Assembly (NCBI GenBank): GCA_012729835.1
Contig: JAAYCK010000109.1
Location: 1-62,069 of the forward strand
Source of the DNA: Syntrophomonadaceae bacterium
Lineage (GTDB): Bacteria > Bacillota > Syntrophomonadia > Syntrophomonadales > Syntrophomonadaceae
Length of the DNA: 62,069 nt
Direction: 5' to 3'
The notes beneath the pieces are model-generated. The model worked only from the letters and a program-made list of their open reading frames with translations, was not told the DNA's origin and did no database searches. Position 1 is the stretch's first letter. Each line of letters begins with the position of its first letter. Shown here in pieces: positions 1-62,069 of the stretch. The position numbers and the translations under genes were made by a program.

Positions 1-18
1 AACTGAGCTACACCCACC
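1..18 (-). tRNA. Partial tRNA, 5' end only (possibly tRNA-His)
   Basis: The reverse complement reads as an acceptor strand (GTGGGTG) followed by the conserved TAGCTCAG of a tRNA D-arm, then runs off the window edge. An extra G precedes the acceptor, as in tRNA-His (G-1), but the anticodon lies outside the window, so the identity is a guess. Confidence 0.6.
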
Positions 19-29
19 ACATGAATCAA

Positions 30-106
30 TGGCGTCCCCGGAGGGATTCGAACCCCCGACCCACGGCTTAGAAGGCCGTTGCTCTGTCCTGCTGAGCTAC
101 AGGGAC
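30..106 (-). tRNA. tRNA-Arg (anticodon UCU)
   Basis: The reverse complement folds as a full cloverleaf. The acceptor GTCCCTG pairs with CGGGGAC, the D-arm is TAGCTCAG, the anticodon loop is CTTCTAA inside a CGGC/GCCG stem, the T-arm carries GGTTCGAATCC, and CCA is encoded at 30-32. The anticodon TCT specifies arginine AGA codons. It sits 11 nt upstream of the tRNA-Gly end and belongs to a minus-strand tRNA cluster. Confidence 0.95.
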
Positions 107-117
107 AAATATTAAAT

Positions 118-191
118 TGGAGCGGGTGAAGGGGATCGAACCCTCGCAACCAGCTTGGAAGGCTGGGGCTCTACCATTGAGCTACACCCGC
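118..191 (-). tRNA. tRNA-Gly (anticodon UCC)
   Basis: The reverse complement is a canonical 74-nt tRNA: acceptor GCGGGTG/CACCCGC, D-arm TAGCTCAATGG, anticodon loop CTTCCAA (anticodon TCC), T-loop GTTCGATCC, and an encoded CCA at 118-120. It is the first transcribed gene of the cluster visible here. Confidence 0.95.
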
Positions 192-544
192 CCAGCAAAA
201 ATCATTATACATCATATATGATACGGTTTTCAAGGCAGAAATACACTTTTGTTGGAGTCGGATGACTGGTTGCTTTTCAGAGCTTATAGCTACCTGCTGT
301 CCGACAGAATTCTCCATAAGCATTAATTGCAAACAGAGCCAGTTTTGTTTACACTATTTATGTAGAATCCAATGAGGAAAAAAGTCCGCACCAGACTATA
401 TCTTGGGTACTATGTCAGCCAAGGACCACAGCTATTTTTGGTTCCCCCTATAACTAGTTAATAGAACCTTCCTTAAACCTTGCCAGGCAAGGTCACTGAT
501 TATTGTGCACAGCTCTGATTCAAAATTGAAAGGAGATGCGAACT
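192..544. other. Gene-free region between tRNA cluster and DHH gene
   Basis: No convincing ORF is seen. It holds a perfect short palindrome at 477-493 (ACCTTGCC/GGCAAGGT), which could be a hairpin or operator upstream of the DHH gene. The divergent promoters for the tRNA cluster and the DHH gene must lie here, but I could not assign boxes with confidence. Confidence 0.5.
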
Positions 545-1459
545 ATGAGATTACTCACCCGTTCAGATTTCGATGGTTTAGTTTGTGGTATTTTGCTGAA
601 GGAGGCTGGCATTATTGACTCCTGGCAGTTTGTTCATCCCAAAGACATGCAGGATGGTATAGTCGAGGTGAATGAAAATGATGTTTTAGCGAATGTACCC
701 TATCTGCCTGGCTGCGGACTATGGTTCGACCACCATGCCAGCGAACAGGAACGCCTGGATCTGAAAGGTAAATATCAGGGTGACAGCCGACCAGCCCCCA
801 GCGCTGCCCGAGTGATATACGATTATTATGGGGGCAAAACCAAGTTCGGGCGTTTTGATGATATGATGACCGCAGTTGACAAGACCGATTCCGGGCAGTT
901 GACCATCGATGAAATAACTAACCCGCAGGGCTGGATAATGCTTGGTTATATAATGGATCCCCGTACCGGTTTGGGCCGCTTCCAGGATTACCGGATCAGC
1001 AATTACAGCTTGATGGAGAAGCTGATTGATTACTGCCGACAAATGACCATAGATGAGATTATTAAGCTTCCCGATGTCCAGGAACGGATCAAGCGCTACA
1101 ACGAACAAACACTGGCATTCCAGGTGATGGTAAAAGAAAATACCCGTGTTGATGGTAATGTAATCATCACCGATCTGCGTGGAGTGCAAACAATATATAC
1201 CGGCAATCGTTTTATGATCTATTCGATGTATCCCGACCAAAATATATCATTGTGGGTGATCGATGGCCGGAATAAACAGAATTGTGTTATTTCACTGGGG
1301 CATAGCATAATTAAGCGTTCTTCGAAAACCAATGTTGGCTCCCTGATGCTAAAGTATGGCGGAGGCGGTCATACCATGGTAGGTACCTGTCAGGTGCCTT
1401 ATGGCTCGGCTGACCTGATCCTGAACGAGATCATCACCAAGCTGAAGGCTGACGGCTAA
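545..1459 (+). CDS. DHH-family phosphoesterase (exopolyphosphatase-like)
   Basis: A 304-residue protein of the DHH superfamily of metal-dependent phosphoesterases, which includes oligoribonuclease/pAp phosphatases and exopolyphosphatases. The motifs are DFDG at residues 8-11, the name-giving DHH at 62-64, and a C-terminal GGGGH (about 272-276) of the DHHA1 substrate-binding half. I chose ATG 545 because AAAGGAG (529-535) sits 9 nt upstream of it; an in-frame ATG at 536 touches the Shine-Dalgarno sequence. It is a monocistronic gene converging on the acetate permease. The fold is sure; the substrate (oligonucleotide, pAp, polyphosphate) cannot be told from sequence. Confidence 0.85.
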   Translation: MRLLTRSDFDGLVCGILLKEAGIIDSWQFVHPKDMQDGIVEVNENDVLANVPYLPGCGLWFDHHASEQERLDLKGKYQGDSRPAPSAARVIYDYYGGKTKFGRFDDMMTAVDKTDSGQLTIDEITNPQGWIMLGYIMDPRTGLGRFQDYRISNYSLMEKLIDYCRQMTIDEIIKLPDVQERIKRYNEQTLAFQVMVKENTRVDGNVIITDLRGVQTIYTGNRFMIYSMYPDQNISLWVIDGRNKQNCVISLGHSIIKRSSKTNVGSLMLKYGGGGHTMVGTCQVPYGSADLILNEIITKLKADG

Positions 1460-1503
1460 GCTTACTATTTTATAGTACAGAAACAATATGATAAGAAAAT
1501 AAA

Positions 1504-1531
1504 AGGCCGCCTTCGCAACTGAAGACGGCCT
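1504..1531 (-). terminator. Rho-independent terminator of the acetate permease gene
   Basis: AGGCCG..CTTC pairs with GAAG.CGGCCT around a 6-nt loop. Read on the minus strand the stem is followed by TTTTATTTT, so it serves the permease gene; the convergent DHH transcript would meet the same hairpin but with a poor T-run. Confidence 0.8.
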
Positions 1532-1564
1532 AATTGTAATGCTGGATCTAGTAATAGTCCTATT

Positions 1565-2167
1565 TTATAGAATGGGCTTTCCCACCGGGAGAACCGTTCT
1601 CCCATATGCATTGTTCAATATGATCGCCCCACTGGTATAGATAGCAAGAATTCCGGTTACCAGCAGACACCATGCAGCATAGGTGTGAGCATAAGCGCCC
1701 ATCATGCCCAGCTTGCTGAAAGTGACAAATATTACACCAACAAACAAGATGAGCACAGCCAGACCTAAGGAAGCTGCAGTTTGTTTCAAAAAGGCGATGG
1801 TGTAAGGAACCAGGACCAGGAGCATTACCAGCCAGGCCCAGCCATCAACGCCCGTATTGATCTTCCATCCGTGTACACCAGCAAAGAACTCAAAGATAAA
1901 TTCCAGGCCGCCTACCAACATGAAAAAGCCTGAGAAAAACAAGAATGTGTTGCCACCCAACAGATTACCTTCTGCCAGATCAATAAGGCCGACGCATAAT
2001 TGCACAACAAAGCCGCCAATAAGCCAGATGCCTAGAAAGAGCAGCGGACTCCCCTCCGCTCCAGCTGTTCTTCCGCTGAGAACTGCAAAGAAGGTGAAAC
2101 AAGCAATTGCTAAAGCTACTAAGCCCGCAGGACTCGGATTAGCCCAACCAGTACTATTATTAGACAT
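1565..2167 (-). CDS. Acetate permease, SatP/YaaH (GPR1/FUN34/YaaH) family
   Basis: A 200-residue inner-membrane protein with about six hydrophobic helices. The family signature NPSPAGL (residues 10-16) stands directly before helix 1, as in SatP/YaaH succinate-acetate permeases. Start ATG 2167 has GGAGGAG 8-10 nt upstream. The length matches the family norm (about 190-210). Such carriers move acetate with protons; in a fatty-acid-oxidising anaerobe acetate export is the natural role, but direction is inference. A terminator follows the gene and a possibly structured leader precedes it. Confidence 0.85.
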   Translation of the reverse strand: MSNNSTGWANPSPAGLVALAIACFTFFAVLSGRTAGAEGSPLLFLGIWLIGGFVVQLCVGLIDLAEGNLLGGNTFLFFSGFFMLVGGLEFIFEFFAGVHGWKINTGVDGWAWLVMLLVLVPYTIAFLKQTAASLGLAVLILFVGVIFVTFSKLGMMGAYAHTYAAWCLLVTGILAIYTSGAIILNNAYGRTVLPVGKPIL

Positions 2168-2217
2168 CGTATACTCCTCCTTATTAATTATAATTGGACC
2201 TGTCTCCTAGTTGCTTA

Positions 2218-2310
2218 AACAATCACCCCCGCTACAGGTATTGCTAAAAGGCCTATCGCCTGCTTAGCCAAGGTCAGGTTCAACTATCGGGCCACCTTCT
2301 CTATCTATCC
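2218..2310 (-). promoter_or_regulatory. Possible structured 5' leader of the permease gene
   Basis: On the minus strand, upstream of the permease Shine-Dalgarno, the sequence can form a long hairpin (TTGGCTAAGCAGGC pairing with GCCTTTTAGCAA around GATA) flanked by AGGT/ACCT and ACC/GGT pairings. Part of it (TGAACCTGA..GGCTAA) resembles one half of a TPP riboswitch, but the other half is missing. I do not recognise a known riboswitch class; this may be a structured leader or only the footprint of a fold. Confidence 0.3.
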
Positions 2311-2472
2311 AAATAATGCTATTTTATAAGCTAAGTTTCCTATTCACTTAGAAAAAGCCAAACTGCCCAGTAATTATACAATAATATTCTGAATATTCTG
2401 GCTTTTATAATGATATACGCTATAGTGGTTTCTTGTCAACATAAATCACATATATTGATGAATAATGTCGAA

Positions 2473-2505
2473 AAGGGCGAACCGGTAATAAACCGATTCG
2501 CCCTT
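2473..2505 (-). terminator. Rho-independent terminator after the zinc-ribbon protein gene
   Basis: AAGGGCGAA.CGGT pairs with ACCG.TTCGCCCTT across a 5-nt loop. On the minus strand the stem is followed by TTTTC, 16 nt downstream of the stop codon at 2521, so it ends the dCMP deaminase/zinc-ribbon unit. Confidence 0.8.
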
Positions 2506-2520
2506 CACAATCCAGCGGGA

Positions 2521-3054
2521 CTATTTCTGATATTCTTCCTTGGCTTCACCAGCCAGGTACTTTCTATAAGGATCATAGTGGAATTCAATATTATAAGTCC
2601 GGTGTGGCGCCGCCACGTCACTAAGCCCCCAGACCAGGAAATTGACTGAATCCTGAACAGCCTTGCCGCAATTACTGCAATAAAGGCAATCAGCCTTGGT
2701 CAACCCTAACATTTTAAGCTGTTCCCCACAGCAGCGAATATTGTTGATACCATAATAGCTTTCATCATATTGGAACCCCAATTCGTCCAGGGCTTCCTTA
2801 AATGACAGCAGCCGATGATTGGGGAAATTGTCCTGCAATTCATAACTATTGTCAGGTATATCAGTTTCCTCCACCTGTATCCATTCAAAGCGCTGGTCTT
2901 TGACCAAGTGATACATTCTCCCATATATCGCTTCACGCCCGGTCCAGGCAAACCATTCCTCGCCGTCATGAGAAGCCAGGCCACCGCGAATATAAAAACT
3001 GAAGCCACGGTCAGCTTCAGGCAAATCCTTGATCAAGGTCAATTTATAGATCAT
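2521..3054 (-). CDS. Uncharacterised protein with a C-terminal Cys4 zinc-ribbon-like motif
   Basis: A 177-residue soluble protein that I do not recognise. Visible features are a cysteine pair CC (RCCGEQ, residues about 107-108), then CLYCSNCGK about 20 residues later, a spacing that suggests one zinc site. The rest is rich in aromatic and acidic residues and has no membrane helix. It lies 27 nt downstream of the dCMP deaminase gene on the same strand and before a terminator, so the two form a probable bicistronic unit. No function is claimed. Confidence 0.6.
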   Translation of the reverse strand: MIYKLTLIKDLPEADRGFSFYIRGGLASHDGEEWFAWTGREAIYGRMYHLVKDQRFEWIQVEETDIPDNSYELQDNFPNHRLLSFKEALDELGFQYDESYYGINNIRCCGEQLKMLGLTKADCLYCSNCGKAVQDSVNFLVWGLSDVAAPHRTYNIEFHYDPYRKYLAGEAKEEYQK

Positions 3055-3081
3055 TTTCCGTTCTCCTTTTCACTGCCCCGT

Positions 3082-3546
3082 TTAAGTCTGGTATTCAGGA
3101 TGCCCTTCGGGAATGATGGACTGCGATCCACCATCACTGGTACGACAGACCACTTTATATATGCCAGCATTCAAAATGATCCTCTTGCATAAGAAGCAAG
3201 GTTCAGCATCCAGGGTTGCATCGGTTTTCACATCATAGCCTGCCAAATAAAGCGTAGCACCCAGGGTCTTCCCCCGGCCGGCATTTATTATCGCATTCAT
3301 TTCCGCGTGGACGCTGCGGCATAGTTCATACCTCTCTCCACGGGGAATACCGTTTTTCTCTCGTTCACAGAACTCCAGATCACAGCAATTAGGCAGTCCA
3401 CGCGGGGCTCCGGAGTAACCTGTAGAAACGATGGCATCATCCTTGACCAAAACCGCACCATAATTGCGTCGCAGACAGGTCCCGCGGGAAGCTACATCCT
3501 GTGCAATATTCAAGTAGTATTCCACTTTACCCGGCCTGTTCTTCAT
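3082..3546 (-). CDS. dCMP deaminase (ComEB-like)
   Basis: Cytidine/deoxycytidylate deaminase fold, 154 residues. The zinc-binding and catalytic motifs are HAE at residues 80-82 and PCFLC at 116-120; the N-terminal CLRRNYGAVLV and GYSGAPRG blocks are typical of dCMP deaminases. It converts dCMP to dUMP for thymidylate synthesis. I prefer ATG 3546, which has GGGGAG 8 nt upstream, over the in-frame GTG 3555 that abuts the Shine-Dalgarno sequence. It is the first gene of a two-gene unit with the zinc-ribbon protein. Confidence 0.9.
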   Translation of the reverse strand: MKNRPGKVEYYLNIAQDVASRGTCLRRNYGAVLVKDDAIVSTGYSGAPRGLPNCCDLEFCEREKNGIPRGERYELCRSVHAEMNAIINAGRGKTLGATLYLAGYDVKTDATLDAEPCFLCKRIILNAGIYKVVCRTSDGGSQSIIPEGHPEYQT

Positions 3547-3617
3547 TCCAAACACTCCCCATCCGAGCTACTGCACCTATTCTAACAGTTTTCCAGCAGA
3601 ATAACAGCCCCGGTCGA

Positions 3618-4313
3618 TTACATTTTTTTTACTAATTTAGACATGGTATTTAAAAAAAGCGGATCGTATCTGTCACTCACATGTTCCGAATGCCACAACC
3701 CGGACTGCCGTACCATACGATTCCCGCAATAGTTTCCCAACCAATTGGCCGAAGCTTTGTCGTGCGGCTTCCGGTCATAGTTGCTAAGCAGAGCAATGCA
3801 GTTGTTGCGAATCATTTGGCTGGTCACCAAAGGATTCCTGGCATAATCCGTAGAAAGCCAGAGAAACGGCATGGCAGCTATCACATCACTGACTTCGATC
3901 TCTAACGGGTATTCCTGGCGGCGCACAATTGCATTACTGAAACTGGCATCCCAGGTATCACAATCAATGTTGTCGCGATGCAATAAAGCGCTCCCGATAT
4001 GAGCCCGAAAATCCGAAATCCGGTGATTCCCTCCTCCGGCATTCTGACCCTTTATTGAGCCGCGCTTCTGGCATAAACGATCCCAGAGCCCGCTTTTTTT
4101 ATCCTTGCTCGGATTAGACACCCCAATGCGGACCACCCGAAGTTCTATCCCATTGTCGCGAAGTTCGCCCTGCTCAAAAAAGAACGAAATACCATGACGG
4201 GGCCAATCCATCCTCTGGTTGCATTCGATCAGGAAATGCTTGCCCAGTTTATCATCAAGCAACAGCAACAACTCATAGAATATCTGCAGATCATAAAAAC
4301 GCTGCATTCGCAC
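3618..4313 (-). CDS. GIY-YIG-nuclease-like protein (tentative)
   Basis: A 231-residue soluble protein. The central block HGISFFFE (residues about 40-47), followed about 15 residues later by VVRIGVS and then LWDRLCQKRG, matches the strand pattern of GIY-YIG nucleases (GIY...YxG, then a catalytic Arg on a helix) in the divergent subgroup that reads GVYFFFE.GE.R..RVVRVG. The following GGNHRISDFRAHIG is also a feature of that subgroup as I remember it. Catalytic competence is uncertain. It stands alone, with a 150-nt gap upstream and no clear operon partner. Confidence 0.5.
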   Translation of the reverse strand: MRMQRFYDLQIFYELLLLLDDKLGKHFLIECNQRMDWPRHGISFFFEQGELRDNGIELRVVRIGVSNPSKDKKSGLWDRLCQKRGSIKGQNAGGGNHRISDFRAHIGSALLHRDNIDCDTWDASFSNAIVRRQEYPLEIEVSDVIAAMPFLWLSTDYARNPLVTSQMIRNNCIALLSNYDRKPHDKASANWLGNYCGNRMVRQSGLWHSEHVSDRYDPLFLNTMSKLVKKM

Positions 4314-4466
4314 GCTCCCATCAAAATTGTATACAGTATATTTTACAGCATGTCCTTCATAAAACCCAATTCAGAAAATGGCAACCCACGAAATTGCATA
4401 TCATAGGCAAACTCATATCATTATGGATATGTGATGCAATATGTTATGTAACACCTATTTCCGTGT

Positions 4467-5189
4467 CTACTGTTCTATGGTGTGATCTGAATATGAATGA
4501 TGCAGGCGTTGCTGGTAGTCATCGAGCACCCTTATGACCGCAGGAAAGAAGAGTATCATCAATAATACATTGCTGACGGCATGAGCCAAATCAAAATAGA
4601 AGCTGGCCAGGTAAGCGGCCAGTAACGATTTTAAGGTCAATGGCTGAATATAAACGATCCAAAAACCGAGATTCTGAATCCAACCGAAAATGAATCCCCA
4701 TACACCACCAATTACCGCCATCGCCCAGCGCGAGATCCCCGGCCAATATTTTTTGATAAAAGCCGCAGAGCAACCAACCAGGCCCCATCCCATCATCTGC
4801 CACGGCGTCCAGGGACCTTGCCCCAGAAAGAAATTTGATACCAGCGCAGCCGTAGCTCCGACAATAAAGCCAACCTGAGGGCCAAAGACAAAACCGCTGG
4901 CAATGACCAGAAAGGTGGTTGGCTGCACCCCAGGCAGCGCAGCAAAGGGCACCCGCCCCACTGCTGCAACAGCAGCGAGGGCCGCTATCAGAGTGATTTG
5001 TTTGCTGGTAGCGGCTGAATTCTGCGCCCACCGGTATAGGCCGCCCAATGCGCCCAGGAGGATAACGGTGGCATACAACCCCCAGTTACCGGGTTTAAAC
5101 CCCTGAGTGAATAGTAAATATATAATTATAGTTGATCCTAGGGCTATAACTATATTGAAAAGATTCACTTTGGCTGTTGATCTAAACAC
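4467..5189 (-). CDS. ECF transporter substrate-binding (S) component, CbrT-like
   Basis: A 240-residue membrane protein with about six helices, third gene of an ecfT-ecfA-S operon. It contains the S-component block PGVQPTTFLVIASGFVFGP, then GFIVGATAALVSNFF and GPWTPWQMMGWG, as in the CbrT-type S components. GTG start at 5189 immediately follows the ecfA stop, with AGGAGG 8 nt upstream lying inside the ecfA end. CbrT of Lactobacillus carries cobalamin/cobinamide, but no cobalamin riboswitch is visible upstream, so the substrate is open. Confidence 0.8.
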   Translation of the reverse strand: MFRSTAKVNLFNIVIALGSTIIIYLLFTQGFKPGNWGLYATVILLGALGGLYRWAQNSAATSKQITLIAALAAVAAVGRVPFAALPGVQPTTFLVIASGFVFGPQVGFIVGATAALVSNFFLGQGPWTPWQMMGWGLVGCSAAFIKKYWPGISRWAMAVIGGVWGFIFGWIQNLGFWIVYIQPLTLKSLLAAYLASFYFDLAHAVSNVLLMILFFPAVIRVLDDYQQRLHHSYSDHTIEQ

Positions 5190-6908
5190 TTAATCCTCCT
5201 GTTTTATCAGACGGGCCATAAAGGTCCTGGCCTGTGAAGGTTTGTAAACACTATCATCAAAGCCGCGGAATAATCGGACAGCCTGTGAGGTATAAAAGAG
5301 GTTGTCGGCAAAGGCATCCGAAACCGGGCTGTCGCTAATGATCTCACCAGCATGCAGGAAGACCACTCGGCTGGCAGTTTCACTGGCAAATTCCATATCG
5401 TGGGTTACTGTCAATATCGTCTTCCCCTGCTCCAGGCAGGCCTGGCGCAGACAGTCGGAGATCATGCCCCTCCATTCGATATCCACTCCGGTGGTAGGTT
5501 CATCCAAAAGCAGTAATTGACGGTCACTGGCCAGGAGACAGGCTAATGCAACCCGCTGTTTCTCGCCTACCGACAGCTTGCGGGGATCAGTACTCGCTAA
5601 GCCGGTTAAACCCATGCACTCCATCCAGTATGAAGGGTCTCCTGGCTTGCTGCCGATACTCAGTCTGATCTCCTCCATCACTGTATCCCGCAGGAAAAAA
5701 TCCTCGACTGACTGTGGCAGATAGGCGCATTGGCTGAGACGCTCCGTCCGGTTAATTCCGCCGTGGTTAATTTTTATACTCCCGCGCGTGGGTTGCAGGA
5801 TACCGCTTATCAATCGCAGTAAAGTACTTTTTCCGGCTCCATTCGCACCCAGTACCACTACCGACTCGCCTGAGTCAATCCGGATACTTAAGTCCTCAAT
5901 AAGATTTGACTGACGGGAATATGTATAACGAAGACCGCGAATGGCCAGAAGTGGCTGATTAGCCTTTCTGGATGGCCGTGGATCTTTCAAGGCATGGATG
6001 AAAGGAGCTTCGGGCCACTCCCCCCCGCCCGGGAGTATATGCGAAGCCGGCTCCGGTCCGGAAATCTCATCTGGTGGCCAAATAATAGCCTGATCTATTC
6101 GCCGCCTAATCATCTCCCGGCCTTCTTTGACCGTAAGAGGCAGGTCAGAAGCCTCCAGGTCAGACATGATATATGAAACGGTAGGGATCAAGGGATACGC
6201 ATCTTTTTTTGCCCAGACCGGCTGGCGAGATGGGGCTCCGTCGAAAACCAGCCGTCCCTCCTCCAGCAGAAGCACCCGGTCTGCCATAGGGAACGCCCGG
6301 TCCAGCCTCTGCTCAACTAATATAATCGTGGTTCCCATCTCGGCATTGAGTTTTTTCAACCAGTTTAGCATTTCTTCAGCTGCCAGTGGATCCAGCTGTG
6401 AACTAGGCTCGTCGAGAATGAGGACTCGGGGTTGCATTACCAGCACACCAGCCAGGGCCACCCTACGAAGTTCCCCGCCCGATAACTCAACCGGATTCTT
6501 GTGCCTTATACTGCCCAGATCGAAAAAATCCATAGCTTCGGCAACCCGTCTCTTCATCAAGGAGGGTTCCATCCCCAGGTTTTCCAGCCCAAAAGCGATA
6601 TCACGTTCCACCTGATTGTATATTATCTGCTGTCCGGCTTCCTGAAATAACATGGCGATGCTCGCCGATAATGACTGTGCTTCCCACTCCCTTAGGTCAC
6701 GGCCCTGGTATAGCACCTGTCCGCTCATATGTCCGCCGTAAAAATCAGGCACCAGCCGGCAGAGCGCTCGCGCAAGTGTCGATTTACCACTTCCCGAACG
6801 CCCCATTACCAGAAGAAATTCTCCCGGCCTGACATCAAAGCTTATTTTTTTTAGAACCTGGTTATCGGTTCCAGGATATGCATAACTAAGATCTTTAACC
6901 TCGATCAA
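5190..6908 (-). CDS. ECF transporter ATPase, two fused ABC domains (EcfA)
   Basis: A 572-residue protein with two complete ABC ATPase halves. First half: Walker A GRSGSGKST, signature LSGGELRR, Walker B VLILDEPSS. Second half: GANGAGKST, LSVGEKQR, LLLLDEPTT. The usual EcfA and EcfA' subunits are therefore fused, forming the energising pair for the T and S components. TTG 6908 is preferred because AGAGGAG lies 8 nt upstream; a TTG nine codons earlier precedes that Shine-Dalgarno sequence. The start overlaps the ecfT end by 14 nt, which suggests translational coupling. Confidence 0.88.
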   Translation of the reverse strand: MIEVKDLSYAYPGTDNQVLKKISFDVRPGEFLLVMGRSGSGKSTLARALCRLVPDFYGGHMSGQVLYQGRDLREWEAQSLSASIAMLFQEAGQQIIYNQVERDIAFGLENLGMEPSLMKRRVAEAMDFFDLGSIRHKNPVELSGGELRRVALAGVLVMQPRVLILDEPSSQLDPLAAEEMLNWLKKLNAEMGTTIILVEQRLDRAFPMADRVLLLEEGRLVFDGAPSRQPVWAKKDAYPLIPTVSYIMSDLEASDLPLTVKEGREMIRRRIDQAIIWPPDEISGPEPASHILPGGGEWPEAPFIHALKDPRPSRKANQPLLAIRGLRYTYSRQSNLIEDLSIRIDSGESVVVLGANGAGKSTLLRLISGILQPTRGSIKINHGGINRTERLSQCAYLPQSVEDFFLRDTVMEEIRLSIGSKPGDPSYWMECMGLTGLASTDPRKLSVGEKQRVALACLLASDRQLLLLDEPTTGVDIEWRGMISDCLRQACLEQGKTILTVTHDMEFASETASRVVFLHAGEIISDSPVSDAFADNLFYTSQAVRLFRGFDDSVYKPSQARTFMARLIKQED

Positions 6909-7764
6909 TGCTCTGGCTCCTCTGAATATTAACAATGCATATGCTGAACAGGGGTATGGATAAACCCACTATGCCCAGGAGGATAAGCGGCACAACCCCT
7001 CCCAGGAGTACACTATACTGTGTTCCGGCCTGCCACCAATTAAAAAGCACGGCCAACAGCAAGGCTAATAAGGAGTTCAGAACTAACCAGTTGTCCGTCT
7101 TACGCCAGCGATGCTGCCGGTATGTGCTACGAAGCGGTGCTGCCCCATAACCACGTGATTGCATGGCTTCACCTGTTTTCCAAGCCCCGTTCAGGGCAGC
7201 ACGCAAAATATTTATCACCAGCATGCCAGCACGCCGGCAGCGCTCCAGGAGGCCTCCTCCCCTTGCGTCCTCACACCTGATCATCTGTATCTCTCGAATT
7301 CCCTGGACTCGCCGCCCAAGCTCCGGCATCATCCGGGCAGTGATAACGGCTGTGATTATGGCCGTGCCCTGCCGGGAAGAAAAGACCTCCATAATCTCTT
7401 CTACGGACAATACAAGATTGAAAACGGTAAAAATGCTGAATACATTAAGCAAGCGCAGTATCATGGCAGTTCCATACCATAGTGCCTGAGCATGGATAGT
7501 TAAATGCATGCCATGAAAACTATAATCCCACCAAAGTGGCCCCTGTTGATTGACTATCACGTTTATTATTAAGATGAGCAGGGCGAAGGGCAATGCATAC
7601 ACAAGCATTCGCAGCCAGGCCCTGGCCCGATCTATAGCCAAGTTTAATAATGCCAGCCCAATCAGCATAGCTAGCAGCAATACATGATCCTGATACAGCA
7701 AGGCCAATAAAAACAAGACCAGTAAAAAAATCAAACTGCTGCGCGGATGATACTTACCATACAT
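6895..7764 (-). CDS. ECF transporter transmembrane (T) component, EcfT
   Basis: A 289-residue membrane protein with about four or five N-terminal helices, a cytoplasmic helical region, and a hydrophobic C-terminus. The coupling-helix signatures are visible as EDARGGG (about 167-173) and SRGYG (about 205-209), the latter a variant of the family's ARGY/ARGF. It is the first gene of the T-A-S operon; ATG 7764 has GAGGG 7 nt upstream. Divergent from the diguanylate cyclase gene, with a 173-nt shared promoter region. Confidence 0.85.
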   Translation of the reverse strand: MYGKYHPRSSLIFLLVLFLLALLYQDHVLLLAMLIGLALLNLAIDRARAWLRMLVYALPFALLILIINVIVNQQGPLWWDYSFHGMHLTIHAQALWYGTAMILRLLNVFSIFTVFNLVLSVEEIMEVFSSRQGTAIITAVITARMMPELGRRVQGIREIQMIRCEDARGGGLLERCRRAGMLVINILRAALNGAWKTGEAMQSRGYGAAPLRSTYRQHRWRKTDNWLVLNSLLALLLAVLFNWWQAGTQYSVLLGGVVPLILLGIVGLSIPLFSICIVNIQRSQSIDRG

Positions 7765-7937
7765 AGAGTTCCCTCAGCTCATTTTCTATACATTAATATA
7801 GACATTACCCAGCATTAACGCAAACATTTCCAATCTTCGGTCCTGATTTGGGCAATATTATGCGACAATTCGCACTTGTTATAGGCCTTATGTTTGATAT
7901 AGAATGGCAACATGAGAATATATAGGACTGTACTACT

Positions 7938-8966
7938 ATGAAATACACGACGAAATTCCTAATCGATTACAACCCCTGGCTGGACAGCAATCGAAACTTC
8001 AACCAGCAAAAGGCGCTGCACTACATCCGGATTTTTATTGTTTCTACCGGATTTTTCATTTATTTTTTGCTGAATCCCATTATAGAACCGCAACTTTTCA
8101 TAATTCTATCCATAATCATCATCTATTGTACATTACTGGTCTTGAGTCGGCGGCTACAATTATCATTGTTCAGAAAACGCTATTTATCCAGTTTTGTTGA
8201 TATAACCCTCATTTTTTTCTTGTGCTACTTTTCGGGCGGTCCCCATTCACTATGTTTTATGGCCTTTCTGCTGCCAGTATTAGTCAGTGCCATCGAGCCT
8301 TCATTTGTTCGTCTGCTGCTGGTGATGCTGACAACTCTGATAGCCATGGTCATTTTAGGCATGGTAAGCGTTTTCGACCATCGCGCCATAGTGGTAGCTG
8401 CAGTATATATTATTTTTTCAGGGCTTTTGGTCAATGTCCTCAGCTATAGTGATTTTAAAATCCTAGCTAATTATGCTATACGCGATGGTTTGACCGGGCT
8501 TTATACCCACCAGTATTTCTTCGATAAACTTGGTAAGCTGATGGATGAATCAGTAGAACATACCATCAACGTCGTCATGATTGATCTAGACGATTTCAAA
8601 CTACTCAACGATAAATATGGGCATCTGTACGGGGACCGCGTCCTGCGCAAGGTAGCAGATGCCATCAAGGCCAACGTGCGTGACACTGACATCGTGGTCC
8701 GCTATGGCGGGGACGAATTCGCCATTATTCTGCCCGAGGTCGATGAGGAACTCTGCAACAATATAATAGCCCGATTGCGGGATTCTATTGTTAATCTGGG
8801 CCATTTCAAGCATGTTTCACTAGGATGCGCCCGTTACCCCGAGGAGGCTCAGGATACTTATGAACTGGTGGATATGGCCGATAAGCGAATGTATGCTGAA
8901 AAAAAGCTTAAAGGTAAAATTCCTGCAGAAACCCACCCCTTCCAAGAGCGCCGATTACTCCATTAA
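7938..8966 (+). CDS. Membrane-bound diguanylate cyclase (GGDEF)
   Basis: A 342-residue protein. The N-terminal half (about 30-170) has about six hydrophobic helices with no recognised sensor domain. The C-terminal GGDEF domain begins at about 180 (RDGLTGLYTHQYF), holds DLDDFKLLND, and has an intact GGDEF active site at 257-261. An inhibitory-site RxxD (RDTD, 248-251) stands exactly five residues before it, so product inhibition is expected. It should make c-di-GMP from GTP. An HD-GYP protein at 51056-52573 could oppose it. Confidence 0.9.
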   Translation: MKYTTKFLIDYNPWLDSNRNFNQQKALHYIRIFIVSTGFFIYFLLNPIIEPQLFIILSIIIIYCTLLVLSRRLQLSLFRKRYLSSFVDITLIFFLCYFSGGPHSLCFMAFLLPVLVSAIEPSFVRLLLVMLTTLIAMVILGMVSVFDHRAIVVAAVYIIFSGLLVNVLSYSDFKILANYAIRDGLTGLYTHQYFFDKLGKLMDESVEHTINVVMIDLDDFKLLNDKYGHLYGDRVLRKVADAIKANVRDTDIVVRYGGDEFAIILPEVDEELCNNIIARLRDSIVNLGHFKHVSLGCARYPEEAQDTYELVDMADKRMYAEKKLKGKIPAETHPFQERRLLH

Positions 8967-9024
8967 AGCCAAAGGCTTGAAAGCTATGCAATCGCAGGTT
9001 ATAATGTAACTTGTCATTACACTT

Positions 9025-9108
9025 GCGGGTGTGGCGGAATGGCAGACGCGCTTGACTTAGGATCAAGTACCGAGAGGTGTGGAGGTTCAAGTCCTCTCAC
9101 CCGCACCA
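9025..9108 (+). tRNA. tRNA-Leu (anticodon UAG)
   Basis: A canonical class II tRNA of 84 nt: acceptor GCGGGTG/CACCCGC, anticodon stem CTTGA/TCAAG with loop CTTAGGA (anticodon TAG), a long variable arm (TACCGAGAGGTGT), T-loop GTTCAAGTC and encoded CCA at 9106-9108. Confidence 0.96.
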
Positions 9109-9111
9109 TAG

Positions 9112-9141
9112 AAAAAAATGGGCCTTTCGAGGCCCTTTTTT
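9112..9141 (+). terminator. Rho-independent terminator of tRNA-Leu
   Basis: An A-run, then GGGCCTTTCGAGGCCC and TTTTTT. The hairpin starts a few bases after the encoded CCA and has a classical T-run. Confidence 0.85.
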
Positions 9142-9188
9142 GTATAGATAATTCCGGGCATGTTTGCGCTATTTTAGTAAGAGAAAAT

Positions 9189-9224
9189 AGCTACAGATTA
9201 GCACGGATTAGCACGGATATTATG
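9189..9224 (+). repeat. Single arm of the CACAGAT-type dispersed repeat
   Basis: AGCTACAGATTAGCACGGATTAGCACGGAT shows the roughly 10-nt periodicity of the dispersed family seen in the his and pur regions. Only one arm is recognisable here. The rest of the 9142-9421 interval holds no gene that I can support. Confidence 0.6.
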
Positions 9225-9421
9225 CTTTTTAGCTGTTAATTCCCTAATGCCACTTTCCAGGTAAATCGCCATGAAATCCTTGACATTCCTCTTCCAGATA
9301 GGTGATCATTTAGTAAGGGTTGCTGCTTGAAACCCTCAAACCGAACCGGTTGACCTGTCCTCAAAACCTACTGGTTTTATTACCTTTTTTCTGATGCAAT
9401 TTAATAGAAAGCAGGGCTGTC

Positions 9422-10090
9422 ATGAAAGTAAGAGACCGTATGACTTTCAATCCCTATACGACATCACCCGATCAGAGTGTAGGTGATTTGTGGCGTTTCA
9501 TGAAGGAGCATAATCTCAACCGACTCCCGGTAGTTGACCGTGGAAAGCTCCTGGGGATCGTCACCAGAACTGATTTCGGAACCCGGCCCGATATCGATCT
9601 GAGGGGCACTTCGCTCGCCACTCGTCTGCTGCCTGATGAACAGGAAGAGAAGCTTCGCAAGATTAAGGTTCGCGATCTCATGCCACCCAATCAACAGCTC
9701 ATCAGCATACACCAGGATGCCTATATTGAACAGGCTGCCAAAATATTGCGCGACAACCGCATATCCGGACTGCCTGTCGTCGACGATGATGGTATGTTGG
9801 TTGGAATCATTACTCAAACCGATGTAACAGATGCCTTCCTCGACATGCTAGGCATCAACCGGGCTGGCACCCGTATTAACCTGAGAGTATCTGCTGATCC
9901 GGAAAACCTCGTCCGCATCGGCCAAGTTCTTATGCAACACAAGCTCAGTGTGGAAAACCTGGTCAGCATTGAGAAACCTGACAAAAGCCGTATCCTGGTA
10001 CTCAGGGTCAATATGCAGGATTCCCGTCAATTGATCAAGGAGCTCAAGGATGCTGGTTTTCAAATCGAGTCATTATTGGTTAAAAACTAA
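9422..10090 (+). CDS. CBS-domain pair with C-terminal ACT-like domain
   Basis: A 222-residue cytosolic protein. Two CBS motifs run about 6-60 (VRDRM..RLPVVDRGKLLGIVTRTDF) and 83-140 (VRDLM..GLPVVDDDGMLVGIITQTDV). Residues about 147-222 look like an ACT-type regulatory domain (INLRVSADPENLVRIGQVL). CBS pairs usually sense adenosyl nucleotides, so it may report energy state. It lies 18 nt upstream of the phasin-like gene and then PHA synthase, so a regulatory role in storage polymer metabolism is possible but unproven. Confidence 0.8.
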   Translation: MKVRDRMTFNPYTTSPDQSVGDLWRFMKEHNLNRLPVVDRGKLLGIVTRTDFGTRPDIDLRGTSLATRLLPDEQEEKLRKIKVRDLMPPNQQLISIHQDAYIEQAAKILRDNRISGLPVVDDDGMLVGIITQTDVTDAFLDMLGINRAGTRINLRVSADPENLVRIGQVLMQHKLSVENLVSIEKPDKSRILVLRVNMQDSRQLIKELKDAGFQIESLLVKN

Positions 10091-10108
10091 TCACAGGAGG
10101 TAAACGAG

Positions 10109-10669
10109 ATGAGCGATGAGAATGCCAAGCAGCAAGAATTCATGATGCCCAATCCCTATAAACTCTGGGAAAATCTTTATTTCAGAGCCGAAGATTCCAT
10201 GGGGGTTCTCATGAAGAAGATGGTCGAAACCAAAAGCTTCGCCAATAGCATCGATTTTATCCTCAACAATTATCTGCAGTATCTCAAGTTCCAAAATGAG
10301 CTTGCTTCAGCTTACATCGAGAATACTCCTCTATCATCGAAACAGGACACTGCACGCCTGGCCAAACTCCTGGTTGCCCTGGAAAACAAGTTTGACCGGC
10401 TGGAGGACGATTTCACCAATGAATTGACAGCGATAAGAGAACAAACCAACGAGGTACTGGAACATCTTGCTGCCGCCCAGAAGGGTGCGGAAGCATGCCA
10501 GGATGATGTCGATGTTCGCATCAGTGCTACTCTGGATGACCTGCGCAACCTGATAGGCAAGGTGGAACACATGGAGGAAAGCCTGAAAAACTACCTCGGT
10601 ACTTCAGCAGAACCCGACAAGGAGTCCCCGGCACCAAAAAGGGTCCGGGCAAGCCAAAAAAAAGCATGA
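10109..10669 (+). CDS. Phasin-like / PHA synthase partner subunit (PhaR/PhaE-like)
   Basis: A 186-residue mostly helical protein. Residues about 15-65 (YKLWENLYFRAEDSMGVLM) resemble the N-terminus of phasins and PhaR, 85-160 are a probable coiled coil, and the tail is short, Pro/Lys/Arg-rich (PAPKRVRASQKKA), as in granule-associated proteins. A strong AGGAGG lies 8 nt before ATG 10109. The gene immediately precedes PHA synthase, the expected place for a class III/IV synthase partner or granule coat protein. Primary sequence alone does not decide between PhaR, PhaE and phasin. Confidence 0.65.
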   Translation: MSDENAKQQEFMMPNPYKLWENLYFRAEDSMGVLMKKMVETKSFANSIDFILNNYLQYLKFQNELASAYIENTPLSSKQDTARLAKLLVALENKFDRLEDDFTNELTAIREQTNEVLEHLAAAQKGAEACQDDVDVRISATLDDLRNLIGKVEHMEESLKNYLGTSAEPDKESPAPKRVRASQKKA

Positions 10670-10817
10670 CCTGCAACTTGTAAATCAAATCATTATCGAG
10701 AATTGACTTGGTTCTATATGCAAACTGGTTCTTTCTTACGAGAACCACCAGGTGCTGCGGAATATACCAGGAAGAACACTATTGACGTATTGGCAATTCC
10801 GGGAGGTATATAAATAT

Positions 10818-11954
10818 ATGAATGAAATGTATAAGGCTCGCTCTGCCACCGAGATCGGCGAATTACTCCAGCAAAGTTTTGATCACTGGATGCACACCAA
10901 TGCTCGATGGTTGGAAGTAATGAACTATGATCCCAAGCCTGCTACCGGGTGCTCCCCCAAGGAATTGCTATGGAGCAAGAATAAATCGAAGCTCTATCAT
11001 TATCAGGCCAGCACCCCGCGGCGTTACCTGACACCGGTTTTACTGGTTTATGCCTTGATCAATAAGCCCTATGTACTAGATCTGATGCCTGGCTTCAGTC
11101 TGGTTGAATACCTGGTCAACGAGGGATTCGATGTTTACATGCTGGACTGGGGTGAATTCGAGTGGGAAGACCGCGACCTTACCTTTGCCGATCTGGTCTA
11201 TGACCATATCGCCCCCTCAGCCCGGCGGGTGGCGCGGAATGCCCATTCAGAAGAGATCAGTATCATCGGCTATTGTCAGGGCGGTACTATGTCTACCATG
11301 TATGCCGCACTTTTCGACCGTCCCATCCTGCGCAACCTGGTTTACCTGGCTGCCCCGATTGATTTCGACGGAGCTGGCACCTACGATGTCTGGCTCAAGG
11401 CTCCCGGTTATGATCCTGATCGCATAGCTGATATGATGGAATTAGTGCCCAAGGGGTTCATCGACTGGGGTACTCGTATGTTGAATCCGCTGAACAACTA
11501 CTGGGGCACCTATACCCGTTTATGGAAGACCATCGAAGAGGATAAACCGATCAACTTCTGGAAGGTTCTGAATAAGTGGACGCAGGATAACATCAATTTC
11601 CCGGGAGGTATCTATCGCGATTGGATTCGGGATTTCTATCAGGGCAACAAACTGATCAAAAACCAGATCGTCCTGCGCGGCCGCCGGGTCATGCTCCAGC
11701 GTATCAAGGCTAACCTCTTGGCTCTGGTCGGTCAAAAAGACCATATTGCCCTGCCCCATCAGACCGCAGCTGCACTGAGCTATCTGGGCAGTAATGACAA
11801 GACCTATCAGGAATTCCCGGTGGGCCACGGTGGTTTGGTATTGGGTGCCACGGCTCGTGATAATATCTTTCCGGTATTATGTTCCTGGTTGGGCGATCAC
11901 TCAGAGATCTGGGAGGATGATGCCAAAACGAACGGGCGCAATGGCCGCCGCTAA
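10818..11954 (+). CDS. phaC: Poly(3-hydroxyalkanoate) synthase, class III/IV-like PhaC
   Basis: Alpha/beta-hydrolase-fold polymerase that joins (R)-3-hydroxyacyl-CoA units into PHA. With the chosen ATG it has 378 residues, close to class III/IV PhaC (about 355-370). The lipase-like box is GYCQGG with nucleophile Cys153; Asp308 (QKDHIALPH) and His337 (GHGGL) complete the triad. ATG 10818 has GGGAGG 11 nt upstream; an in-frame GTG at 10752 lacks a good Shine-Dalgarno sequence. The N-terminal WLEVMNYDPKP and FDVYMLDWGEFEWEDRDLT blocks are typical of PhaC. Confidence 0.92.
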   Translation: MNEMYKARSATEIGELLQQSFDHWMHTNARWLEVMNYDPKPATGCSPKELLWSKNKSKLYHYQASTPRRYLTPVLLVYALINKPYVLDLMPGFSLVEYLVNEGFDVYMLDWGEFEWEDRDLTFADLVYDHIAPSARRVARNAHSEEISIIGYCQGGTMSTMYAALFDRPILRNLVYLAAPIDFDGAGTYDVWLKAPGYDPDRIADMMELVPKGFIDWGTRMLNPLNNYWGTYTRLWKTIEEDKPINFWKVLNKWTQDNINFPGGIYRDWIRDFYQGNKLIKNQIVLRGRRVMLQRIKANLLALVGQKDHIALPHQTAAALSYLGSNDKTYQEFPVGHGGLVLGATARDNIFPVLCSWLGDHSEIWEDDAKTNGRNGRR

Positions 11955-11971
11955 ACATTTCATAATAGGCA

Positions 11972-13396
11972 TCAATACAGGCTTTTTCCCAGCCTGCTAC
12001 TAAGCATAGCAACATCATAGTCGCGGGGTAAGTATTCATCATTAAGATCATCATAGCGGTAACGGCGAATAAATTCTTGCCGATTGCCGCTTATTCTTTT
12101 TAGCCACTCCACCAAGTGATCGATCTCTGCCCGGGTATTGTAGGCTGCTAGGCTGATCCTCACCATACCCGGCATTGGTTCCTTACAATTGCCTCCGCTT
12201 TTCAAGCATTCAAAAAATTGTTCCCTTTCACCCATCAGATACCGTACATATGGTTGAGCACAGAAGCATCCCGTTCGCAATCCGATACCTGCTTCATAAC
12301 AAAGAATGGCTCCGACCAGGCTGTGGGGTACCCCCGCCAGATTAAAGCTGATAACCGCAACCCGCGGTCCATCCCCGTAAACACTCAGACCCCTCACTTC
12401 ACTCATTCTATTCAGTGTATATTCGGTCAGGCTCGCCTCATATTCTGACATTTGACCCACCCCCACCTTCTTGAGGTATGACAGGGTATCCGCCAAACCC
12501 ACTACCCCCAATACGTTGGGAGACCCGGCTTCCTCTTTCTCCGGGGGATCAGCCCAATAGACCGCATCACTGTGCACCGCTCGAATAGTGCCCCCACCCG
12601 CATACTCGGGTATACCTTGCTCAAAGGTGTCGCGCGGCCCAATCAGCACCCCGCAGCCATAGGGAGCATATATCTTGTGACCGGAAAAAGCCAAAAAATC
12701 AATATGACCGGGGTGAAATATTGGTTTCATGTCGATGGGATGATGGGGAACCAGTTGGGCGCCATCTACCAGCACCTGGGCCCGATACTCATGAGCCAGG
12801 GCAGCGATGTGATGAATATCATTAATATGACCTGTAACATTGGAAGCTCCGCAAATTCCGACCAGTCTGGTGCGCGGATAGCCTCGCTTAAGTTTTTCCT
12901 CTAAATCGCTTAGGTCCAGACGGCCTTTCTCGTCAAGGCCGGCATAATTTACCCGTACCCGACTCCTCCAGGGAAGATCATTGGAATGATGCTCCATCCC
13001 GGAAACCAGGACCTGGTCTCCCGGTTTAAAGCCAATGCGATAGGATAGTTTATTAATGGCTTCAGTGGTGTTCTTAAGGAAGATAACCGCGTCATGGTCG
13101 AGATCTGCCTGCACAAAATCGGCAATGACTTCACGGCTTCTATTGTATTCGTGAGTGGATACCAGTGATTTATATCCAGTGCCCCGATGTACACCAGAGT
13201 ACCATTTGAGATGGTGCTGCAAGCGCTTAACCACTGGCTCCAGTGCCGGGGTACTGGCAGCATTATCAAAGTTTATATACTTTAATCGTCGGCGGTCCTT
13301 GCCAGGAACCTTCATGTCAATTCCTACGATCTGGCGCCGGAAATCCTTCAGACAGAAACCTGCCCGTCCCATGGCCATCCCCCGCTCACAGTACAC
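11972..13396 (-). CDS. Cysteine desulfurase-like class V aminotransferase (SufS/CsdA type)
   Basis: A PLP enzyme of up to 474 residues, longer than usual (about 400-410) at both ends. Motifs: YINFDNAAST near the N-terminus, VDGAQLVPHH for the PLP-Asp, FSGHKIYAP with the PLP lysine, and the catalytic-loop RTGCFCAQPY. It should release sulfur from cysteine or a related substrate as an enzyme persulfide. GTG 13396 is used here; ATG 13378 is also possible. Its upstream neighbour is a DsrE-like protein, a plausible sulfur acceptor. No SufBCD or NifU is nearby. Confidence 0.8.
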   Translation of the reverse strand: MYCERGMAMGRAGFCLKDFRRQIVGIDMKVPGKDRRRLKYINFDNAASTPALEPVVKRLQHHLKWYSGVHRGTGYKSLVSTHEYNRSREVIADFVQADLDHDAVIFLKNTTEAINKLSYRIGFKPGDQVLVSGMEHHSNDLPWRSRVRVNYAGLDEKGRLDLSDLEEKLKRGYPRTRLVGICGASNVTGHINDIHHIAALAHEYRAQVLVDGAQLVPHHPIDMKPIFHPGHIDFLAFSGHKIYAPYGCGVLIGPRDTFEQGIPEYAGGGTIRAVHSDAVYWADPPEKEEAGSPNVLGVVGLADTLSYLKKVGVGQMSEYEASLTEYTLNRMSEVRGLSVYGDGPRVAVISFNLAGVPHSLVGAILCYEAGIGLRTGCFCAQPYVRYLMGEREQFFECLKSGGNCKEPMPGMVRISLAAYNTRAEIDHLVEWLKRISGNRQEFIRRYRYDDLNDEYLPRDYDVAMLSSRLGKSLY

Positions 13397-13463
13397 ATTT
13401 AATATATACTATGAGCCCCTGCTGTTTTTGCTACTGGAGAGACCGGGACATAAACCCGTCTGA

Positions 13464-13943
13464 TCAGATAAAAAGCTGGATATTGGCCTGCATGGCGTCT
13501 TCCAGGTAATTCATCGCGTTGACTACCTCCACCTCGGGCAGGAGTTCTTCCTGCTTAATGCCCATCACTTCCATGGAGAGACGGCAGGCCTTGAAATTCA
13601 CCCCTTTGTGACGGGCGCCGCGGACAAAGTCCACCAGGGCAGGTGTTTCACTCTCCTTCATCATCTCTACCAGCATACCTTTGCCCAGTCCGGCCATATT
13701 CATATTGGATAAGGGAAGTTCGCGAGCTCCGGCCGGGGTCATTACTGAGAACATCTTTTCATATAGAGTCTTATCCTCCAGACTCATCTTTTCCGGATCC
13801 CGCAGCATGGTCAGCCCCCAAAAAGCAAAGAACATGGTTACACTCATATCAATTTCCCTGGCACTGTTGGCCAAAATGAAAGCAGCCAGGGCTTTATCAT
13901 ACTCACCGCTGAAAATCAGCAAACTCAAGTGCCGCTGTTCCAA
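13464..13943 (-). CDS. DsrE/DsrF-like sulfur-relay protein
   Basis: A 159-residue protein with the DsrE/DsrF layout: an N-terminal strand LSLLIFSGEYDKALAAFILAN, then a helix with MFFAFWGL, and a late conserved cysteine in FKACRLSMEVMG (about residue 119) where family members carry persulfide. TTG 13943 has GGAGG 7 nt upstream. It lies 67 nt upstream of the cysteine desulfurase-like gene on the same strand, so the pair may hand sulfur from the enzyme to this carrier. Confidence 0.75.
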   Translation of the reverse strand: MEQRHLSLLIFSGEYDKALAAFILANSAREIDMSVTMFFAFWGLTMLRDPEKMSLEDKTLYEKMFSVMTPAGARELPLSNMNMAGLGKGMLVEMMKESETPALVDFVRGARHKGVNFKACRLSMEVMGIKQEELLPEVEVVNAMNYLEDAMQANIQLFI

Positions 13944-14057
13944 AGCTATACCTCCTTCAAAACTATGGTCTAATCAGTATTGTTTCCGGAAGCAGCTATT
14001 TTATGAACAGGCTATTCCATATCTGCCTTTTGAGCAATGATTACTGCTTTCATACGC

Positions 14058-15164
14058 TTATGGCAGGCAGCGCTGGCAGGGATCGTATTTGTTTTTTATG
14101 GCCTCTTCTCGGCTTTTGAAGATGACCCGGTTTTTATCACTGGGAAGCGCGCTGCAATCAGGCCGATGAAATTTATATGAATTCCGGTTGCCGATATAAT
14201 AAGTGGTGCCAGTATCAATTAATTGGTTATTGCCTTTGGCTACTGCCGTATGGGAATCTCCGCCGCTGATCACCTTTATGCTTTCTCCATCGGATTTCAT
14301 AACGATGTTCCCGGCAAGATCAGTACGGTATATTTTGGTCCCTGCCTCAGATAAGGTCTCCAGGGCCTCCCAATGCGGATGACCGTAAGCGTTGCCAATC
14401 CCGCACATAATAACTGCGTATTGCGGCGAGGCTGCCTCTACAAACTCCTGACTGGTAGAAGAATGGCTGCCATGATGCCCGACCTTTAATACATCGATAT
14501 CTAAATTCATCCCATTATCCAGCATCTCATCTTCGGAATGTTCACTGGCATCGCCAGTCAGCAGGAAAGATGTATTTTTATATTTCAGCCTAATCACCGC
14601 AGAAGCGTCATTCGGATTCTCATGATCTTGATGGTCAGGTGCCAGGAAAAGAGCATCAACCCCTGGCAGCGGCAGCTTTCCGCCAGCTTGGGCCACTTGT
14701 ACCTGAAGTCCCTGCTGGCGAATGACATTCCGTAAATCGGAGATTTGTTCGCTATCATTGGCTATCTCGGGCATGTAGATCCTATCCACCGGAAAATTAT
14801 TTAACACCGCGGTAAGTCCACCAATATGATCGGCATGAGGATGGGTGGCTACCAGCACAGTCAATTTCTTGATTCCCCGGGAATGCAAATAATCAACTAC
14901 GGTTTGACCACATTCACTCTCTCCGCCGTCTACCAGCATGGCCGATCCTCCTGGAGCAATAACCAGGATGGCATCTCCCTGTCCCACATCGATGAAATGC
15001 ACCTGCAGCCCAGAAGCACCTTGCACATTTATCTTAGTTGTAACTGGTTGAGACTCTGTCCTGGTATTATCATCAAAGCCTGGTCTATAAGAAGACTCTC
15101 CACAACCACCTGCGCTCAATAATAAAACCACTAGAGTCAAGAATACTGCCAACCACCTGCGCAT
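14058..15164 (-). CDS. Secreted metallo-beta-lactamase-fold lipoprotein, ComEC/Rec2-like
   Basis: A 368-residue exported protein. A lipoprotein signal peptide ends in LLSAGGC (Cys21). The MBL domain (about 45-290) has THPHADH and downstream metal ligands (TGDASEHSE, KVGHHGS), matching the ComEC-type nuclease domain. The C-terminal about 45 residues (YYIGNRNSYKFHRPDC..CQRCLP) form the small Cys/His module often attached to such enzymes. ATG 15164 has GAGGAG 6 nt upstream; the in-frame ATG at 15182 precedes that site. A nuclease role outside the cell is likely but not shown. Confidence 0.82.
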   Translation of the reverse strand: MRRWLAVFLTLVVLLLSAGGCGESSYRPGFDDNTRTESQPVTTKINVQGASGLQVHFIDVGQGDAILVIAPGGSAMLVDGGESECGQTVVDYLHSRGIKKLTVLVATHPHADHIGGLTAVLNNFPVDRIYMPEIANDSEQISDLRNVIRQQGLQVQVAQAGGKLPLPGVDALFLAPDHQDHENPNDASAVIRLKYKNTSFLLTGDASEHSEDEMLDNGMNLDIDVLKVGHHGSHSSTSQEFVEAASPQYAVIMCGIGNAYGHPHWEALETLSEAGTKIYRTDLAGNIVMKSDGESIKVISGGDSHTAVAKGNNQLIDTGTTYYIGNRNSYKFHRPDCSALPSDKNRVIFKSREEAIKNKYDPCQRCLP

Positions 15165-15315
15165 AATCGTCTCCTCAAACATTGTTTTATATCAGAGATA
15201 GTTTCTATTTTTATATGGCAAAACCTTCTTATGTCTCATTTGCTTTATAGATCAGAATAAAACCGCAAATACGACTGATACTATATACAATTCTAATCTT
15301 AGAGGAGGTATACAA

Positions 15316-15471
15316 ATGCCCAAGAAGAAGAAAGACGATAAAAGTGATGCATTGAAGCAGAATACTCAGAAGAATCAGGGCACGGGAGGCAATGCATGCC
15401 CGCAAAAAGATGGTGATAACTGCTTGGTCCCCGGTGTTTACAGCGACTCAGATCCCATCGGCGGTGGATGA
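15316..15471 (+). CDS. Small uncharacterised 51-residue protein
   Basis: A short ORF that starts MPKKKKDDKSD and ends SDPIGGG, with two cysteines in the middle (NACPQK..DNCLVPG). It is very hydrophilic: a lysine/aspartate-rich head and a Gly-rich tail. GGAGG stands 7 nt before ATG 15316 and a strong terminator begins 37 nt after the stop, so it has all the parts of an expressed single-gene unit. The function is unknown; it may bind metal or nucleic acid, or be disordered. Confidence 0.65.
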   Translation: MPKKKKDDKSDALKQNTQKNQGTGGNACPQKDGDNCLVPGVYSDSDPIGGG

Positions 15472-15507
15472 CCAATAAAGTAATTATTATTATGCTTGAA
15501 AACAGGG

Positions 15508-15552
15508 GGGCGTTTTGCTGGGCCATTTTTAACCATGGCCAAACAAACGCCC
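15508..15552 (+). terminator. Rho-independent terminator after the 51-residue ORF
   Basis: GGGCGTTT..TGGGCCA pairs with TGGCC-AAACAAACGCCC across a T-rich loop and is followed by TAATTTTATT. It closes the small-ORF transcript. The following 15553-15776 interval holds no recognisable gene or riboswitch. Confidence 0.75.
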
Positions 15553-15776
15553 TAATTTTATTGGGGACTGTATAATAAAACATTTCTCATTCCCATGGCA
15601 AGATTAACCCAGCAATCTTGGTACGGCAACCAAATATTATCATACCGGAAGATCAGCCTTTTCAGTAAAAATCAGCTAGGTCGATGCAAACAGCGGGTAA
15701 TCCTGTTATGCCAGTGACTGTGAAAGCTTACCACAACCTGCTGCGTAAAACAGGTAAATGAGGAATTAAGGGGGAT

Positions 15777-17765
15777 ATGATTGTGTATAAAAGAGGTGGG
15801 AATTACTCTCTGCTGATAGCCCTGCTGCTCCTAGCACTGATGGCTGGTTGGGGCGGATACATCCGTCCGATTGAACATAAAGCCCTGGCCGCTGCCAACG
15901 TAAATCCTCTGCCAGTGGTCGGATCCAAGGAAAAACTCGTTGAACTTCTGAAAAAGTCTGGTGCTTTTGATCAGCGGCTGTACGTGGTAGAAGACGCCAT
16001 GCCCCAGGCAATGGAAAAATCGAAACAAAGCGCAGTCCCTACTGAAGGCAAGGCTGGCTCACGTGCCAATAGCAAAGACGAGGCTTATTCCAAGACCAAT
16101 ACCCAAGTAGAGGGTGTCGATGAAGCCGACGTAATAAAAACTGACGGCAATTATATCTATCAGGTCAACCGTAACCGCATCCTGATCATCAGTGCTAAAA
16201 ACCCGGCTAAGATGCAGGTAGTTTCCAAGATTGAATTCAGCAATAACGACTTTTCCCCCGCCGAACTCTACATAGATCAGACTAAACTGATCGTAGTTGG
16301 CCACAGTTCTATCAACATCGCCGATCCCTACTATTCCAGCCAGAGTAAGCGGGCCATGTTCCCTCCTGCTTATTACAGCCACCAGAGCACCCGGGCGCTG
16401 GTTTATGACATGCAAAACAAAGCCCAGCTCAAGCTGACCCGTGAACTCGAGATCGAAGGCAATTATATCTCCTCACGCAAGCTCGGCAATACCCTTTACC
16501 TGCTCAGCAATGAAAACATATATTATGCAACAGAAGACGACATCATGCTACCAAGTTATAGAGATACGGCAGCGAGCGCCAAGCCGGTCAGTATCGGCTA
16601 TAACCAATTGCGTTATTTCCCTGATCATATCTATCCGGCTTATATAAATATCGCTGCGATAAATACCGCCAACGCAGCCCAAAAGGCTCAAGTAGAGAGC
16701 TATCTGGGCAATGCCGAAAACATCTATGCCTCCACCAGTAACCTGTATATTGCCGCCAGCACCTATCAGCCAAGCGTGCGTCCCCTGGTGAAGGATTCAG
16801 CTGCCGACTCCCCCCGGCAACTCACCACCCTCTACAAGTTTGCATTAAAACCGTCCGGAATGGCTTATAGCGGCAAGGGTGAAGTCCCCGGCACCATACT
16901 CAATCAGTTCTCCATGGATGAAGACCAAGGCTATTTCCGAATAGCCACCACCACCGGTGAGGTTTGGGCAACCGGTTCCGAGATTTCTAAAAACAACATT
17001 TACGTGCTTGACTCTGACATGAAATTAATTGGGAGACTTGAAGACATTGCCCCAGGTGAAAAAATCTACTCCACTCGTTTCATGGGCGATCGGGCCTATA
17101 TGGTCACCTTCAAGAAGGTTGATCCCTTTTTCGTAATAAGTTTGCAGAATCCGGCTAAACCCTATATCCTGGGCAAGCTGAAGATTCCCGGATATAGCGA
17201 TTATCTCCACCCCTACGACCAAAACCATATCATAGGTTTTGGTAAGGACACCATCGAGACCAAGCTAGAAAATGGCCAGGATTCTATGGCTTTTTACCAG
17301 GGTCTCAAAGTAGCGCTGTTTGATGTGAGCGACGTTAAAAATCCTCAAGAGATCTCCAAGGTGATTATCGGCGACCGCGGAACTGACTCCGAGCTTCTCT
17401 CCAACCACAAAGCCTTGCTCTTCTCACGCGAGAAGCAATTACTGGCTTTCCCGGTAACAGTGATGAAGATCCGCGAGAGTGATAAAAAGCAAGCCGCCTC
17501 AGGCTGGCCTGCCTACGGCTCCTTTGAATATCAGGGGGCCTATATCTACCAGATCGATCTTAAGAAGGGGCTGCAGTTCAAGGGGCGCATAACTCATTTG
17601 AGTCAGGAGGATTTGCTGAAAGCCGGAGATAACTGGTATGACACGGAAAAAAACATTGACCGGATCATATACATCGGCAACAACCTGTATACGCTCTCGC
17701 CAAGCCAGATACAGGCCAACGCCTGGAACAGTCTCAAGCTAACGGGTACCCTGGAGATTAACTAG
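15777..17765 (+). CDS. Secreted beta-propeller-domain protein
   Basis: A 662-residue protein with an N-terminal signal/anchor (residues about 10-25, LLIALLLLALMAGWGG). From about 105 it shows the start of the beta-propeller family distantly related to WD-40 (Pfam Beta_propel): TNTQVEGVDEADVIKTDGNYIY. Repeated blade motifs follow, e.g. LYLLSNENIYY, IYVLDSDMKLIG and NNLYTLSPSQI. It probably acts outside the membrane in binding; no catalytic residues are evident. GGGGG precedes ATG 15777 and a strong terminator follows. Confidence 0.85.
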   Translation: MIVYKRGGNYSLLIALLLLALMAGWGGYIRPIEHKALAAANVNPLPVVGSKEKLVELLKKSGAFDQRLYVVEDAMPQAMEKSKQSAVPTEGKAGSRANSKDEAYSKTNTQVEGVDEADVIKTDGNYIYQVNRNRILIISAKNPAKMQVVSKIEFSNNDFSPAELYIDQTKLIVVGHSSINIADPYYSSQSKRAMFPPAYYSHQSTRALVYDMQNKAQLKLTRELEIEGNYISSRKLGNTLYLLSNENIYYATEDDIMLPSYRDTAASAKPVSIGYNQLRYFPDHIYPAYINIAAINTANAAQKAQVESYLGNAENIYASTSNLYIAASTYQPSVRPLVKDSAADSPRQLTTLYKFALKPSGMAYSGKGEVPGTILNQFSMDEDQGYFRIATTTGEVWATGSEISKNNIYVLDSDMKLIGRLEDIAPGEKIYSTRFMGDRAYMVTFKKVDPFFVISLQNPAKPYILGKLKIPGYSDYLHPYDQNHIIGFGKDTIETKLENGQDSMAFYQGLKVALFDVSDVKNPQEISKVIIGDRGTDSELLSNHKALLFSREKQLLAFPVTVMKIRESDKKQAASGWPAYGSFEYQGAYIYQIDLKKGLQFKGRITHLSQEDLLKAGDNWYDTEKNIDRIIYIGNNLYTLSPSQIQANAWNSLKLTGTLEIN

Positions 17766-17771
17766 CATAAT

Positions 17772-17805
17772 AGCACGCCAGGATCATGTTTTATCCTGGC
17801 GTGCT
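17772..17805. terminator. Bidirectional terminator between convergent genes
   Basis: A perfect 13-bp stem, AGCACGCCAGGAT with ATCCTGGCGTGCT, around an 8-nt loop, followed by TTTC on the plus strand. It lies between the beta-propeller gene and the 3' end of the exosortase operon and can serve both. Confidence 0.8.
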
Positions 17806-17828
17806 TTCAATATCAAACCATATAACAA

Positions 17829-19184
17829 TTAGCTGACGAATACTTTCTTTATAGTTAGTTTTACGTTACCGATACTCTTGCCCAAAGCATTCTTGAGCTG
17901 TTCCACGGGATTTTCCACCTTCCAGGCCGCCGGTTCCACCATGGTCAGCAGTATGCCGGAAAAGCGGAACCAGTAAGTAAAGAACCGGAAAATCGGCAAA
18001 AAGAAAATCACCCACCAGGTCTTTTTTATCTTTTGTCGATAGGTTCCCGATGTCTCTTTTACAGCCACAATGAAATATAAAAAATCTAGAAATAAATAAC
18101 AAACGTATAGTCCTACAAAGGCCGCAAAAACCAATTTAACAGGATAACCCAAAAAATACAGGAAGGGTATAAGAAAAGTCCAAGTCAATCGAGAAAAAGC
18201 CAGAGTATGGTCAATCATGATCATGCGCCCGGTAAAACTCCCCAAGCCGCCGCCCAGTTTCCCTAAGACTCCTGAGTGCATGGCAGTAACCTCTATTTGT
18301 CCCCTCTGCCAGCGCACCCTCTGTGAATATAGTTTGTTTATTGTGCAGACCGGTTCAACATAGGCGATTGCCGATGAAACGCACGCCATTCTGGCATTAT
18401 GGATGCGGGTACGCTGCCTGATCTGGAAAGTAAGATCAGTATCTTCTGAAACAGTCCTCTCCGAATACATCAGGGAATTCAGGATTACATCCCTACGAAA
18501 AGCTGAAAAGGCACCAGCCAGCGTAAACAGGTTGTTGGTAACACTTTGGAAGCGTCGCCCTACGTTGAAAGCCACCAGGTATTCGATCTCTTCACAATAA
18601 TGAATAATATCCATTAAGCGCGTTCGGTTGCCCAGCTCTTTGTCGATATGGATAGCGCCGGTTGCAGCCGCCAGGGACGGGTCATGCTCGAATGCCTGCA
18701 CCATGCGGTAAACGGCATTTTCATCCATCCATGCATCCGAATCCACATTAATGACATAGTCCCCTTTTATCATATAAATGCCGGCGTTCAATGCGATTGA
18801 TTTCCCGGCCCGATCCATGTCGATCCAGTTCAGGTTGAGTTCAGGAAAGTCATTCTGAAACTTACTAAATATCTCAAAACTATTATCGGCGCTGCCATTG
18901 TTGACACAGATCACCTGCATACGTTCGGTAGGATACTTCTGTTCAACTATAGACCTCAAGCATTGATACAAGCTGTCACTTGAATTATGTACAGGCACCA
19001 CGATAGAAACATATGGCAAGAAATTCAGCGAATCGAATTTTTCTCTTTCCTTAGCCTCGGGATACAAGAATACAATTCCAATAAATGCGATTGCCATGGT
19101 AACATCTATCGCCAGCGGAGCCAGCATCCAAATCCCCCAGAACAAAAGAAAGGCCAGCGATCTTTCCGCAAATATTTCAAGCAT
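17829..19184 (-). CDS. Glycosyltransferase family 2, exosortase G-associated
   Basis: A 451-residue membrane glycosyltransferase. It has N-terminal helices (about 8-48), a GT-A domain opening with VSIVVPVHNSSDSL, nucleotide/metal motifs NNGSADNS and NVDSDAWMD, an acceptor motif QRVRWQRGQ of processive GT2 enzymes, and C-terminal helices. It matches the family known as putative glycosyltransferase of the exosortase G system (TIGR03111, from memory). ATG 19184 overlaps the end of xrtG by 8 nt. It is the last gene of the operon and probably builds or attaches a surface glycan. Confidence 0.85.
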   Translation of the reverse strand: MLEIFAERSLAFLLFWGIWMLAPLAIDVTMAIAFIGIVFLYPEAKEREKFDSLNFLPYVSIVVPVHNSSDSLYQCLRSIVEQKYPTERMQVICVNNGSADNSFEIFSKFQNDFPELNLNWIDMDRAGKSIALNAGIYMIKGDYVINVDSDAWMDENAVYRMVQAFEHDPSLAAATGAIHIDKELGNRTRLMDIIHYCEEIEYLVAFNVGRRFQSVTNNLFTLAGAFSAFRRDVILNSLMYSERTVSEDTDLTFQIRQRTRIHNARMACVSSAIAYVEPVCTINKLYSQRVRWQRGQIEVTAMHSGVLGKLGGGLGSFTGRMIMIDHTLAFSRLTWTFLIPFLYFLGYPVKLVFAAFVGLYVCYLFLDFLYFIVAVKETSGTYRQKIKKTWWVIFFLPIFRFFTYWFRFSGILLTMVEPAAWKVENPVEQLKNALGKSIGNVKLTIKKVFVS

Positions 19185-19770
19185 GCTTACCCTTCTTTCT
19201 GACGTCCCCAAGAGTTGGGCGAGTAAATAGATACCAATAAATAATTACAGCCAGAATGAAAAATACTAAGCGTCCGATAAGAGTATGGGCTATGTACATG
19301 GCATTTCTACCCCAAATATTAATGATGGCAACAATAGTATACAGTCTGACAAGGTTCGCCGAGTAAAGTGCTGCCAAACCAGCAACGGCTTGGAATATTT
19401 TTGTGCGCCGGTTTCCTATGGGGAAAAATAACAACAATCCCAAGAGAACGCATGACTCCAATAGACCAGAACACTCGATATCTATATCTATACAAGTCCA
19501 ACTATTCTCCAAGGCCAACAGGACGAGTACCGTACCGGGAGATTTATCGAAAACCATAGTTTTGATGCCAACCAAGCCCAGACTATAATGGAGGATCAAA
19601 CCAGTCCATTGTTCGATAGCATACTCGACTGGCGATCCACGCAAGAGCAGTATCGCAATTATGGTCATGCCCACTGCTGCCCAGATATAATAGAAGATCC
19701 ATATTCTATTTTTGTACAAGTAATAGGCAATAGAGGCCCATATAATAATGGCAATTACGTATGCTAACAT
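19177..19770 (-). CDS. xrtG: Exosortase family protein XrtG
   Basis: A 197-residue multi-pass membrane protein. The three catalytic residues of exosortases are all present in hydrophobic contexts: Cys100 (DIECSGLLES), Arg142 (SANLVRLYT) and His162 (YIAHTLIGR). Length and context match XrtG (TIGR03110), the Gram-positive exosortase. It should cleave a C-terminal sorting signal at the outer membrane face and transfer the protein to an unknown acceptor. ATG 19770 overlaps the stop of the upstream substrate gene by 7 nt; longer in-frame starts would sit deep inside that gene. Confidence 0.88.
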   Translation of the reverse strand: MLAYVIAIIIWASIAYYLYKNRIWIFYYIWAAVGMTIIAILLLRGSPVEYAIEQWTGLILHYSLGLVGIKTMVFDKSPGTVLVLLALENSWTCIDIDIECSGLLESCVLLGLLLFFPIGNRRTKIFQAVAGLAALYSANLVRLYTIVAIINIWGRNAMYIAHTLIGRLVFFILAVIIYWYLFTRPTLGDVRKKGKHA

Positions 19771-20429
19771 ACTACTCTTCTCTTCTTTAGGATGATAACA
19801 GCACCGATCAGACCTGCCACAAAAATGGTTGCCAATAACCATGAAGGCATGATAGGTATCGGCGACCATTGGATATCTCCCCCATTGGGAACCCGATCAT
19901 GGGATTCGACTCCCACAACATACATCCTGATAGTTTGAGATGGCGGAATAATTCCTAAATCAGTCATTGGTACCGAGAACTCTACCTTGTCTACTCCAGC
20001 GATCTGGCCCCCGTTTTGAATGTAGCTGGCTACGGGTTTGCCTTTACGATCATAAACATCGACGTCAACCGATCCTAACAGGGGCTTGTATTCAATATCA
20101 ATGTAATAGTCGTGTTTATCTCCGTAATTACCATTGTCATTGCCATCTATATATAATATGAAATGTGCCGGCCATAACTTATGCAGCAAGTAAGTCTTGC
20201 GCTCGATCATAAAGTAAAGTCTTTCTTCATTAGGATTGGTTGCCCAGCCAAATCTGGTGATGTCATCAATGGCAATAAAGCCACCATCAACCGGATCGGC
20301 AAGACTCGGTTGCCCAACCCAATCGTTAAAATTGCCGTCCACAACAATGGCGCCAACTGCCATTATTGGTAGACTAAAAATTAATATACAACTTAAAAGC
20401 ACAGCAATCCCTATGATCCTTCGGTACAT
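19764..20429 (-). CDS. Surface protein with C-terminal Firmicu-CTERM-like sorting anchor (probable XrtG substrate)
   Basis: A 221-residue exported protein. A signal peptide covers residues 1-25. The mature part opens with VVDGNFNDWVGQP, the pattern of DOMON-like Firmicu-CTERM proteins. The C-terminus is a tripartite sorting tail: IPIMPSW (191-197), one hydrophobic helix (about 197-214) and the basic cluster KKRR (215-218). It directly precedes and overlaps xrtG, so it is the obvious cognate target. The motif residues cleaved are not known. Confidence 0.78.
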   Translation of the reverse strand: MYRRIIGIAVLLSCILIFSLPIMAVGAIVVDGNFNDWVGQPSLADPVDGGFIAIDDITRFGWATNPNEERLYFMIERKTYLLHKLWPAHFILYIDGNDNGNYGDKHDYYIDIEYKPLLGSVDVDVYDRKGKPVASYIQNGGQIAGVDKVEFSVPMTDLGIIPPSQTIRMYVVGVESHDRVPNGGDIQWSPIPIMPSWLLATIFVAGLIGAVIILKKRRVVC

Positions 20430-20527
20430 TTTGATCCCCTTTCCGGTATATCTAGCCGCAGTATGATGAAAAATTCTATCCGCTTACATTACGCATATGT
20501 ATTGCTATATCAAGTATATATTATTCG

Positions 20528-21136
20528 CTATTCTTTATAGCATTCCATAAAGAATAGCGAATAGGGTATTCTTAATAAACCTTTGTATTTAGTGGTTCTC
20601 ACAGTTGAAAAGTCGCTAGGGATCAATTTGGGATAACGCTCATCATATCTGACATATTCGCCTCGATCCTTGGAAACAAGCCATCTTTCCAGTAATGGTT
20701 GACCTGTATAAAAAACAGGATCTACAGTCAATACCCTGCCTCCAGGCTTTAAGGCCGCACTTGCCACTTTAAAAAGAGAGTCCGCCTCCTGGTCATTGAG
20801 GTGGTGGATTACGCCAATAGCAATGACAACGTCAAAAGGTTCTAGTTCCCGCAAAACTTCATCATTCAAGTATCTGCGCATAAAGGTTGCGCGATAACCA
20901 AAACGCTTTACAGCAGCATCAATATATACTTGACTCATATCAAAACCTACATAATCAATGTTTTCCGGTAGGTGTTCTACAATATCACCAGGGCCACAGC
21001 CGATATCAAGGATGCGCTCCCCTGGATTTGGTCTGATTAGTTTTTCCACATAGATATCCCGAGCAGGACCTTGACCTACGATGGTTGAAAACAATCTATA
21101 AATTGATGGACTGCTTAGAATGGATCTCATATCCAT
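20528..21136 (-). CDS. Class I SAM-dependent methyltransferase
   Basis: A 202-residue Rossmann-fold methyltransferase. Motif I is LDIGCGPGDIVEHL, followed by VGFDMSQVYI (the acidic ribose-binding region), VVIAIGVIHHLND (motif IV region) and LKPGGRVLTVDPVF. ATG 21136 has GAGGAGG 11 nt upstream; the GTG at 21148 overlaps it. It stands between a glycosyltransferase and the sorted surface protein in the exosortase operon, so it may methylate a sugar or lipid carrier of that pathway; the substrate is not readable. Confidence 0.8.
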   Translation of the reverse strand: MDMRSILSSPSIYRLFSTIVGQGPARDIYVEKLIRPNPGERILDIGCGPGDIVEHLPENIDYVGFDMSQVYIDAAVKRFGYRATFMRRYLNDEVLRELEPFDVVIAIGVIHHLNDQEADSLFKVASAALKPGGRVLTVDPVFYTGQPLLERWLVSKDRGEYVRYDERYPKLIPSDFSTVRTTKYKGLLRIPYSLFFMECYKE

Positions 21137-21157
21137 AGTTACAAACACCTCCTCTAA

Positions 21158-22135
21158 CTACAGGGGAGATTGTTGATAGTCATTGCCATAATTCAAGCCC
21201 AGCGTCTCTCGAACGAAATATAACGGTCGATGCTTGGATTCAGTGTAGATACGTCCAATATATTGGCCAATAATACCTATCGTAAACAGTTGTACCCCGC
21301 CAAGGAACAGAATTACAACCATCAAAGACGGATAACCAGGAACCTTATTGCCATGAATAACAGTATTAATGATCATATAGAAGCCATAAATGAACGACAA
21401 GAAGGCTACTCCTAGCCCCAGGTACATTGACCATTGCAAAGGCAGATAGCTAAATGAAGTGATTGCCTCGAGAGCAAGGTTCCAGAGTTTGTAATAATTC
21501 CATTTTGTTTTACCTGCAAACCTTGGATCTCTTGAGTATGTAATGCCCGTTTGACGGTAACCCACCCAAGTAAAAAGCCCTTTCATAAATCGATGGCTCT
21601 CGCGAAGTTCTTTAAGGGCATCGACTGCCTGCCTGGACATCAGGCGAAAATCCCCAGTATTTACAGGCATATTTAGATGGGTAATCTTTTTCATAGTCTT
21701 ATAAAACATTGCTGCTGTCATTTTCTTAAACCAAGTTTCACCCTCCCGATGAGTTCTGACCGCATAAACTACGTCATAACCTTCCTCCCATTTAGTGATC
21801 ATTTCCGGAATTAATTCCGGAGGATCTTGCAGATCAGCATCAATTGGAATAACAATTTCCCCACAGGTGAAGTCAATCCCGGCTGAAAGGGCAGTTTCTT
21901 TTCCAAAATTCCTTGAGAGGTCGATTACTTTAAACCTGTTATCCTTCTTATTTAAATCTCTGAGCATCTCAAGGGTATTGTCTCTGCTCCCGTCATTAAC
22001 GCAGATAACTTCGTAAGGTTTTTGCATCCTATCTAGGACCTTCGTTAATCTTGAATATAGTTCTTCAATATTAGCCTCTTCGTTAAACATTGGAATAACC
22101 ATACTTAGAAAAACCTTCTCTGATGCCTCGTTCAC
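21158..22135 (-). CDS. Polyisoprenyl-phosphate glycosyltransferase (GtrB/DPM1-like GT2)
   Basis: A 325-residue protein with a GT-A domain (VIPMFNEEANIEELY; NDGSRDNT; DADLQDPPEL with the DxD metal site; NTGDFRLMSR) and two C-terminal membrane helices (about 235-257 and 270-295). This is the layout of GtrB-type enzymes that load a sugar onto undecaprenyl phosphate. The GTG start at 22135 follows the upstream stop by 10 nt with a G-rich Shine-Dalgarno sequence. The neighbouring EmrE-like protein could flip the product. Confidence 0.85.
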   Translation of the reverse strand: MNEASEKVFLSMVIPMFNEEANIEELYSRLTKVLDRMQKPYEVICVNDGSRDNTLEMLRDLNKKDNRFKVIDLSRNFGKETALSAGIDFTCGEIVIPIDADLQDPPELIPEMITKWEEGYDVVYAVRTHREGETWFKKMTAAMFYKTMKKITHLNMPVNTGDFRLMSRQAVDALKELRESHRFMKGLFTWVGYRQTGITYSRDPRFAGKTKWNYYKLWNLALEAITSFSYLPLQWSMYLGLGVAFLSFIYGFYMIINTVIHGNKVPGYPSLMVVILFLGGVQLFTIGIIGQYIGRIYTESKHRPLYFVRETLGLNYGNDYQQSPL

Positions 22136-22145
22136 TAGCCCCCCC

Positions 22146-22511
22146 CTATCTCTGCAGCAAAAATATTCCGACCATTATGCTAGCTAGGCCAGCAAATTTT
22201 CCAATGCTTACCCCTTCATTGAAAAATATCGCAGAAAAGATAAATACTATTACATAAGAAAGACTTACACTTGGATAAGCCTTGCTAAGTTCCATAGTAG
22301 AGATGACCTTGAGCCAAAGAACCATACTTGTTACAAAGCAAATAACCCCCAGTAATACCCAAACGTTTGTAAAGGTTGTTAACAGGGTAGAAAACAGATT
22401 CCCGACCCTAAAGTCAATATTGCCTACACCCATAACGCCATACTTCAGGAGTATCTGTCCTGCTGCGCTAAGTACTATAGATATAAGTAAAAATAAAATA
22501 TCAGTACCCAA
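22146..22511 (-). CDS. EmrE/EamA-like small four-helix transporter (possible lipid-sugar flippase)
   Basis: A 121-residue protein with four membrane helices and the DMT-superfamily marks SAAGQILLKYGV at the start and LSKAYPSVSLSYVIVFIFSAIFFNEGV in helices 3-4. The size matches EmrE/ArnE/ArnF proteins. Its start overlaps the end of the PTPS-fusion gene by 11 nt and a polyprenyl-P glycosyltransferase follows, a combination also seen in ArnE/ArnF-type carrier-lipid flipping. Drug export is the alternative. Confidence 0.75.
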   Translation of the reverse strand: MGTDILFLLISIVLSAAGQILLKYGVMGVGNIDFRVGNLFSTLLTTFTNVWVLLGVICFVTSMVLWLKVISTMELSKAYPSVSLSYVIVFIFSAIFFNEGVSIGKFAGLASIMVGIFLLQR

Positions 22512-25500
22512 AATCTTCAGCTCCCTGTTTAATAAGTGGTCCTGTGACCTGTGAACGCCGGCGTTGCCTTAACAGCCAGAGAATACTGATCAATAGTGTT
22601 ATTACCGAAACAGCCATGCCTTTTCTATATATTGATGCCTGGGTCATTTCCACTTTTATTATATGATGACCACTTGGCAGAGTGAGAGCAATTAAGTTCT
22701 CCTGCCGCTTTTTGTCTACTAATTTCCCATCTATCCTTACCGTCATCCCGTCAAGATCTGCTATAGGGATAATTACATCAGTAGCTGCTTTTAGTGAATA
22801 TGATGCTATATAACCATTACTTGTCGGACGATAGGAATCAAAAGGCACAGACGGTTCCTGAGTATAATCATGTGATAGCCCAGTTAGCTGTTCCAGCATC
22901 TTCATAGCCACCTCATCATGTGTTAAATAAACATGATATGCCAAGTTAGCTCCTAAAAACCATATCTTTGAGCCGTTGGCATTTTTATATCCCCAAAGGG
23001 CAGCTTCATTTCCATAATGCTGATAAGATACAGGAGTGCTATCCAGTCCTTGCGGGGCATATGCTCTCCAGAGAGAATTATCTGCGTCAAACGGTTTTAA
23101 ATTAATTGTTCCCCCAGGCGCTTGGAAGACCGTTAATTGATTACGGATCTCAACTGGCTCTGCATAAACATTAAAGAATTTTGGCTGCCGGGCTAGGACA
23201 TCAAGCGGAAAACCAGTAAAATCAACAATGATTTTGGTACCTTTATTAGCGCATTCCTGGATTGTTTTTTCTGCCTTTGACTTGATATTCCATTGAGCAC
23301 CCGTCAGAACAATAGTGTTGTAAGCAGATAATTCCTTCGGGGTATAATCATCAATGTTATTACTTCGACCAATCTCTATCTGAGGAAAAATCAATGCAAA
23401 GTTACTCGCATTGGTTCCAATGGCCAGATAGCGTTTCTGATCTACTATCATATAGGGTCGTTCTTGTCTCGTCCAAACACTATAAGGTTCTAGTTCCATA
23501 TTTTGTTTGTAGCCGTAATCCGCAGCCATTTTTCTAAACGATGCTTTGCTCTTGATTTGATTATTATCTACTACAAGATACGTTGCACCAAGGTGGTATA
23601 ACTGTCTGAACAGATATGGATACCAATTAAACTCCATAGCACTATTCAGCAGCATTATATTGGGCGCTGTTGTAGCCCCCTGCCAAGCCCAACCAAAGAC
23701 CTGTTCGCGATGACCAACCATCGAAAAGAAATATGATGGCCGGGAATCAATGTTACCAAGATCTAAGGTAGCGACCCGCCATCCTTTTGATTTGGTTATC
23801 TCATCCGTGATTTTTACTATATAATAAGGTTCAGAAGCGGTTTTCATTTGCAACGTTCGAGTATAATAACTATCAATTATCAACCCACTAAAAATGATAA
23901 CCAAGAGTAATGCAGCTATTACGGTACTTCTTTTGGATGTTAAAATCTTAGAAGAAAAAGCAAATCCATATGAAATTACAGCAAGACTGGTAAAGGTAGA
24001 GAAACGTAGCGGCCACATTATGTAACCCAATGGCATCATCTGCTGGAACCATGCGAAGGCAGGAAAGGTTAGGCATATAAAAAGTAGCCCACAACAAAAG
24101 AGACTTTTAGCCCAAGTTGCTTTGGAACGCCAGGCTATTAATGAGATAAGTATAACCAATAATAGACTGACTCCCCAATAGTGTGTGCTTGGGTTTGAAA
24201 ATCGCACTAGAGGGTCAAAACTTTCGAGAGCACGCATGTACATTACAGCTCCACCCGCTGCCTCTTTGCTCATACCGGCCAGACCACCCTTTAAGCTTGG
24301 TAATAACCACCATGCAGAAAGCAATAGTCCAGTTACGATTGAGACTAATCCACGAAAAACCAGCTTTAAAGATGTCCCCCCAAATAGCCACCAGGTAATG
24401 GCAAATATCATAAAACAGACACAGTAGATAGCGGTCATCATGGCGTGGCTTAGTACTAAGATAAATACTAATGAAACGCTTCCAACAATTGGCCACGTTT
24501 TATTTCGGAATTGGGGATTAATAGAGTTGAAGAAGATCCAGAAGGCAAGCGGCAATATAGCCGTTGTCAAAATACGTGGCAGATTTCCTTCAGCTAGGGC
24601 TACCTTCATATTATCCTGCCATACCACCCAAACGACTCCTGCCATGATGGCTGGCCAAAGGCCTATGTTTTTTCTGGCCGCCAGCCAGAAAAAGCCTCCA
24701 AGCAATGCGCAGATAAAGATGTAGTAATGACCAGCTACAAATATGTTTGGAGTAAAAAACCTAATGATCGCAATAAAATAGTAAGGCAGTGGAGCCCAGT
24801 AGCGGAATAATTGGCAACCATTGTACCAATCCGCAATGAACTGCGGAAAATAGCTCCCTGCGACCATTTGGCGATACAGGTAATCGGCCTTATATAGGTG
24901 TCCCCATGTATCTGCTCCCCAAGGATAGGCACTATTCGGAGGGGCCGTTAGTATCGGCCAATATGCCCATACTGCCACACCAGTAATTATCAGAACCCCT
25001 AGCGCTATCTGCCACCAGGGTTGTGCTGGCAACCTGGAATCACTGAATTCATCGTTATGGTCGCCTTGCGGTTTTCTTTTCTTAAACCATTTATCTATCC
25101 TCGACTTTTGGCTTTTAGAGTCAGGTGGTGCAACTTCATTTACTGGAATATCAGTTTCACTACTATCGACATCAATGATTGTGTTTTCTTCAAAGACATT
25201 AGCGGAATCTGCTTGATTCAGAATCAAGCCTAATTCTCGCGAAGTATTTACATCATCCTCCAATGCCCCCAATGGTGGTGGCGTAACTTCGAATGTATTG
25301 TGATTTTCCTCATAGTCCTCTTCTTCAAGCTCAGCCTGAAGCTGCGTGCTATAATCATCAGCAGGGGGAGATTCTTCCTCACTCGCCGCAATTTCATCAT
25401 TAGCTATGCCCTTGATTACAGACAGACTTGCCGGTGGCGCTGGCGCTGGAGAAGACGAATCACTACTGAAGTAATTAGGAATCTTGCTGGTGATTTCAAT

Positions 25501-26043
25501 CCCCTTAGTCGGGTTTTCCCAAACCGTTAGCTTAACTAAATCAACACCGATTTCCCTGAGATCATCATAAAGGGTGTTAAAAAAATAAACCGCTATGTTT
25601 TCGGTAAGAGGCTCTACTTCAGTAAAAGGGGGTATCTCATTTAGAGTCGTTCTCTGATAGGGCGCCAGCAGTATATTGATATGTTTGTCTACATCTTCGA
25701 ATTTAACAAAGGATTCGCCCATGATATGAACATCGGCTTCAGCCTGGAGCTGCCAGGAATGCCCATGGGTTTTGCCCTTGTTGCCGGCAAACACCATATA
25801 GTGTCTGGCGTTAAGAAAGGCAACCACTTTCATGGCCATAACTGAATCACTATCCTGCCCATCAGCATTATCATCCTGGCCGACTGCTCTGATGCCCTTG
25901 GCAAAGGTGGGATCCTTGCGGGATAAATAATTTAACAATGCATCATGGGCCGCAGAAAGTTCTTCGAACTTGCGCTGCAGTTCGTTCAATTCTTCCATTC
26001 CGGGCCCAGGTCCATCAGAGCCATTATTGAATTGTGATCGCAC
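22501..26043 (-). CDS. PTPS-related domain fused to a large polytopic membrane protein
   Basis: An 1180-residue fusion. Residues 16-45 look like a coiled coil. Residues 68-190 match the 6-pyruvoyl-tetrahydropterin synthase fold, with the zinc ligands kept (His81, His93, His95), ENIAVYFFNTL and VWENPT, but no catalytic Cys before HGH (GNKGKTHGH). An acidic, Pro-rich linker spans about 190-345. From about 347 many membrane helices alternate with extracellular stretches, as in the membrane PTPS_related family, and the last helix ends in a basic tail. GTG 26043 lacks a near Shine-Dalgarno sequence, so ATG 25998 is possible. First gene of the exosortase operon. Confidence 0.82.
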   Translation of the reverse strand: MRSQFNNGSDGPGPGMEELNELQRKFEELSAAHDALLNYLSRKDPTFAKGIRAVGQDDNADGQDSDSVMAMKVVAFLNARHYMVFAGNKGKTHGHSWQLQAEADVHIMGESFVKFEDVDKHINILLAPYQRTTLNEIPPFTEVEPLTENIAVYFFNTLYDDLREIGVDLVKLTVWENPTKGIEITSKIPNYFSSDSSSPAPAPPASLSVIKGIANDEIAASEEESPPADDYSTQLQAELEEEDYEENHNTFEVTPPPLGALEDDVNTSRELGLILNQADSANVFEENTIIDVDSSETDIPVNEVAPPDSKSQKSRIDKWFKKRKPQGDHNDEFSDSRLPAQPWWQIALGVLIITGVAVWAYWPILTAPPNSAYPWGADTWGHLYKADYLYRQMVAGSYFPQFIADWYNGCQLFRYWAPLPYYFIAIIRFFTPNIFVAGHYYIFICALLGGFFWLAARKNIGLWPAIMAGVVWVVWQDNMKVALAEGNLPRILTTAILPLAFWIFFNSINPQFRNKTWPIVGSVSLVFILVLSHAMMTAIYCVCFMIFAITWWLFGGTSLKLVFRGLVSIVTGLLLSAWWLLPSLKGGLAGMSKEAAGGAVMYMRALESFDPLVRFSNPSTHYWGVSLLLVILISLIAWRSKATWAKSLFCCGLLFICLTFPAFAWFQQMMPLGYIMWPLRFSTFTSLAVISYGFAFSSKILTSKRSTVIAALLLVIIFSGLIIDSYYTRTLQMKTASEPYYIVKITDEITKSKGWRVATLDLGNIDSRPSYFFSMVGHREQVFGWAWQGATTAPNIMLLNSAMEFNWYPYLFRQLYHLGATYLVVDNNQIKSKASFRKMAADYGYKQNMELEPYSVWTRQERPYMIVDQKRYLAIGTNASNFALIFPQIEIGRSNNIDDYTPKELSAYNTIVLTGAQWNIKSKAEKTIQECANKGTKIIVDFTGFPLDVLARQPKFFNVYAEPVEIRNQLTVFQAPGGTINLKPFDADNSLWRAYAPQGLDSTPVSYQHYGNEAALWGYKNANGSKIWFLGANLAYHVYLTHDEVAMKMLEQLTGLSHDYTQEPSVPFDSYRPTSNGYIASYSLKAATDVIIPIADLDGMTVRIDGKLVDKKRQENLIALTLPSGHHIIKVEMTQASIYRKGMAVSVITLLISILWLLRQRRRSQVTGPLIKQGAEDFGY

Positions 26044-26571
26044 CCAATAATTGATAGAAATCTACCTCTCCCCATAAACAAACAAAAACAATCTTTATAC
26101 TTTAATCTTATCCAAAATGCAGAAAACCGATATATAACTTGTATAGTACTGCTTCACGACATTATCTAACTGTAAGGAGCCCCTTATACAAGTTTGATAT
26201 TTGCTGACCGAGCTAGCAAAAGAACTGCTTAACGCATATTGAAAATAGTCCTTATATCCATATTTCGGCTATTATATACCACTATAAATTATACAACTTT
26301 GAATTACTTCAAAAGAATAGGCATTTTTTTAAGCAATTCAGGATTTTTCTAGAGAATACTATCTATTTCTTTTGCCCAGCGAATAATTGGTGTATACACT
26401 TGATTGGGAATGATTTATCAGCGAGAATCCACATTGCATCAACACCATCAGTCATCAATAAAATCAACTGAATGTTGGACAACTGCCTTAAGCTATGCAA
26501 AATACAGCTATCTTGAATTCAGACATTCCTTATTTGCTGAAACCTTGGTCTGCATTTCGAATGCTAATTGC
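26044..26571. other. AT-rich gene-free region upstream of the exosortase operon
   Basis: No supported gene. It contains a 9-bp inverted repeat, ACTTGTATA at 26137-26145 and TATACAAGT at 26185-26193, about 95-150 nt before the first gene of the exosortase operon. This is a possible operator or hairpin in the leader. I could not place promoter boxes with certainty. Base composition is visibly more AT-rich than in the flanking his genes. Confidence 0.5.
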
Positions 26572-26624
26572 CGCAAAAAAAACACAAAGAGATCCCTATT
26601 CGGCTATAGCTTACTCAGGATCTC
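26572..26624 (-). terminator. Rho-independent terminator of the his operon
   Basis: GAGATCC (26618-26624 on the minus strand) pairs with GGATCTC (26589-26595) over a 22-nt loop and is followed on the minus strand by TTTGTGTTTTTTTT. It lies about 75 nt after the hisIE stop codon. Confidence 0.7.
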
Positions 26625-26699
26625 CCAATCCCCAATTTAAAACCGGGGTCAAGCGTGGATAATATCTCGATTATTGCAGTTATTATATGGTCCTAATGA

Positions 26700-27347
26700 C
26701 TAGCGCCTTGATTTCAATTCGCAGAATATATCTGCCAGATCTACTCCCTGCTCTACCATCAGGACGATCAGGTGATAGATCAGATCGGCTGTTTCATATA
26801 CGACCTCAGCCTTGTCACGGTTCTTGGCGGCAATGAGAACTTCAGCACTTTCTTCTCCCACTTTTTTGAGTATTTTATCAATGCCTTTTTCAAAAAGGTA
26901 AGTGGTATATGACCCTTCCGGTCTTTTAGCCTGCCGGTCACGTACCACTTCGTAAAGCTCGTATAAAACGCCGGGGCCAGCAATACTTTCATAGATATGG
27001 TCCATGTCCATTGCCGCAGGTGCCACTTCTTCCCCCTGTTCATTACGGTAAAAGCATGAAGAATGCCCGGTGTGGCAGGCCGGGCCAGTCTGCTCAACTA
27101 AGACCAACAAGGCATCCCGATCACAATCATACCTGATTTCCTGAACAGTTTGAATGTGTCCGGAGGTTTCTCCCTTTACCCAGAACTCCTGACGGCTTCG
27201 CGACCAAAAACAGGTTCGGCGGCTGGTTATCGTCCGGTTCAGAGCTTCTTCGTTCATATAGCCCAACATCAGCACCTGCCCGGTGTTGCAATCCTGTATG
27301 ATAGCTGGTATAAGTCCCTTTTGGTCGTACTTTAATCCTTCGATCAT
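26700..27347 (-). CDS. hisIE: Bifunctional phosphoribosyl-AMP cyclohydrolase / phosphoribosyl-ATP pyrophosphatase
   Basis: A 215-residue fusion catalysing steps 2 and 3 of histidine synthesis. The HisI part (about 1-105) shows [29 protein letters not shown] and metal/zinc residues YDCDRDALL and GPACHTG..SSCFYR. The HisE part (about 115-215) shows [23 protein letters not shown] and [11 protein letters not shown]. The ATG overlaps the hisF stop by 4 nt. It is the last gene of the operon. Confidence 0.95.
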
Positions 27348-28102
27348 ATTCTCACCGCAACTCCTTTATCTGTTAAATACTGTTTCGCTTGAGTAACACT
27401 GTACTCTCTATAATGGAATATCGATGCACATAAAACAGCATCGGCCTGGCCGCTGGTCACCCCTTCATAAAGATGCTCCAGATTCCCGGCGCCTCCTGAA
27501 GCTATTACGGGAATGCTTAAAGCCTGGCTGATGGCCGCTGTCAGCGGCAGATCATATCCATCCTTGGTCCCGTCACGATCCATACTAGTAAGCAGGATTT
27601 CACCAGCACCAAGTTCCTGAACCTTAAGTGCCCATTCTACTGCGTCAATACCAGTAGGCACCCGGCCACCATTAATAAATACCTCCCAGGAATCCCGACC
27701 GCTCTGCCGTGCGTCTATGGCTACAACTATACACTGACTGCCAAATTTCAGCGCTCCTTCTGTTACGATCGATGGATTGCGGATAGCGGCGGAATTGATA
27801 GAGACCTTATCAGCGCCTGCCACCAGAATATCTCTGATGTCATCGATAGTCCTTATGCCACCGCCAACTGCAAAGGGTATAAAAACCTGGCGGGCAGTAG
27901 CCTTGACCACTTCAACCATGGTATTGCGAGCCTCATGAGAAGCAGTAATATCCAAAAATACCAGTTCATCGGCTCCTTCAGCATCATAGAAAGCAGCCAA
28001 TTCAACCGGATCTCCGGCATCACGCAGGTTTACAAAGTTTATTCCCTTGACCACCCGCCCCGCATGTACATCGAGACAGGGGATGATACGCTTAGCTAAC
28101 AA
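27344..28102 (-). CDS. hisF: Imidazole glycerol phosphate synthase, cyclase subunit
   Basis: A 252-residue (beta/alpha)8 barrel that pairs with HisH to make IGP and AICAR from PRFAR. It starts [19 protein letters not shown] with the catalytic Asp in CLDV, and has [18 protein letters not shown] and [15 protein letters not shown] with the second Asp. TTG 28102 is chosen because GGAGG is 7 nt upstream and the protein then begins exactly as HisF does; an ATG 15 nt earlier precedes the Shine-Dalgarno sequence. Confidence 0.95.
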
Positions 28103-28118
28103 TATGCTCCCTCCCATG

Positions 28119-28184
28119 GACGCTGATAATGCAGATGATACTGATTAACGCAGATTCTATTTAGCATCCGTCTGCGTCTATTTA
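28119..28184. repeat. ACGCAGAT-type palindromic repeat between hisA and hisF
   Basis: GACGCTGATAATGCAGATG..AACGCAGAT on the left and ATCCGTCTGCGTCTAT on the right form imperfect inverted arms. In transcript direction it begins right at the hisA stop codon. It belongs to the dispersed family described in the findings. Confidence 0.7.
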
Positions 28185-28910
28185 CTCCCCGGCGGCTTCC
28201 AGGGCTTCTGCCAGAGTTATCTTGCCATCATACAGGGCTTTACCCATTATTGCCCCGGTTACCCCGCAGCCTTCCAAAGCTCGCAGGGCCGTGATATTTT
28301 CCCGGCTGGATACGCCGCCCGAGGCTATGATACTCAACCCGCTGTGGCGGGCCATATCTTCTATAGCTTTAAGATTTGGTCCCTGTAAAAGACCATCTCT
28401 GGAGATGTCGGTGTAAACCGCTGTGGTTACGCCCAAGCCTTTCATGGTATCAGCAAAATCTAAAACCGGGAGATTCGAGGTCGCAACCCATCCTTCAACT
28501 GCCACCATGCCATCCCGTGCATCCAGGCCCAATACTATTCTATCCGGACCGAACTCATCCAGCAGTGATTTCACGAACTCCGGGCTGTTTACGGCCTTGG
28601 TCCCGATGATTACCCGGCGAGCACCGGCTTTTAATACCTCCGCCACGTCTTCCCTGCGCCGGAGACCCCCACCCACTTGAAAAGGTATCTCTATCGCCTC
28701 GGCGATAGCTCTTATTGCTAAAGTGTTCACCGGGCGGCCAGCGAAAGCCCCGTCCAGGTCCACCACATGCAGCCAAGCGGCACCTCGTTGCTGCCAAGTT
28801 TCTGCCATTGCGCCGGGATTATCCGAATATACTGTCTTGTCCTCCGCCCTGCCCTGAACCAGGCGCACACACTGACCATCCTTGAGATCTATAGCCGGAT
28901 ATATAATCAT
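28182..28910 (-). CDS. hisA: ProFAR isomerase
   Basis: A 242-residue (beta/alpha)8 barrel for the isomerisation of ProFAR to PRFAR. It shows MIIYPAIDLKDGQCVRL with the catalytic Asp, GGGLRRREDV, VIIGTKAV, and YTDISRDGLLQGPN with the second catalytic Asp. ATG 28910 overlaps the hisH stop by 4 nt; an upstream in-frame ATG at 29036 would add 42 residues lying inside hisH and is rejected. Confidence 0.95.
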   Translation of the reverse strand: MIIYPAIDLKDGQCVRLVQGRAEDKTVYSDNPGAMAETWQQRGAAWLHVVDLDGAFAGRPVNTLAIRAIAEAIEIPFQVGGGLRRREDVAEVLKAGARRVIIGTKAVNSPEFVKSLLDEFGPDRIVLGLDARDGMVAVEGWVATSNLPVLDFADTMKGLGVTTAVYTDISRDGLLQGPNLKAIEDMARHSGLSIIASGGVSSRENITALRALEGCGVTGAIMGKALYDGKITLAEALEAAGE

Positions 28911-29518
28911 ACTGGTATCTCTCCAAAATTTTTTAAAACTTGCAAGCCGATAGTCCCCGATTTCTCCGGATGGAACTGCGTGGCAAAGAGGTTCCCCCGC
29001 TCGATGGCACAGGTGAAATCCACCCCGTAATTGCATTGGGCGGCAGCAACCGCTCCCTCATCCAGCACTACGTAATAAGAGTGAACAAAATAGAAATAAG
29101 ATTCCGGAGAAATACCGGCCAATAGCTTGCTGTCAACCTTTGGTGTAATGCTGTTCCAACCCATGTGCGGCACCTTTAGCTGAACTGGTAGTTCAAACCT
29201 AACGACTCTGCCCGGTATCAGGTCAAGCCCTTTGTGCAAACCATTTTCTTGGCTTTCACTCATCATCAGCTGAAGACCCAGACAGATACCCAACAGGGGT
29301 TTTCCCTGGCGTTGTACCTCATCAATAGCTTGATCCAGTCCCCGCTGACGCAGGTTACTGATAGCATCCTCGAACGCTCCGACTCCGGGCAGAATAACCC
29401 TCTCGGCCCTGAGTATCTGTTCCGCATCATCACTGATGACCACCTCATATCCCAGCTTGGTCAGGGCATTCTTGACACTGGCCAGATTGCCCATTCCGTA
29501 ATCAATAATTGCTATCAT
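28907..29518 (-). CDS. hisH: Imidazole glycerol phosphate synthase, glutaminase subunit
   Basis: A 203-residue class I glutamine amidotransferase that supplies ammonia to HisF. The nucleophile is in LLGICLGLQLMM; His and Glu lie in ATQFHPEKSG near the C-terminus. ATG 29518 follows GGGGGA by 6 nt; an in-frame ATG at 29545 precedes that site. The translation stop is coupled to hisA. Confidence 0.95.
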   Translation of the reverse strand: MIAIIDYGMGNLASVKNALTKLGYEVVISDDAEQILRAERVILPGVGAFEDAISNLRQRGLDQAIDEVQRQGKPLLGICLGLQLMMSESQENGLHKGLDLIPGRVVRFELPVQLKVPHMGWNSITPKVDSKLLAGISPESYFYFVHSYYVVLDEGAVAAAQCNYGVDFTCAIERGNLFATQFHPEKSGTIGLQVLKNFGEIPV

Positions 29519-29535
29519 CTTTGTTCCCCCGTGTA

Positions 29536-29775
29536 AATTCATCACAGATGCACACGATTAACTCATTTTTTCCGCCTGCAAGGGAAGATTGCCGCGCTTC
29601 GCTCGCAATGACATACTTAAATGTTCGCAAACATTTTTATCGGCTACGTACTTCTCTGGAATAATGCACTAATATTTACTCTATCAATTTTCCGCGTCGT
29701 TAAAATCTCAAACTGTTTGATTTGTCATTATCTGTGTTCATCTGTTTAAATCAGTGCTTATCTGTGGTTAATTCG
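29536..29775. repeat. CACAGAT-type repeat pair with a nested second repeat
   Basis: The left arm AATTCATCACAGATGCACAC starts at 29536 and the right arm (29726-29775, TCTGTGTTCATCTG..TTATCTGTGGTTAATT) is its degenerate inverse. In transcript direction the element begins 8 nt after the hisB stop. It fills the whole hisB-hisH spacer and encloses another repeat type at 29576-29612. Confidence 0.7.
29576..29612 (-). repeat. Copy of the widespread TTGCGAGCGAAGC intergenic repeat
   Basis: On the minus strand it reads GTCATTGCGAGCGAAGCG followed by CGGCAATCTTCC. I recognise this as a short intergenic repeat found in many unrelated bacterial genomes. Only one copy is seen in this window, nested between arms of the CACAGAT repeat. 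Confidence 0.6.
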
Positions 29776-29782
29776 TTTCCCT

Positions 29783-30376
29783 TTACAGATTGCCTTTCGA
29801 TGACCAGATGCCTTCCACGCGCGGTTCATATTCCAGCGCGATCTTAAGGGCTCGAGCGAAAGCCTTGAAGATGCCCTCGATACAGTGATGGCTGTTGTCA
29901 CCGCGAAGCAGGTCGATGTGGATATTCATACCGGCGTTGTTCGCCACCGCCTGGAAGAACTCTTTAATATTTTCTGTGGCCAGGTTGCCGATCATTTCAC
30001 GCTGGATATCGGCATTGTAGATCAGGTGCGACCGGCCAGACAAATCCAGCACCACCCTGACCAGCGCTTCATCCATGGGTATAGTGGCTTCCCCATAACG
30101 CTTAATACCTTTTTTATCTCCCAGGGCCAACTGCAGGGCTTGACCCAGGCTTATACCAATGTCCTCAGTGCTATGATGGTCGTCCACCTTAAGGTCTCCC
30201 CGGGCTATGACCTTGAGGTTACATAAGCTGTGAACTGATAATAGCGTCAGCATATGGCTGAGAAAGGGTATCTCGGTATCGATCTGGTAGACACCAGTCC
30301 CATCCAATTCTATTTGCACTAATACCTCAGTCTCCCCAGTCTTCCTGGCTATTTCTCCTATACGACTCTCCATCAT
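29783..30376 (-). CDS. hisB: Imidazoleglycerol-phosphate dehydratase
   Basis: A 197-residue manganese enzyme that dehydrates IGP to imidazole acetol phosphate. It holds the two metal-binding motifs DDHHSTEDIGI (about 65-75) and NSHHCIEGIFK (about 161-171). It is the monofunctional form with no phosphatase fusion. Two Met codons open the ORF (30376, 30373). Spacers of about 240-260 nt filled with repeats separate it from hisD and hisH. Confidence 0.95.
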   Translation of the reverse strand: MMESRIGEIARKTGETEVLVQIELDGTGVYQIDTEIPFLSHMLTLLSVHSLCNLKVIARGDLKVDDHHSTEDIGISLGQALQLALGDKKGIKRYGEATIPMDEALVRVVLDLSGRSHLIYNADIQREMIGNLATENIKEFFQAVANNAGMNIHIDLLRGDNSHHCIEGIFKAFARALKIALEYEPRVEGIWSSKGNL

Positions 30377-30418
30377 GATTCCCAGCTCCCCTCAAGACTC
30401 TTTTTTCATTCATGTCCC

Positions 30419-30495
30419 GGGCGGATATGGCCGCTCCTTGCCATCCATGGCACCGCGGCACTAGCCCATCCCTGGACGTCGGAATCCGCCCCTAC
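30419..30495 (+). repeat. 77-nt dispersed element, copy 1
   Basis: It starts GGGCGGATATGGCCG and ends GGAATCCGCCCCTAC, so its ends are near-inverse. The same 77 nt occur in opposite orientation at 57338-57414 with six differences. It lies in the hisB-hisD spacer. Confidence 0.85.
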
Positions 30496-30561
30496 CATAT
30501 GTTAATCAACACCCATTATGCGAATTACACCATACAATATGGTCATTTACACCCCAGAAAG

Positions 30562-30606
30562 TTCTGTGTAGATCATAAAAAATCAGCGTTGATCTGCGTC
30601 CATTCG
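30562..30606. repeat. ACGCAGAT/CACAGAT-type repeat arm in hisB-hisD spacer
   Basis: TTCTGTGTAGATCAT..AATCAGCGTTGATCTGCGTCC is one degenerate arm of the dispersed family, about 30 nt after the hisD stop in transcript direction. Confidence 0.6.
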
Positions 30607-30636
30607 TTCTCCCGTTCCCCCGTCCTCTTTACCACC

Positions 30637-31920
30637 TTACCCCTTGCGCAGGCGGACAGAATTGGCGTGAGCAGTCAGGCCCTCTACCGTGGCTAGTTTT
30701 ATGATGTCGTCAGCATCTTCAGCGATACCGCGAGGGGAATAATAGAGCAAGCTGCTGGCCTTGGTAAAGGTATCCACCGTTACCGGTGAATAAAACCTGG
30801 CGGTCCCCCCGGTGGGCAGAATATGATTCGGTCCTGCATAATAATCGCCCACCGGTTCCGGGGTGTATTTGCCCATAAATATCGCCCCGGCGTTACGTAT
30901 CAGGCTCAGAAGATCAAATGGGTGCTCCACCATCAGCTCCAGGTGTTCGGGTGCCACCAGGTTGGCCACTTCGCAAGCCTCGACGAGATCCCCGACCAGA
31001 ATCAAGGCTCCATAATCCTGTAATGATTGTTCAATAATACTGCGGCGCGACAGACTGGCAATCTGCTTCTCCAGTTCCGTCTCTACCTGATCCAGTATTT
31101 TCTCATCATCGCAGACCAGAATGCTTCGAGCTAATACGTCATGCTCAGCCTGGGACATCATGTCAGCTGCCAGGTAAGCGGGATCAGCATTGCTGTCGGC
31201 AATGATCAATATCTCGCTGGGGCCCGCCAGCATATCGATGTTGACTTCACCATAAACCATTTTCTTGGCCAATGTTACATAGATATTCCCAGGTCCGCTG
31301 ATGAGATCCACTTTCTTTATGGTCTGGGTCCCGTAAGCCAATCCGAATATCGCCTGCGCCCCGCCCATCTTATATATTTCGCTGATTTCCAGTTCAGCGG
31401 CAGCCACCAAAGTGTAAGGATTAAGTTTTCCTTCCTGATCAGGCGGAGTAACCATGGCTATCTGTTCAACTCCCGCTACCTGAGCCGGAATAGCATTCAT
31501 TAATACCGAAGACGGATAGGCCGCAGTACCTCCGGGAACATAAATACCTACCCGTTCCAGAGGGCGGAAGACTTGTCCCAGTATATTGCCGCGTTCATCC
31601 GGTTCCATCCAGGAATTACGCAACTGCCTGGAATGAAACATCGCAATGTTATCACTAGCCGCCTGGATGGCAAAGATATAATCATCATCCACTGCCTCAT
31701 AGGCTGCTTCTATCTCAGCCTCGCTTACTCGAAAATTATCGGCGTTGATAGACGCTCCGTCAAAGCGCTGAGTGAATTCAAAAATGGCTTCGTTACCCCG
31801 AGCTTTTATCGCTTTGCCAATGTCTTGAACCCTTTGCTCATATTCCTGAATATCCTTGATGGCACTAGCCAGAAACTCCTGACCAGCTTGACTGGATGCT
31901 GTAAACCTCTTGATCTTCAT
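30637..31920 (-). CDS. hisD: Histidinol dehydrogenase
   Basis: A 427-residue zinc enzyme that oxidises histidinol to histidine in two NAD steps. It shows YVPGGTAAYPSSVLMN, GPGNIYVTLAKKMVYG, AGPSEILIIAD, SQAEHD (zinc and catalytic residues), LVAPEHLELM, and YAGPNHILPTGGTARF. Its ATG overlaps the hisG stop by 4 nt, so HisG and HisD are coupled. Confidence 0.96.
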   Translation of the reverse strand: MKIKRFTASSQAGQEFLASAIKDIQEYEQRVQDIGKAIKARGNEAIFEFTQRFDGASINADNFRVSEAEIEAAYEAVDDDYIFAIQAASDNIAMFHSRQLRNSWMEPDERGNILGQVFRPLERVGIYVPGGTAAYPSSVLMNAIPAQVAGVEQIAMVTPPDQEGKLNPYTLVAAAELEISEIYKMGGAQAIFGLAYGTQTIKKVDLISGPGNIYVTLAKKMVYGEVNIDMLAGPSEILIIADSNADPAYLAADMMSQAEHDVLARSILVCDDEKILDQVETELEKQIASLSRRSIIEQSLQDYGALILVGDLVEACEVANLVAPEHLELMVEHPFDLLSLIRNAGAIFMGKYTPEPVGDYYAGPNHILPTGGTARFYSPVTVDTFTKASSLLYYSPRGIAEDADDIIKLATVEGLTAHANSVRLRKG

Positions 31921-32570
31921 TTACCATCCCCACCCTTCACAGTCTCTTGTATAGTTTCAATAAGGGGCTGAATCTTTCCGTGTTTGGTCCGATAGGCTAC
32001 ACGATTACTGACCAGGCGAGTCGTAGAATCCATAATCTTGACCATTTCGATCAGATTGTTCTCCCGCAATGTAGCTCCGGTAGAAACCAGGTCAACGATT
32101 ACATCGGCTATGCCAGTTAAAGGCGCTAATTCTACATTGCCATGCAGTTTGATGATCTCGACCTGCAACCCCTGACTGCGGAAAAACCTTTCAGCCATCA
32201 CAGGAAACTTGGTAGCTACCCGCTTATAGTTGAGGTCCTTGATGCCCGCCCCTTGCATGGCAGATGGACCAGCTACCACAAAACGGCAGTAGCCAAATTT
32301 CAGATCCGCCATCTCAAAAACGTCCTTACCCTGTTCGACAATGACATCCTTGCCGACTATGCCCAGATCAGCCGCACCCTGTTCCACATAAACGGGAACA
32401 TCGGTAGGACGGCACATTATATACTTAATTGCTTCATTTTCAAAGGTAAAAACCATATTGCGGCTTTCCGGCTCCACCCCTTCAGTGGGCAGACCAACCT
32501 CCCTAAAAAGCCCAAGGGTAGGCTTCAAAAGAGTGCCCTTCGAGAGAGCTATAGTCAAATACTCAGCCAT
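31917..32570 (-). CDS. hisG: ATP phosphoribosyltransferase, short form
   Basis: A 217-residue catalytic subunit for the first step of histidine synthesis (ATP + PRPP). It is the short form that lacks the C-terminal histidine-binding domain and needs HisZ, which is encoded upstream. Typical blocks: IALSKGTLLKPTL, DLGIVGKDVIVE, RVATKFPVMAERFF and ADVIVDLVSTGATLRENNL (the PRPP loop). A repeat-filled spacer separates it from hisZ. Confidence 0.95.
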   Translation of the reverse strand: MAEYLTIALSKGTLLKPTLGLFREVGLPTEGVEPESRNMVFTFENEAIKYIMCRPTDVPVYVEQGAADLGIVGKDVIVEQGKDVFEMADLKFGYCRFVVAGPSAMQGAGIKDLNYKRVATKFPVMAERFFRSQGLQVEIIKLHGNVELAPLTGIADVIVDLVSTGATLRENNLIEMVKIMDSTTRLVSNRVAYRTKHGKIQPLIETIQETVKGGDGK

Positions 32571-32607
32571 AAATCCTCCTCCAGTATTTGTTTGGTTACG
32601 GGTTATT

Positions 32608-32769
32608 TGCCACAGATTAACACTGATTAATACTGATTATCTTTTAAATAATCATAAAACTATCTACTACCAAAAGACAAAACATACGATTATTCATGCC
32701 AGAGTAGATAATTTATCTATTCCATAGTGTATAAAATCTGTGTCCATCTGTGTGTATCTGTGGCTAATT
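32608..32769. repeat. CACAGAT-type inverted repeat element in hisZ-hisG spacer
   Basis: The left arm at 32608-32640 (GCCACAGATTAACACTGATT..) is complemented by the right arm at 32731-32769 (..CTGTGTGTATCTGTGGC). The arms are about 33-39 nt with a 90-nt AT-rich centre. In transcript direction it begins 14 nt after the hisZ stop. Confidence 0.85.
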
Positions 32770-32783
32770 CTGCCCCGGGTCCC

Positions 32784-33938
32784 CTAGTCCACGTAAATCA
32801 GTGTCCGGGTAGGATTGGCAGCTATCTTCTTTTCCAACTCTTCTTTAGTCAAACCTTCAACATCCGTCTCCACAATAAATCCATGTCCACGCAGGTCATT
32901 GGCTTTAGCAATCACTGCGAAATAATTTCTGCCTCCTACCAGGAGACGCTCGGGTTCAGGCTCCCTTTGTTTTAGCACCAGCGCTAAACGTTCCAGACCA
33001 ATAGCAAATCCCGTAGCCGGCAGGGGAAGACCGAACTTGCCCATCAGGTTATCATAACGTCCTCCCCCCAGCAGGCCATAACCCAAATCTGGAGAATACC
33101 CCTCAAAAACCATGCCGGTATAGTAATCAAAACCTCGCAGTACCCCCATATCGATTACCACATGGTCGCTCAAACCGGACATTTTTAGCAGTTCGTAAAC
33201 ATTGATCAAATCCTTAGCCGCCTGACTGGCGGTTTCGTTTTTCTCCAATTGGGGAAGCCTTTGCAGAACCTCGATCCCGCCGTGCAATACCGGCAGCGAA
33301 GCTATGGCTTCCTTCAATCCATCATCTATCGATGCTTGCTCCAACAGAGCAGATAATTCAACCAGATCCTTTTCTTCTATCAGCCGACGCATGGTTTCTC
33401 TTTCGTCAAGGCTGAGCCCGCTGCTATCCAGCAGTCCATTTACTATCCCGATATGATTCAAGCTGACTTTAAAATTCTCTAACCCAATGTCTCTCAGGGT
33501 GTTTATAGCAATACTAATGACTTCCGCATCTGCATAAACACCGGCGGCGCCAATCAGTTCTATGCCGATCTGCCAAAATTCCCGATATTGAGCCAGATGT
33601 GGCTGTACATGACGGAATACATTAGTCATATAAAACAAGCGCTGCGGAAAACCGACACCCTGTAAGTGAGTTGCCGCCAGGCGAGCGATAGATACCGTCA
33701 TCTCCGGCCTTAGTGACAGTATTCCCCCCTCCCGGTCCATAAACAGGAAGAGTTCTTCCCTGATGCTACCCCCGGTTCCAGTCTCTACAACTTCGAGAAA
33801 TTCGAAGGTCGGGGTAATGACCTCCTCATAGCCATAACTGCGAAATAATTTGCTCGCCTTATTCTCGATCTGACGCTTTACTGCCACCTCATCCGGCAGC
33901 AGATCACGGGTTCCTCGCGGAATCTCTCTATTCCTCAT
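32784..33938 (-). CDS. hisZ: ATP phosphoribosyltransferase regulatory subunit
   Basis: A 384-residue HisRS-like paralogue that activates the short HisG and carries histidine feedback. It keeps the class II synthetase core (PRGTRDLLPDEV; SLRPEMTVSIARLAAT; GFDYYTGMVFEGY; GFAIGLERLAL) but lacks a full C-terminal anticodon domain. ATG 33938 has GGGGAG 7 nt upstream; an ATG at 33953 overlaps the Shine-Dalgarno sequence. It overlaps the yerC stop by 11 nt. Confidence 0.93.
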   Translation of the reverse strand: MRNREIPRGTRDLLPDEVAVKRQIENKASKLFRSYGYEEVITPTFEFLEVVETGTGGSIREELFLFMDREGGILSLRPEMTVSIARLAATHLQGVGFPQRLFYMTNVFRHVQPHLAQYREFWQIGIELIGAAGVYADAEVISIAINTLRDIGLENFKVSLNHIGIVNGLLDSSGLSLDERETMRRLIEEKDLVELSALLEQASIDDGLKEAIASLPVLHGGIEVLQRLPQLEKNETASQAAKDLINVYELLKMSGLSDHVVIDMGVLRGFDYYTGMVFEGYSPDLGYGLLGGGRYDNLMGKFGLPLPATGFAIGLERLALVLKQREPEPERLLVGGRNYFAVIAKANDLRGHGFIVETDVEGLTKEELEKKIAANPTRTLIYVD

Positions 33939-34239
33939 TGACAAACTCCCCATCTATTTTGTTTAATATCCTCTTATAGCCATCGGCTCCGTAATTCAAA
34001 CAGCGTTTAACCCGACTTATTGTCGCCGTACTCGCGCCAGTCTCACTGGCAATAGCATTGTAAGTGGTATTTTGGGCCAGTAGACTGGCAACTGCCAAGC
34101 GTTGCGCCATGGCTTGGACTTCCGCTACCGTACAGAGATCGTCCAGCAAACGATAGACATCCTCTTCGCTCTCCAGGCTTAGTAACGCCCTGACTAGCAA
34201 ATCGGTATTCCCATTGCTCCAATTAGGTTTAAAGGCCAA
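33928..34239 (-). CDS. YerC/YecD-type TrpR-related DNA-binding protein
   Basis: A 103-residue helical protein of the TrpR-like YerC family. The C-terminal helix-turn-helix reads TTYNAIASETGASTATISRVKRCLNYG, preceded by VAEVQAMAQRLAVASLLAQN. TTG 34239 has GAGGTG about 6 nt upstream; the in-frame GTG at 34248 overlaps it. It is translationally coupled to hisZ, so it is a likely regulator of this his operon, though its effector is unknown. Confidence 0.85.
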   Translation of the reverse strand: MAFKPNWSNGNTDLLVRALLSLESEEDVYRLLDDLCTVAEVQAMAQRLAVASLLAQNTTYNAIASETGASTATISRVKRCLNYGADGYKRILNKIDGEFVNEE

Positions 34240-34261
34240 GACACTCACCTCGCTTACTAAT

Positions 34262-34363
34262 AGACGCCTTCAATAGACACAACAGTATTAATACTTGCTA
34301 ATAAACACCTCAAAAACCATCTGCATCATCCATAAAAATCAACGATAATTTGCGTCTATTTCA
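34262..34363. repeat. Degenerate ACGCAGAT-type repeat before yerC
   Basis: AGACGCCTTCAATAGACAC on the left and AAATCAACGATAATTTGCGTCTATT on the right are eroded inverse arms. In transcript direction it starts 6 nt after the stop of the HD-domain gene. Confidence 0.55.
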
Positions 34364-34368
34364 TCCCC

Positions 34369-35034
34369 CTACAGCAGCTTGTTTTCGTTAATGATTAATT
34401 CAAACTGACAACCTAGATATTCAGCAGCCCGCCGGGACATCAGCATCTTGGTAAGGAATATCTCAAAATATTCCATCACCGAACAGACTGAAGTATCAAT
34501 TTCTATCTTCATGGTGATGATCTTGTTTTCAGCGTCTACCAATAACCCGGAATCAGTTACAGCATAGTTGACCCGGTCACGCTGGGTAAATGCCGACATC
34601 TCACGTTTCCGTACCCGTGAGCGGTGAACATCTGACTTATCGGCCAGGATCAAGGCGGCTGCCACGTTATTAACCGCATGCCCCTGGGCTTGTTCCTCGT
34701 GGTTGCCAATAGCCCCCATAATAACAGCTATTTCGGAGGGGTCCATACCCATATCCAGCAGAACACGAAAAGTTATCATAGCACCCGACATGCCATGACC
34801 GTAACGATTGACCAGATTGCCTATATCATGCAAAAATCCGGCGATAGCTCCTAATTCAGCTTCACGTGTCGAATTGCCGAGTTTAGTAAGTATATCGGCA
34901 CAAAGATTCGATACCAGATCGGCATGATGCTGGTTGTGTTCGATGGCCCCAATATTTCCAATATAATCATTACCTATACGCATGTATTCCATGACGGCAG
35001 GATTTTTCTTCACATCATCCAGTGTAATCGGCAT
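34369..35034 (-). CDS. HD-domain phosphohydrolase
   Basis: A 221-residue soluble HD-superfamily protein. Metal ligands are visible as H38 (NQHHADLV), the doublet HD in AGFLHDIGN (about 69-70), His in AIGNHEEQAQGH, and the late Asp in ALILADKSDVHRSR. The fold cuts phosphomonoesters or diesters of nucleotides. AGGGGAGAGG precedes ATG 35034. It lies between a TPR-like membrane protein and the his operon; the substrate is unknown. Confidence 0.8.
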   Translation of the reverse strand: MPITLDDVKKNPAVMEYMRIGNDYIGNIGAIEHNQHHADLVSNLCADILTKLGNSTREAELGAIAGFLHDIGNLVNRYGHGMSGAMITFRVLLDMGMDPSEIAVIMGAIGNHEEQAQGHAVNNVAAALILADKSDVHRSRVRKREMSAFTQRDRVNYAVTDSGLLVDAENKIITMKIEIDTSVCSVMEYFEIFLTKMLMSRRAAEYLGCQFELIINENKLL

Positions 35035-35072
35035 GGTTCCTCTCCCCTACTTCCAATTAGTCGGTATAATAA

Positions 35073-35594
35073 CTAATCCAGCAGATCCTCAGCCTCTCCT
35101 CCGGCCCTGGTATCCCCGGGAATTGACTCCAGTATCCTCTTGGCTTGCTCCGGCTTACCAGCCTTGATTAAACGCTTAGCCTCAGTTAAAGCCTCCTTGG
35201 CGGTCTTTTCCTTCCTGGCTGCCTCGATCTTTTCGTTCATTTTCTCCCCGCGTCCCAGGGCTTCCAGCTTGCGATACTCATTTATAGCCTGATCGTATTT
35301 TCCTTCAGCCATCAGTGCCGCTCCCTGGCTGATTATGCGCCTAGTTTCGATGCGCTCCGGCAAATCAGTCAGCAGATAGCCATAACCGCCGACTATCCCT
35401 ACCAACAGCACCATCGATATAATCCAGGGTAATGAGTATCGCTCCTTTTTCAGCATAAACCCCAAAATAAAAATAAAGGGGATGCCGATCATAAAGGTTA
35501 ATTTGAGAAATTCCCGGGTGGGCATCCAGAATAGCATCATTATTGCCAGGACTACCAACCCAGCTCTAAGATAGGGGCCTTTCCATGTATTCAT
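35073..35594 (-). CDS. Membrane protein with TPR-like C-terminal region
   Basis: A 173-residue protein with three membrane helices (about 10-25, 30-48, 55-77) followed by a soluble charged region of TPR-like helices (GAALMAEGKYDQAINEYRKLEALG; AKRLIKAGKPEQAKRILESIPG). I do not recognise the family. It probably exposes the TPR-like part as a docking surface. It lies between purD and the HD gene, all on the same strand. Confidence 0.6.
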   Translation of the reverse strand: MNTWKGPYLRAGLVVLAIMMLFWMPTREFLKLTFMIGIPFIFILGFMLKKERYSLPWIISMVLLVGIVGGYGYLLTDLPERIETRRIISQGAALMAEGKYDQAINEYRKLEALGRGEKMNEKIEAARKEKTAKEALTEAKRLIKAGKPEQAKRILESIPGDTRAGGEAEDLLD

Positions 35595-35620
35595 TGTTTA
35601 AACCACCATTTTTTTATTAT

Positions 35621-36898
35621 TTAGCGCAATGCTCTCCGCCCTATATCGTGGCGATAATGTATACCATCAAAGCTTATCTTTTCAACTTCCTTATATACTT
35701 TTCCTATTGCCTCAGCGTTATCCTTGCCGCGGCATACCACGGCCAAGACTCTGCCGCCGTTGGTTACCAATTGACCTTCTTTCAGCGCAGTACCAGCATG
35801 AAATACCATAGTATCCCCGGATAATTGATCCAGCCCTTTAATTGGCTTGCCTTTCGCGTAGTCGCCCGGATATCCTCCGGAGGCCAATACTACTCCCACA
35901 CAGGCGTTGGCTTCCAGTTCAACCTGGCTGCCGCCCAATGTCCCATCAGCACACGCTTCCAGCAGTGGTAGCAGGTCATCCTTGATTGCCGGCATCAAAA
36001 CCTGGGTCTCCGGGTCGCCAAAACGAGCATTGAACTCCAGCACCTGAGGCCCATCTGCGGTCAGCATCAGACCGGTATATAATACACCTTTATATGGATG
36101 TCCTTCCTCCTGCATAGCTGCGATAACTGGCGCTATGATCCTGCTTTCAATAACTTCCTTTAGCTCAGGTGTATAAATCGGTGGATTGACATAAGCTCCC
36201 ATGCCACCGGTATTAGGCCCCTTATCATCATCAAAGACCCTTTTGTGGTCCTGAGCAGTCATGAGGGTAAGAAAGTCTTTCCCGTCACAGAGAGTAAATA
36301 CACTGAGCTCTTCACCAACCAGACATTCCTCAACTACGACACGATCTCCAGCCTGACCAAAGGCGTGCTGATTCATCATAGCTTCAATAGCATCTGCTGC
36401 CTCCTGTTTGTCAGCGGTCACTACCACTCCCTTGCCGGCGGCCAGGCCGTCAGCCTTGAGGACTACCGGCTTGTCCTGATCGATATAAAACCCAGCTGCT
36501 TTATGTGCAGAATCACTATTTTCACACACCTCAAAAGAGGCAGTAGGTATTCCATACTTATGCAACAGTTGCTTGGTAAAGACCTTGCTCCCCTCCAGCC
36601 GAGCAGCAGCAGCACTCGGACCAAATATTTTCAAGCCAGCTGCCGTAAACTGGTCAACGATACCGTTCATCAAGGGAGCTTCCGGCCCCACTATTGTCAA
36701 ATTAATTCCTTCCTGAAGGGCAAATTCCAGCAAACCAAGGGTATTATCTACACTTATATCAACACATTCTGCCAGCTGGGCAATCCCCGGGTTGCCCGGC
36801 GCAGCGTATATCTTATCCACCTGAGGACTCTGAGCCAACTTCCACACCAGAGCATGCTCCCGGCCCCCCTGACCAACCACCAAAACCTTCTTCCCCAT
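35621..36898 (-). CDS. purD: Phosphoribosylamine-glycine ligase
   Basis: A 425-residue ATP-grasp enzyme, step 2 of purine synthesis (GAR synthetase). It shows MGKKVLVVGQGGREHALVWKL, GPEAPLMNGIVDQF, KADGLAAGKGVVVT, GPNTGGMGAY and EFNARFGDPETQ. ATG 36898 has GGGAGG 5 nt upstream; a longer in-frame version would read through the repeat element and is rejected. Last gene of the purine run. Confidence 0.96.
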   Translation of the reverse strand: MGKKVLVVGQGGREHALVWKLAQSPQVDKIYAAPGNPGIAQLAECVDISVDNTLGLLEFALQEGINLTIVGPEAPLMNGIVDQFTAAGLKIFGPSAAAARLEGSKVFTKQLLHKYGIPTASFEVCENSDSAHKAAGFYIDQDKPVVLKADGLAAGKGVVVTADKQEAADAIEAMMNQHAFGQAGDRVVVEECLVGEELSVFTLCDGKDFLTLMTAQDHKRVFDDDKGPNTGGMGAYVNPPIYTPELKEVIESRIIAPVIAAMQEEGHPYKGVLYTGLMLTADGPQVLEFNARFGDPETQVLMPAIKDDLLPLLEACADGTLGGSQVELEANACVGVVLASGGYPGDYAKGKPIKGLDQLSGDTMVFHAGTALKEGQLVTNGGRVLAVVCRGKDNAEAIGKVYKEVEKISFDGIHYRHDIGRRALR

Positions 36899-36927
36899 AA
36901 TAACCTCCCGGAATTCTGGATTTTTTT

Positions 36928-37100
36928 GCCACAGATTAACACAGATGAACACAGATTTTATTTTGGAGTTATATTTATTCCCAGCGAACATCTGTCAAAA
37001 TGTTACACGTTTTAAGAGTAATAAGAGTAATTGATTCTATGTCTGGTATATTCTTTGCCTCAATTTAATCTGTGTTAATCTGTGTGCATCTGTGGCTAAT
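36928..37100. repeat. CACAGAT-type inverted repeat element between purH and purD
   Basis: The left arm (36928-36957, GCCACAGATTAACACAGATG..) and right arm (37064-37100, ATCTGTGTTAATCTG..ATCTGTGGC) are almost perfectly complementary over about 30 nt, with a 105-nt AT-rich centre. It is the cleanest copy in the window and begins 5 nt after the purH stop in transcript direction. Confidence 0.9.
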
Positions 37101-37105
37101 AATTT

Positions 37106-38626
37106 CTAATGTTTAAAGTGACGTTCGCCGGTAAACACCATGGCGATGCCGTGTTTGTTGGCAGCCTCGATACTCTGCTCATCGCGCACCGAACCGCCGG
37201 GCTGAATAATGGCCTTGATAGCGTAGGCGGCAGCAGCTTCCACCGTGTCTCCGAAGGGGAAGTAAGCATCTGAGGCCATAACCGCTCCCTGACATTTTTC
37301 TCCGCCCTGTTCCAGAGCTATCTTGGCGGCTCCCACCCGATTCATCTGGCCGGCACCGACTCCCAGAGTGACACCGTCTTTTACTACCACTATGGCATTT
37401 GACTTAACATGTTTTACTACCTTCCATGCCAGTTCCAGATCAGCCAGCAAACCCGGTTCCGGTTTGGTCTCGGTCACGACCTCCAACTTCTTGAAGTCGA
37501 CAGTACTGACATCTCTCTCCTGTACTACGAACCCGCCCTTGACGCTTCGGATCTGCATATCCGGAGCAGAAGTAGTATCCAGCTGTAAAAGCCGCAGGTT
37601 CTTCTTGGCCCGCAGTATTTCCAGAGCTGTTTTATCAAACCCTGGGGCAATGATCACTTCCATAAAGGGTTCAGCGGCCTTCTTGGCTGTAGCCCCGTCA
37701 ACGGCCCTATTAAAAGCGATAATCCCTCCATAGGCTGACAACGGATCAGCAGCAAACGCCTTGACATATGCCTCCTCCAGCTTGCTCGCAACCGCAACCC
37801 CACAAGGATTGGTGTGCTTGATGATAACACAGGCCGGTTGTTTGAATTCCTGAACCAATTCCCAGGCCGCTTCACTGTCAATAATATTGTTGTAGGATAG
37901 TTCCTTGCCATTCAATTGTTTAGCATCGGGCAGTCCGCCCTGACTGGTCAAACTGCGATAGAACCCGGCCGCCTGATGAGGATTTTCTCCGTAGCGCAGG
38001 TCATAAACCTTCTCCCCTGCCACTAGATACGAACTATCCAGTTTGCTGCCGGCGATGCCTGCCAGATATGATGAAATCATGGTGTCATAAGACGCGGTAT
38101 GGGTAAAAGCCTCCAAGGCCAGACGCAAACGCAGCTCCGGGCTGACCTCTCCGGAATCCTTGAGTTCGTTGAGTACTGTTGCATAATGCTCCGGATTAAC
38201 CAGCACTACCACGTCATGATAATTCTTGGCAGCTGATCGCACCATGGAGGGCCCGCCTATATCGATATTCTCAATCGCCTCTTCCATGGTTACATCCTGC
38301 TTGCTGATAGTTTCGCGGAACGGATACAGGTTGACCACCACTATATCGATAGGAGTAATGCCATGATACTTAATCTGCACCATATGTTCCGGGATACGAC
38401 GAGCTAAAATGCCCCCGTGAATAGCTGGGTGAAGGGTCTTGACCCTTCCATCGAGAATCTCCGGAAATCCGGTTATATCAGCCACCATTAAAACTGGCAG
38501 TCCGGCATCCTTCAAGGTCTTGTAAGTACCGCCGGTTGAAATGATCTCATAATCCAGCTTGGCCAATTCCCGGGCAAACTCTACAATCCCCTCTTTATTG
38601 GATACACTGATTAAGGCTCTCTTCAT
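37106..38626 (-). CDS. purH: AICAR transformylase / IMP cyclohydrolase
   Basis: A 506-residue bifunctional enzyme for the last two steps to IMP. The N-terminal cyclohydrolase shows [41 protein letters not shown] and [16 protein letters not shown]. The transformylase shows [24 protein letters not shown] and [13 protein letters not shown], and ends RHFKH. It overlaps purN by 4 nt. Confidence 0.97.
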
Positions 38627-39273
38627 GCCATTTCCTCCCTGCTTTCATCTCTAATGATTACTTTACGCCCGTCCAGATAAACGCGGCCCTGGGCGAAAAG
38701 CTGCAAAGACTGCCAGTACAAGTTATGTTCCTGTTCCAATATCCTGGCAGCCAGACTATCTTCATCATCATACTGGTATACCGGCACCACTGCCTGTCTG
38801 ATGATGGGACCGGTATCCATACCTTCATCTACCATATGTACCGTGCATCCCGAGAACCTTACACCATATTCCACCGCCTGCTTCTGCGCATGCAGTCCGG
38901 TAAATGATGGTAGGAGTGCAGGATGTATGTTAAGTATCCGCCAGCGGTAGTTCTGGAGCATTACCTGACCGACCAGACGCATGTATCCAGCCAACACAAC
39001 TAGTTCAACTCCTGCCCCGCGCAGGGTTGAGACTATCTCCCCCTCGTAGTATTGCCGGTCGGCAAAAGAATTCGGATCAATGAAACGGGCGGAGATCCCC
39101 CGCTTGGATGCCTTTTCAAGGGCGGCAGCATCGGCTTTGTCACTGATCAGAATCTCGATTTGTGCCTGTAGATCTCCCCGGTCTATGGCAGCACAGATAG
39201 CGTCAAAGTTGCTGCCCCGACCTGAGGCCAGCACTCCCAGGCGTATTATTCCGGGTTGCGTGATCTGAATCAT
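38623..39273 (-). CDS. purN: GAR formyltransferase (folate-dependent)
   Basis: A 216-residue N10-formyl-THF-dependent enzyme for step 3. It shows [15 protein letters not shown] (phosphate loop), [15 protein letters not shown] with the catalytic Asn-His, and [11 protein letters not shown] with the catalytic Asp. No purT is seen. Overlaps of 4 nt on both sides link it to purM and purH. Confidence 0.95.
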
Positions 39274-40307
39274 TTGATACTTACCCCTTCATTTCCGGGC
39301 GATACACTACCTAATACTATAGGCTTTTCTCCTTTAATGCGCAAGCACTTTAAAACATCATCGCTTTGCTCTGGTGAAGCGATGAATATATAGCCGATGC
39401 CCATATTAAATGTACGGTACATTTCTTCCATTTCGACCTGACCCAAGTGCTGAATCAGTTGAAATATAGCCGGAGGATCCCAAGCCTGGCTATTGATTTC
39501 AGCGCCCAGCCCAGCCGGGATTACCCTCGGCAGGTTTTCCGGTATTCCACCGCCGGTTATGTGAGCCATGGCCATGATGGGGACTTCTTCGATCACTGCC
39601 AGGGCAGTCTTCACGTAGATTCTAGTGGGAGTAATCAATTCCTCCCCCAGGCTGCGCCCTAGCTCATCAATATGTTGATTCAGTTTCAAACCGGCCTTCT
39701 CCAGTAAGACCTTACGTACCAGCGAATAGCCGTTGGAATGTATGCCGGAAGAAGGCAACCCTATTATTATGTCTCCTGCCTTGACTGCTGATCCATCTAT
39801 TAGTTTGGAGCGTTCGACCGCACCCACGGTAAACCCAGCCAAATCATACTCATCCTCTTTATAGAAACCGGGCATCTCGGCGGTCTCCCCGCCGATTAGG
39901 GCGCAGCCCGCCTGCTCGCAGCCCTGGCTCACACCCTTGACCAGGGCTTCCACTACCACCGGATCTAGTTTACCCAGAGCGATGTAATCCAAAAAAAACA
40001 GCGGCTCCGCTCCATGTACCAGGATATCATTGACGCACATGGCCACTAAATCAATACCCACCGTGTCATGTACTCCCATCATCTGAGCAATGCGCAGTTT
40101 GGTCCCCACACCATCTGTGCCGGAAACCAGGACCGGTTCCTTGTATTTCGCAGTGTCCATGGCAAAGAAGCCGCCGAATGATCCGATCCCGGCCAATACC
40201 TCCGGACGCTGGGTCCTTTGTACCCATTTCTTGATCATATCGACCGACTTCGTGGCGGCGTCGATATCGACCCCAGCGGCCTTGTAGCTCAAACCATCAT
40301 TGCTCAT
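39270..40307 (-). CDS. purM: AIR synthetase
   Basis: A 345-residue member of the PurM/PurL ATPase superfamily that closes FGAM to AIR. It shows [87 protein letters not shown] and [13 protein letters not shown]. The end overlaps purN by 4 nt. Confidence 0.96.
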
Positions 40308-40308
40308 A

Positions 40309-41712
40309 TCAAACCTCCTGTGACTCTATTCCTACCGGATATTGCCCGCTGAAACAGGCGGCGCAGAAGTGCGGTTGGTGATTGTTCATGGCCGCCTTGA
40401 GACCTGCCATGGAGAGGTAATGCAGGCTGTCCGCTCCAATAAATACCCGAATGTCCTCCAGCGCCTTGGTGCAGGCTATCAATTCCTCGCGGCGCGAGGT
40501 GTCAATTCCGTAATAGCAGGGATACTTGGTAGGGGGGGATGCCACCACCATGTGGACCTCGGTGGCCCCGGCCTCCCGAATCATTTCTACGATTTTACGG
40601 CTGGTGGTCCCGCGGACGATGGAGTCATCCACCATGACTACCCGCTTGCCTTTTACTACCCGGCAGTTGGGATTCAGCTTGAGTTTTACCCCCATTTCGC
40701 GCATCTGCTGAGTGGGCTGGATAAAGGTTCGGCCAACATAGCGATTCTTCATGAGCCCCTCTTCAAATGGCAATCCTGATTCCTCGGCAAACCCGAGGGC
40801 GGCACAGGTCCCTGAGTCGGGTACGGCGATGACGATATCTGCTTCGATATTACTCTCCCGGGCTAGCTGCCGACCCATCTCCCGGCGAGCCTGATAAACA
40901 TTGATGTCGTCAATGGTGCTATCGGGTCGGGCAAAGTAGATATATTCGAAAATGCAGTGGGCCCGACCCGGTGAATTGACCACACGCAGCGAACGCAGGC
41001 CATTTTTATCTATTACTACGATCTCCCCCGGTTCGATATCACGAACGAAAGCTGCCCCGACGGTGTCGAGCGCGGCTGATTCGGAGGCCAATACATAGTT
41101 GTCCCCGATCACCCCAAGACACAGCGGCCGTATTCCCCATTGGTCGCGGACTCCTACCAGGCGGTCTTCGGTCATGATGAGCAAGGCAAAGGCTCCCTTG
41201 ATATCAATCATGCATTTGGCCAAAGCATCTTCCATAGTGTCCTGAGAATATCGAGCCAGCAGATTGGCAATAACCTCTGTGTCCGTGGTGGTTTGAAACA
41301 CGGAACCATAAGTGCCTAAGCGCTTGCGAAGTTCTGCAGTATTAATCAGATTGCCATTGTGGGCCAAAGCCACCATGCCATTGAGATAATGGAAAACCAG
41401 GGGCTGAGCATTGACCAGAGAACTGCTGCCGGTGGTCGAGTAGCGAACATGGCCTATGGCGATATTTCCCGTAAGCTTATTGATATGCTCATCCTTAAAT
41501 ATCTGGGTTACCAGTCCCATCCCCTTGTAATGCTCGATCCTGTTCCCGTCGGACACCGCGATACCAGCACTTTCCTGTCCCCGATGCTGCAGGGAATAAA
41601 TGCCGTAGAAGGTGGTGCGGGCGGCATCTGTATCTTTTTCAGGTTTGTTTAAATAGATCCCGAAAACACCGCATTCGTCCCTGAATTTGTCTTCTTCTAT
41701 TTCATATAGCAC
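40309..41712 (-). CDS. purF: Amidophosphoribosyltransferase (Fe-S type)
   Basis: A 467-residue enzyme of step 1 (PRPP + Gln). A short propeptide ([13 protein letters not shown]) precedes the catalytic Cys in CGVFGIY; the PRTase loop is [16 protein letters not shown]. The cysteines near the C-terminus ([10 protein letters not shown]) and at CIFEY fit the Bacillus-type [4Fe-4S], oxygen-sensitive PurF. GTG 41712 has GGAGGAG 8 nt upstream; an ATG at 41730 precedes it. It overlaps purL by 16 nt. Confidence 0.94.
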
Positions 41713-43898
41713 TCTATGGTCTCCTCCCATGCCTGGCTGGCTTCTGCCAGAGGAACTATGGCGACCGGTTTTCCATTACCGTTATATATAAGCTCCTTAC
41801 CGCCGGCCTTACCGATGACAGTTGCTGCAATGTTATAGTTTGCAGCCAGTTCCTGCGCCTTGCCAAGGTTGGCTGGTTTGACCGTTATCACAGCCCTTCC
41901 CGGTGCTTCCGAGAAAAGCAGCCCGGTCATTTGTCCGCCATCAGCGGGCAGATCGATCCGGCAGCCGATTTTCCCCTGTATGGCGGATTCGGCCAGGCAA
42001 ACCGCCAGTCCACCATCAGATATATCATGGGCGGAGACCGCGACTTCTTGCTTTATTAATTCCTGCAGGAGATCAATCAGCCGTTTTTCCTGCTGAAGAT
42101 CAGGTTGAGGTACTTCGCCGCCCTCTATGCCATGACACAGATACAGGTATTCAGAAGCGCCTAATTCCCGAGAGCTATTTCCCAGTAAAACAATGATATC
42201 GCCTTCCGCTTTGAATTCCATAGTGCAGCGCTGCTCCAGGTCTTCGAGCAGTCCTACCATTCCTACCACCGGAGTGGGATAGATGGCTCCATCCGCAGTC
42301 TCGTTGTAAAGACTTACATTGCCGCTGACCACCGGGGTATCCAGGGCACGAGCCGCTTCAGCCATACCCAGTATAGCGTTTTCCATCTGCCAATAGATCT
42401 GCGGTTTCTCCGGATTGCCAAAGTTGAGACAATTAGTCATAGCTAAGGGTTTGGCACCCACGCAGGCGAGATTGCGGGCTGCCTCACAGACAGCCAAGGC
42501 CCCTCCCGCCCTGGGATCAAGATAGACAAAGCGGCTGTTACAGTCAGTAGTAAGTGCTACGCCTTTTCCGGTACCCTTTATTCGCAGTACGGCTGCATCT
42601 CCCTTACCGGGAACTACCGCAGTATTAGTCATGACCTGATGGTCATACTGGGTATATACCCAGCGTTTGCTGGCGATGGTCGGAGAAGCCAGCAGCTTTA
42701 GTATGGCCGCGGCAGGGTTCTCTGCATAAATATTTGTAAGGCTCATCGCCTTCTTTTCCTGATAATAAGGCGGTTCTTCACCTTCCCGGCGATAAACCGG
42801 ACAGGAATCCGTAAGGGCAGCTACCGGCACCTCGCCGGCCACTTTCTCGCCTTCTAATACCCTGAACATGCCATCTCCGGTAACCTGACCGATAACGGTA
42901 GCATCAAGATTCCATTTATCGAAAATCTCCTGGATGCGGTTCTCGCATCCGGAACGAGGAATGATCAGCATGCGCTCCTGAGACTCGGAAAGCATGACCT
43001 CATAGGGGGACATCCCCAGTTCGCGCCGCGGCACCAAGGCCACATCCACCTGCACCCCGCGCCCTTCCTTACTAGCACACTCAGCAATGGAACTGGTAAG
43101 ACCCGCAGCCCCCAAATCCTGCATGCCCGCTACCAAATCTTCCTTGATCAATTCCAGGCATGCTTCGATGAGGAGTTTTTCCATAAAGGGATCGCCTACC
43201 TGCACTGAAGGGCGTTTTTCCGCTGAGGCCTCAGATAGTTCTTCCGACGCGAAGGTAGCGCCATGGATTCCGTCTCGTCCAGTCTTGGCGCCGACGATCA
43301 TAATGGGGCTCCCCACCTCGCCGGCTACGGCCAGGGCTATCTCATTGCGGTTCACCAGACCTACGCACATAGCATTGACTAATGGGTTACCCCGGTAGCA
43401 TGGATGGAAGTACACTTCACCGCCGACCGTGGGGATGCCCAGGCAGTTGCCATAACCAGCGATGCCGGCGACTACGCCAGCGAAAAGCTGTTGTACTCTG
43501 ACGTCGTCTATTTCTCCGAAACGCAGGGAATTGAGGCTGGCAATGGGTCGGGCGCCCATGGTGAATATATCCCGAACAATACCTCCCACCCCGGTAGCGG
43601 CCCCCTGGTAGGGCTCGATTGCCGAAGGATGGTTGTGACTTTCTATTTTAAAAACTAGCGCCTGATCATCGCCAATGTCTACTACTCCGGCATTTTCTCC
43701 CGGCCCCACTATGACCTGTGGACCTTCAGTAGGAAAGTTCTTTAGCAGGGGGCGGGAGTTCTTATAGCCGCAGTGTTCGGACCACATAACGGCAAACATA
43801 CCCGTCTCCAGGTAATTAGGTTCTCTCTTCATTATATCCAGTACCAGCTGGTATTCATCATCACTGAGACCCATTTCGCGGTAGCTTAGTTCAGCCAT
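41697..43898 (-). CDS. purL: FGAM synthase, large subunit
   Basis: A 733-residue small-type PurL that works with PurS and PurQ (step 4). It shows [70 protein letters not shown], and in the second half [16 protein letters not shown] and [11 protein letters not shown]. The length matches the Bacillus subunit rather than the fused enterobacterial enzyme. Confidence 0.97.
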
Positions 43899-44599
43899 TA
43901 TGCTCTCGCCTCCTTCAGCCAGTTAATCATGGAAGCAAAGATACCATATCCGTTGGTTCCTCCCAGAACAGATTCCGAACATCGCTCTGGATGCGGCATC
44001 ATGCCCAATACATTGCCTTCTTTATTAGTAATACCTGCAATATGATTCAAAGAGCCATTGGGATTATGATCGTCACCGATCTGGCCTTCCGGTCCACAAT
44101 AGCTGAACAATATACGTCCGTTGTCCTTGAGTTCTCCCAGGGTAGCGGGATCACAGTAGTAATTCCCCTCACCATGGGCTATGGGAATCTCAATAACTTC
44201 ATCCTGGTTAAATTGATTGGTAAAGGGGGTATCGTTGTTCAAAACCTTGAGGTTTACCGGCTTGCAGATAAACTTCAAGCTTTTGTTGCGCAGCATGGCG
44301 CCAGGTAAGAGACCGGCCTCCAGCAGAATCTGGAATCCGTTGCAGATACCGATCACCAATCCGCCCTGCCGGGCAAAATCCACTACAGCCGGCATTACCG
44401 GTGAAAAGCGGGCAATGGCTCCGGTACGCAAATAATCACCATAGGAGAACCCTCCCGGTAAAACCAGAGCATCAAAGCCGGTGATTTTTGACTGCTGATG
44501 CCAGATGTATTCGCAATCCTGTCCCTGAACGTCTTTAACTGCATGATAACAGTCGGCATCGCAATTGGAACCGGGGAAAACGACTACTCCGAATCTCAT
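43898..44599 (-). CDS. purQ: FGAM synthase, glutaminase subunit
   Basis: A 233-residue class I amidotransferase that feeds ammonia to PurL. It shows [29 protein letters not shown], the nucleophile in [15 protein letters not shown], and HPERCSE with the catalytic His and Glu. It abuts purS (stop next to start) and shares one base with purL. Confidence 0.96.
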
Positions 44600-44848
44600 C
44601 TATTCGCCCTCCACCATTTCCACCCGGTAGTTTTCTATCACCGGATTGGCCAGCAGTTTATCGCTCATTTCCATTAGTTCCTGACGAGCTTTTTCCGGGT
44701 CACCTGCTTGCAGATCCACCTCCACGAACTTGCCCATACGCACTTCTTCAACATTGCCGTAGCCCAGAACGTGCAGCGATTTCTTTACAGCCTCTCCCTG
44801 GGGATCCAACACCCCGGTTTTCAAGGTAACATAAATCCTGGCTTTCAA
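44600..44848 (-). CDS. purS: FGAM synthase, PurS subunit
   Basis: An 82-residue protein bridging PurL and PurQ. It begins KARIYVTLKTGVLDPQG and has the typical LGYGNVEEVRMGK. TTG 44848 is chosen because GGAGG lies 8 nt upstream and the result matches PurS N-termini; a TTG five codons earlier precedes the Shine-Dalgarno sequence. Confidence 0.93.
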   Translation of the reverse strand: MKARIYVTLKTGVLDPQGEAVKKSLHVLGYGNVEEVRMGKFVEVDLQAGDPEKARQELMEMSDKLLANPVIENYRVEMVEGE

Positions 44849-44900
44849 TCTCACAACCTCCAATCACATGCAACAATATATTTACTAAGGAGTTACGAAT

Positions 44901-45165
44901 TCAACACAGATGTACACTGATTTATCTTTGAAAAGGAACAACATTTATTGTTTTAACCAAGATATGTGTTTGATATTTTATAATTTTAGGAAAAAAGATT
45001 TTTAGCCACAGATTAGCACAGATGATTATCAGATGTGTTCCCCCGGAAACCAGTGAATCAGAGAGATATAATTATTGGAAGACATGTTTTCATACCTGAA
45101 TTAAATAATAGAAATCTGTGTTCATCTGTGTTGCCGAAGGCATCTGTGTGTATCTGTGTTAAATT
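44901..45165. repeat. Compound CACAGAT-type repeat between purC and purS
   Basis: Three recognisable arms: 44901-44925 (CAACACAGATGTACACTGATTT), 45003-45033 (TAGCCACAGATTAGCACAGAT) and 45112-45165 (ATCTGTGTTCATCTGTG..CATCTGTGTGTATCTG). Arms 2 and 3 are inverse. It takes up most of the 320-nt spacer and in transcript direction begins 5 nt after the purC stop. No gene lies inside. Confidence 0.8.
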
Positions 45166-45169
45166 AAAC

Positions 45170-45883
45170 CTAGCCCAGGGCGCCTTCGATGCGTCGGGCT
45201 ACTTCCTGGTAAGCTTCTTCTTCCTGGCCCAGATTACGGCGAAAACGATCCTTGTCCAGTTTCTCCAGACTGACCTTGTCCCACAGGCGGCAACTATCCG
45301 GGGAGATCTCATCACCCAGCAGCACCTGTCCATCAACAATTCCAAACTCCAGCTTGAAATCTACCAGTATAATACCTATACTATCAAAAAACTGGCACAG
45401 CAAATCATTTACCTGCAGGCCTTTTTTCTTTATCTCTTCGATCTCACTATCGTTGGCCCAGCCCATCGCTCGAATATGGTATTCATTTATCATCGGGTCG
45501 TGGAGATCATCGTCTTTATAATATAGCTCGATGATAGGCGAATTAAGCGGACTCCCTTCTTCCATGCCCAATCTTTTAGCCAGGTTGCCCGCAATAATAT
45601 TTCGGACTACTACCTCGACCGGTATCATCTTCATCTTCTTGACCAGGACATTCCTTTCATCCAATTGTTCAACCAGGTGAGTGGGCACTCCATTACGGGC
45701 CAATAGCTGATATAAAAGGCATGACACGCGGTTGTTGACAACCCCCTTGTCTTTGATGATGCCCTTTTTTGTTCCATCAAAAGCGGTCGCTTCATCTTTG
45801 TAGTACATCTGTACTAGGTTAGGGTTATCCGTGGCAAATATCTGTTTAGCCTTGCCCTCATACAATAATTCGCCCCGCTCCAT
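45170..45883 (-). CDS. purC: SAICAR synthetase
   Basis: A 237-residue enzyme joining CAIR and aspartate. It shows LLYEGKAKQIFATDNP, YKDEATAFDGTKKGIIKDKGVVNN, VPVEVVVRNIIAGNLAKR (here PVEVVVRN), and DFKLEFGIVDGQVLLGDEISPDSCRLWD. TAGGAG precedes ATG 45883. Confidence 0.96.
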   Translation of the reverse strand: MERGELLYEGKAKQIFATDNPNLVQMYYKDEATAFDGTKKGIIKDKGVVNNRVSCLLYQLLARNGVPTHLVEQLDERNVLVKKMKMIPVEVVVRNIIAGNLAKRLGMEEGSPLNSPIIELYYKDDDLHDPMINEYHIRAMGWANDSEIEEIKKKGLQVNDLLCQFFDSIGIILVDFKLEFGIVDGQVLLGDEISPDSCRLWDKVSLEKLDKDRFRRNLGQEEEAYQEVARRIEGALG

Positions 45884-45904
45884 ATTCTCAACTCCTAAAA
45901 ATTA

Positions 45905-46046
45905 ATTGACGCAGATAACACAGGATCAAAATGATTTACGCTGATAGAGAAATTTACCGAGCTTATCGAAGCCCTACAAGGCTGACACTGTAACTCCTCG
46001 TAACTTCTGTGTTAATCCAATAAATCAGCGTAATCAGCGTCTATTC
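45905..46046. repeat. ACGCAGAT-type palindromic repeat between purB and purC
   Basis: The left arm TTGACGCAGATAACACAGGATC..TTTACGCTGAT and the right arm TTCTGTGTTAATCC..AATCAGCGTAATCAGCGTC are inverse. In transcript direction it begins 3 nt after the purB stop codon. Confidence 0.75.
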
Positions 46047-46049
46047 ATC

Positions 46050-47345
46050 TTACTCCAGTCCGCAGCGGCGGAAAATATAATCTACATTGGCAGTATATAT
46101 CCCCAGATCAAAAACACTGGTCAGGTCTTCTTCATTCAGACAGTTCATGATCTCCATATCAGCCCGGACCAGTTCGCGAAAATCATCACCGTTCGCCCAG
46201 CTCTGCATGGCATTTTTCTGTACCAGGCGGTAAGCATTCTCCCGCATCATTCCTTTGCCAACCAATGCCAGCATTAATTCCTGAGAAAATACCAACCCGC
46301 GAGTCTTATTAATATTGTCCATCATATTGTTCTCATATATGAGCATGCCGGAGACTATACCGGTGAACTTCTCCAACATATAATCTAACAGGATGCAACT
46401 GTCGGGTATAATTACCCGCTCTACCGAAGAATGGGTAAGGTCGCGCTCATGCCACAGTGCTACGTTTTCTAGTGCCGCCATAGCATTGCCTCGCACCACC
46501 CGCGCGAGCCCTGCTACCCGCTCACTCATCATGGGATTACGTTTATGCGGCATAGCCGATGATCCCTTCTGCCCTTTGCGGAATGGCTCCTCAGCCTCAA
46601 GGATCTCGGTTCTCTGAAGATTGCGGACCTCAGTAGCCATCTTCTCCAAAGAACTTGCCACTACGGCCAGGGTGCTCATGAATTGGGCATGCCGATCACG
46701 TTGAATGATCTGGGTGGAAACCGGACATGGCGTCAGCCCAAGCTCTTGGCAAACGTATTCCTCTACGCGGGGATCCAGATGGGCGAAGTTACCGACCGCT
46801 CCGGAGATAGCTCCGCAAGCAACGACCGAGCGGGCTTCTTCCAGACGTTTTATGTCACGGTCCAGCTCACTGTACCATAAGGCCATCTTAAGACCGAAGG
46901 TGGTGGGTTCGCCATGCACCCCGTGGGTTCGCCCGATGTTCAAGGTATATTTATACTGCCGGGCTTTCTCTCCTACCACCGCCTGTAGTTTTGCCAGCTT
47001 GTCCAGCAGCAGATCTGCGGAATCGCGCATCTGCATGGCCAAACCGGTATCCAGGATATCAGATGAGGTCATGCCCAGGTGAATATACTTGGAGGCATCG
47101 CCCACATACTCACCTACATTGGTCAAGAATGCGATAACATCGTGGTGCACCTCGGCTTCGATCTCCTGGATCCTGCTCACTTCAAAAGCAGCCTTTTCCT
47201 GAATATCCTCCAGTGCCTCCAGCGGTATCTTGCCCAACTGGGCCCAGGCTTCACAGGCAGTGACCTCGATCTTTAGCCAGTTGCTTAATTTGTTTTCTTC
47301 CGACCAGATGGCTCCCATTTGCCAAAGGGTATAACGTTCGATCAT
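46050..47345 (-). CDS. purB: Adenylosuccinate lyase
   Basis: A 431-residue fumarase/aspartase-superfamily enzyme acting on SAICAR and adenylosuccinate. It shows MIERYTLWQMGAIWSEENKLS, EVHHDVIAFL with the catalytic His, GMTSSDILDTGLA, GRTHGVHGEPTTFG and the signature GSSAMPHKRNP. It is the second gene of the purine operon. Confidence 0.96.
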   Translation of the reverse strand: MIERYTLWQMGAIWSEENKLSNWLKIEVTACEAWAQLGKIPLEALEDIQEKAAFEVSRIQEIEAEVHHDVIAFLTNVGEYVGDASKYIHLGMTSSDILDTGLAMQMRDSADLLLDKLAKLQAVVGEKARQYKYTLNIGRTHGVHGEPTTFGLKMALWYSELDRDIKRLEEARSVVACGAISGAVGNFAHLDPRVEEYVCQELGLTPCPVSTQIIQRDRHAQFMSTLAVVASSLEKMATEVRNLQRTEILEAEEPFRKGQKGSSAMPHKRNPMMSERVAGLARVVRGNAMAALENVALWHERDLTHSSVERVIIPDSCILLDYMLEKFTGIVSGMLIYENNMMDNINKTRGLVFSQELMLALVGKGMMRENAYRLVQKNAMQSWANGDDFRELVRADMEIMNCLNEEDLTSVFDLGIYTANVDYIFRRCGLE

Positions 47346-47380
47346 CTCTTAGCCCCCAATATTATTGATAGATGAAATTA

Positions 47381-47420
47381 AAATAGACGCAGATCTTCAC
47401 AGTTTTTATGATTTACGCAT
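47381..47420. repeat. Single ACGCAGAT-type repeat arm between purE and purB
   Basis: AAATAGACGCAGATCTTCAC followed by TTTATGATTTACGCAT. In transcript direction it starts about 9 nt after the purE stop. Confidence 0.55.
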
Positions 47421-47429
47421 TAGAGATAT

Positions 47430-47939
47430 CTAGCTCTTCAGATAGGCTTCGGCGCCGATTTCTTTCAGCTTCTGGTCCTTCTTCAGCACGTCGTCAGCCA
47501 TTTTCTGACGGTAAGCCAGCAGGCGCTGTTGCAGTCTCTCATCAGACAAAGCCAGAATTTCCACTGCCAGCAATGCCGCATTGGCACTGCCGTTGATAGC
47601 CACGGTGGCCACCGGTATGCCTTTGGGCATCTGTACTATCGAATAGAGGGAATCTACTCCGGAAAGAGTACTGGTTTTTACGGGCACGCCAATTACTGGC
47701 AAAATAGTATAGGCGGCGATTACACCAGGCAAATGAGCGGCCCCTCCAGCCCCGGCGATAATGATCTTCATGCCCCGCCCAGCAGCTTCCCGGGCATATT
47801 CCGCTGTCTCTCCCGGCAGACGGTGAGCCGAGCAGACGGTGTATTCATAATCCACTTCAAACTGTTGCAGGATATCTCCCGCATCCTTCATGATCCCCAG
47901 GTCGGAATCACTGCCCATGATAATACCAACTAATGCCAC
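47430..47939 (-). CDS. purE: N5-CAIR mutase
   Basis: A 169-residue octameric enzyme (class I PurE). It shows [35 protein letters not shown] and [19 protein letters not shown] 47939 has GGGGG with 7 nt spacing to the start. It is the first gene of the operon, right behind a PRPP riboswitch. No purK is seen in the window. Confidence 0.96.
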
Positions 47940-47993
47940 TGTAATACCCCCAAAATCACAAAAATCAATGCTATAGGGATCTAATGATTCTCC

Positions 47994-48050
47994 CGAAAAT
48001 AAACAAGCCCGGCTGGAAATCTCGTAACCGAAACCTCCCCGCCTGGGCTT
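47994..48050 (-). terminator. Riboswitch-controlled intrinsic terminator upstream of purE
   Basis: On the minus strand AAGCCC.GGC.GGGGA pairs with TTTCC.GCCGGGCTT (single bulged A on each side), followed by GTTTATTTTC. Its 5' arm is the 3' conserved part of the PRPP aptamer, so ligand binding and termination are mutually exclusive. Confidence 0.85.
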
Positions 48051-48135
48051 TTATCCCTATACGGTGTAGTGCTTGCGCACCTGTGCCACTTGGACCTGAC
48101 CATGTCACCCATGCGGAACCCTAGACACACTTTCG
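48030..48135 (-). ncRNA. PRPP riboswitch (ykkC subtype 2b)
   Basis: The minus strand carries the ykkC-class core: GTGTGTCTAGGGTTCCGC, then GGTCAGGTCCAAGTGGCACAG, ACACCG, and AGGGATAAAAGCCCAGGCGG. GGTCCAAGTG(A/G)CACAG and GCCCAGGCGGG match the PRPP subtype as known from Thermoanaerobacter. It lies between a strong promoter and purE, overlaps a terminator, and should switch the operon on when PRPP is high. No tandem guanine aptamer is visible. Confidence 0.9.
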
Positions 48136-48167
48136 CGTTTGAAACCGCTGTATTATGTTACAACTTC

Positions 48168-48196
48168 ATAGTAGCAAAGCCTTTTTTTCATGTCAA
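48168..48196 (-). promoter_or_regulatory. Sigma-A promoter of the purine operon
   Basis: On the minus strand TTGACA (48191-48196) and TACTAT (48168-48173) are separated by exactly 17 nt. Initiation near 48161 would give a leader starting about 25 nt before the riboswitch aptamer. Confidence 0.85.
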
Positions 48197-48233
48197 CTTC
48201 TGCCTGTTGGGAGAATTAATTGTACTCTGCTTC

Positions 48234-49433
48234 TCAAGTTGTCAGCTGAGAATCAACCCAACGAGCAACTCGGCGGGAATACAATAACTCCATATGGTTT
48301 ACAGAAAGAACCGTCTTCTCTTTTAAACGAGCACCGCGACCAGCCAGGCCGTCAGTATACAATGCACTGTCTACAAAAACGATGCCATCTCCCGGACCGG
48401 TTTCATCGCCTGGCATACCATGAAAAGTTGATTTATCGCCGGCCAAAACGGAAAACTCGATACCGTCCTCCAATTTCGCCTGGTTCATCTGATCGATCAG
48501 GTTGCCGCCATAAGCCATTGCTTCTTCGATACCGTAAGAATGGCTGATCAGGCCCAGACCCCCATAATAAGTGGTCCACCAATCCGGCTGCATCTTCTCC
48601 AGTTGATATTCATCGTCCCAGCGGTGCAGCATTTGGCTCTGACCGGGAAAAGCCCCGCCTTCGTAAATGGATCTCTCGGTAACGTCGATCAAACTGCCAA
48701 AGGCCATGACCCGGTCCCAGGCCATGACCCCGCTGGATCCCGAGGTAAATATCGCGTAATTGAACAATGGTGTGCGAAAGGAATAATCAAGGCCCAGGTT
48801 AGGGGTCCCCAACATGACATAGCGCCGCACATCATCGCGATAACCAGTCCCGGCCATATTTGATAAATACAAGCGCGCTGCCATGCCCCCTTTGCTGTGG
48901 GCAATAATATCTATTTTCGTATGGCCGCTGACTTCCTTGACCCTTTCGATGGCAGCAGCCAGTTGTTCAGCTTGTATGTAGTTATCACCATGCAGATGTG
49001 AAAAGGTCAGCACAAAAACCCGGTAGCCAAGACTGGTCAGCTGTTGCTGCAAGCCGGTATATTCCATTGCGTATAAATCATTAAAGGAGGTAGCATCAAG
49101 ACCAGCTCCCGGCACTAGTAAAACTGGTACGGTTTGACGGTTGGAATTCCAACCCGGGGCAAAATGCAGCAGGTATTGATCCGAATCCGGGGTGGCACTG
49201 CCAAAAGCAGCGATGATGTCCAGGTCACGGTGCTGGCTCTCGTTGCAGAAAAGTTCGGCAGCAGCTGAACAACCGGCAACTCTTCTCGATTCGATTTTGT
49301 CCCAAAAGCGTGAACTGTTCTTATATTCCACACATGCCCCAAGAAACGTAGAGCGAGAAAGATTCTGGATCAAGTCATTCGTAGCACTGTTGAAAAACTC
49401 AAAAAACGGAGGCCTGGTAAAAAAATCAAACAT
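48234..49433 (-). CDS. Alpha/beta-hydrolase, lipase-like
   Basis: A 399-residue protein without a signal peptide. The hydrolase core starts PVLLVPGAGLDATSF (oxyanion region) and has the nucleophile in IDIIAHSKGGMAARLYL (AHSKGG) and a late His. This resembles triacylglycerol-lipase-like and PGAP1-like proteins. The N-terminal about 100 residues are not recognised. GGGAG precedes ATG 49433. The substrate is unknown; the gene is monocistronic and divergent from the GerMN lipoprotein. Confidence 0.78.
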   Translation of the reverse strand: MFDFFTRPPFFEFFNSATNDLIQNLSRSTFLGACVEYKNSSRFWDKIESRRVAGCSAAAELFCNESQHRDLDIIAAFGSATPDSDQYLLHFAPGWNSNRQTVPVLLVPGAGLDATSFNDLYAMEYTGLQQQLTSLGYRVFVLTFSHLHGDNYIQAEQLAAAIERVKEVSGHTKIDIIAHSKGGMAARLYLSNMAGTGYRDDVRRYVMLGTPNLGLDYSFRTPLFNYAIFTSGSSGVMAWDRVMAFGSLIDVTERSIYEGGAFPGQSQMLHRWDDEYQLEKMQPDWWTTYYGGLGLISHSYGIEEAMAYGGNLIDQMNQAKLEDGIEFSVLAGDKSTFHGMPGDETGPGDGIVFVDSALYTDGLAGRGARLKEKTVLSVNHMELLYSRRVARWVDSQLTT

Positions 49434-49598
49434 ATTTTATCTCCCTTGAACACATGCATTTAATTATAACAATTATACTCCGAGCATCATAGCTCCGAGG
49501 GTCTATCTTGGCTCGCAGTACGTCTTTTATAATTATTGTACATTCTTTTGCCTTACTAAGTTTATAATGAAGACATATCTGAGAGAAGGAATGATTTT

Positions 49599-50135
49599 AT
49601 GAAAAACAAGTTCAATATTGTCCTGGTCTTAATAGCGGCGCTATTATTAACCGTGGCCATGACCGGCTGCAACAAGGAAGATAAGAAAGAGCCAACAAAT
49701 ACTCCGGTTAAACAATCCGTCACTCTCTATTTCGGGGATAATCAAGCCGAATATGTGGTGGCAGAAAAAAGGACAGTAGAGATAACAGCGCCAGCAACGG
49801 CGGAAAAAAAAGGAGCCGCTATCGTTAAAGCTCTAATCACGGGGCCACAGACCAAAGGTCTATTTGCCACACTCCCCCCCGAAACCCGCCTGTTGTCGAT
49901 TAAGGTCAAGGATTCCATCGCCTACGTCGATTTCAGCCAGGAACTCATTAGCAAACACTGGGGCGGCAGTGCCGGAGAGACTATGACCATCGCCTCGGTA
50001 GTAAACAGTCTCACTGAAATAAAAGAGATTAATAAGGTTCAGTTCCTGGTCGAGGGCAAACAGCAGGATTCATTGCTGGGACACTGGGACACCTCTTCCC
50101 CTATTGCCAGAAATAAAGACATAATTAAGCAATAA
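49599..50135 (+). CDS. GerMN-domain lipoprotein
   Basis: A 178-residue exported lipoprotein. The signal peptide ends in the lipobox MTGC (Cys24). Residues about 38-165 match the GerMN domain of GerM and related proteins: VTLYFGDNQAEYVV, ATAEKKGAAIVKALITGP, SIAYVDFSQEL, GGSAGETMTIASVVNSLTE. In spore-formers GerM has roles in sporulation, but GerMN proteins are also found elsewhere, so no sporulation role is claimed. Confidence 0.85.
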   Translation: MKNKFNIVLVLIAALLLTVAMTGCNKEDKKEPTNTPVKQSVTLYFGDNQAEYVVAEKRTVEITAPATAEKKGAAIVKALITGPQTKGLFATLPPETRLLSIKVKDSIAYVDFSQELISKHWGGSAGETMTIASVVNSLTEIKEINKVQFLVEGKQQDSLLGHWDTSSPIARNKDIIKQ

Positions 50136-50213
50136 ATGCCATACTGCTAGTCACACGATATACAATGTGCTACTATTTTACAATGGAGTAATCGGACAAA
50201 GGAGAGGTGCGGG

Positions 50214-51059
50214 GTGACGAGTAATGGTTTACAGGTCATTTTCTGGGGAGTCAGGGGCTCTCTACCTGTACCAGGATCTGAGACTATTCGCTTCGGGGGC
50301 AATACCCCATGTGTCCAGGTGCAAATTGGTGAACGACTTATCATTTTCGACGCCGGAACCGGAATCTTTAAACTTGGTCAGCAGGTTATTCAGAGTCCCA
50401 CTCCCTTAACCGGTCATATTTTTATTACCCATACCCATTGGGACCATATACAGGGCTTCCCCTTTTTCGGTCCTGCCTTTAAACCTGGCAATCACTTCAC
50501 TATTTACGGTCCAATCAAGACGGATGCCAATTTCTCTGATCTTATGAAGGGGCAAATGGAATATCAGCATTTTCCGATTAGTCTCGATTCCATGGGTGCT
50601 ATTATTGAATTTCGCGAGTTGGCCAGCGGCTCTGATATAGATCTTGGTGACGGCATCAGGTTGCGCACCATACATAATAATCATCCCAATGGCGGATTAT
50701 CTTATCGCATCGATTATAATAAGCGTTCATGTTGTTATATCACTGATACTGAACACTATGACGAGATGGATACCGACCTGGCCGATTTTATGCTTAATGC
50801 TGATCTGGTGATTTATGATGCCATGTTTACCGATAAAGAATATCATGGTTATGAAGGCTTTCCCCACAAAAAAGGCTGGGGACATTCCACCTGGCAGGAA
50901 GGCATCAAGTTGATGGAAGCTTCCGGAGCCAAGAAACTGGTGCTTTTTCACCATGCTAATTTCCATAGCGATCGGGATATGGAGGCAATTGAAAGAGATG
51001 CCCGGCAAAGATATCCTGATAGTGTAGTAGCTCGAGAAGGAATGGTGATTACTCTGTGA
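50214..51059 (+). CDS. Metallo-beta-lactamase-fold hydrolase
   Basis: A 281-residue cytosolic MBL-fold protein. It begins VIFWGVRGSLPVPG, the opening of the cAMP-phosphodiesterase/ribonuclease Z-like subgroup, and has THTHWDHIQGFPFF with metal ligands, DTEHYDE, DAMFTDKEY and the final HH in LFHHANFHSD. The GTG start at 50214 has GGAGAGG upstream. Its stop overlaps the start of the GAF/HD-GYP gene by 4 nt, so it is coupled to a c-di-GMP-type phosphodiesterase and may itself act on a nucleotide. Confidence 0.82.
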   Translation: MTSNGLQVIFWGVRGSLPVPGSETIRFGGNTPCVQVQIGERLIIFDAGTGIFKLGQQVIQSPTPLTGHIFITHTHWDHIQGFPFFGPAFKPGNHFTIYGPIKTDANFSDLMKGQMEYQHFPISLDSMGAIIEFRELASGSDIDLGDGIRLRTIHNNHPNGGLSYRIDYNKRSCCYITDTEHYDEMDTDLADFMLNADLVIYDAMFTDKEYHGYEGFPHKKGWGHSTWQEGIKLMEASGAKKLVLFHHANFHSDRDMEAIERDARQRYPDSVVAREGMVITL

Positions 51060-52573
51060 AATCCTTTTCCCCAGAAATACTTGGCGAGATCGAGGATATC
51101 CTAAATATCGGTATTGCTCTTTCCGCTGAAAAGGACCAGAACCGTCTGCTGGAGATGATAGTAACCGAAGCTCGCCGCATAACTCACGCGGACGCCGGCA
51201 CTCTTTATATGGTCGACGAGGATAAGTTGGTCTATCGGATCATGCAGAATGAAAGTATGGGCACCTTTAAAGGAGGTGGCGGAGAAGTAATACCCTTCCC
51301 TCCAGTGCCGATGAGCATGGAAAACATATCTGCATTTGTCGCTTTGACCCACCAAAGCGTAAATATTCCTAATGTATACAACGCTATAGAGTTCGACTTT
51401 ACTGGTCCCAAAAAGTTTGATGCGGCGACCGGTTATCATACTTTGTCTATGCTGGTCATACCCCTGGAGAATCATGAGGGTACCGTTATTGGTGTCCTTC
51501 AGCTGATCAATGCCCAGGATGAATACGGCAACCTCATCCCCTTCGGCCATCATTTTGAAAAAGTGGTATCGTCGCTGGCTTCTCAGGCTGCCATATTCCT
51601 GACTAACATCCAACTGCTGAGGGATATCGAAAACCTTTTCAACTCCTTTGTGGACGTTATGGCTACCGCTATCGACTCCCGCACCCCTTATAATGCCAAC
51701 CACTCACGCCGCGTAGCCCTGCTGGCCGGAGAATTAGCCCAGGTCATCAACTATGAACCCGATAGCCGCTGGGGACATGAGACCTTTGATAAGGACCGTA
51801 TCGCCCAGTTAGTTATGGCAGGATGGCTGCACGACATAGGTAAAATAGCTACTCCGCTTGAAGTCATGGATAAATCCAGCCGGATCGAGCGTCCTCTGGA
51901 ACTGGTTATGCAGCGTTTTGACTATATTCACTCCTGGTTGGAAAAGCAGTACCTTGAAAAGAAGCTGGCCAGTTTATCTGCTTCTCCCGAAGAACAGTCG
52001 GCAGTTGATAAATGGTGGGAAGAACAACAACAGACTCTTCAGGAAGCCCGGGAGTTCATCATCAAAGTGGATAATCCGGCTACTTTTGTTGATAAAGACC
52101 TGCAGGAAAAGGTGCGAGAAATTGCTGCCCGTACCTATACAGATCCGGCCGGCAAGGTGTTTAATTGGCTGAAGCCCGAGGAAGTCACCGCTCTCTGTGT
52201 TATGAAGGGAACCTTGACCAATGACGAGCGACAAATCATGGAAGATCATGTAGTAGTCACCCAGCGCATGCTTGATAAAATGCCATTCACTGCTAAGCTC
52301 AAAGATGTTCCATATTTTGCATCCATCCATCATGAGCACCTGGATGGGAAAGGTTATCCCAATCATTTGGCGGAGGACGATATCCCGGTAGAGGGCAGGA
52401 TACTGGCTCTGGTCGACGTTTTTGACGCCCTGACCGCAGACGATCGTCCATACAAGAAGGCAATGCCGTTGGAACAGGCTTTAAAAATTTTGGGCTTTAT
52501 GGTCAAAGACCATGAACTTGACGGGGATCTGTTGGAGATATTTATCAAGCATCAGGTCTGGGAAAAGATCTAG
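51056..52573 (+). CDS. GAF / HD-GYP phosphodiesterase
   Basis: A 505-residue cytosolic signalling protein. A GAF domain (about 15-185) is followed by an HD-GYP domain. His 216 (NHSRR), HD 259-260 (WLHDIGKI) and HHEHLDGKGYP 425-435 are all present, so c-di-GMP hydrolysis is expected. About 95 residues (290-385), largely helical and charged, are inserted between the HD and GYP halves, more than in most family members. Start GTG 51056 is coupled to the MBL gene. Confidence 0.88.
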   Translation: MKSFSPEILGEIEDILNIGIALSAEKDQNRLLEMIVTEARRITHADAGTLYMVDEDKLVYRIMQNESMGTFKGGGGEVIPFPPVPMSMENISAFVALTHQSVNIPNVYNAIEFDFTGPKKFDAATGYHTLSMLVIPLENHEGTVIGVLQLINAQDEYGNLIPFGHHFEKVVSSLASQAAIFLTNIQLLRDIENLFNSFVDVMATAIDSRTPYNANHSRRVALLAGELAQVINYEPDSRWGHETFDKDRIAQLVMAGWLHDIGKIATPLEVMDKSSRIERPLELVMQRFDYIHSWLEKQYLEKKLASLSASPEEQSAVDKWWEEQQQTLQEAREFIIKVDNPATFVDKDLQEKVREIAARTYTDPAGKVFNWLKPEEVTALCVMKGTLTNDERQIMEDHVVVTQRMLDKMPFTAKLKDVPYFASIHHEHLDGKGYPNHLAEDDIPVEGRILALVDVFDALTADDRPYKKAMPLEQALKILGFMVKDHELDGDLLEIFIKHQVWEKI

Positions 52574-52592
52574 TTTAAGGCGATGAAAATAT

Positions 52593-52629
52593 AAAAGTCT
52601 GGTTGCTTACCCTGCAACCAGACTTTTTT
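52593..52629. terminator. Bidirectional terminator between HD-GYP gene and guaA
   Basis: AAAAGTCTGGTTGC pairs with GCAACCAGACTTTTTT around a short loop. It has a T-run in both directions and lies between two convergent genes. Confidence 0.9.
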
Positions 52630-52644
52630 GATTACATTTCTATT

Positions 52645-54180
52645 CTATTCCCACTCGATGGTCCCAGGCGGTTTGGAGGTGATGTCGTAGGCCACCCGGT
52701 TGATGCCACGGACTTCATTTACTATGCGGCGGCTTATAATGTCCAGCAGCTCATAAGGCAACCGGGCCCATTCAGCGGTCATGGCATCATCGCTAACTAC
52801 TGCCCGGATGATGACCGGGTAGGCATAGGTGCGGGCATCGCCCATGACTCCTACACTCCGCACCGGCGGCAGCACAGCAAAGGCCTGCCACATCTCGCGA
52901 TCCAGGCCGGCACGTTTTATCTCCTCCTGAACTATGGCATCTGCCTCGCGCAGCAAGGCCAGTTTCTCCGCGGTGACCTCTTCCAGGACCCTGACTCCCA
53001 GTCCCGGTCCAGGGAAAGGCTGGCGCCAGATCAAGCCGGCATCCAGACCTATCTTTTCGCCGATCAGACGGACCTCATCCTTGAATAATAAACGCAGCGG
53101 CTCCAGCAAAGCAAAGTCAATGTCCTCAGGCAAGCCGCCGACGTTATGGTGACTCTTGATAGTGTGAGCGGTACTGGTTCCGCTCTCAATAACATCGGGA
53201 TAAATGGTGCCCTGCACCAGATAGTCGATCTCGCCCAGTTTGCCCTTTTCTTCTTCAAATACCCGGATGAATTCCTCACCGATTATCTTGCGCTTAGCCT
53301 CCGGGTCAGCCACCCCGGCCAGACGGCTCAGGAAGCGCTGGGACGCGTCAACAAATATCAAATTCATCTTCATTTTATCTTGGAAGGTGCTGATGACCTG
53401 TTCTGATTCACCCTTGCGCATCAGGCCGTTATCTACATAGACACAGACTAACTGGTCACCTACCGCTTTATGCACCAGGGCTGCCGCTACTGAAGAATCG
53501 ACCCCGCCTGATAGGGCGCAGAGAACCTTTTTCCCGCCCACTCTTGCTTTGATATCGGCGACGCTTTCACTGATGAAATCAGCTAGATCCCAATCTGCCT
53601 TGAGCCCCGCTGTTTTAAATAGGAAATTGGCCAGTATTTCCATACCATGGATGGTGTGCTTGACCTCGGGATGGAATTGAACACCATATAGCTTACGGCC
53701 TGGATTACTCATAGCAGCTATTGGACAACTATCAGTGGATGCCGTTATGGCAAACCCTTCCGGAAGCACCTGCACCGAGTCGCCATGACTCATCCAAACC
53801 TGCATTTCGTTCCCCAGTCCATCATATATCAGGTCACTGCCGGTAGGCTTCAAAAAGGTGCGTCCGTACTCACGCATGGAAGCACAAGCCTCCACCTTGC
53901 CACCCAGCATTTGGGTCATTACGTGCATGCCGTAGCAGATGCCCAGCACTGGAATGCCCAGCTGAAAAATTCTTTCATCACAGGCCGGTGCCCCGGGTTC
54001 ATGGATGCTGTTAGGTCCACCGGTAAGGATGATGGCGCCGGGGTTCTTGTCCACCACTTCTTCATAGCTAATGTTATAGGGAACCATCTCGCTGTACACA
54101 GATAGTTCTCGAACCCGTCTGGCAATCAGCTGATTATACTGCCCGCCAAAATCCAGAACCAGGACCAATTCTTTAGCCAT
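52645..54180 (-). CDS. guaA: GMP synthase (glutamine-hydrolysing)
   Basis: A 511-residue XMP-to-GMP enzyme. The amidotransferase half shows [19 protein letters not shown], the nucleophile in [15 protein letters not shown] and QFHPEV. The ATP-pyrophosphatase half has the P-loop [18 protein letters not shown], then [12 protein letters not shown] and [12 protein letters not shown], and ends with the dimerisation tail KPPGTIEWE. Its start is 11 nt from the hpt stop. Confidence 0.97.
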
Positions 54181-54191
54181 TGACCATACTC

Positions 54192-54731
54192 CTATTTCTC
54201 ATATACTGCGGGCTTTAAAATGCATACTGCCGGATAATGGCGATATTGTTCGGCATAATCCAAACCGTATCCTACCACGAATTTGTCCGGTATGGAATAG
54301 CCTACATAGTCCGGAAATATCTCAGCTTTGCGGCGGGATGGTTTGTCCAAGAGACAGGCTATTCTAATGCTCTTAGGATTACGGGTTTTCAAATTTTCAT
54401 AGATGAACTTGAGTGTCAGACCAGTATCGATGATATCTTCGACGATGAGAACATCGCGGCCTTTGATCGAGTATTCCAGATCCTTTTCTATGCGCACCTC
54501 TCCGGAGGATGAGGTGGAAAGCCCATAGCTTGATACGTCCATAAAATCTATTTCCATTGGCACATCAATTTCGCGGATCAAGTCAGCCATAAATACAAAG
54601 GCACCCTTGAGAATACCTACCACTAACAGCTCATGACCGCGATAATCCCCGCTGATCTGACGTCCTATATCGGCTACTTTTTCCTGGATCTGTTCGCGAT
54701 TATATAGTACTTCAACCTGTAGTAAATCCAA
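54192..54731 (-). CDS. hpt: Hypoxanthine phosphoribosyltransferase
   Basis: A 179-residue PRTase. The PRPP loop is [17 protein letters not shown]-terminal [21 protein letters not shown] and C-terminal [18 protein letters not shown] complete the HPRT pattern. It salvages hypoxanthine and guanine and is cotranscribed with guaA, pairing salvage with the GMP branch. No purine riboswitch is visible in its short leader. Confidence 0.95.
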
Positions 54732-54816
54732 CTTTTATCCCTCCCTATTGGATTATAACAACAAGTTGGGTCCTGTGCAATTGCCGCCATAATCTTCAGG
54801 TTTTTTAGGTAAACGC

Positions 54817-54844
54817 AAAAACAGGGGCTAATAACCCCTGTTTT
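54817..54844 (-). terminator. Rho-independent terminator after the LppX-like gene
   Basis: AAAACAGGGG pairs with CCCCTGTTTT across an 8-nt loop. On the minus strand it is followed by TTTTTG, a few bases after the stop at 54851. Confidence 0.85.
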
Positions 54845-54850
54845 CTGAAG

Positions 54851-55531
54851 TCATTTCTTACTAGTATCGGGAGGCTTTACTTCAATTTTGTCATTAAAAT
54901 CCTTCAGAGTAGTTTCTATATATAACCTGGTCTTGCCTGTTTTCTTATTGGTGGCTGATAATACCCCTTTGCGGATCCAGTTATCATTATAATCGATCCA
55001 TAGCCGGTATTTGAAATCCATCCAACGTGTTTCCAACAGCTGACTCTCCACCGTAGGGCTGCACTCTACGACCAGGCATTCCGCGCCATCTATCTTTTCG
55101 AATCCACGCTTCTCGATTTTGCCGATATCCCTGAACCGGAAATTTGATAGGGGATTCAACTCGGATATCAGCAATTCTTCGGCCTGACTGGTCCCGCTAT
55201 CGATCTCCAGCCAGTGTTTGGAAAAGGTATCATAGTTGTAGATGGTGCGGTCGATATAGTAGATATCTACCGGTGTATTAACCATCTCCCCCTTTATATG
55301 CGTATTCCCATGATCCTTCTCGCCGATTACTCTGCTTATCACCTCCTTCCGGTCATCCACCGTGAACCCCGAAGCCAAAGTATAACGGAAGCATTTTACT
55401 TCTGTTGTCTTTTTTATTGCTTCCGTCATCTCAACCCGGGGATCAAGTCTGGACTTTATGTAGTAGTCTTTTATCATATCAGCCGAATACAGTAAAGCGC
55501 CGGCTATGGCCAGGATAGCAGTCAAAATCAT
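54851..55531 (-). CDS. Secreted/membrane-anchored protein, LolA/LppX-like (unrecognised family)
   Basis: A 226-residue protein with one N-terminal hydrophobic segment (about 1-18) and a beta-rich soluble domain: VKCFRYTLASGFTV, VNTPVDIYYIDRTIYNYD, AECLVVECSPTV, MDFKYRLWIDYNDNWI. This resembles the half-barrel fold of LolA/LppX-type lipid carriers, a tentative call. ATG 55531 has no good Shine-Dalgarno sequence. An ATA codon six codons upstream (55547-55549) sits 5 nt after AGGGGTGAGATGAA and would add the positive N-terminus MNRTRW; the true start is open. Confidence 0.6.
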   Translation of the reverse strand: MILTAILAIAGALLYSADMIKDYYIKSRLDPRVEMTEAIKKTTEVKCFRYTLASGFTVDDRKEVISRVIGEKDHGNTHIKGEMVNTPVDIYYIDRTIYNYDTFSKHWLEIDSGTSQAEELLISELNPLSNFRFRDIGKIEKRGFEKIDGAECLVVECSPTVESQLLETRWMDFKYRLWIDYNDNWIRKGVLSATNKKTGKTRLYIETTLKDFNDKIEVKPPDTSKK

Positions 55532-55682
55532 CCAACGGGTTCTATTTATTTCATCTCACCCCTTATACCAGGTACTTGAAGTATTACATCATATTATCTG
55601 AGTAAGCGATATATTACCTGGAACGCGCAGGCATATAATGTCAAAACTCCCTTTGTATACTGGTATACTAGATATGTAATGC

Positions 55683-55711
55683 TTTACGCAGCATATTGTA
55701 TTTGGTATAAT
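55683..55711 (+). promoter_or_regulatory. Sigma-A promoter of glnA
   Basis: TTTACG (55683-55688) and TATAAT (55706-55711) are 17 nt apart, 40 nt before the glnA start. Just upstream is the repeated GTATACTGGTATAC (55655-55668), a possible regulator site. Confidence 0.75.
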
Positions 55712-55750
55712 TTGCGGGATATTATATAAGACAAAGGAGGCTTATATAAC

Positions 55751-57184
55751 TTGTTTAAAACCTACGAAGATGTAATGAACTACTGTAAAGAGAACGGTAT
55801 CCTGATGATTGATTTCAAGATGATCGATCTATTGGGCAGATGGCGTCACCTCGGAATCCCGGTGGGCAGATTCAAGCCCGAAACTCTGGTTTCCGGCATC
55901 GGCTTCGATGGTTCGAACTACGGATTCGCTCCGGTCGAAAAGAGTGACATGGTATTCATCCCCGACATTACCACTGCTGTTGAAGACCCCTTTACCGAGG
56001 TTCCTACCCTGAGCATGATCGGTGATGTTTTTGTTATCGCCCAGCCCAACAATTATCGTTTCGACCAGGATCCGCGCTCCATCGCCGTCAAGGCAGAAGA
56101 GTACATGAAATCGACCGGTGTCGCTGATGAAATGCGGATCGGACCTGAATACGAGTTCTATGTATTCGACCATGTTTGTTATGAATCCTACCCACACAGT
56201 ATGGGCTTCAAGATCGACACTGAACAGGCCATCTGGAATAGCGGAGACAATGAGTGTCAGAACCTGGGGTATAAGATCCCTCTGCACGGCGGCTACCATA
56301 TTGCTCCTCCCCAGGATATCCTTTATGATCTGCGCTCCCGCATGTGTGTACTGATGGAAGAGAACGACATTCCGGTCAAGTACCATCACCACGAAGTAGG
56401 CGGTCCGGGACAGGTGGAAATCGAGGTCGAATTCGGTGGTATGCGCGAGATGGCTGACAAGACTATGTTAGCCAAATATCTCATTAAGAACCTGGCCTTC
56501 CAGGAAGGTAAAACGGCCACCTTCATGCCCAAGCCCCTGTATGGTGAAGCCGGCAATGGTCTGCATGTGCATATGCACCTGTTTAAGAATGGCAAGCCCC
56601 TGTTTTATGATGAGAAAGGCTATTCCGGTCTTTCTAAGAAAGCCCTCTATTTCATCGGCGGACTATTGAAGCATGCACCGGCAGTACTAGCCTTCACCAA
56701 TCCCAGCACCAATTCTTACAAAAGATTGGTTCCTGGCTACGAGGCACCGGTTTCCGTTTGCTTTGCTACTGCAAATCGCAGCGCCGTCATCCGGGTGCCG
56801 GCTTATGCCAAGAGCCCGATGGACAAACGCTTTGAATTCCGTTCCTCGGATGCTACCTGCAATCCCTACCTGGCCTTTTCTGCTATCCTGATGGCAGGTC
56901 TGGACGGGATTAATAACAAGATCGATCCTACTGCTGAAGGTTTTGGCCCCTTTGATATGAATCTCTATACGCTATCTCCGGAAGAGCGGGCCAAGATCAA
57001 GGGACTGCCCACTTCACTGGACGAAGCCCTGGATGCCCTGGCTCTGGACCACGAATTCCTGCTGGCCGGTGGGGTATTCCCCAAACGCCTGATCGAGATC
57101 TGGATCGAGAACAAGCGCAAGGAAGCCCGGAAGATCAACGATCTGCCCCACCCTATGGAATTCGAAATGTACTACGATCTATAA
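55751..57184 (+). CDS. glnA: Glutamine synthetase type I
   Basis: A 477-residue ammonia-assimilating enzyme. It shows the GSI motifs GIGFDGSNYGF, MRIGPEYEFYVFD, the ATP site KTATFMPKPLYGEAGNGLHVHMHLF, NPSTNSYKRLVPGYEAPV and RFEFRSSDATCNPYLAFSAIL. Tyr406 in MNLYTLSPEE sits where the adenylylation site of GSI-beta lies, and the length is closer to GSI-beta (about 470) than the short Bacillus form. TTG 55751 has GGAGG 10 nt upstream. A strong terminator follows. Confidence 0.95.
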   Translation: MFKTYEDVMNYCKENGILMIDFKMIDLLGRWRHLGIPVGRFKPETLVSGIGFDGSNYGFAPVEKSDMVFIPDITTAVEDPFTEVPTLSMIGDVFVIAQPNNYRFDQDPRSIAVKAEEYMKSTGVADEMRIGPEYEFYVFDHVCYESYPHSMGFKIDTEQAIWNSGDNECQNLGYKIPLHGGYHIAPPQDILYDLRSRMCVLMEENDIPVKYHHHEVGGPGQVEIEVEFGGMREMADKTMLAKYLIKNLAFQEGKTATFMPKPLYGEAGNGLHVHMHLFKNGKPLFYDEKGYSGLSKKALYFIGGLLKHAPAVLAFTNPSTNSYKRLVPGYEAPVSVCFATANRSAVIRVPAYAKSPMDKRFEFRSSDATCNPYLAFSAILMAGLDGINNKIDPTAEGFGPFDMNLYTLSPEERAKIKGLPTSLDEALDALALDHEFLLAGGVFPKRLIEIWIENKRKEARKINDLPHPMEFEMYYDL

Positions 57185-57195
57185 GAACTCATGCC

Positions 57196-57230
57196 GAAAG
57201 GCGGCTGGAGAAAATCCAGCCGCTTTTTTA
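57196..57230 (+). terminator. Rho-independent terminator of glnA
   Basis: GCGGCTGGA (57201-57209) pairs with TCCAGCCGC (57215-57223), followed by TTTTTT. It starts about 12 nt after the glnA stop. Confidence 0.92.
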
Positions 57231-57337
57231 TTTTTTAGTTATTAGCCACAGATTTGCACAGATTAATTGGGGGATGTGAATTAATGGCAAAATTCAGCGC
57301 CTAATTTATTGGGATTGATTGAATAACTATTCGCAAT

Positions 57338-57414
57338 GTAGGGGCGAATTCCGATGTTCAGGGATGGACTAGTGCCGCGGTGCCACGGATGGCAAGGAAC
57401 GGCCATATCCGCCC
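57338..57414 (-). repeat. 77-nt dispersed element, copy 2 (inverted)
   Basis: Reverse complement of the 30419-30495 element, same length and 71 of 77 bases identical. The differences are six substitutions (positions 16, 29, 47, 57, 60 and 68 of the unit) with no gap. It is inserted inside the larger CACAGAT repeat. Confidence 0.9.
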
Positions 57415-57431
57415 GAATTAAGAGTCACCTC

Positions 57432-57453
57432 GGGCGGATATAGAATCCGCCCC
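57432..57453. repeat. 22-nt fused-ends derivative of the 77-nt element
   Basis: GGGCGGATATAG joined directly to AATCCGCCCC. These are the two ends of the 77-nt unit with the middle missing, 17 nt from the full copy. Confidence 0.7.
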
Positions 57454-57539
57454 TTCGATATCGTATTACAATTCAAAAATCTGTGTTAATCTGTGGCTAA
57501 TAAAAATCTGCCGTCCTTCTGCGTCTATTGTCTCCCCAG

Positions 57540-57574
57540 AAAACGTGAGAGCTGGCGTTATAACGCCAGCTCTC
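57540..57574 (-). terminator. Terminator of the groESL operon
   Basis: GAGAGCTGGCGTTA and TAACGCCAGCTCTC (57547-57574) form a perfect 14-bp palindrome, followed on the minus strand by ACGTTTTC. It lies 26 nt after the groEL stop codon. Confidence 0.85.
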
Positions 57575-57600
57575 GAAGCTTTATATCAACGGGCGATGAT

Positions 57601-59235
<1,635 letters not shown>

Positions 59236-59260
59236 CTATGTAGTCCTCCTTTACTTTCAA

Positions 59261-59551
59261 TTATTTCAGAATTGCCAGAACGTCACGCTCTGCCATAATC
59301 AAATACTCTTCTCCATCCAGCTTGATTTCGGTTCCAGCATACTTGGAGAAAATGATCTTGTCTCCTTTGGCAACACTCATGGGCAATCTTTCGCCCTTGT
59401 CGTTCATAGCACCAGGGCCCACCGCAATTACTTCAGCTTCCTGGGGTTTTTCTTTAGCGGTATCGGGAACATACAGCCCACTCTTGGTCTTTTCTTCGGT
59501 GGTTTCTGCTACTTTAACCACCAGCTTATCGCCTAAAGGTTGAATCTTCAA
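59261..59551 (-). CDS. groES: Co-chaperonin GroES
   Basis: A 96-residue protein that begins [20 protein letters not shown] and has the mobile-loop region [29 protein letters not shown] 59551 has AAAGGAGG 8 nt upstream. A longer in-frame ORF (to 59596) would start inside the CIRCE element and is rejected. Confidence 0.95.
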
Positions 59552-59589
59552 AGGTATACCCTCCTTTAATAATATGTGGTCTCTCGTTG

Positions 59590-59616
59590 TTAGCACTCAA
59601 GCTATGCGAGTGCTAA
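59590..59616 (-). promoter_or_regulatory. CIRCE operator (HrcA binding site)
   Basis: TTAGCACTC, 9 nt, GAGTGCTAA: a perfect inverted repeat of the CIRCE consensus. It lies 13-40 nt downstream of the -10 box, where HrcA blocks transcription until heat shock. Confidence 0.98.
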
Positions 59617-59628
59617 CACATATATATA

Positions 59629-59657
59629 ATATTAGGCAAGACCCAGTGACTATTCAA
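59629..59657 (-). promoter_or_regulatory. Probable sigma-A promoter of groESL
   Basis: On the minus strand TTGAAT (59652-59657) and TAATAT (59629-59634) are 17 nt apart, just upstream of CIRCE. Confidence 0.65.
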
Positions 59658-59754
59658 CACAGATAATCCACTGAATCTGCCCAATATTTTCGATTTATAT
59701 TATTCTACTTCCGTTTTCTTTTTATACCTTTAAAAATCATAAATAATTATTATT

Positions 59755-60243
59755 TTAAGCCTGCCCGCACTCACTTGATTGACCAGCTAAGGTATCGAGC
59801 CCATGCGGCAGTGCCGGAATAATAGCCTCTAGCGATTCCCTGACCCCTTTTACGCTGCCAGGCAAATTGACTATCAATGTTTTGCCCCTGATGCCCGCCA
59901 CTGCCCTGGTTAGCATGGCGCGGGGCGTATGCTGCATTCCATACAAGCGCATGGCTTCCGGGATACCAGGAACCAGTTTTTCGATGACTTCCAGGCAGGC
60001 TTCCGGTGTCACATCTCTTTCTGCAAATCCTGTACCCCCTGAGGTCAGTACCAAATCCAGCTTGAGCTCATCACAGGCATGACACAGGCGGTCGATTATT
60101 ATATCCTTTTCATCTGGTATTATTTCATACAGTTCGACCCGGTATTCATCCCCCAGCACCCTCTTAATCTCCTGGCTGGATAGATCCTCCCGCTCGCCGC
60201 GCGAACCTTTATCGCTCATGATGATGATACCGGTACGATACAT
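59755..60243 (-). CDS. Molybdenum cofactor adenylyltransferase-type protein (MogA/MoaB family)
   Basis: A 162-residue MPT-binding protein. It shows RTGIIIMSDKGSRGEREDLS near the N-terminus, LVLTSGGTGFAERDVTPEA (the GTGF/Asp active-site block), IPEAMR and LIVNLPGSVKGV. It activates molybdopterin for metal insertion. Its ATG overlaps the stop of a MOSC-domain remnant (TAATG) in the moaA-moaC operon. Confidence 0.92.
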   Translation of the reverse strand: MYRTGIIIMSDKGSRGEREDLSSQEIKRVLGDEYRVELYEIIPDEKDIIIDRLCHACDELKLDLVLTSGGTGFAERDVTPEACLEVIEKLVPGIPEAMRLYGMQHTPRAMLTRAVAGIRGKTLIVNLPGSVKGVRESLEAIIPALPHGLDTLAGQSSECGQA

Positions 60244-60335
60244 TAAATCGCCTCAACTAAGTCACCACGGGTGATTTTACCACCCTGAACAACACGGCAA
60301 AAGAGTCCTTCATAAGGTAAAAGAGTAAGTGCCTC
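60243..60335 (-). pseudogene. 3' remnant of a MOSC-domain gene
   Basis: The minus strand encodes, with no start codon, about 30 residues: EALTLLPYEGLFCRVVQGG then KITRGDLVEAI and a stop that overlaps the mog ATG. CRVV.GG.I..GD is the C-terminal pattern of MOSC domains, and MOSC genes commonly stand between moaC and mog in Clostridia. An in-frame TAA lies just upstream of the piece. I read it as the rest of a deleted MOSC gene; chance similarity is the alternative. Confidence 0.6.
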
Positions 60336-60373
60336 CGCTTAACAAGAAAGCAAAAGAGCTGGTTCGTACTGCC

Positions 60374-60404
60374 ATAAATCTGCGTTATCTGCGTCTATTC
60401 GTCT
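60374..60404. repeat. ACGCAGAT-type repeat arm overlapping the moaC stop
   Basis: CATAAATCTGCGTTATCTGC then GTCTATTCGTC. The last codons of moaC run into this arm and use it for their stop codon. It stands where most of the MOSC gene is missing. Confidence 0.65.
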
Positions 60405-60871
60405 CGCTTTACATGCCCGCTTTTGCCACCGGATTTTTCAAGGAGCTTGATCTCGCATATCTCCATCCAGCGGTCTACTGCCTTACACATATCATAGACC
60501 GTGAGAGCGGCAATGGATACTGCAGTTAAAGCTTCCATTTCTACTCCGGTCTTTCCGGTAGTTTTGACCTCGGCTCTGATTAAGATACTGGACTGTTCTT
60601 CCATCATTTCAAACTCTATATTAATGGAGTTGATCATCAGGGGATGACACATGGGGATAACGGCATGGGTTTGTTTAGCACCCATGATCCCAGCCACCTG
60701 GGCTACTGCCAGCACATCTCCCTTTTTAATCCCGCCGCTTTTGATCAAAGCCAGGGTTTCCGCCTGCATTTTGACAACGGCCTCAGCCACAGCTATACGT
60801 TCACTATCCTCTTTTCCTGTGACATCAACCATTCGCGCACGACCCTGCTCGTTAACATGGGTAAAGTCCAT
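60395..60871 (-). CDS. moaC: Cyclic pyranopterin monophosphate synthase
   Basis: A 158-residue enzyme acting after MoaA. It shows MDFTHVNEQGRARMVDVTGKEDSERIAVA, GDVLAVAQVAGIMGAKQTHAVIPMCHPLMI, KTGVEMEALTAVSIAALTVYDMCKAVDR and the C-terminal IKLLEKSGGKSGHVKRD. The last residues come from the adjoining repeat. It starts 2 nt after the moaA stop. Confidence 0.95.
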   Translation of the reverse strand: MDFTHVNEQGRARMVDVTGKEDSERIAVAEAVVKMQAETLALIKSGGIKKGDVLAVAQVAGIMGAKQTHAVIPMCHPLMINSINIEFEMMEEQSSILIRAEVKTTGKTGVEMEALTAVSIAALTVYDMCKAVDRWMEICEIKLLEKSGGKSGHVKRDE

Positions 60872-60873
60872 GC

Positions 60874-61854
60874 CTAGCCTCCTATTTGATACATCTTACG
60901 ATCATTATCCGCACCCCAGCCATCATTCATTTGATGCCGTGAAGGCTTGCTTTGAACACACTCCAGGAACAAGGCCAATAACTCCTCGTCACTGGCTCCC
61001 GAACGCAGCGGGGTTTTCAGATCTATCTCATGATGGTCATGCAGGCATGCCCTGAGTCCGCCATCCGCTGTGAGGCGAATTCGATTACACTCAGAACAGA
61101 AGTGGTTGCTCATAGGGGTGATGAAACCCAGCGAGCCCTGCCCATTCTTGATATTATAGTATTTCGCCGGTCCATTGCCGGGTACCCGCGTGACCGATTC
61201 CAATTGATACGATGCTCCAATCATATTCTTTATCTCACTGCTCTTGATCATACGTTCCCGCTTCCAGTAGTGTAGATCACCAATCGGCATAAATTCTATG
61301 AAGCGTACATGCAGCGGATACTCGTCCGCTAGCCTGGCAAAATCCAACAGTTCGTCATCATTGAAACCGCGTATAACCACGGTATTGATTTTCACCGGGT
61401 GCATACCCAGCTCCAGAGCCTTAAAAATGGCTGTTTTAACCTTGCTTAGATCACCGCCGCGAGTCATATAATGTAAACGATCCGGCTTCAGAGTGTCGAG
61501 ACTGAAGTTCAGTCTTTTCAAGCCGGCCTGACGCAAATCCTCGGCCATAGGAGCATAAAGCATACCATTAGTAGTCAAAGCAACATCATCGATTTCAGAA
61601 AGATTGCCGATATATTTGACAAGTTGCACAATATTACGGCGAACCAGTGGTTCACCCCCGGTAAGCCTAACCTTCTTTATTCCCGCCTTGACTGCCACTC
61701 CAACCAGCCGGGCCATCTCTTCCAGACTCAGGATGTTACGGTGCTCCAGCTTGTCCACCCCTTCATCCGGCATGCAGTAACGGCAGCGTAAATTACAGCG
61801 GTCAGTAATAGAAACTCTTAGATAATTGATTTCCCTGCCAAATTTATCAATCAT
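60874..61854 (-). CDS. moaA: GTP 3',8-cyclase
   Basis: A 326-residue radical SAM enzyme. The radical SAM cluster motif is CNLRCRYCMPDEG near the N-terminus; the second cluster uses CSECNRIRLTADGGLRACL near the C-terminus. KVRLTGGEPLVRRN and SLDTL support the call. With MoaC it makes cPMP for molybdenum or tungsten cofactor; the C-terminal double-Gly tail of some MoaA is replaced by KMYQIGG. Confidence 0.96.
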   Translation of the reverse strand: MIDKFGREINYLRVSITDRCNLRCRYCMPDEGVDKLEHRNILSLEEMARLVGVAVKAGIKKVRLTGGEPLVRRNIVQLVKYIGNLSEIDDVALTTNGMLYAPMAEDLRQAGLKRLNFSLDTLKPDRLHYMTRGGDLSKVKTAIFKALELGMHPVKINTVVIRGFNDDELLDFARLADEYPLHVRFIEFMPIGDLHYWKRERMIKSSEIKNMIGASYQLESVTRVPGNGPAKYYNIKNGQGSLGFITPMSNHFCSECNRIRLTADGGLRACLHDHHEIDLKTPLRSGASDEELLALFLECVQSKPSRHQMNDGWGADNDRKMYQIGG

Positions 61855-61903
61855 TTTCTGCTTCTCTCCCCGAAGGCTTTCCTTATCAGAAAATCCTCAA
61901 CAA

Positions 61904-62068
61904 CTATTTGAAACAACCCAGCTCACAACCGAAAATTTTTATACCCGAAGCATTACAAGCCTTGCCTATCTCCTGTGAATCCAACCCTAGCTTGGCGGCA
62001 AATTCCCGGGCATCGACACAACTAACCTTGCCGGCCGGAAAGGCCTCTTGCAATTTCTTAATAAGCTC
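61904..62068 (-). CDS. Partial small protein ending CELGCFK, upstream of moaA
   Basis: The last 54 codons of a gene that begins outside the window. The visible part has PAGKVSCVDAREFAAKLGLD, EIGKACNASGIKIFGCELG and CFK at the end. The helix pattern plus C-terminal CxLGCF is one I remember from small HTH-like proteins next to molybdopterin or tungsten genes in anaerobic Firmicutes. A transcription or cofactor-related role is a guess. The gene runs in the moaA direction, 49 nt upstream. Confidence 0.6.
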   Translation of the reverse strand, partial: ELIKKLQEAFPAGKVSCVDAREFAAKLGLDSQEIGKACNASGIKIFGCELGCFK

Positions 62069-62069
62069 T

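Follow-up and report, generated by a model that had tools for sequence, protein, structure and literature searches.

We lean toward the reading, built on sequence comparison and predicted structures, that a gene cluster of a syntrophic, sediment-type Syntrophomonadaceae bacterium encodes one membrane machine that would build and decorate a cell-surface glycan and that includes a CBM9-like partner protein, which the exosortase XrtG would re-anchor in the lineages retaining the catalytic Cys. The cluster occupies positions 17829 to 26043 of the window (i.e., the whole stretch of DNA analyzed, 62,069 nucleotides in length) and comprises seven collinear ORFs, all present and all on the minus strand. 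In the direction of transcription, these encode a large fusion protein of 1180 amino acids (22501..26043), a small SMR/EamA-like transporter resembling ArnF/ArnE (22146..22511), a GT2 glycosyltransferase of the PgfS/ArnC kind (21158..22135), a class I SAM methyltransferase matching PF13649 and other models (20528..21148), the XrtG partner protein (19764..20429), XrtG itself (19177..19770), and a processive-type, PgaC-like GT2 (17829..19184). There is an overlap of 11 nt between the SMR gene and the large fusion gene and one of 7 nt between the partner gene and xrtG. The seven-gene arrangement described in an earlier note on this DNA was borne out with small corrections, namely a gap of 98 nt between the methyltransferase and surface-protein genes, the start of the processive GT2, which was moved from the TTG at 19211 to the ATG at 19184 on the basis of homologues and a ribosome-binding site, and protein names that correspond to matches below model cut-offs.

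The scan of the seven proteins with NCBIfam models placed all three expected members of an XrtG system above their curated cut-offs: XrtG (197 aa) matched TIGR03110 with 118.4 bits (cut-off 102.75), the processive GT2 matched TIGR03111 with 417.6 bits (cut-off 363.95), and the large fusion protein matched TIGR03112 with 82 bits (cut-off 69.35). Together with the adjacency of the genes, these matches uphold the proposal of an XrtG system that has its usual companions and, in addition, genes for a lipid-linked sugar. XrtG retains the catalytic Cys100 (codon at 19471..19473, located by alignment of relatives), Arg142, and His162, as had been read from the sequence. No sequence match to an exosortase was found among solved structures, and a search of openly available papers returned nothing on XrtG biochemistry, Cys-less exosortases, or the fusions described below. 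The recorded co-occurrence of XrtG with a GT2 and a PTPS-related protein was surveyed across 54 genomes of the window's family, in which XrtG was present in 13 and TIGR03111 and TIGR03112 each exceeded their cut-offs in 12, always inside the same 13 genomes; where one of these matches is missing from an XrtG genome, the contig in question stops at the operon. In one additional genome, a contig begins with a partial TIGR03111 match that scores below the cut-off. The window genome itself encodes a single exosortase, as judged by a TIGR04178 search, and a single partner-type protein, and the two therefore form a dedicated system of one enzyme and one cargo.

The largest protein had been described as a PTPS/membrane fusion, of which the PTPS-related part agrees with the TIGR03112 match, whereas the identity of the membrane part as a GT-C glycosyltransferase had been missed. 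This part (residues 413–1037) scored 451 bits against PF10131 in the Pfam scan, a member of the GT-C clan CL0111 (PMC7801869), and the AlphaFold model of the protein (pLDDT 86) displays a GT-C membrane part with a large extracytoplasmic portion, whose structural matches include the OST subunit STT3 (Z 25.1), PglB (20.6), AftD (20.1), and ArnT (18.6). By its clan and these matches to the predicted fold, the protein is thus a GT-C glycosyltransferase similar to OST, PglB, ArnT, and AftD. Asp378, located in the first extracytoplasmic loop, is invariant in an alignment of 18 rows and is our candidate for the catalytic Asp. The N-terminal, cytosolic PTPS-like domain (25504..25824; PF01242 at residues 78–185) was inspected by residue alignment, which revealed the zinc-ligand positions His81, His93, and His95 and the pterin-anchoring Glu176, all kept, along with Lys89 at the position of the catalytic Cys, an APYQ stretch replacing LDH, and no Asp-His dyad. 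The dyad is likewise missing from the aligned relatives, and the domain is probably a binding domain and not a synthase.

The TIGR03111 GT2 exhibits the motifs VDSDAW, SEDT, and QRVRW, the last being typical of processive polysaccharide synthases (18309..18323), which are kept across loci and are intact at nearly all of them, including those of the Cys-less clade introduced below. A link to c-di-GMP through this PgaC-like enzyme was set aside after a literature search that gave nothing on point. The second GT2 scored 301.9 bits against the PgfS model NF047588 (equivalog cut-off 500) and 188.7 bits against NF007986, and the SMR protein scored 76.1 bits against ArnF (NF002816, cut-off 99) and 41.6 bits against ArnE (cut-off 92). 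As these equivalog cut-offs were not reached, the names PgfS and ArnF/ArnE denote similarity only; the GT2 is a probable polyprenyl-phosphate sugar synthase and the SMR protein a probable flippase for the resulting polyprenyl-phosphate sugar. These two genes and the methyltransferase recur as a group at other XrtG loci: the locus of Syntrophomonas wolfei subsp. methylbutyratica has a PgfS-like GT2 with 72% identity alongside an SMR protein and a methyltransferase, and two further loci (L097 and L102) have a methyltransferase gene with 59% identity adjoining the PgfS-like gene. Many XrtG loci are without all three, which marks them as accessory.

The product of the gene overlapping xrtG has a signal peptide and a C-terminal tail of the tripartite Firmicu-CTERM type, composed of the motif GDIQWSPIP (19854..19880), a candidate recognition or cleavage site, directly followed by a hydrophobic helix (residues 196–214 by hydropathy; 196–220 in the model) and the basic end KKRRVVC, the helix and basic end spanning 19767..19844. 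The earlier designation of a sorted surface protein agrees with the tail but not with the corresponding model, since TIGR04145 (Firmicu-CTERM) reached only 21.8 bits (cut-off 50), with the match at profile positions 103–152, outside the tail, and it did not take into account a predicted CBM9-like fold. Among the partners of relatives, the Syntrophomonas palmitatica homologue did not match TIGR04145 and that of locus L091 gave 19.4 bits. The AlphaFold model of the partner (pLDDT 89.5) is a beta sandwich, and the CBM9 assignment is based on realignment of this predicted model with VIA-align, in which the CBM9 of Thermotoga maritima xylanase 10A (1i82) gave a Z of 12.0 over 151 residues at an rmsd of 3.3. 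The top eight rows of this comparison consisted of CBM9 structures, a putative carbohydrate-binding protein, Sas6 (CBM74), and ethylbenzene dehydrogenase, and the next row, the first unrelated one, had a Z of 7.5. Foldseek alone yielded nothing significant (CBM9 at E 0.03), and there was no Pfam match for the partner, CBM9 included, at E 1. Trp37 and Trp62 are kept, while position 140, a nearly invariant Trp in relatives, is Gly in the window. This substitution leaves sugar binding by the window copy putative and counts against the preferred reading. We describe the partner as having a predicted CBM9-like carbohydrate-binding fold. In a canonical system (L023), the 191-position TIGR04145 model begins at the stretch IDGHYDEW, which suggests, judged by eye, that much of this "sorting domain" model may be the same folded domain as in the partner; when profiles of the partner family and of the canonical Firmicu-CTERM protein at that locus were compared, the probability was only 6%, which did not confirm the suggestion. 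A CBM9-like cargo is not universal, as in the Chloroflexi (Tepidiforma) the place of the partner is taken by a secreted protein that is unrelated to it but ends in a tail of similar kind, and beside which no GT-C match was found.

Scanning the XrtG alignment against 84,980 species genomes yielded 31 loci, to which loci from whole-genome searches were added, and this set revealed that the partner is repeatedly fused to its neighbors. At four loci (L024, L108, L030, and L111), it forms the C-terminus of the GT-C protein and retains its tail; at 14 loci from 13 genomes, it forms the N-terminus of XrtG and the tail helix is missing; and in Pelotomaculum (L097), GT-C, partner, and XrtG constitute a single chain of 1539 amino acids. 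These fusions indicate that the partner is probably a functional subunit within a single glycan machine at the membrane. A different role would be that of acceptor, the GT-C enzyme glycosylating the partner with the flipped sugar to give a methylated glycoprotein for subsequent sorting by XrtG, a scheme that comes near the model of the earlier note. The GT-C fold is indeed closest to the protein-glycosylating OST, PglB, and Pmt enzymes, the closest named model for the window GT2 is PgfS, which comes from a streptococcal system that glycosylates a surface adhesin, and the GT-C fusions to the partner would fit; but the GT-C fold is found as well in enzymes for lipid A (ArnT) and arabinan (AftD), and the processive synthase is left without an explanation, so that we regard this role as decidedly improbable.

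The partner–XrtG fusions coincide with the loss of the presumed nucleophile. At the position of Cys100, the fused copies have Asn (11), Ser (2), or His (1), whereas Cys occupies this position in all 24 rows of unfused XrtG, i.e., in 23 of 23 distinct loci, as well as in further unfused copies at L132 and L133. Arg142 is invariant in all XrtG rows and His162 is so wherever the alignment covers it. All fused copies exhibit PFP as the PxP motif, followed by a charged linker that runs directly into helix 1 of XrtG, in contrast to the unfused copies with a detectable motif, all of which have P[IV]P, then a hydrophobic helix and usually a basic end. Homologues without Cys100 had been named beforehand as evidence against an exosortase operon, and a whole sister clade of this kind does exist, composed solely of partner-fused copies, while the window and the unfused copies keep the Cys. 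This counter-evidence therefore applies in part, whereas the two other observations named in advance as refuting did not arise, since the exosortase models match and the genes occur together. When the tree was computed with the Cys column left out of the alignment, a single change accounted for the fusion group and a single one for the Cys loss, with support of 82/14 when L092 is included and 97/92 without it, and the window XrtG groups with that of S. palmitatica in a Cys-containing group (98/99). Fusion and Cys loss hence represent one evolutionary event, and their correlation is one without independent replicates. The event is sufficiently old that the Cys-less clade spans MAGs and isolates of Syntrophomonadaceae, Peptococcaceae, and Desulforamulus, Syntrophomonas wolfei among them. 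Assembly artefacts were rejected as the origin of the fusions, given their occurrence in 13 genomes that include a single-contig genome of 2,936,195 bp and S. wolfei subsp. methylbutyratica. A TIGR04178 search for another exosortase, one with the Cys, that could act in trans covered 12 genomes, seven of them from the fused clade, and gave none in those seven.

Decay of the Cys-less copies was likewise rejected, as both halves of the fused protein are under purifying selection (dN/dS 0.07–0.13; 0.08–0.13 for the XrtG half), and cutting that depends on Cys100 is probably dispensable in this clade. The same values bear on an ordinary sortase-like display, according to which XrtG cuts the tail of a lectin-like protein and attaches the protein to a lipid or glycan, the glycosyltransferases only make the anchor, and the fused clade is a degenerate branch where fusion replaced enzymatic anchoring. 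Such a display would account for the overlap of the partner gene with xrtG and for a tripartite tail and active-site residues like those of archaeosortase A (PMC9263693), yet the window genome offers only one substrate, the GT-C–partner fusions place the partner inside the glycan machine, and the Cys-less enzymes preserve Arg142 and His162 under selection rather than decaying; we consider it unlikely. A relocation of the nucleophile to Cys107, two helix turns deeper, with the fusion acting as a self-processing precursor, appears very improbable. All 14 fusions have this residue, as opposed to 6 of 24 unfused rows, and, lying seven residues past position 100, it would face about the same side of the helix; against this, members of the window clade have both Cys107 and Cys100, so that the former may simply be inherited, and the fusions carry PFP and the charged linker in place of a tail.

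Under the preferred reading of a single glycan machine, the TIGR03111 GT2 would make and extrude a polymer, the PgfS/ArnC-like GT2 would load polyprenyl phosphate with a sugar that the methyltransferase may methylate, the SMR protein would flip the lipid-linked sugar, and the GT-C enzyme would transfer it on the outer side, with the CBM9-like partner serving as a dedicated glycan-handling component at the membrane. In the window and other Cys lineages, XrtG would cut the partner tail near GDIQWSPIP and move the partner to a new anchor, either lipid or glycan, and the Cys-less fusion clade suggests that there the retention of the partner at the membrane beside XrtG would suffice for function. 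The bond between a lipid-linked sugar and the surface protein that the earlier note assigned to XrtG is conceivable yet unsupported, and the Cys-less clade demonstrates that the machine can persist in the absence of Cys100. Tentatively, and with some doubt, XrtG may even be primarily a structural subunit of the glycan-synthase complex that holds the CBM9-like partner by the synthase and the GT-C enzyme, its Cys chemistry only making or adjusting the link and being replaced by fusion in the S. wolfei clade. If true, this clade would contain the first exosortase that functions in the absence of its nucleophile and carries its substrate within the same chain. Why exosortases are found next to exopolysaccharide genes has long been asked, and a single chain of enzyme and putative substrate that has lost the nucleophile, with the glycan genes intact, would make the catalytic and structural roles separable. 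Moreover, recognizing a predicted carbohydrate-binding module in the single cargo and a GT-C enzyme in the PTPS-related protein gives a loosely defined co-occurrence the shape of a pathway that experiments can address.

Several known systems share parts of this organization. The predicted fold of the partner is that of the CBM9 of T. maritima xylanase 10A (1i82), from which it differs in its 15% identity, in having no Pfam match, and in belonging to a membrane machine and not to a hydrolase. The PgaC/IcaA poly-GlcNAc synthase is the second-best NCBIfam model for the window GT2 and shares the D/DxD/ED/QxxRW motifs, although the score is far below the PgaC cut-off (136 vs. 422 bits). Archaeosortase A (ArtA) has several substrates. 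In Haloferax volcanii, it needs a Cys and two Arg residues and its substrates are lipid-anchored after tail removal (PMC9263693); the window system resembles it in the polytopic Cys/Arg enzyme and the motif–helix–basic tail of the substrate, but ArtA uses a PGF motif, whereas here a single dedicated substrate has P[IV]P in its tail and glycan genes are present. The GT-C enzyme, the PgfS/ArnC-like GT2, and the ArnE/F-like SMR protein resemble a three-component lipid-linked sugar system such as CsbB-GtcA-YfhO of Bacillus and Listeria (PMC7389260, PMC8035078), which likewise combines a polyprenyl-phosphate-sugar synthase, a small flippase-like protein, and a GT-C transferase, whereas the window GT-C belongs to PF10131 and bears a PTPS domain and the set occurs together with an exosortase and a processive synthase. 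The kind of system as a whole is already known, a "complete Exosortase G system" having been named in Lactiplantibacillus plantarum transcriptomes (PMC12854382). The window operon shares with this XrtG/Firmicu-CTERM system (TIGR03110, TIGR03111, TIGR03112, and TIGR04145; PMC12854382) an exosortase, a GT2, and a PTPS-related domain above the curated cut-offs and a single tail-bearing protein adjoining xrtG, and it differs in a cargo below the Firmicu-CTERM cut-off, in the fusion of the PTPS domain to a GT-C enzyme, in the additional SMR protein, PgfS-like GT2, and methyltransferase, and in having a sister clade whose Cys-less XrtG is fused to its cargo.

In the window, an inverted repeat of 18 pairs (20521-20564) overlaps the terminal part of the methyltransferase gene and extends some way into the gap preceding the gene of the partner, the CBM9-like protein with a sorting-type tail, and this repeat may act as a divider between the sugar module and the core genes. 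Convergent with the XrtG operon lies a plus-strand gene (15777-17765) encoding a secreted beta-propeller protein of 662 aa (PF09826, 556 bits). Homologues with 53-55% identity were found close to the XrtG operon at three loci (L088, L089, and L090), all of which are members of the window's clade, in which XrtG contains the catalytic Cys.

In some relatives, the XrtG locus includes an additional PF10131 gene, for a GT-C (membrane glycosyltransferase) protein devoid of a PTPS domain (L102, 14833-17415; L104, 9944-12595). One Syntrophomonadaceae genome (G318) harbors two near-identical fused XrtG operons on separate contigs (L100 and L103), and the sugar genes located downstream differ between the two.

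The partner-XrtG fusion of Desulforamulus putei (L099, 9001-9900) lacks its N-terminal half and is directly preceded by a reverse-transcriptase-like ORF, a layout resembling a mobile-element insertion. In one Thermincola MAG, a single ORF (L112, 10037-11485) joins XrtG to the TIGR03111 glycosyltransferase with internal parts absent, reflecting either decay or misassembly.

In the Chloroflexi genus Tepidiforma (L113 and L114), no GT-C match was found near XrtG. Between the PTPS gene and xrtG, these loci encode a secreted 540-aa protein (L113, 8364-9986; L114, 8370-9986) exhibiting a sorting-type tail and unrelated to the partner, and their XrtG retains the catalytic Cys.
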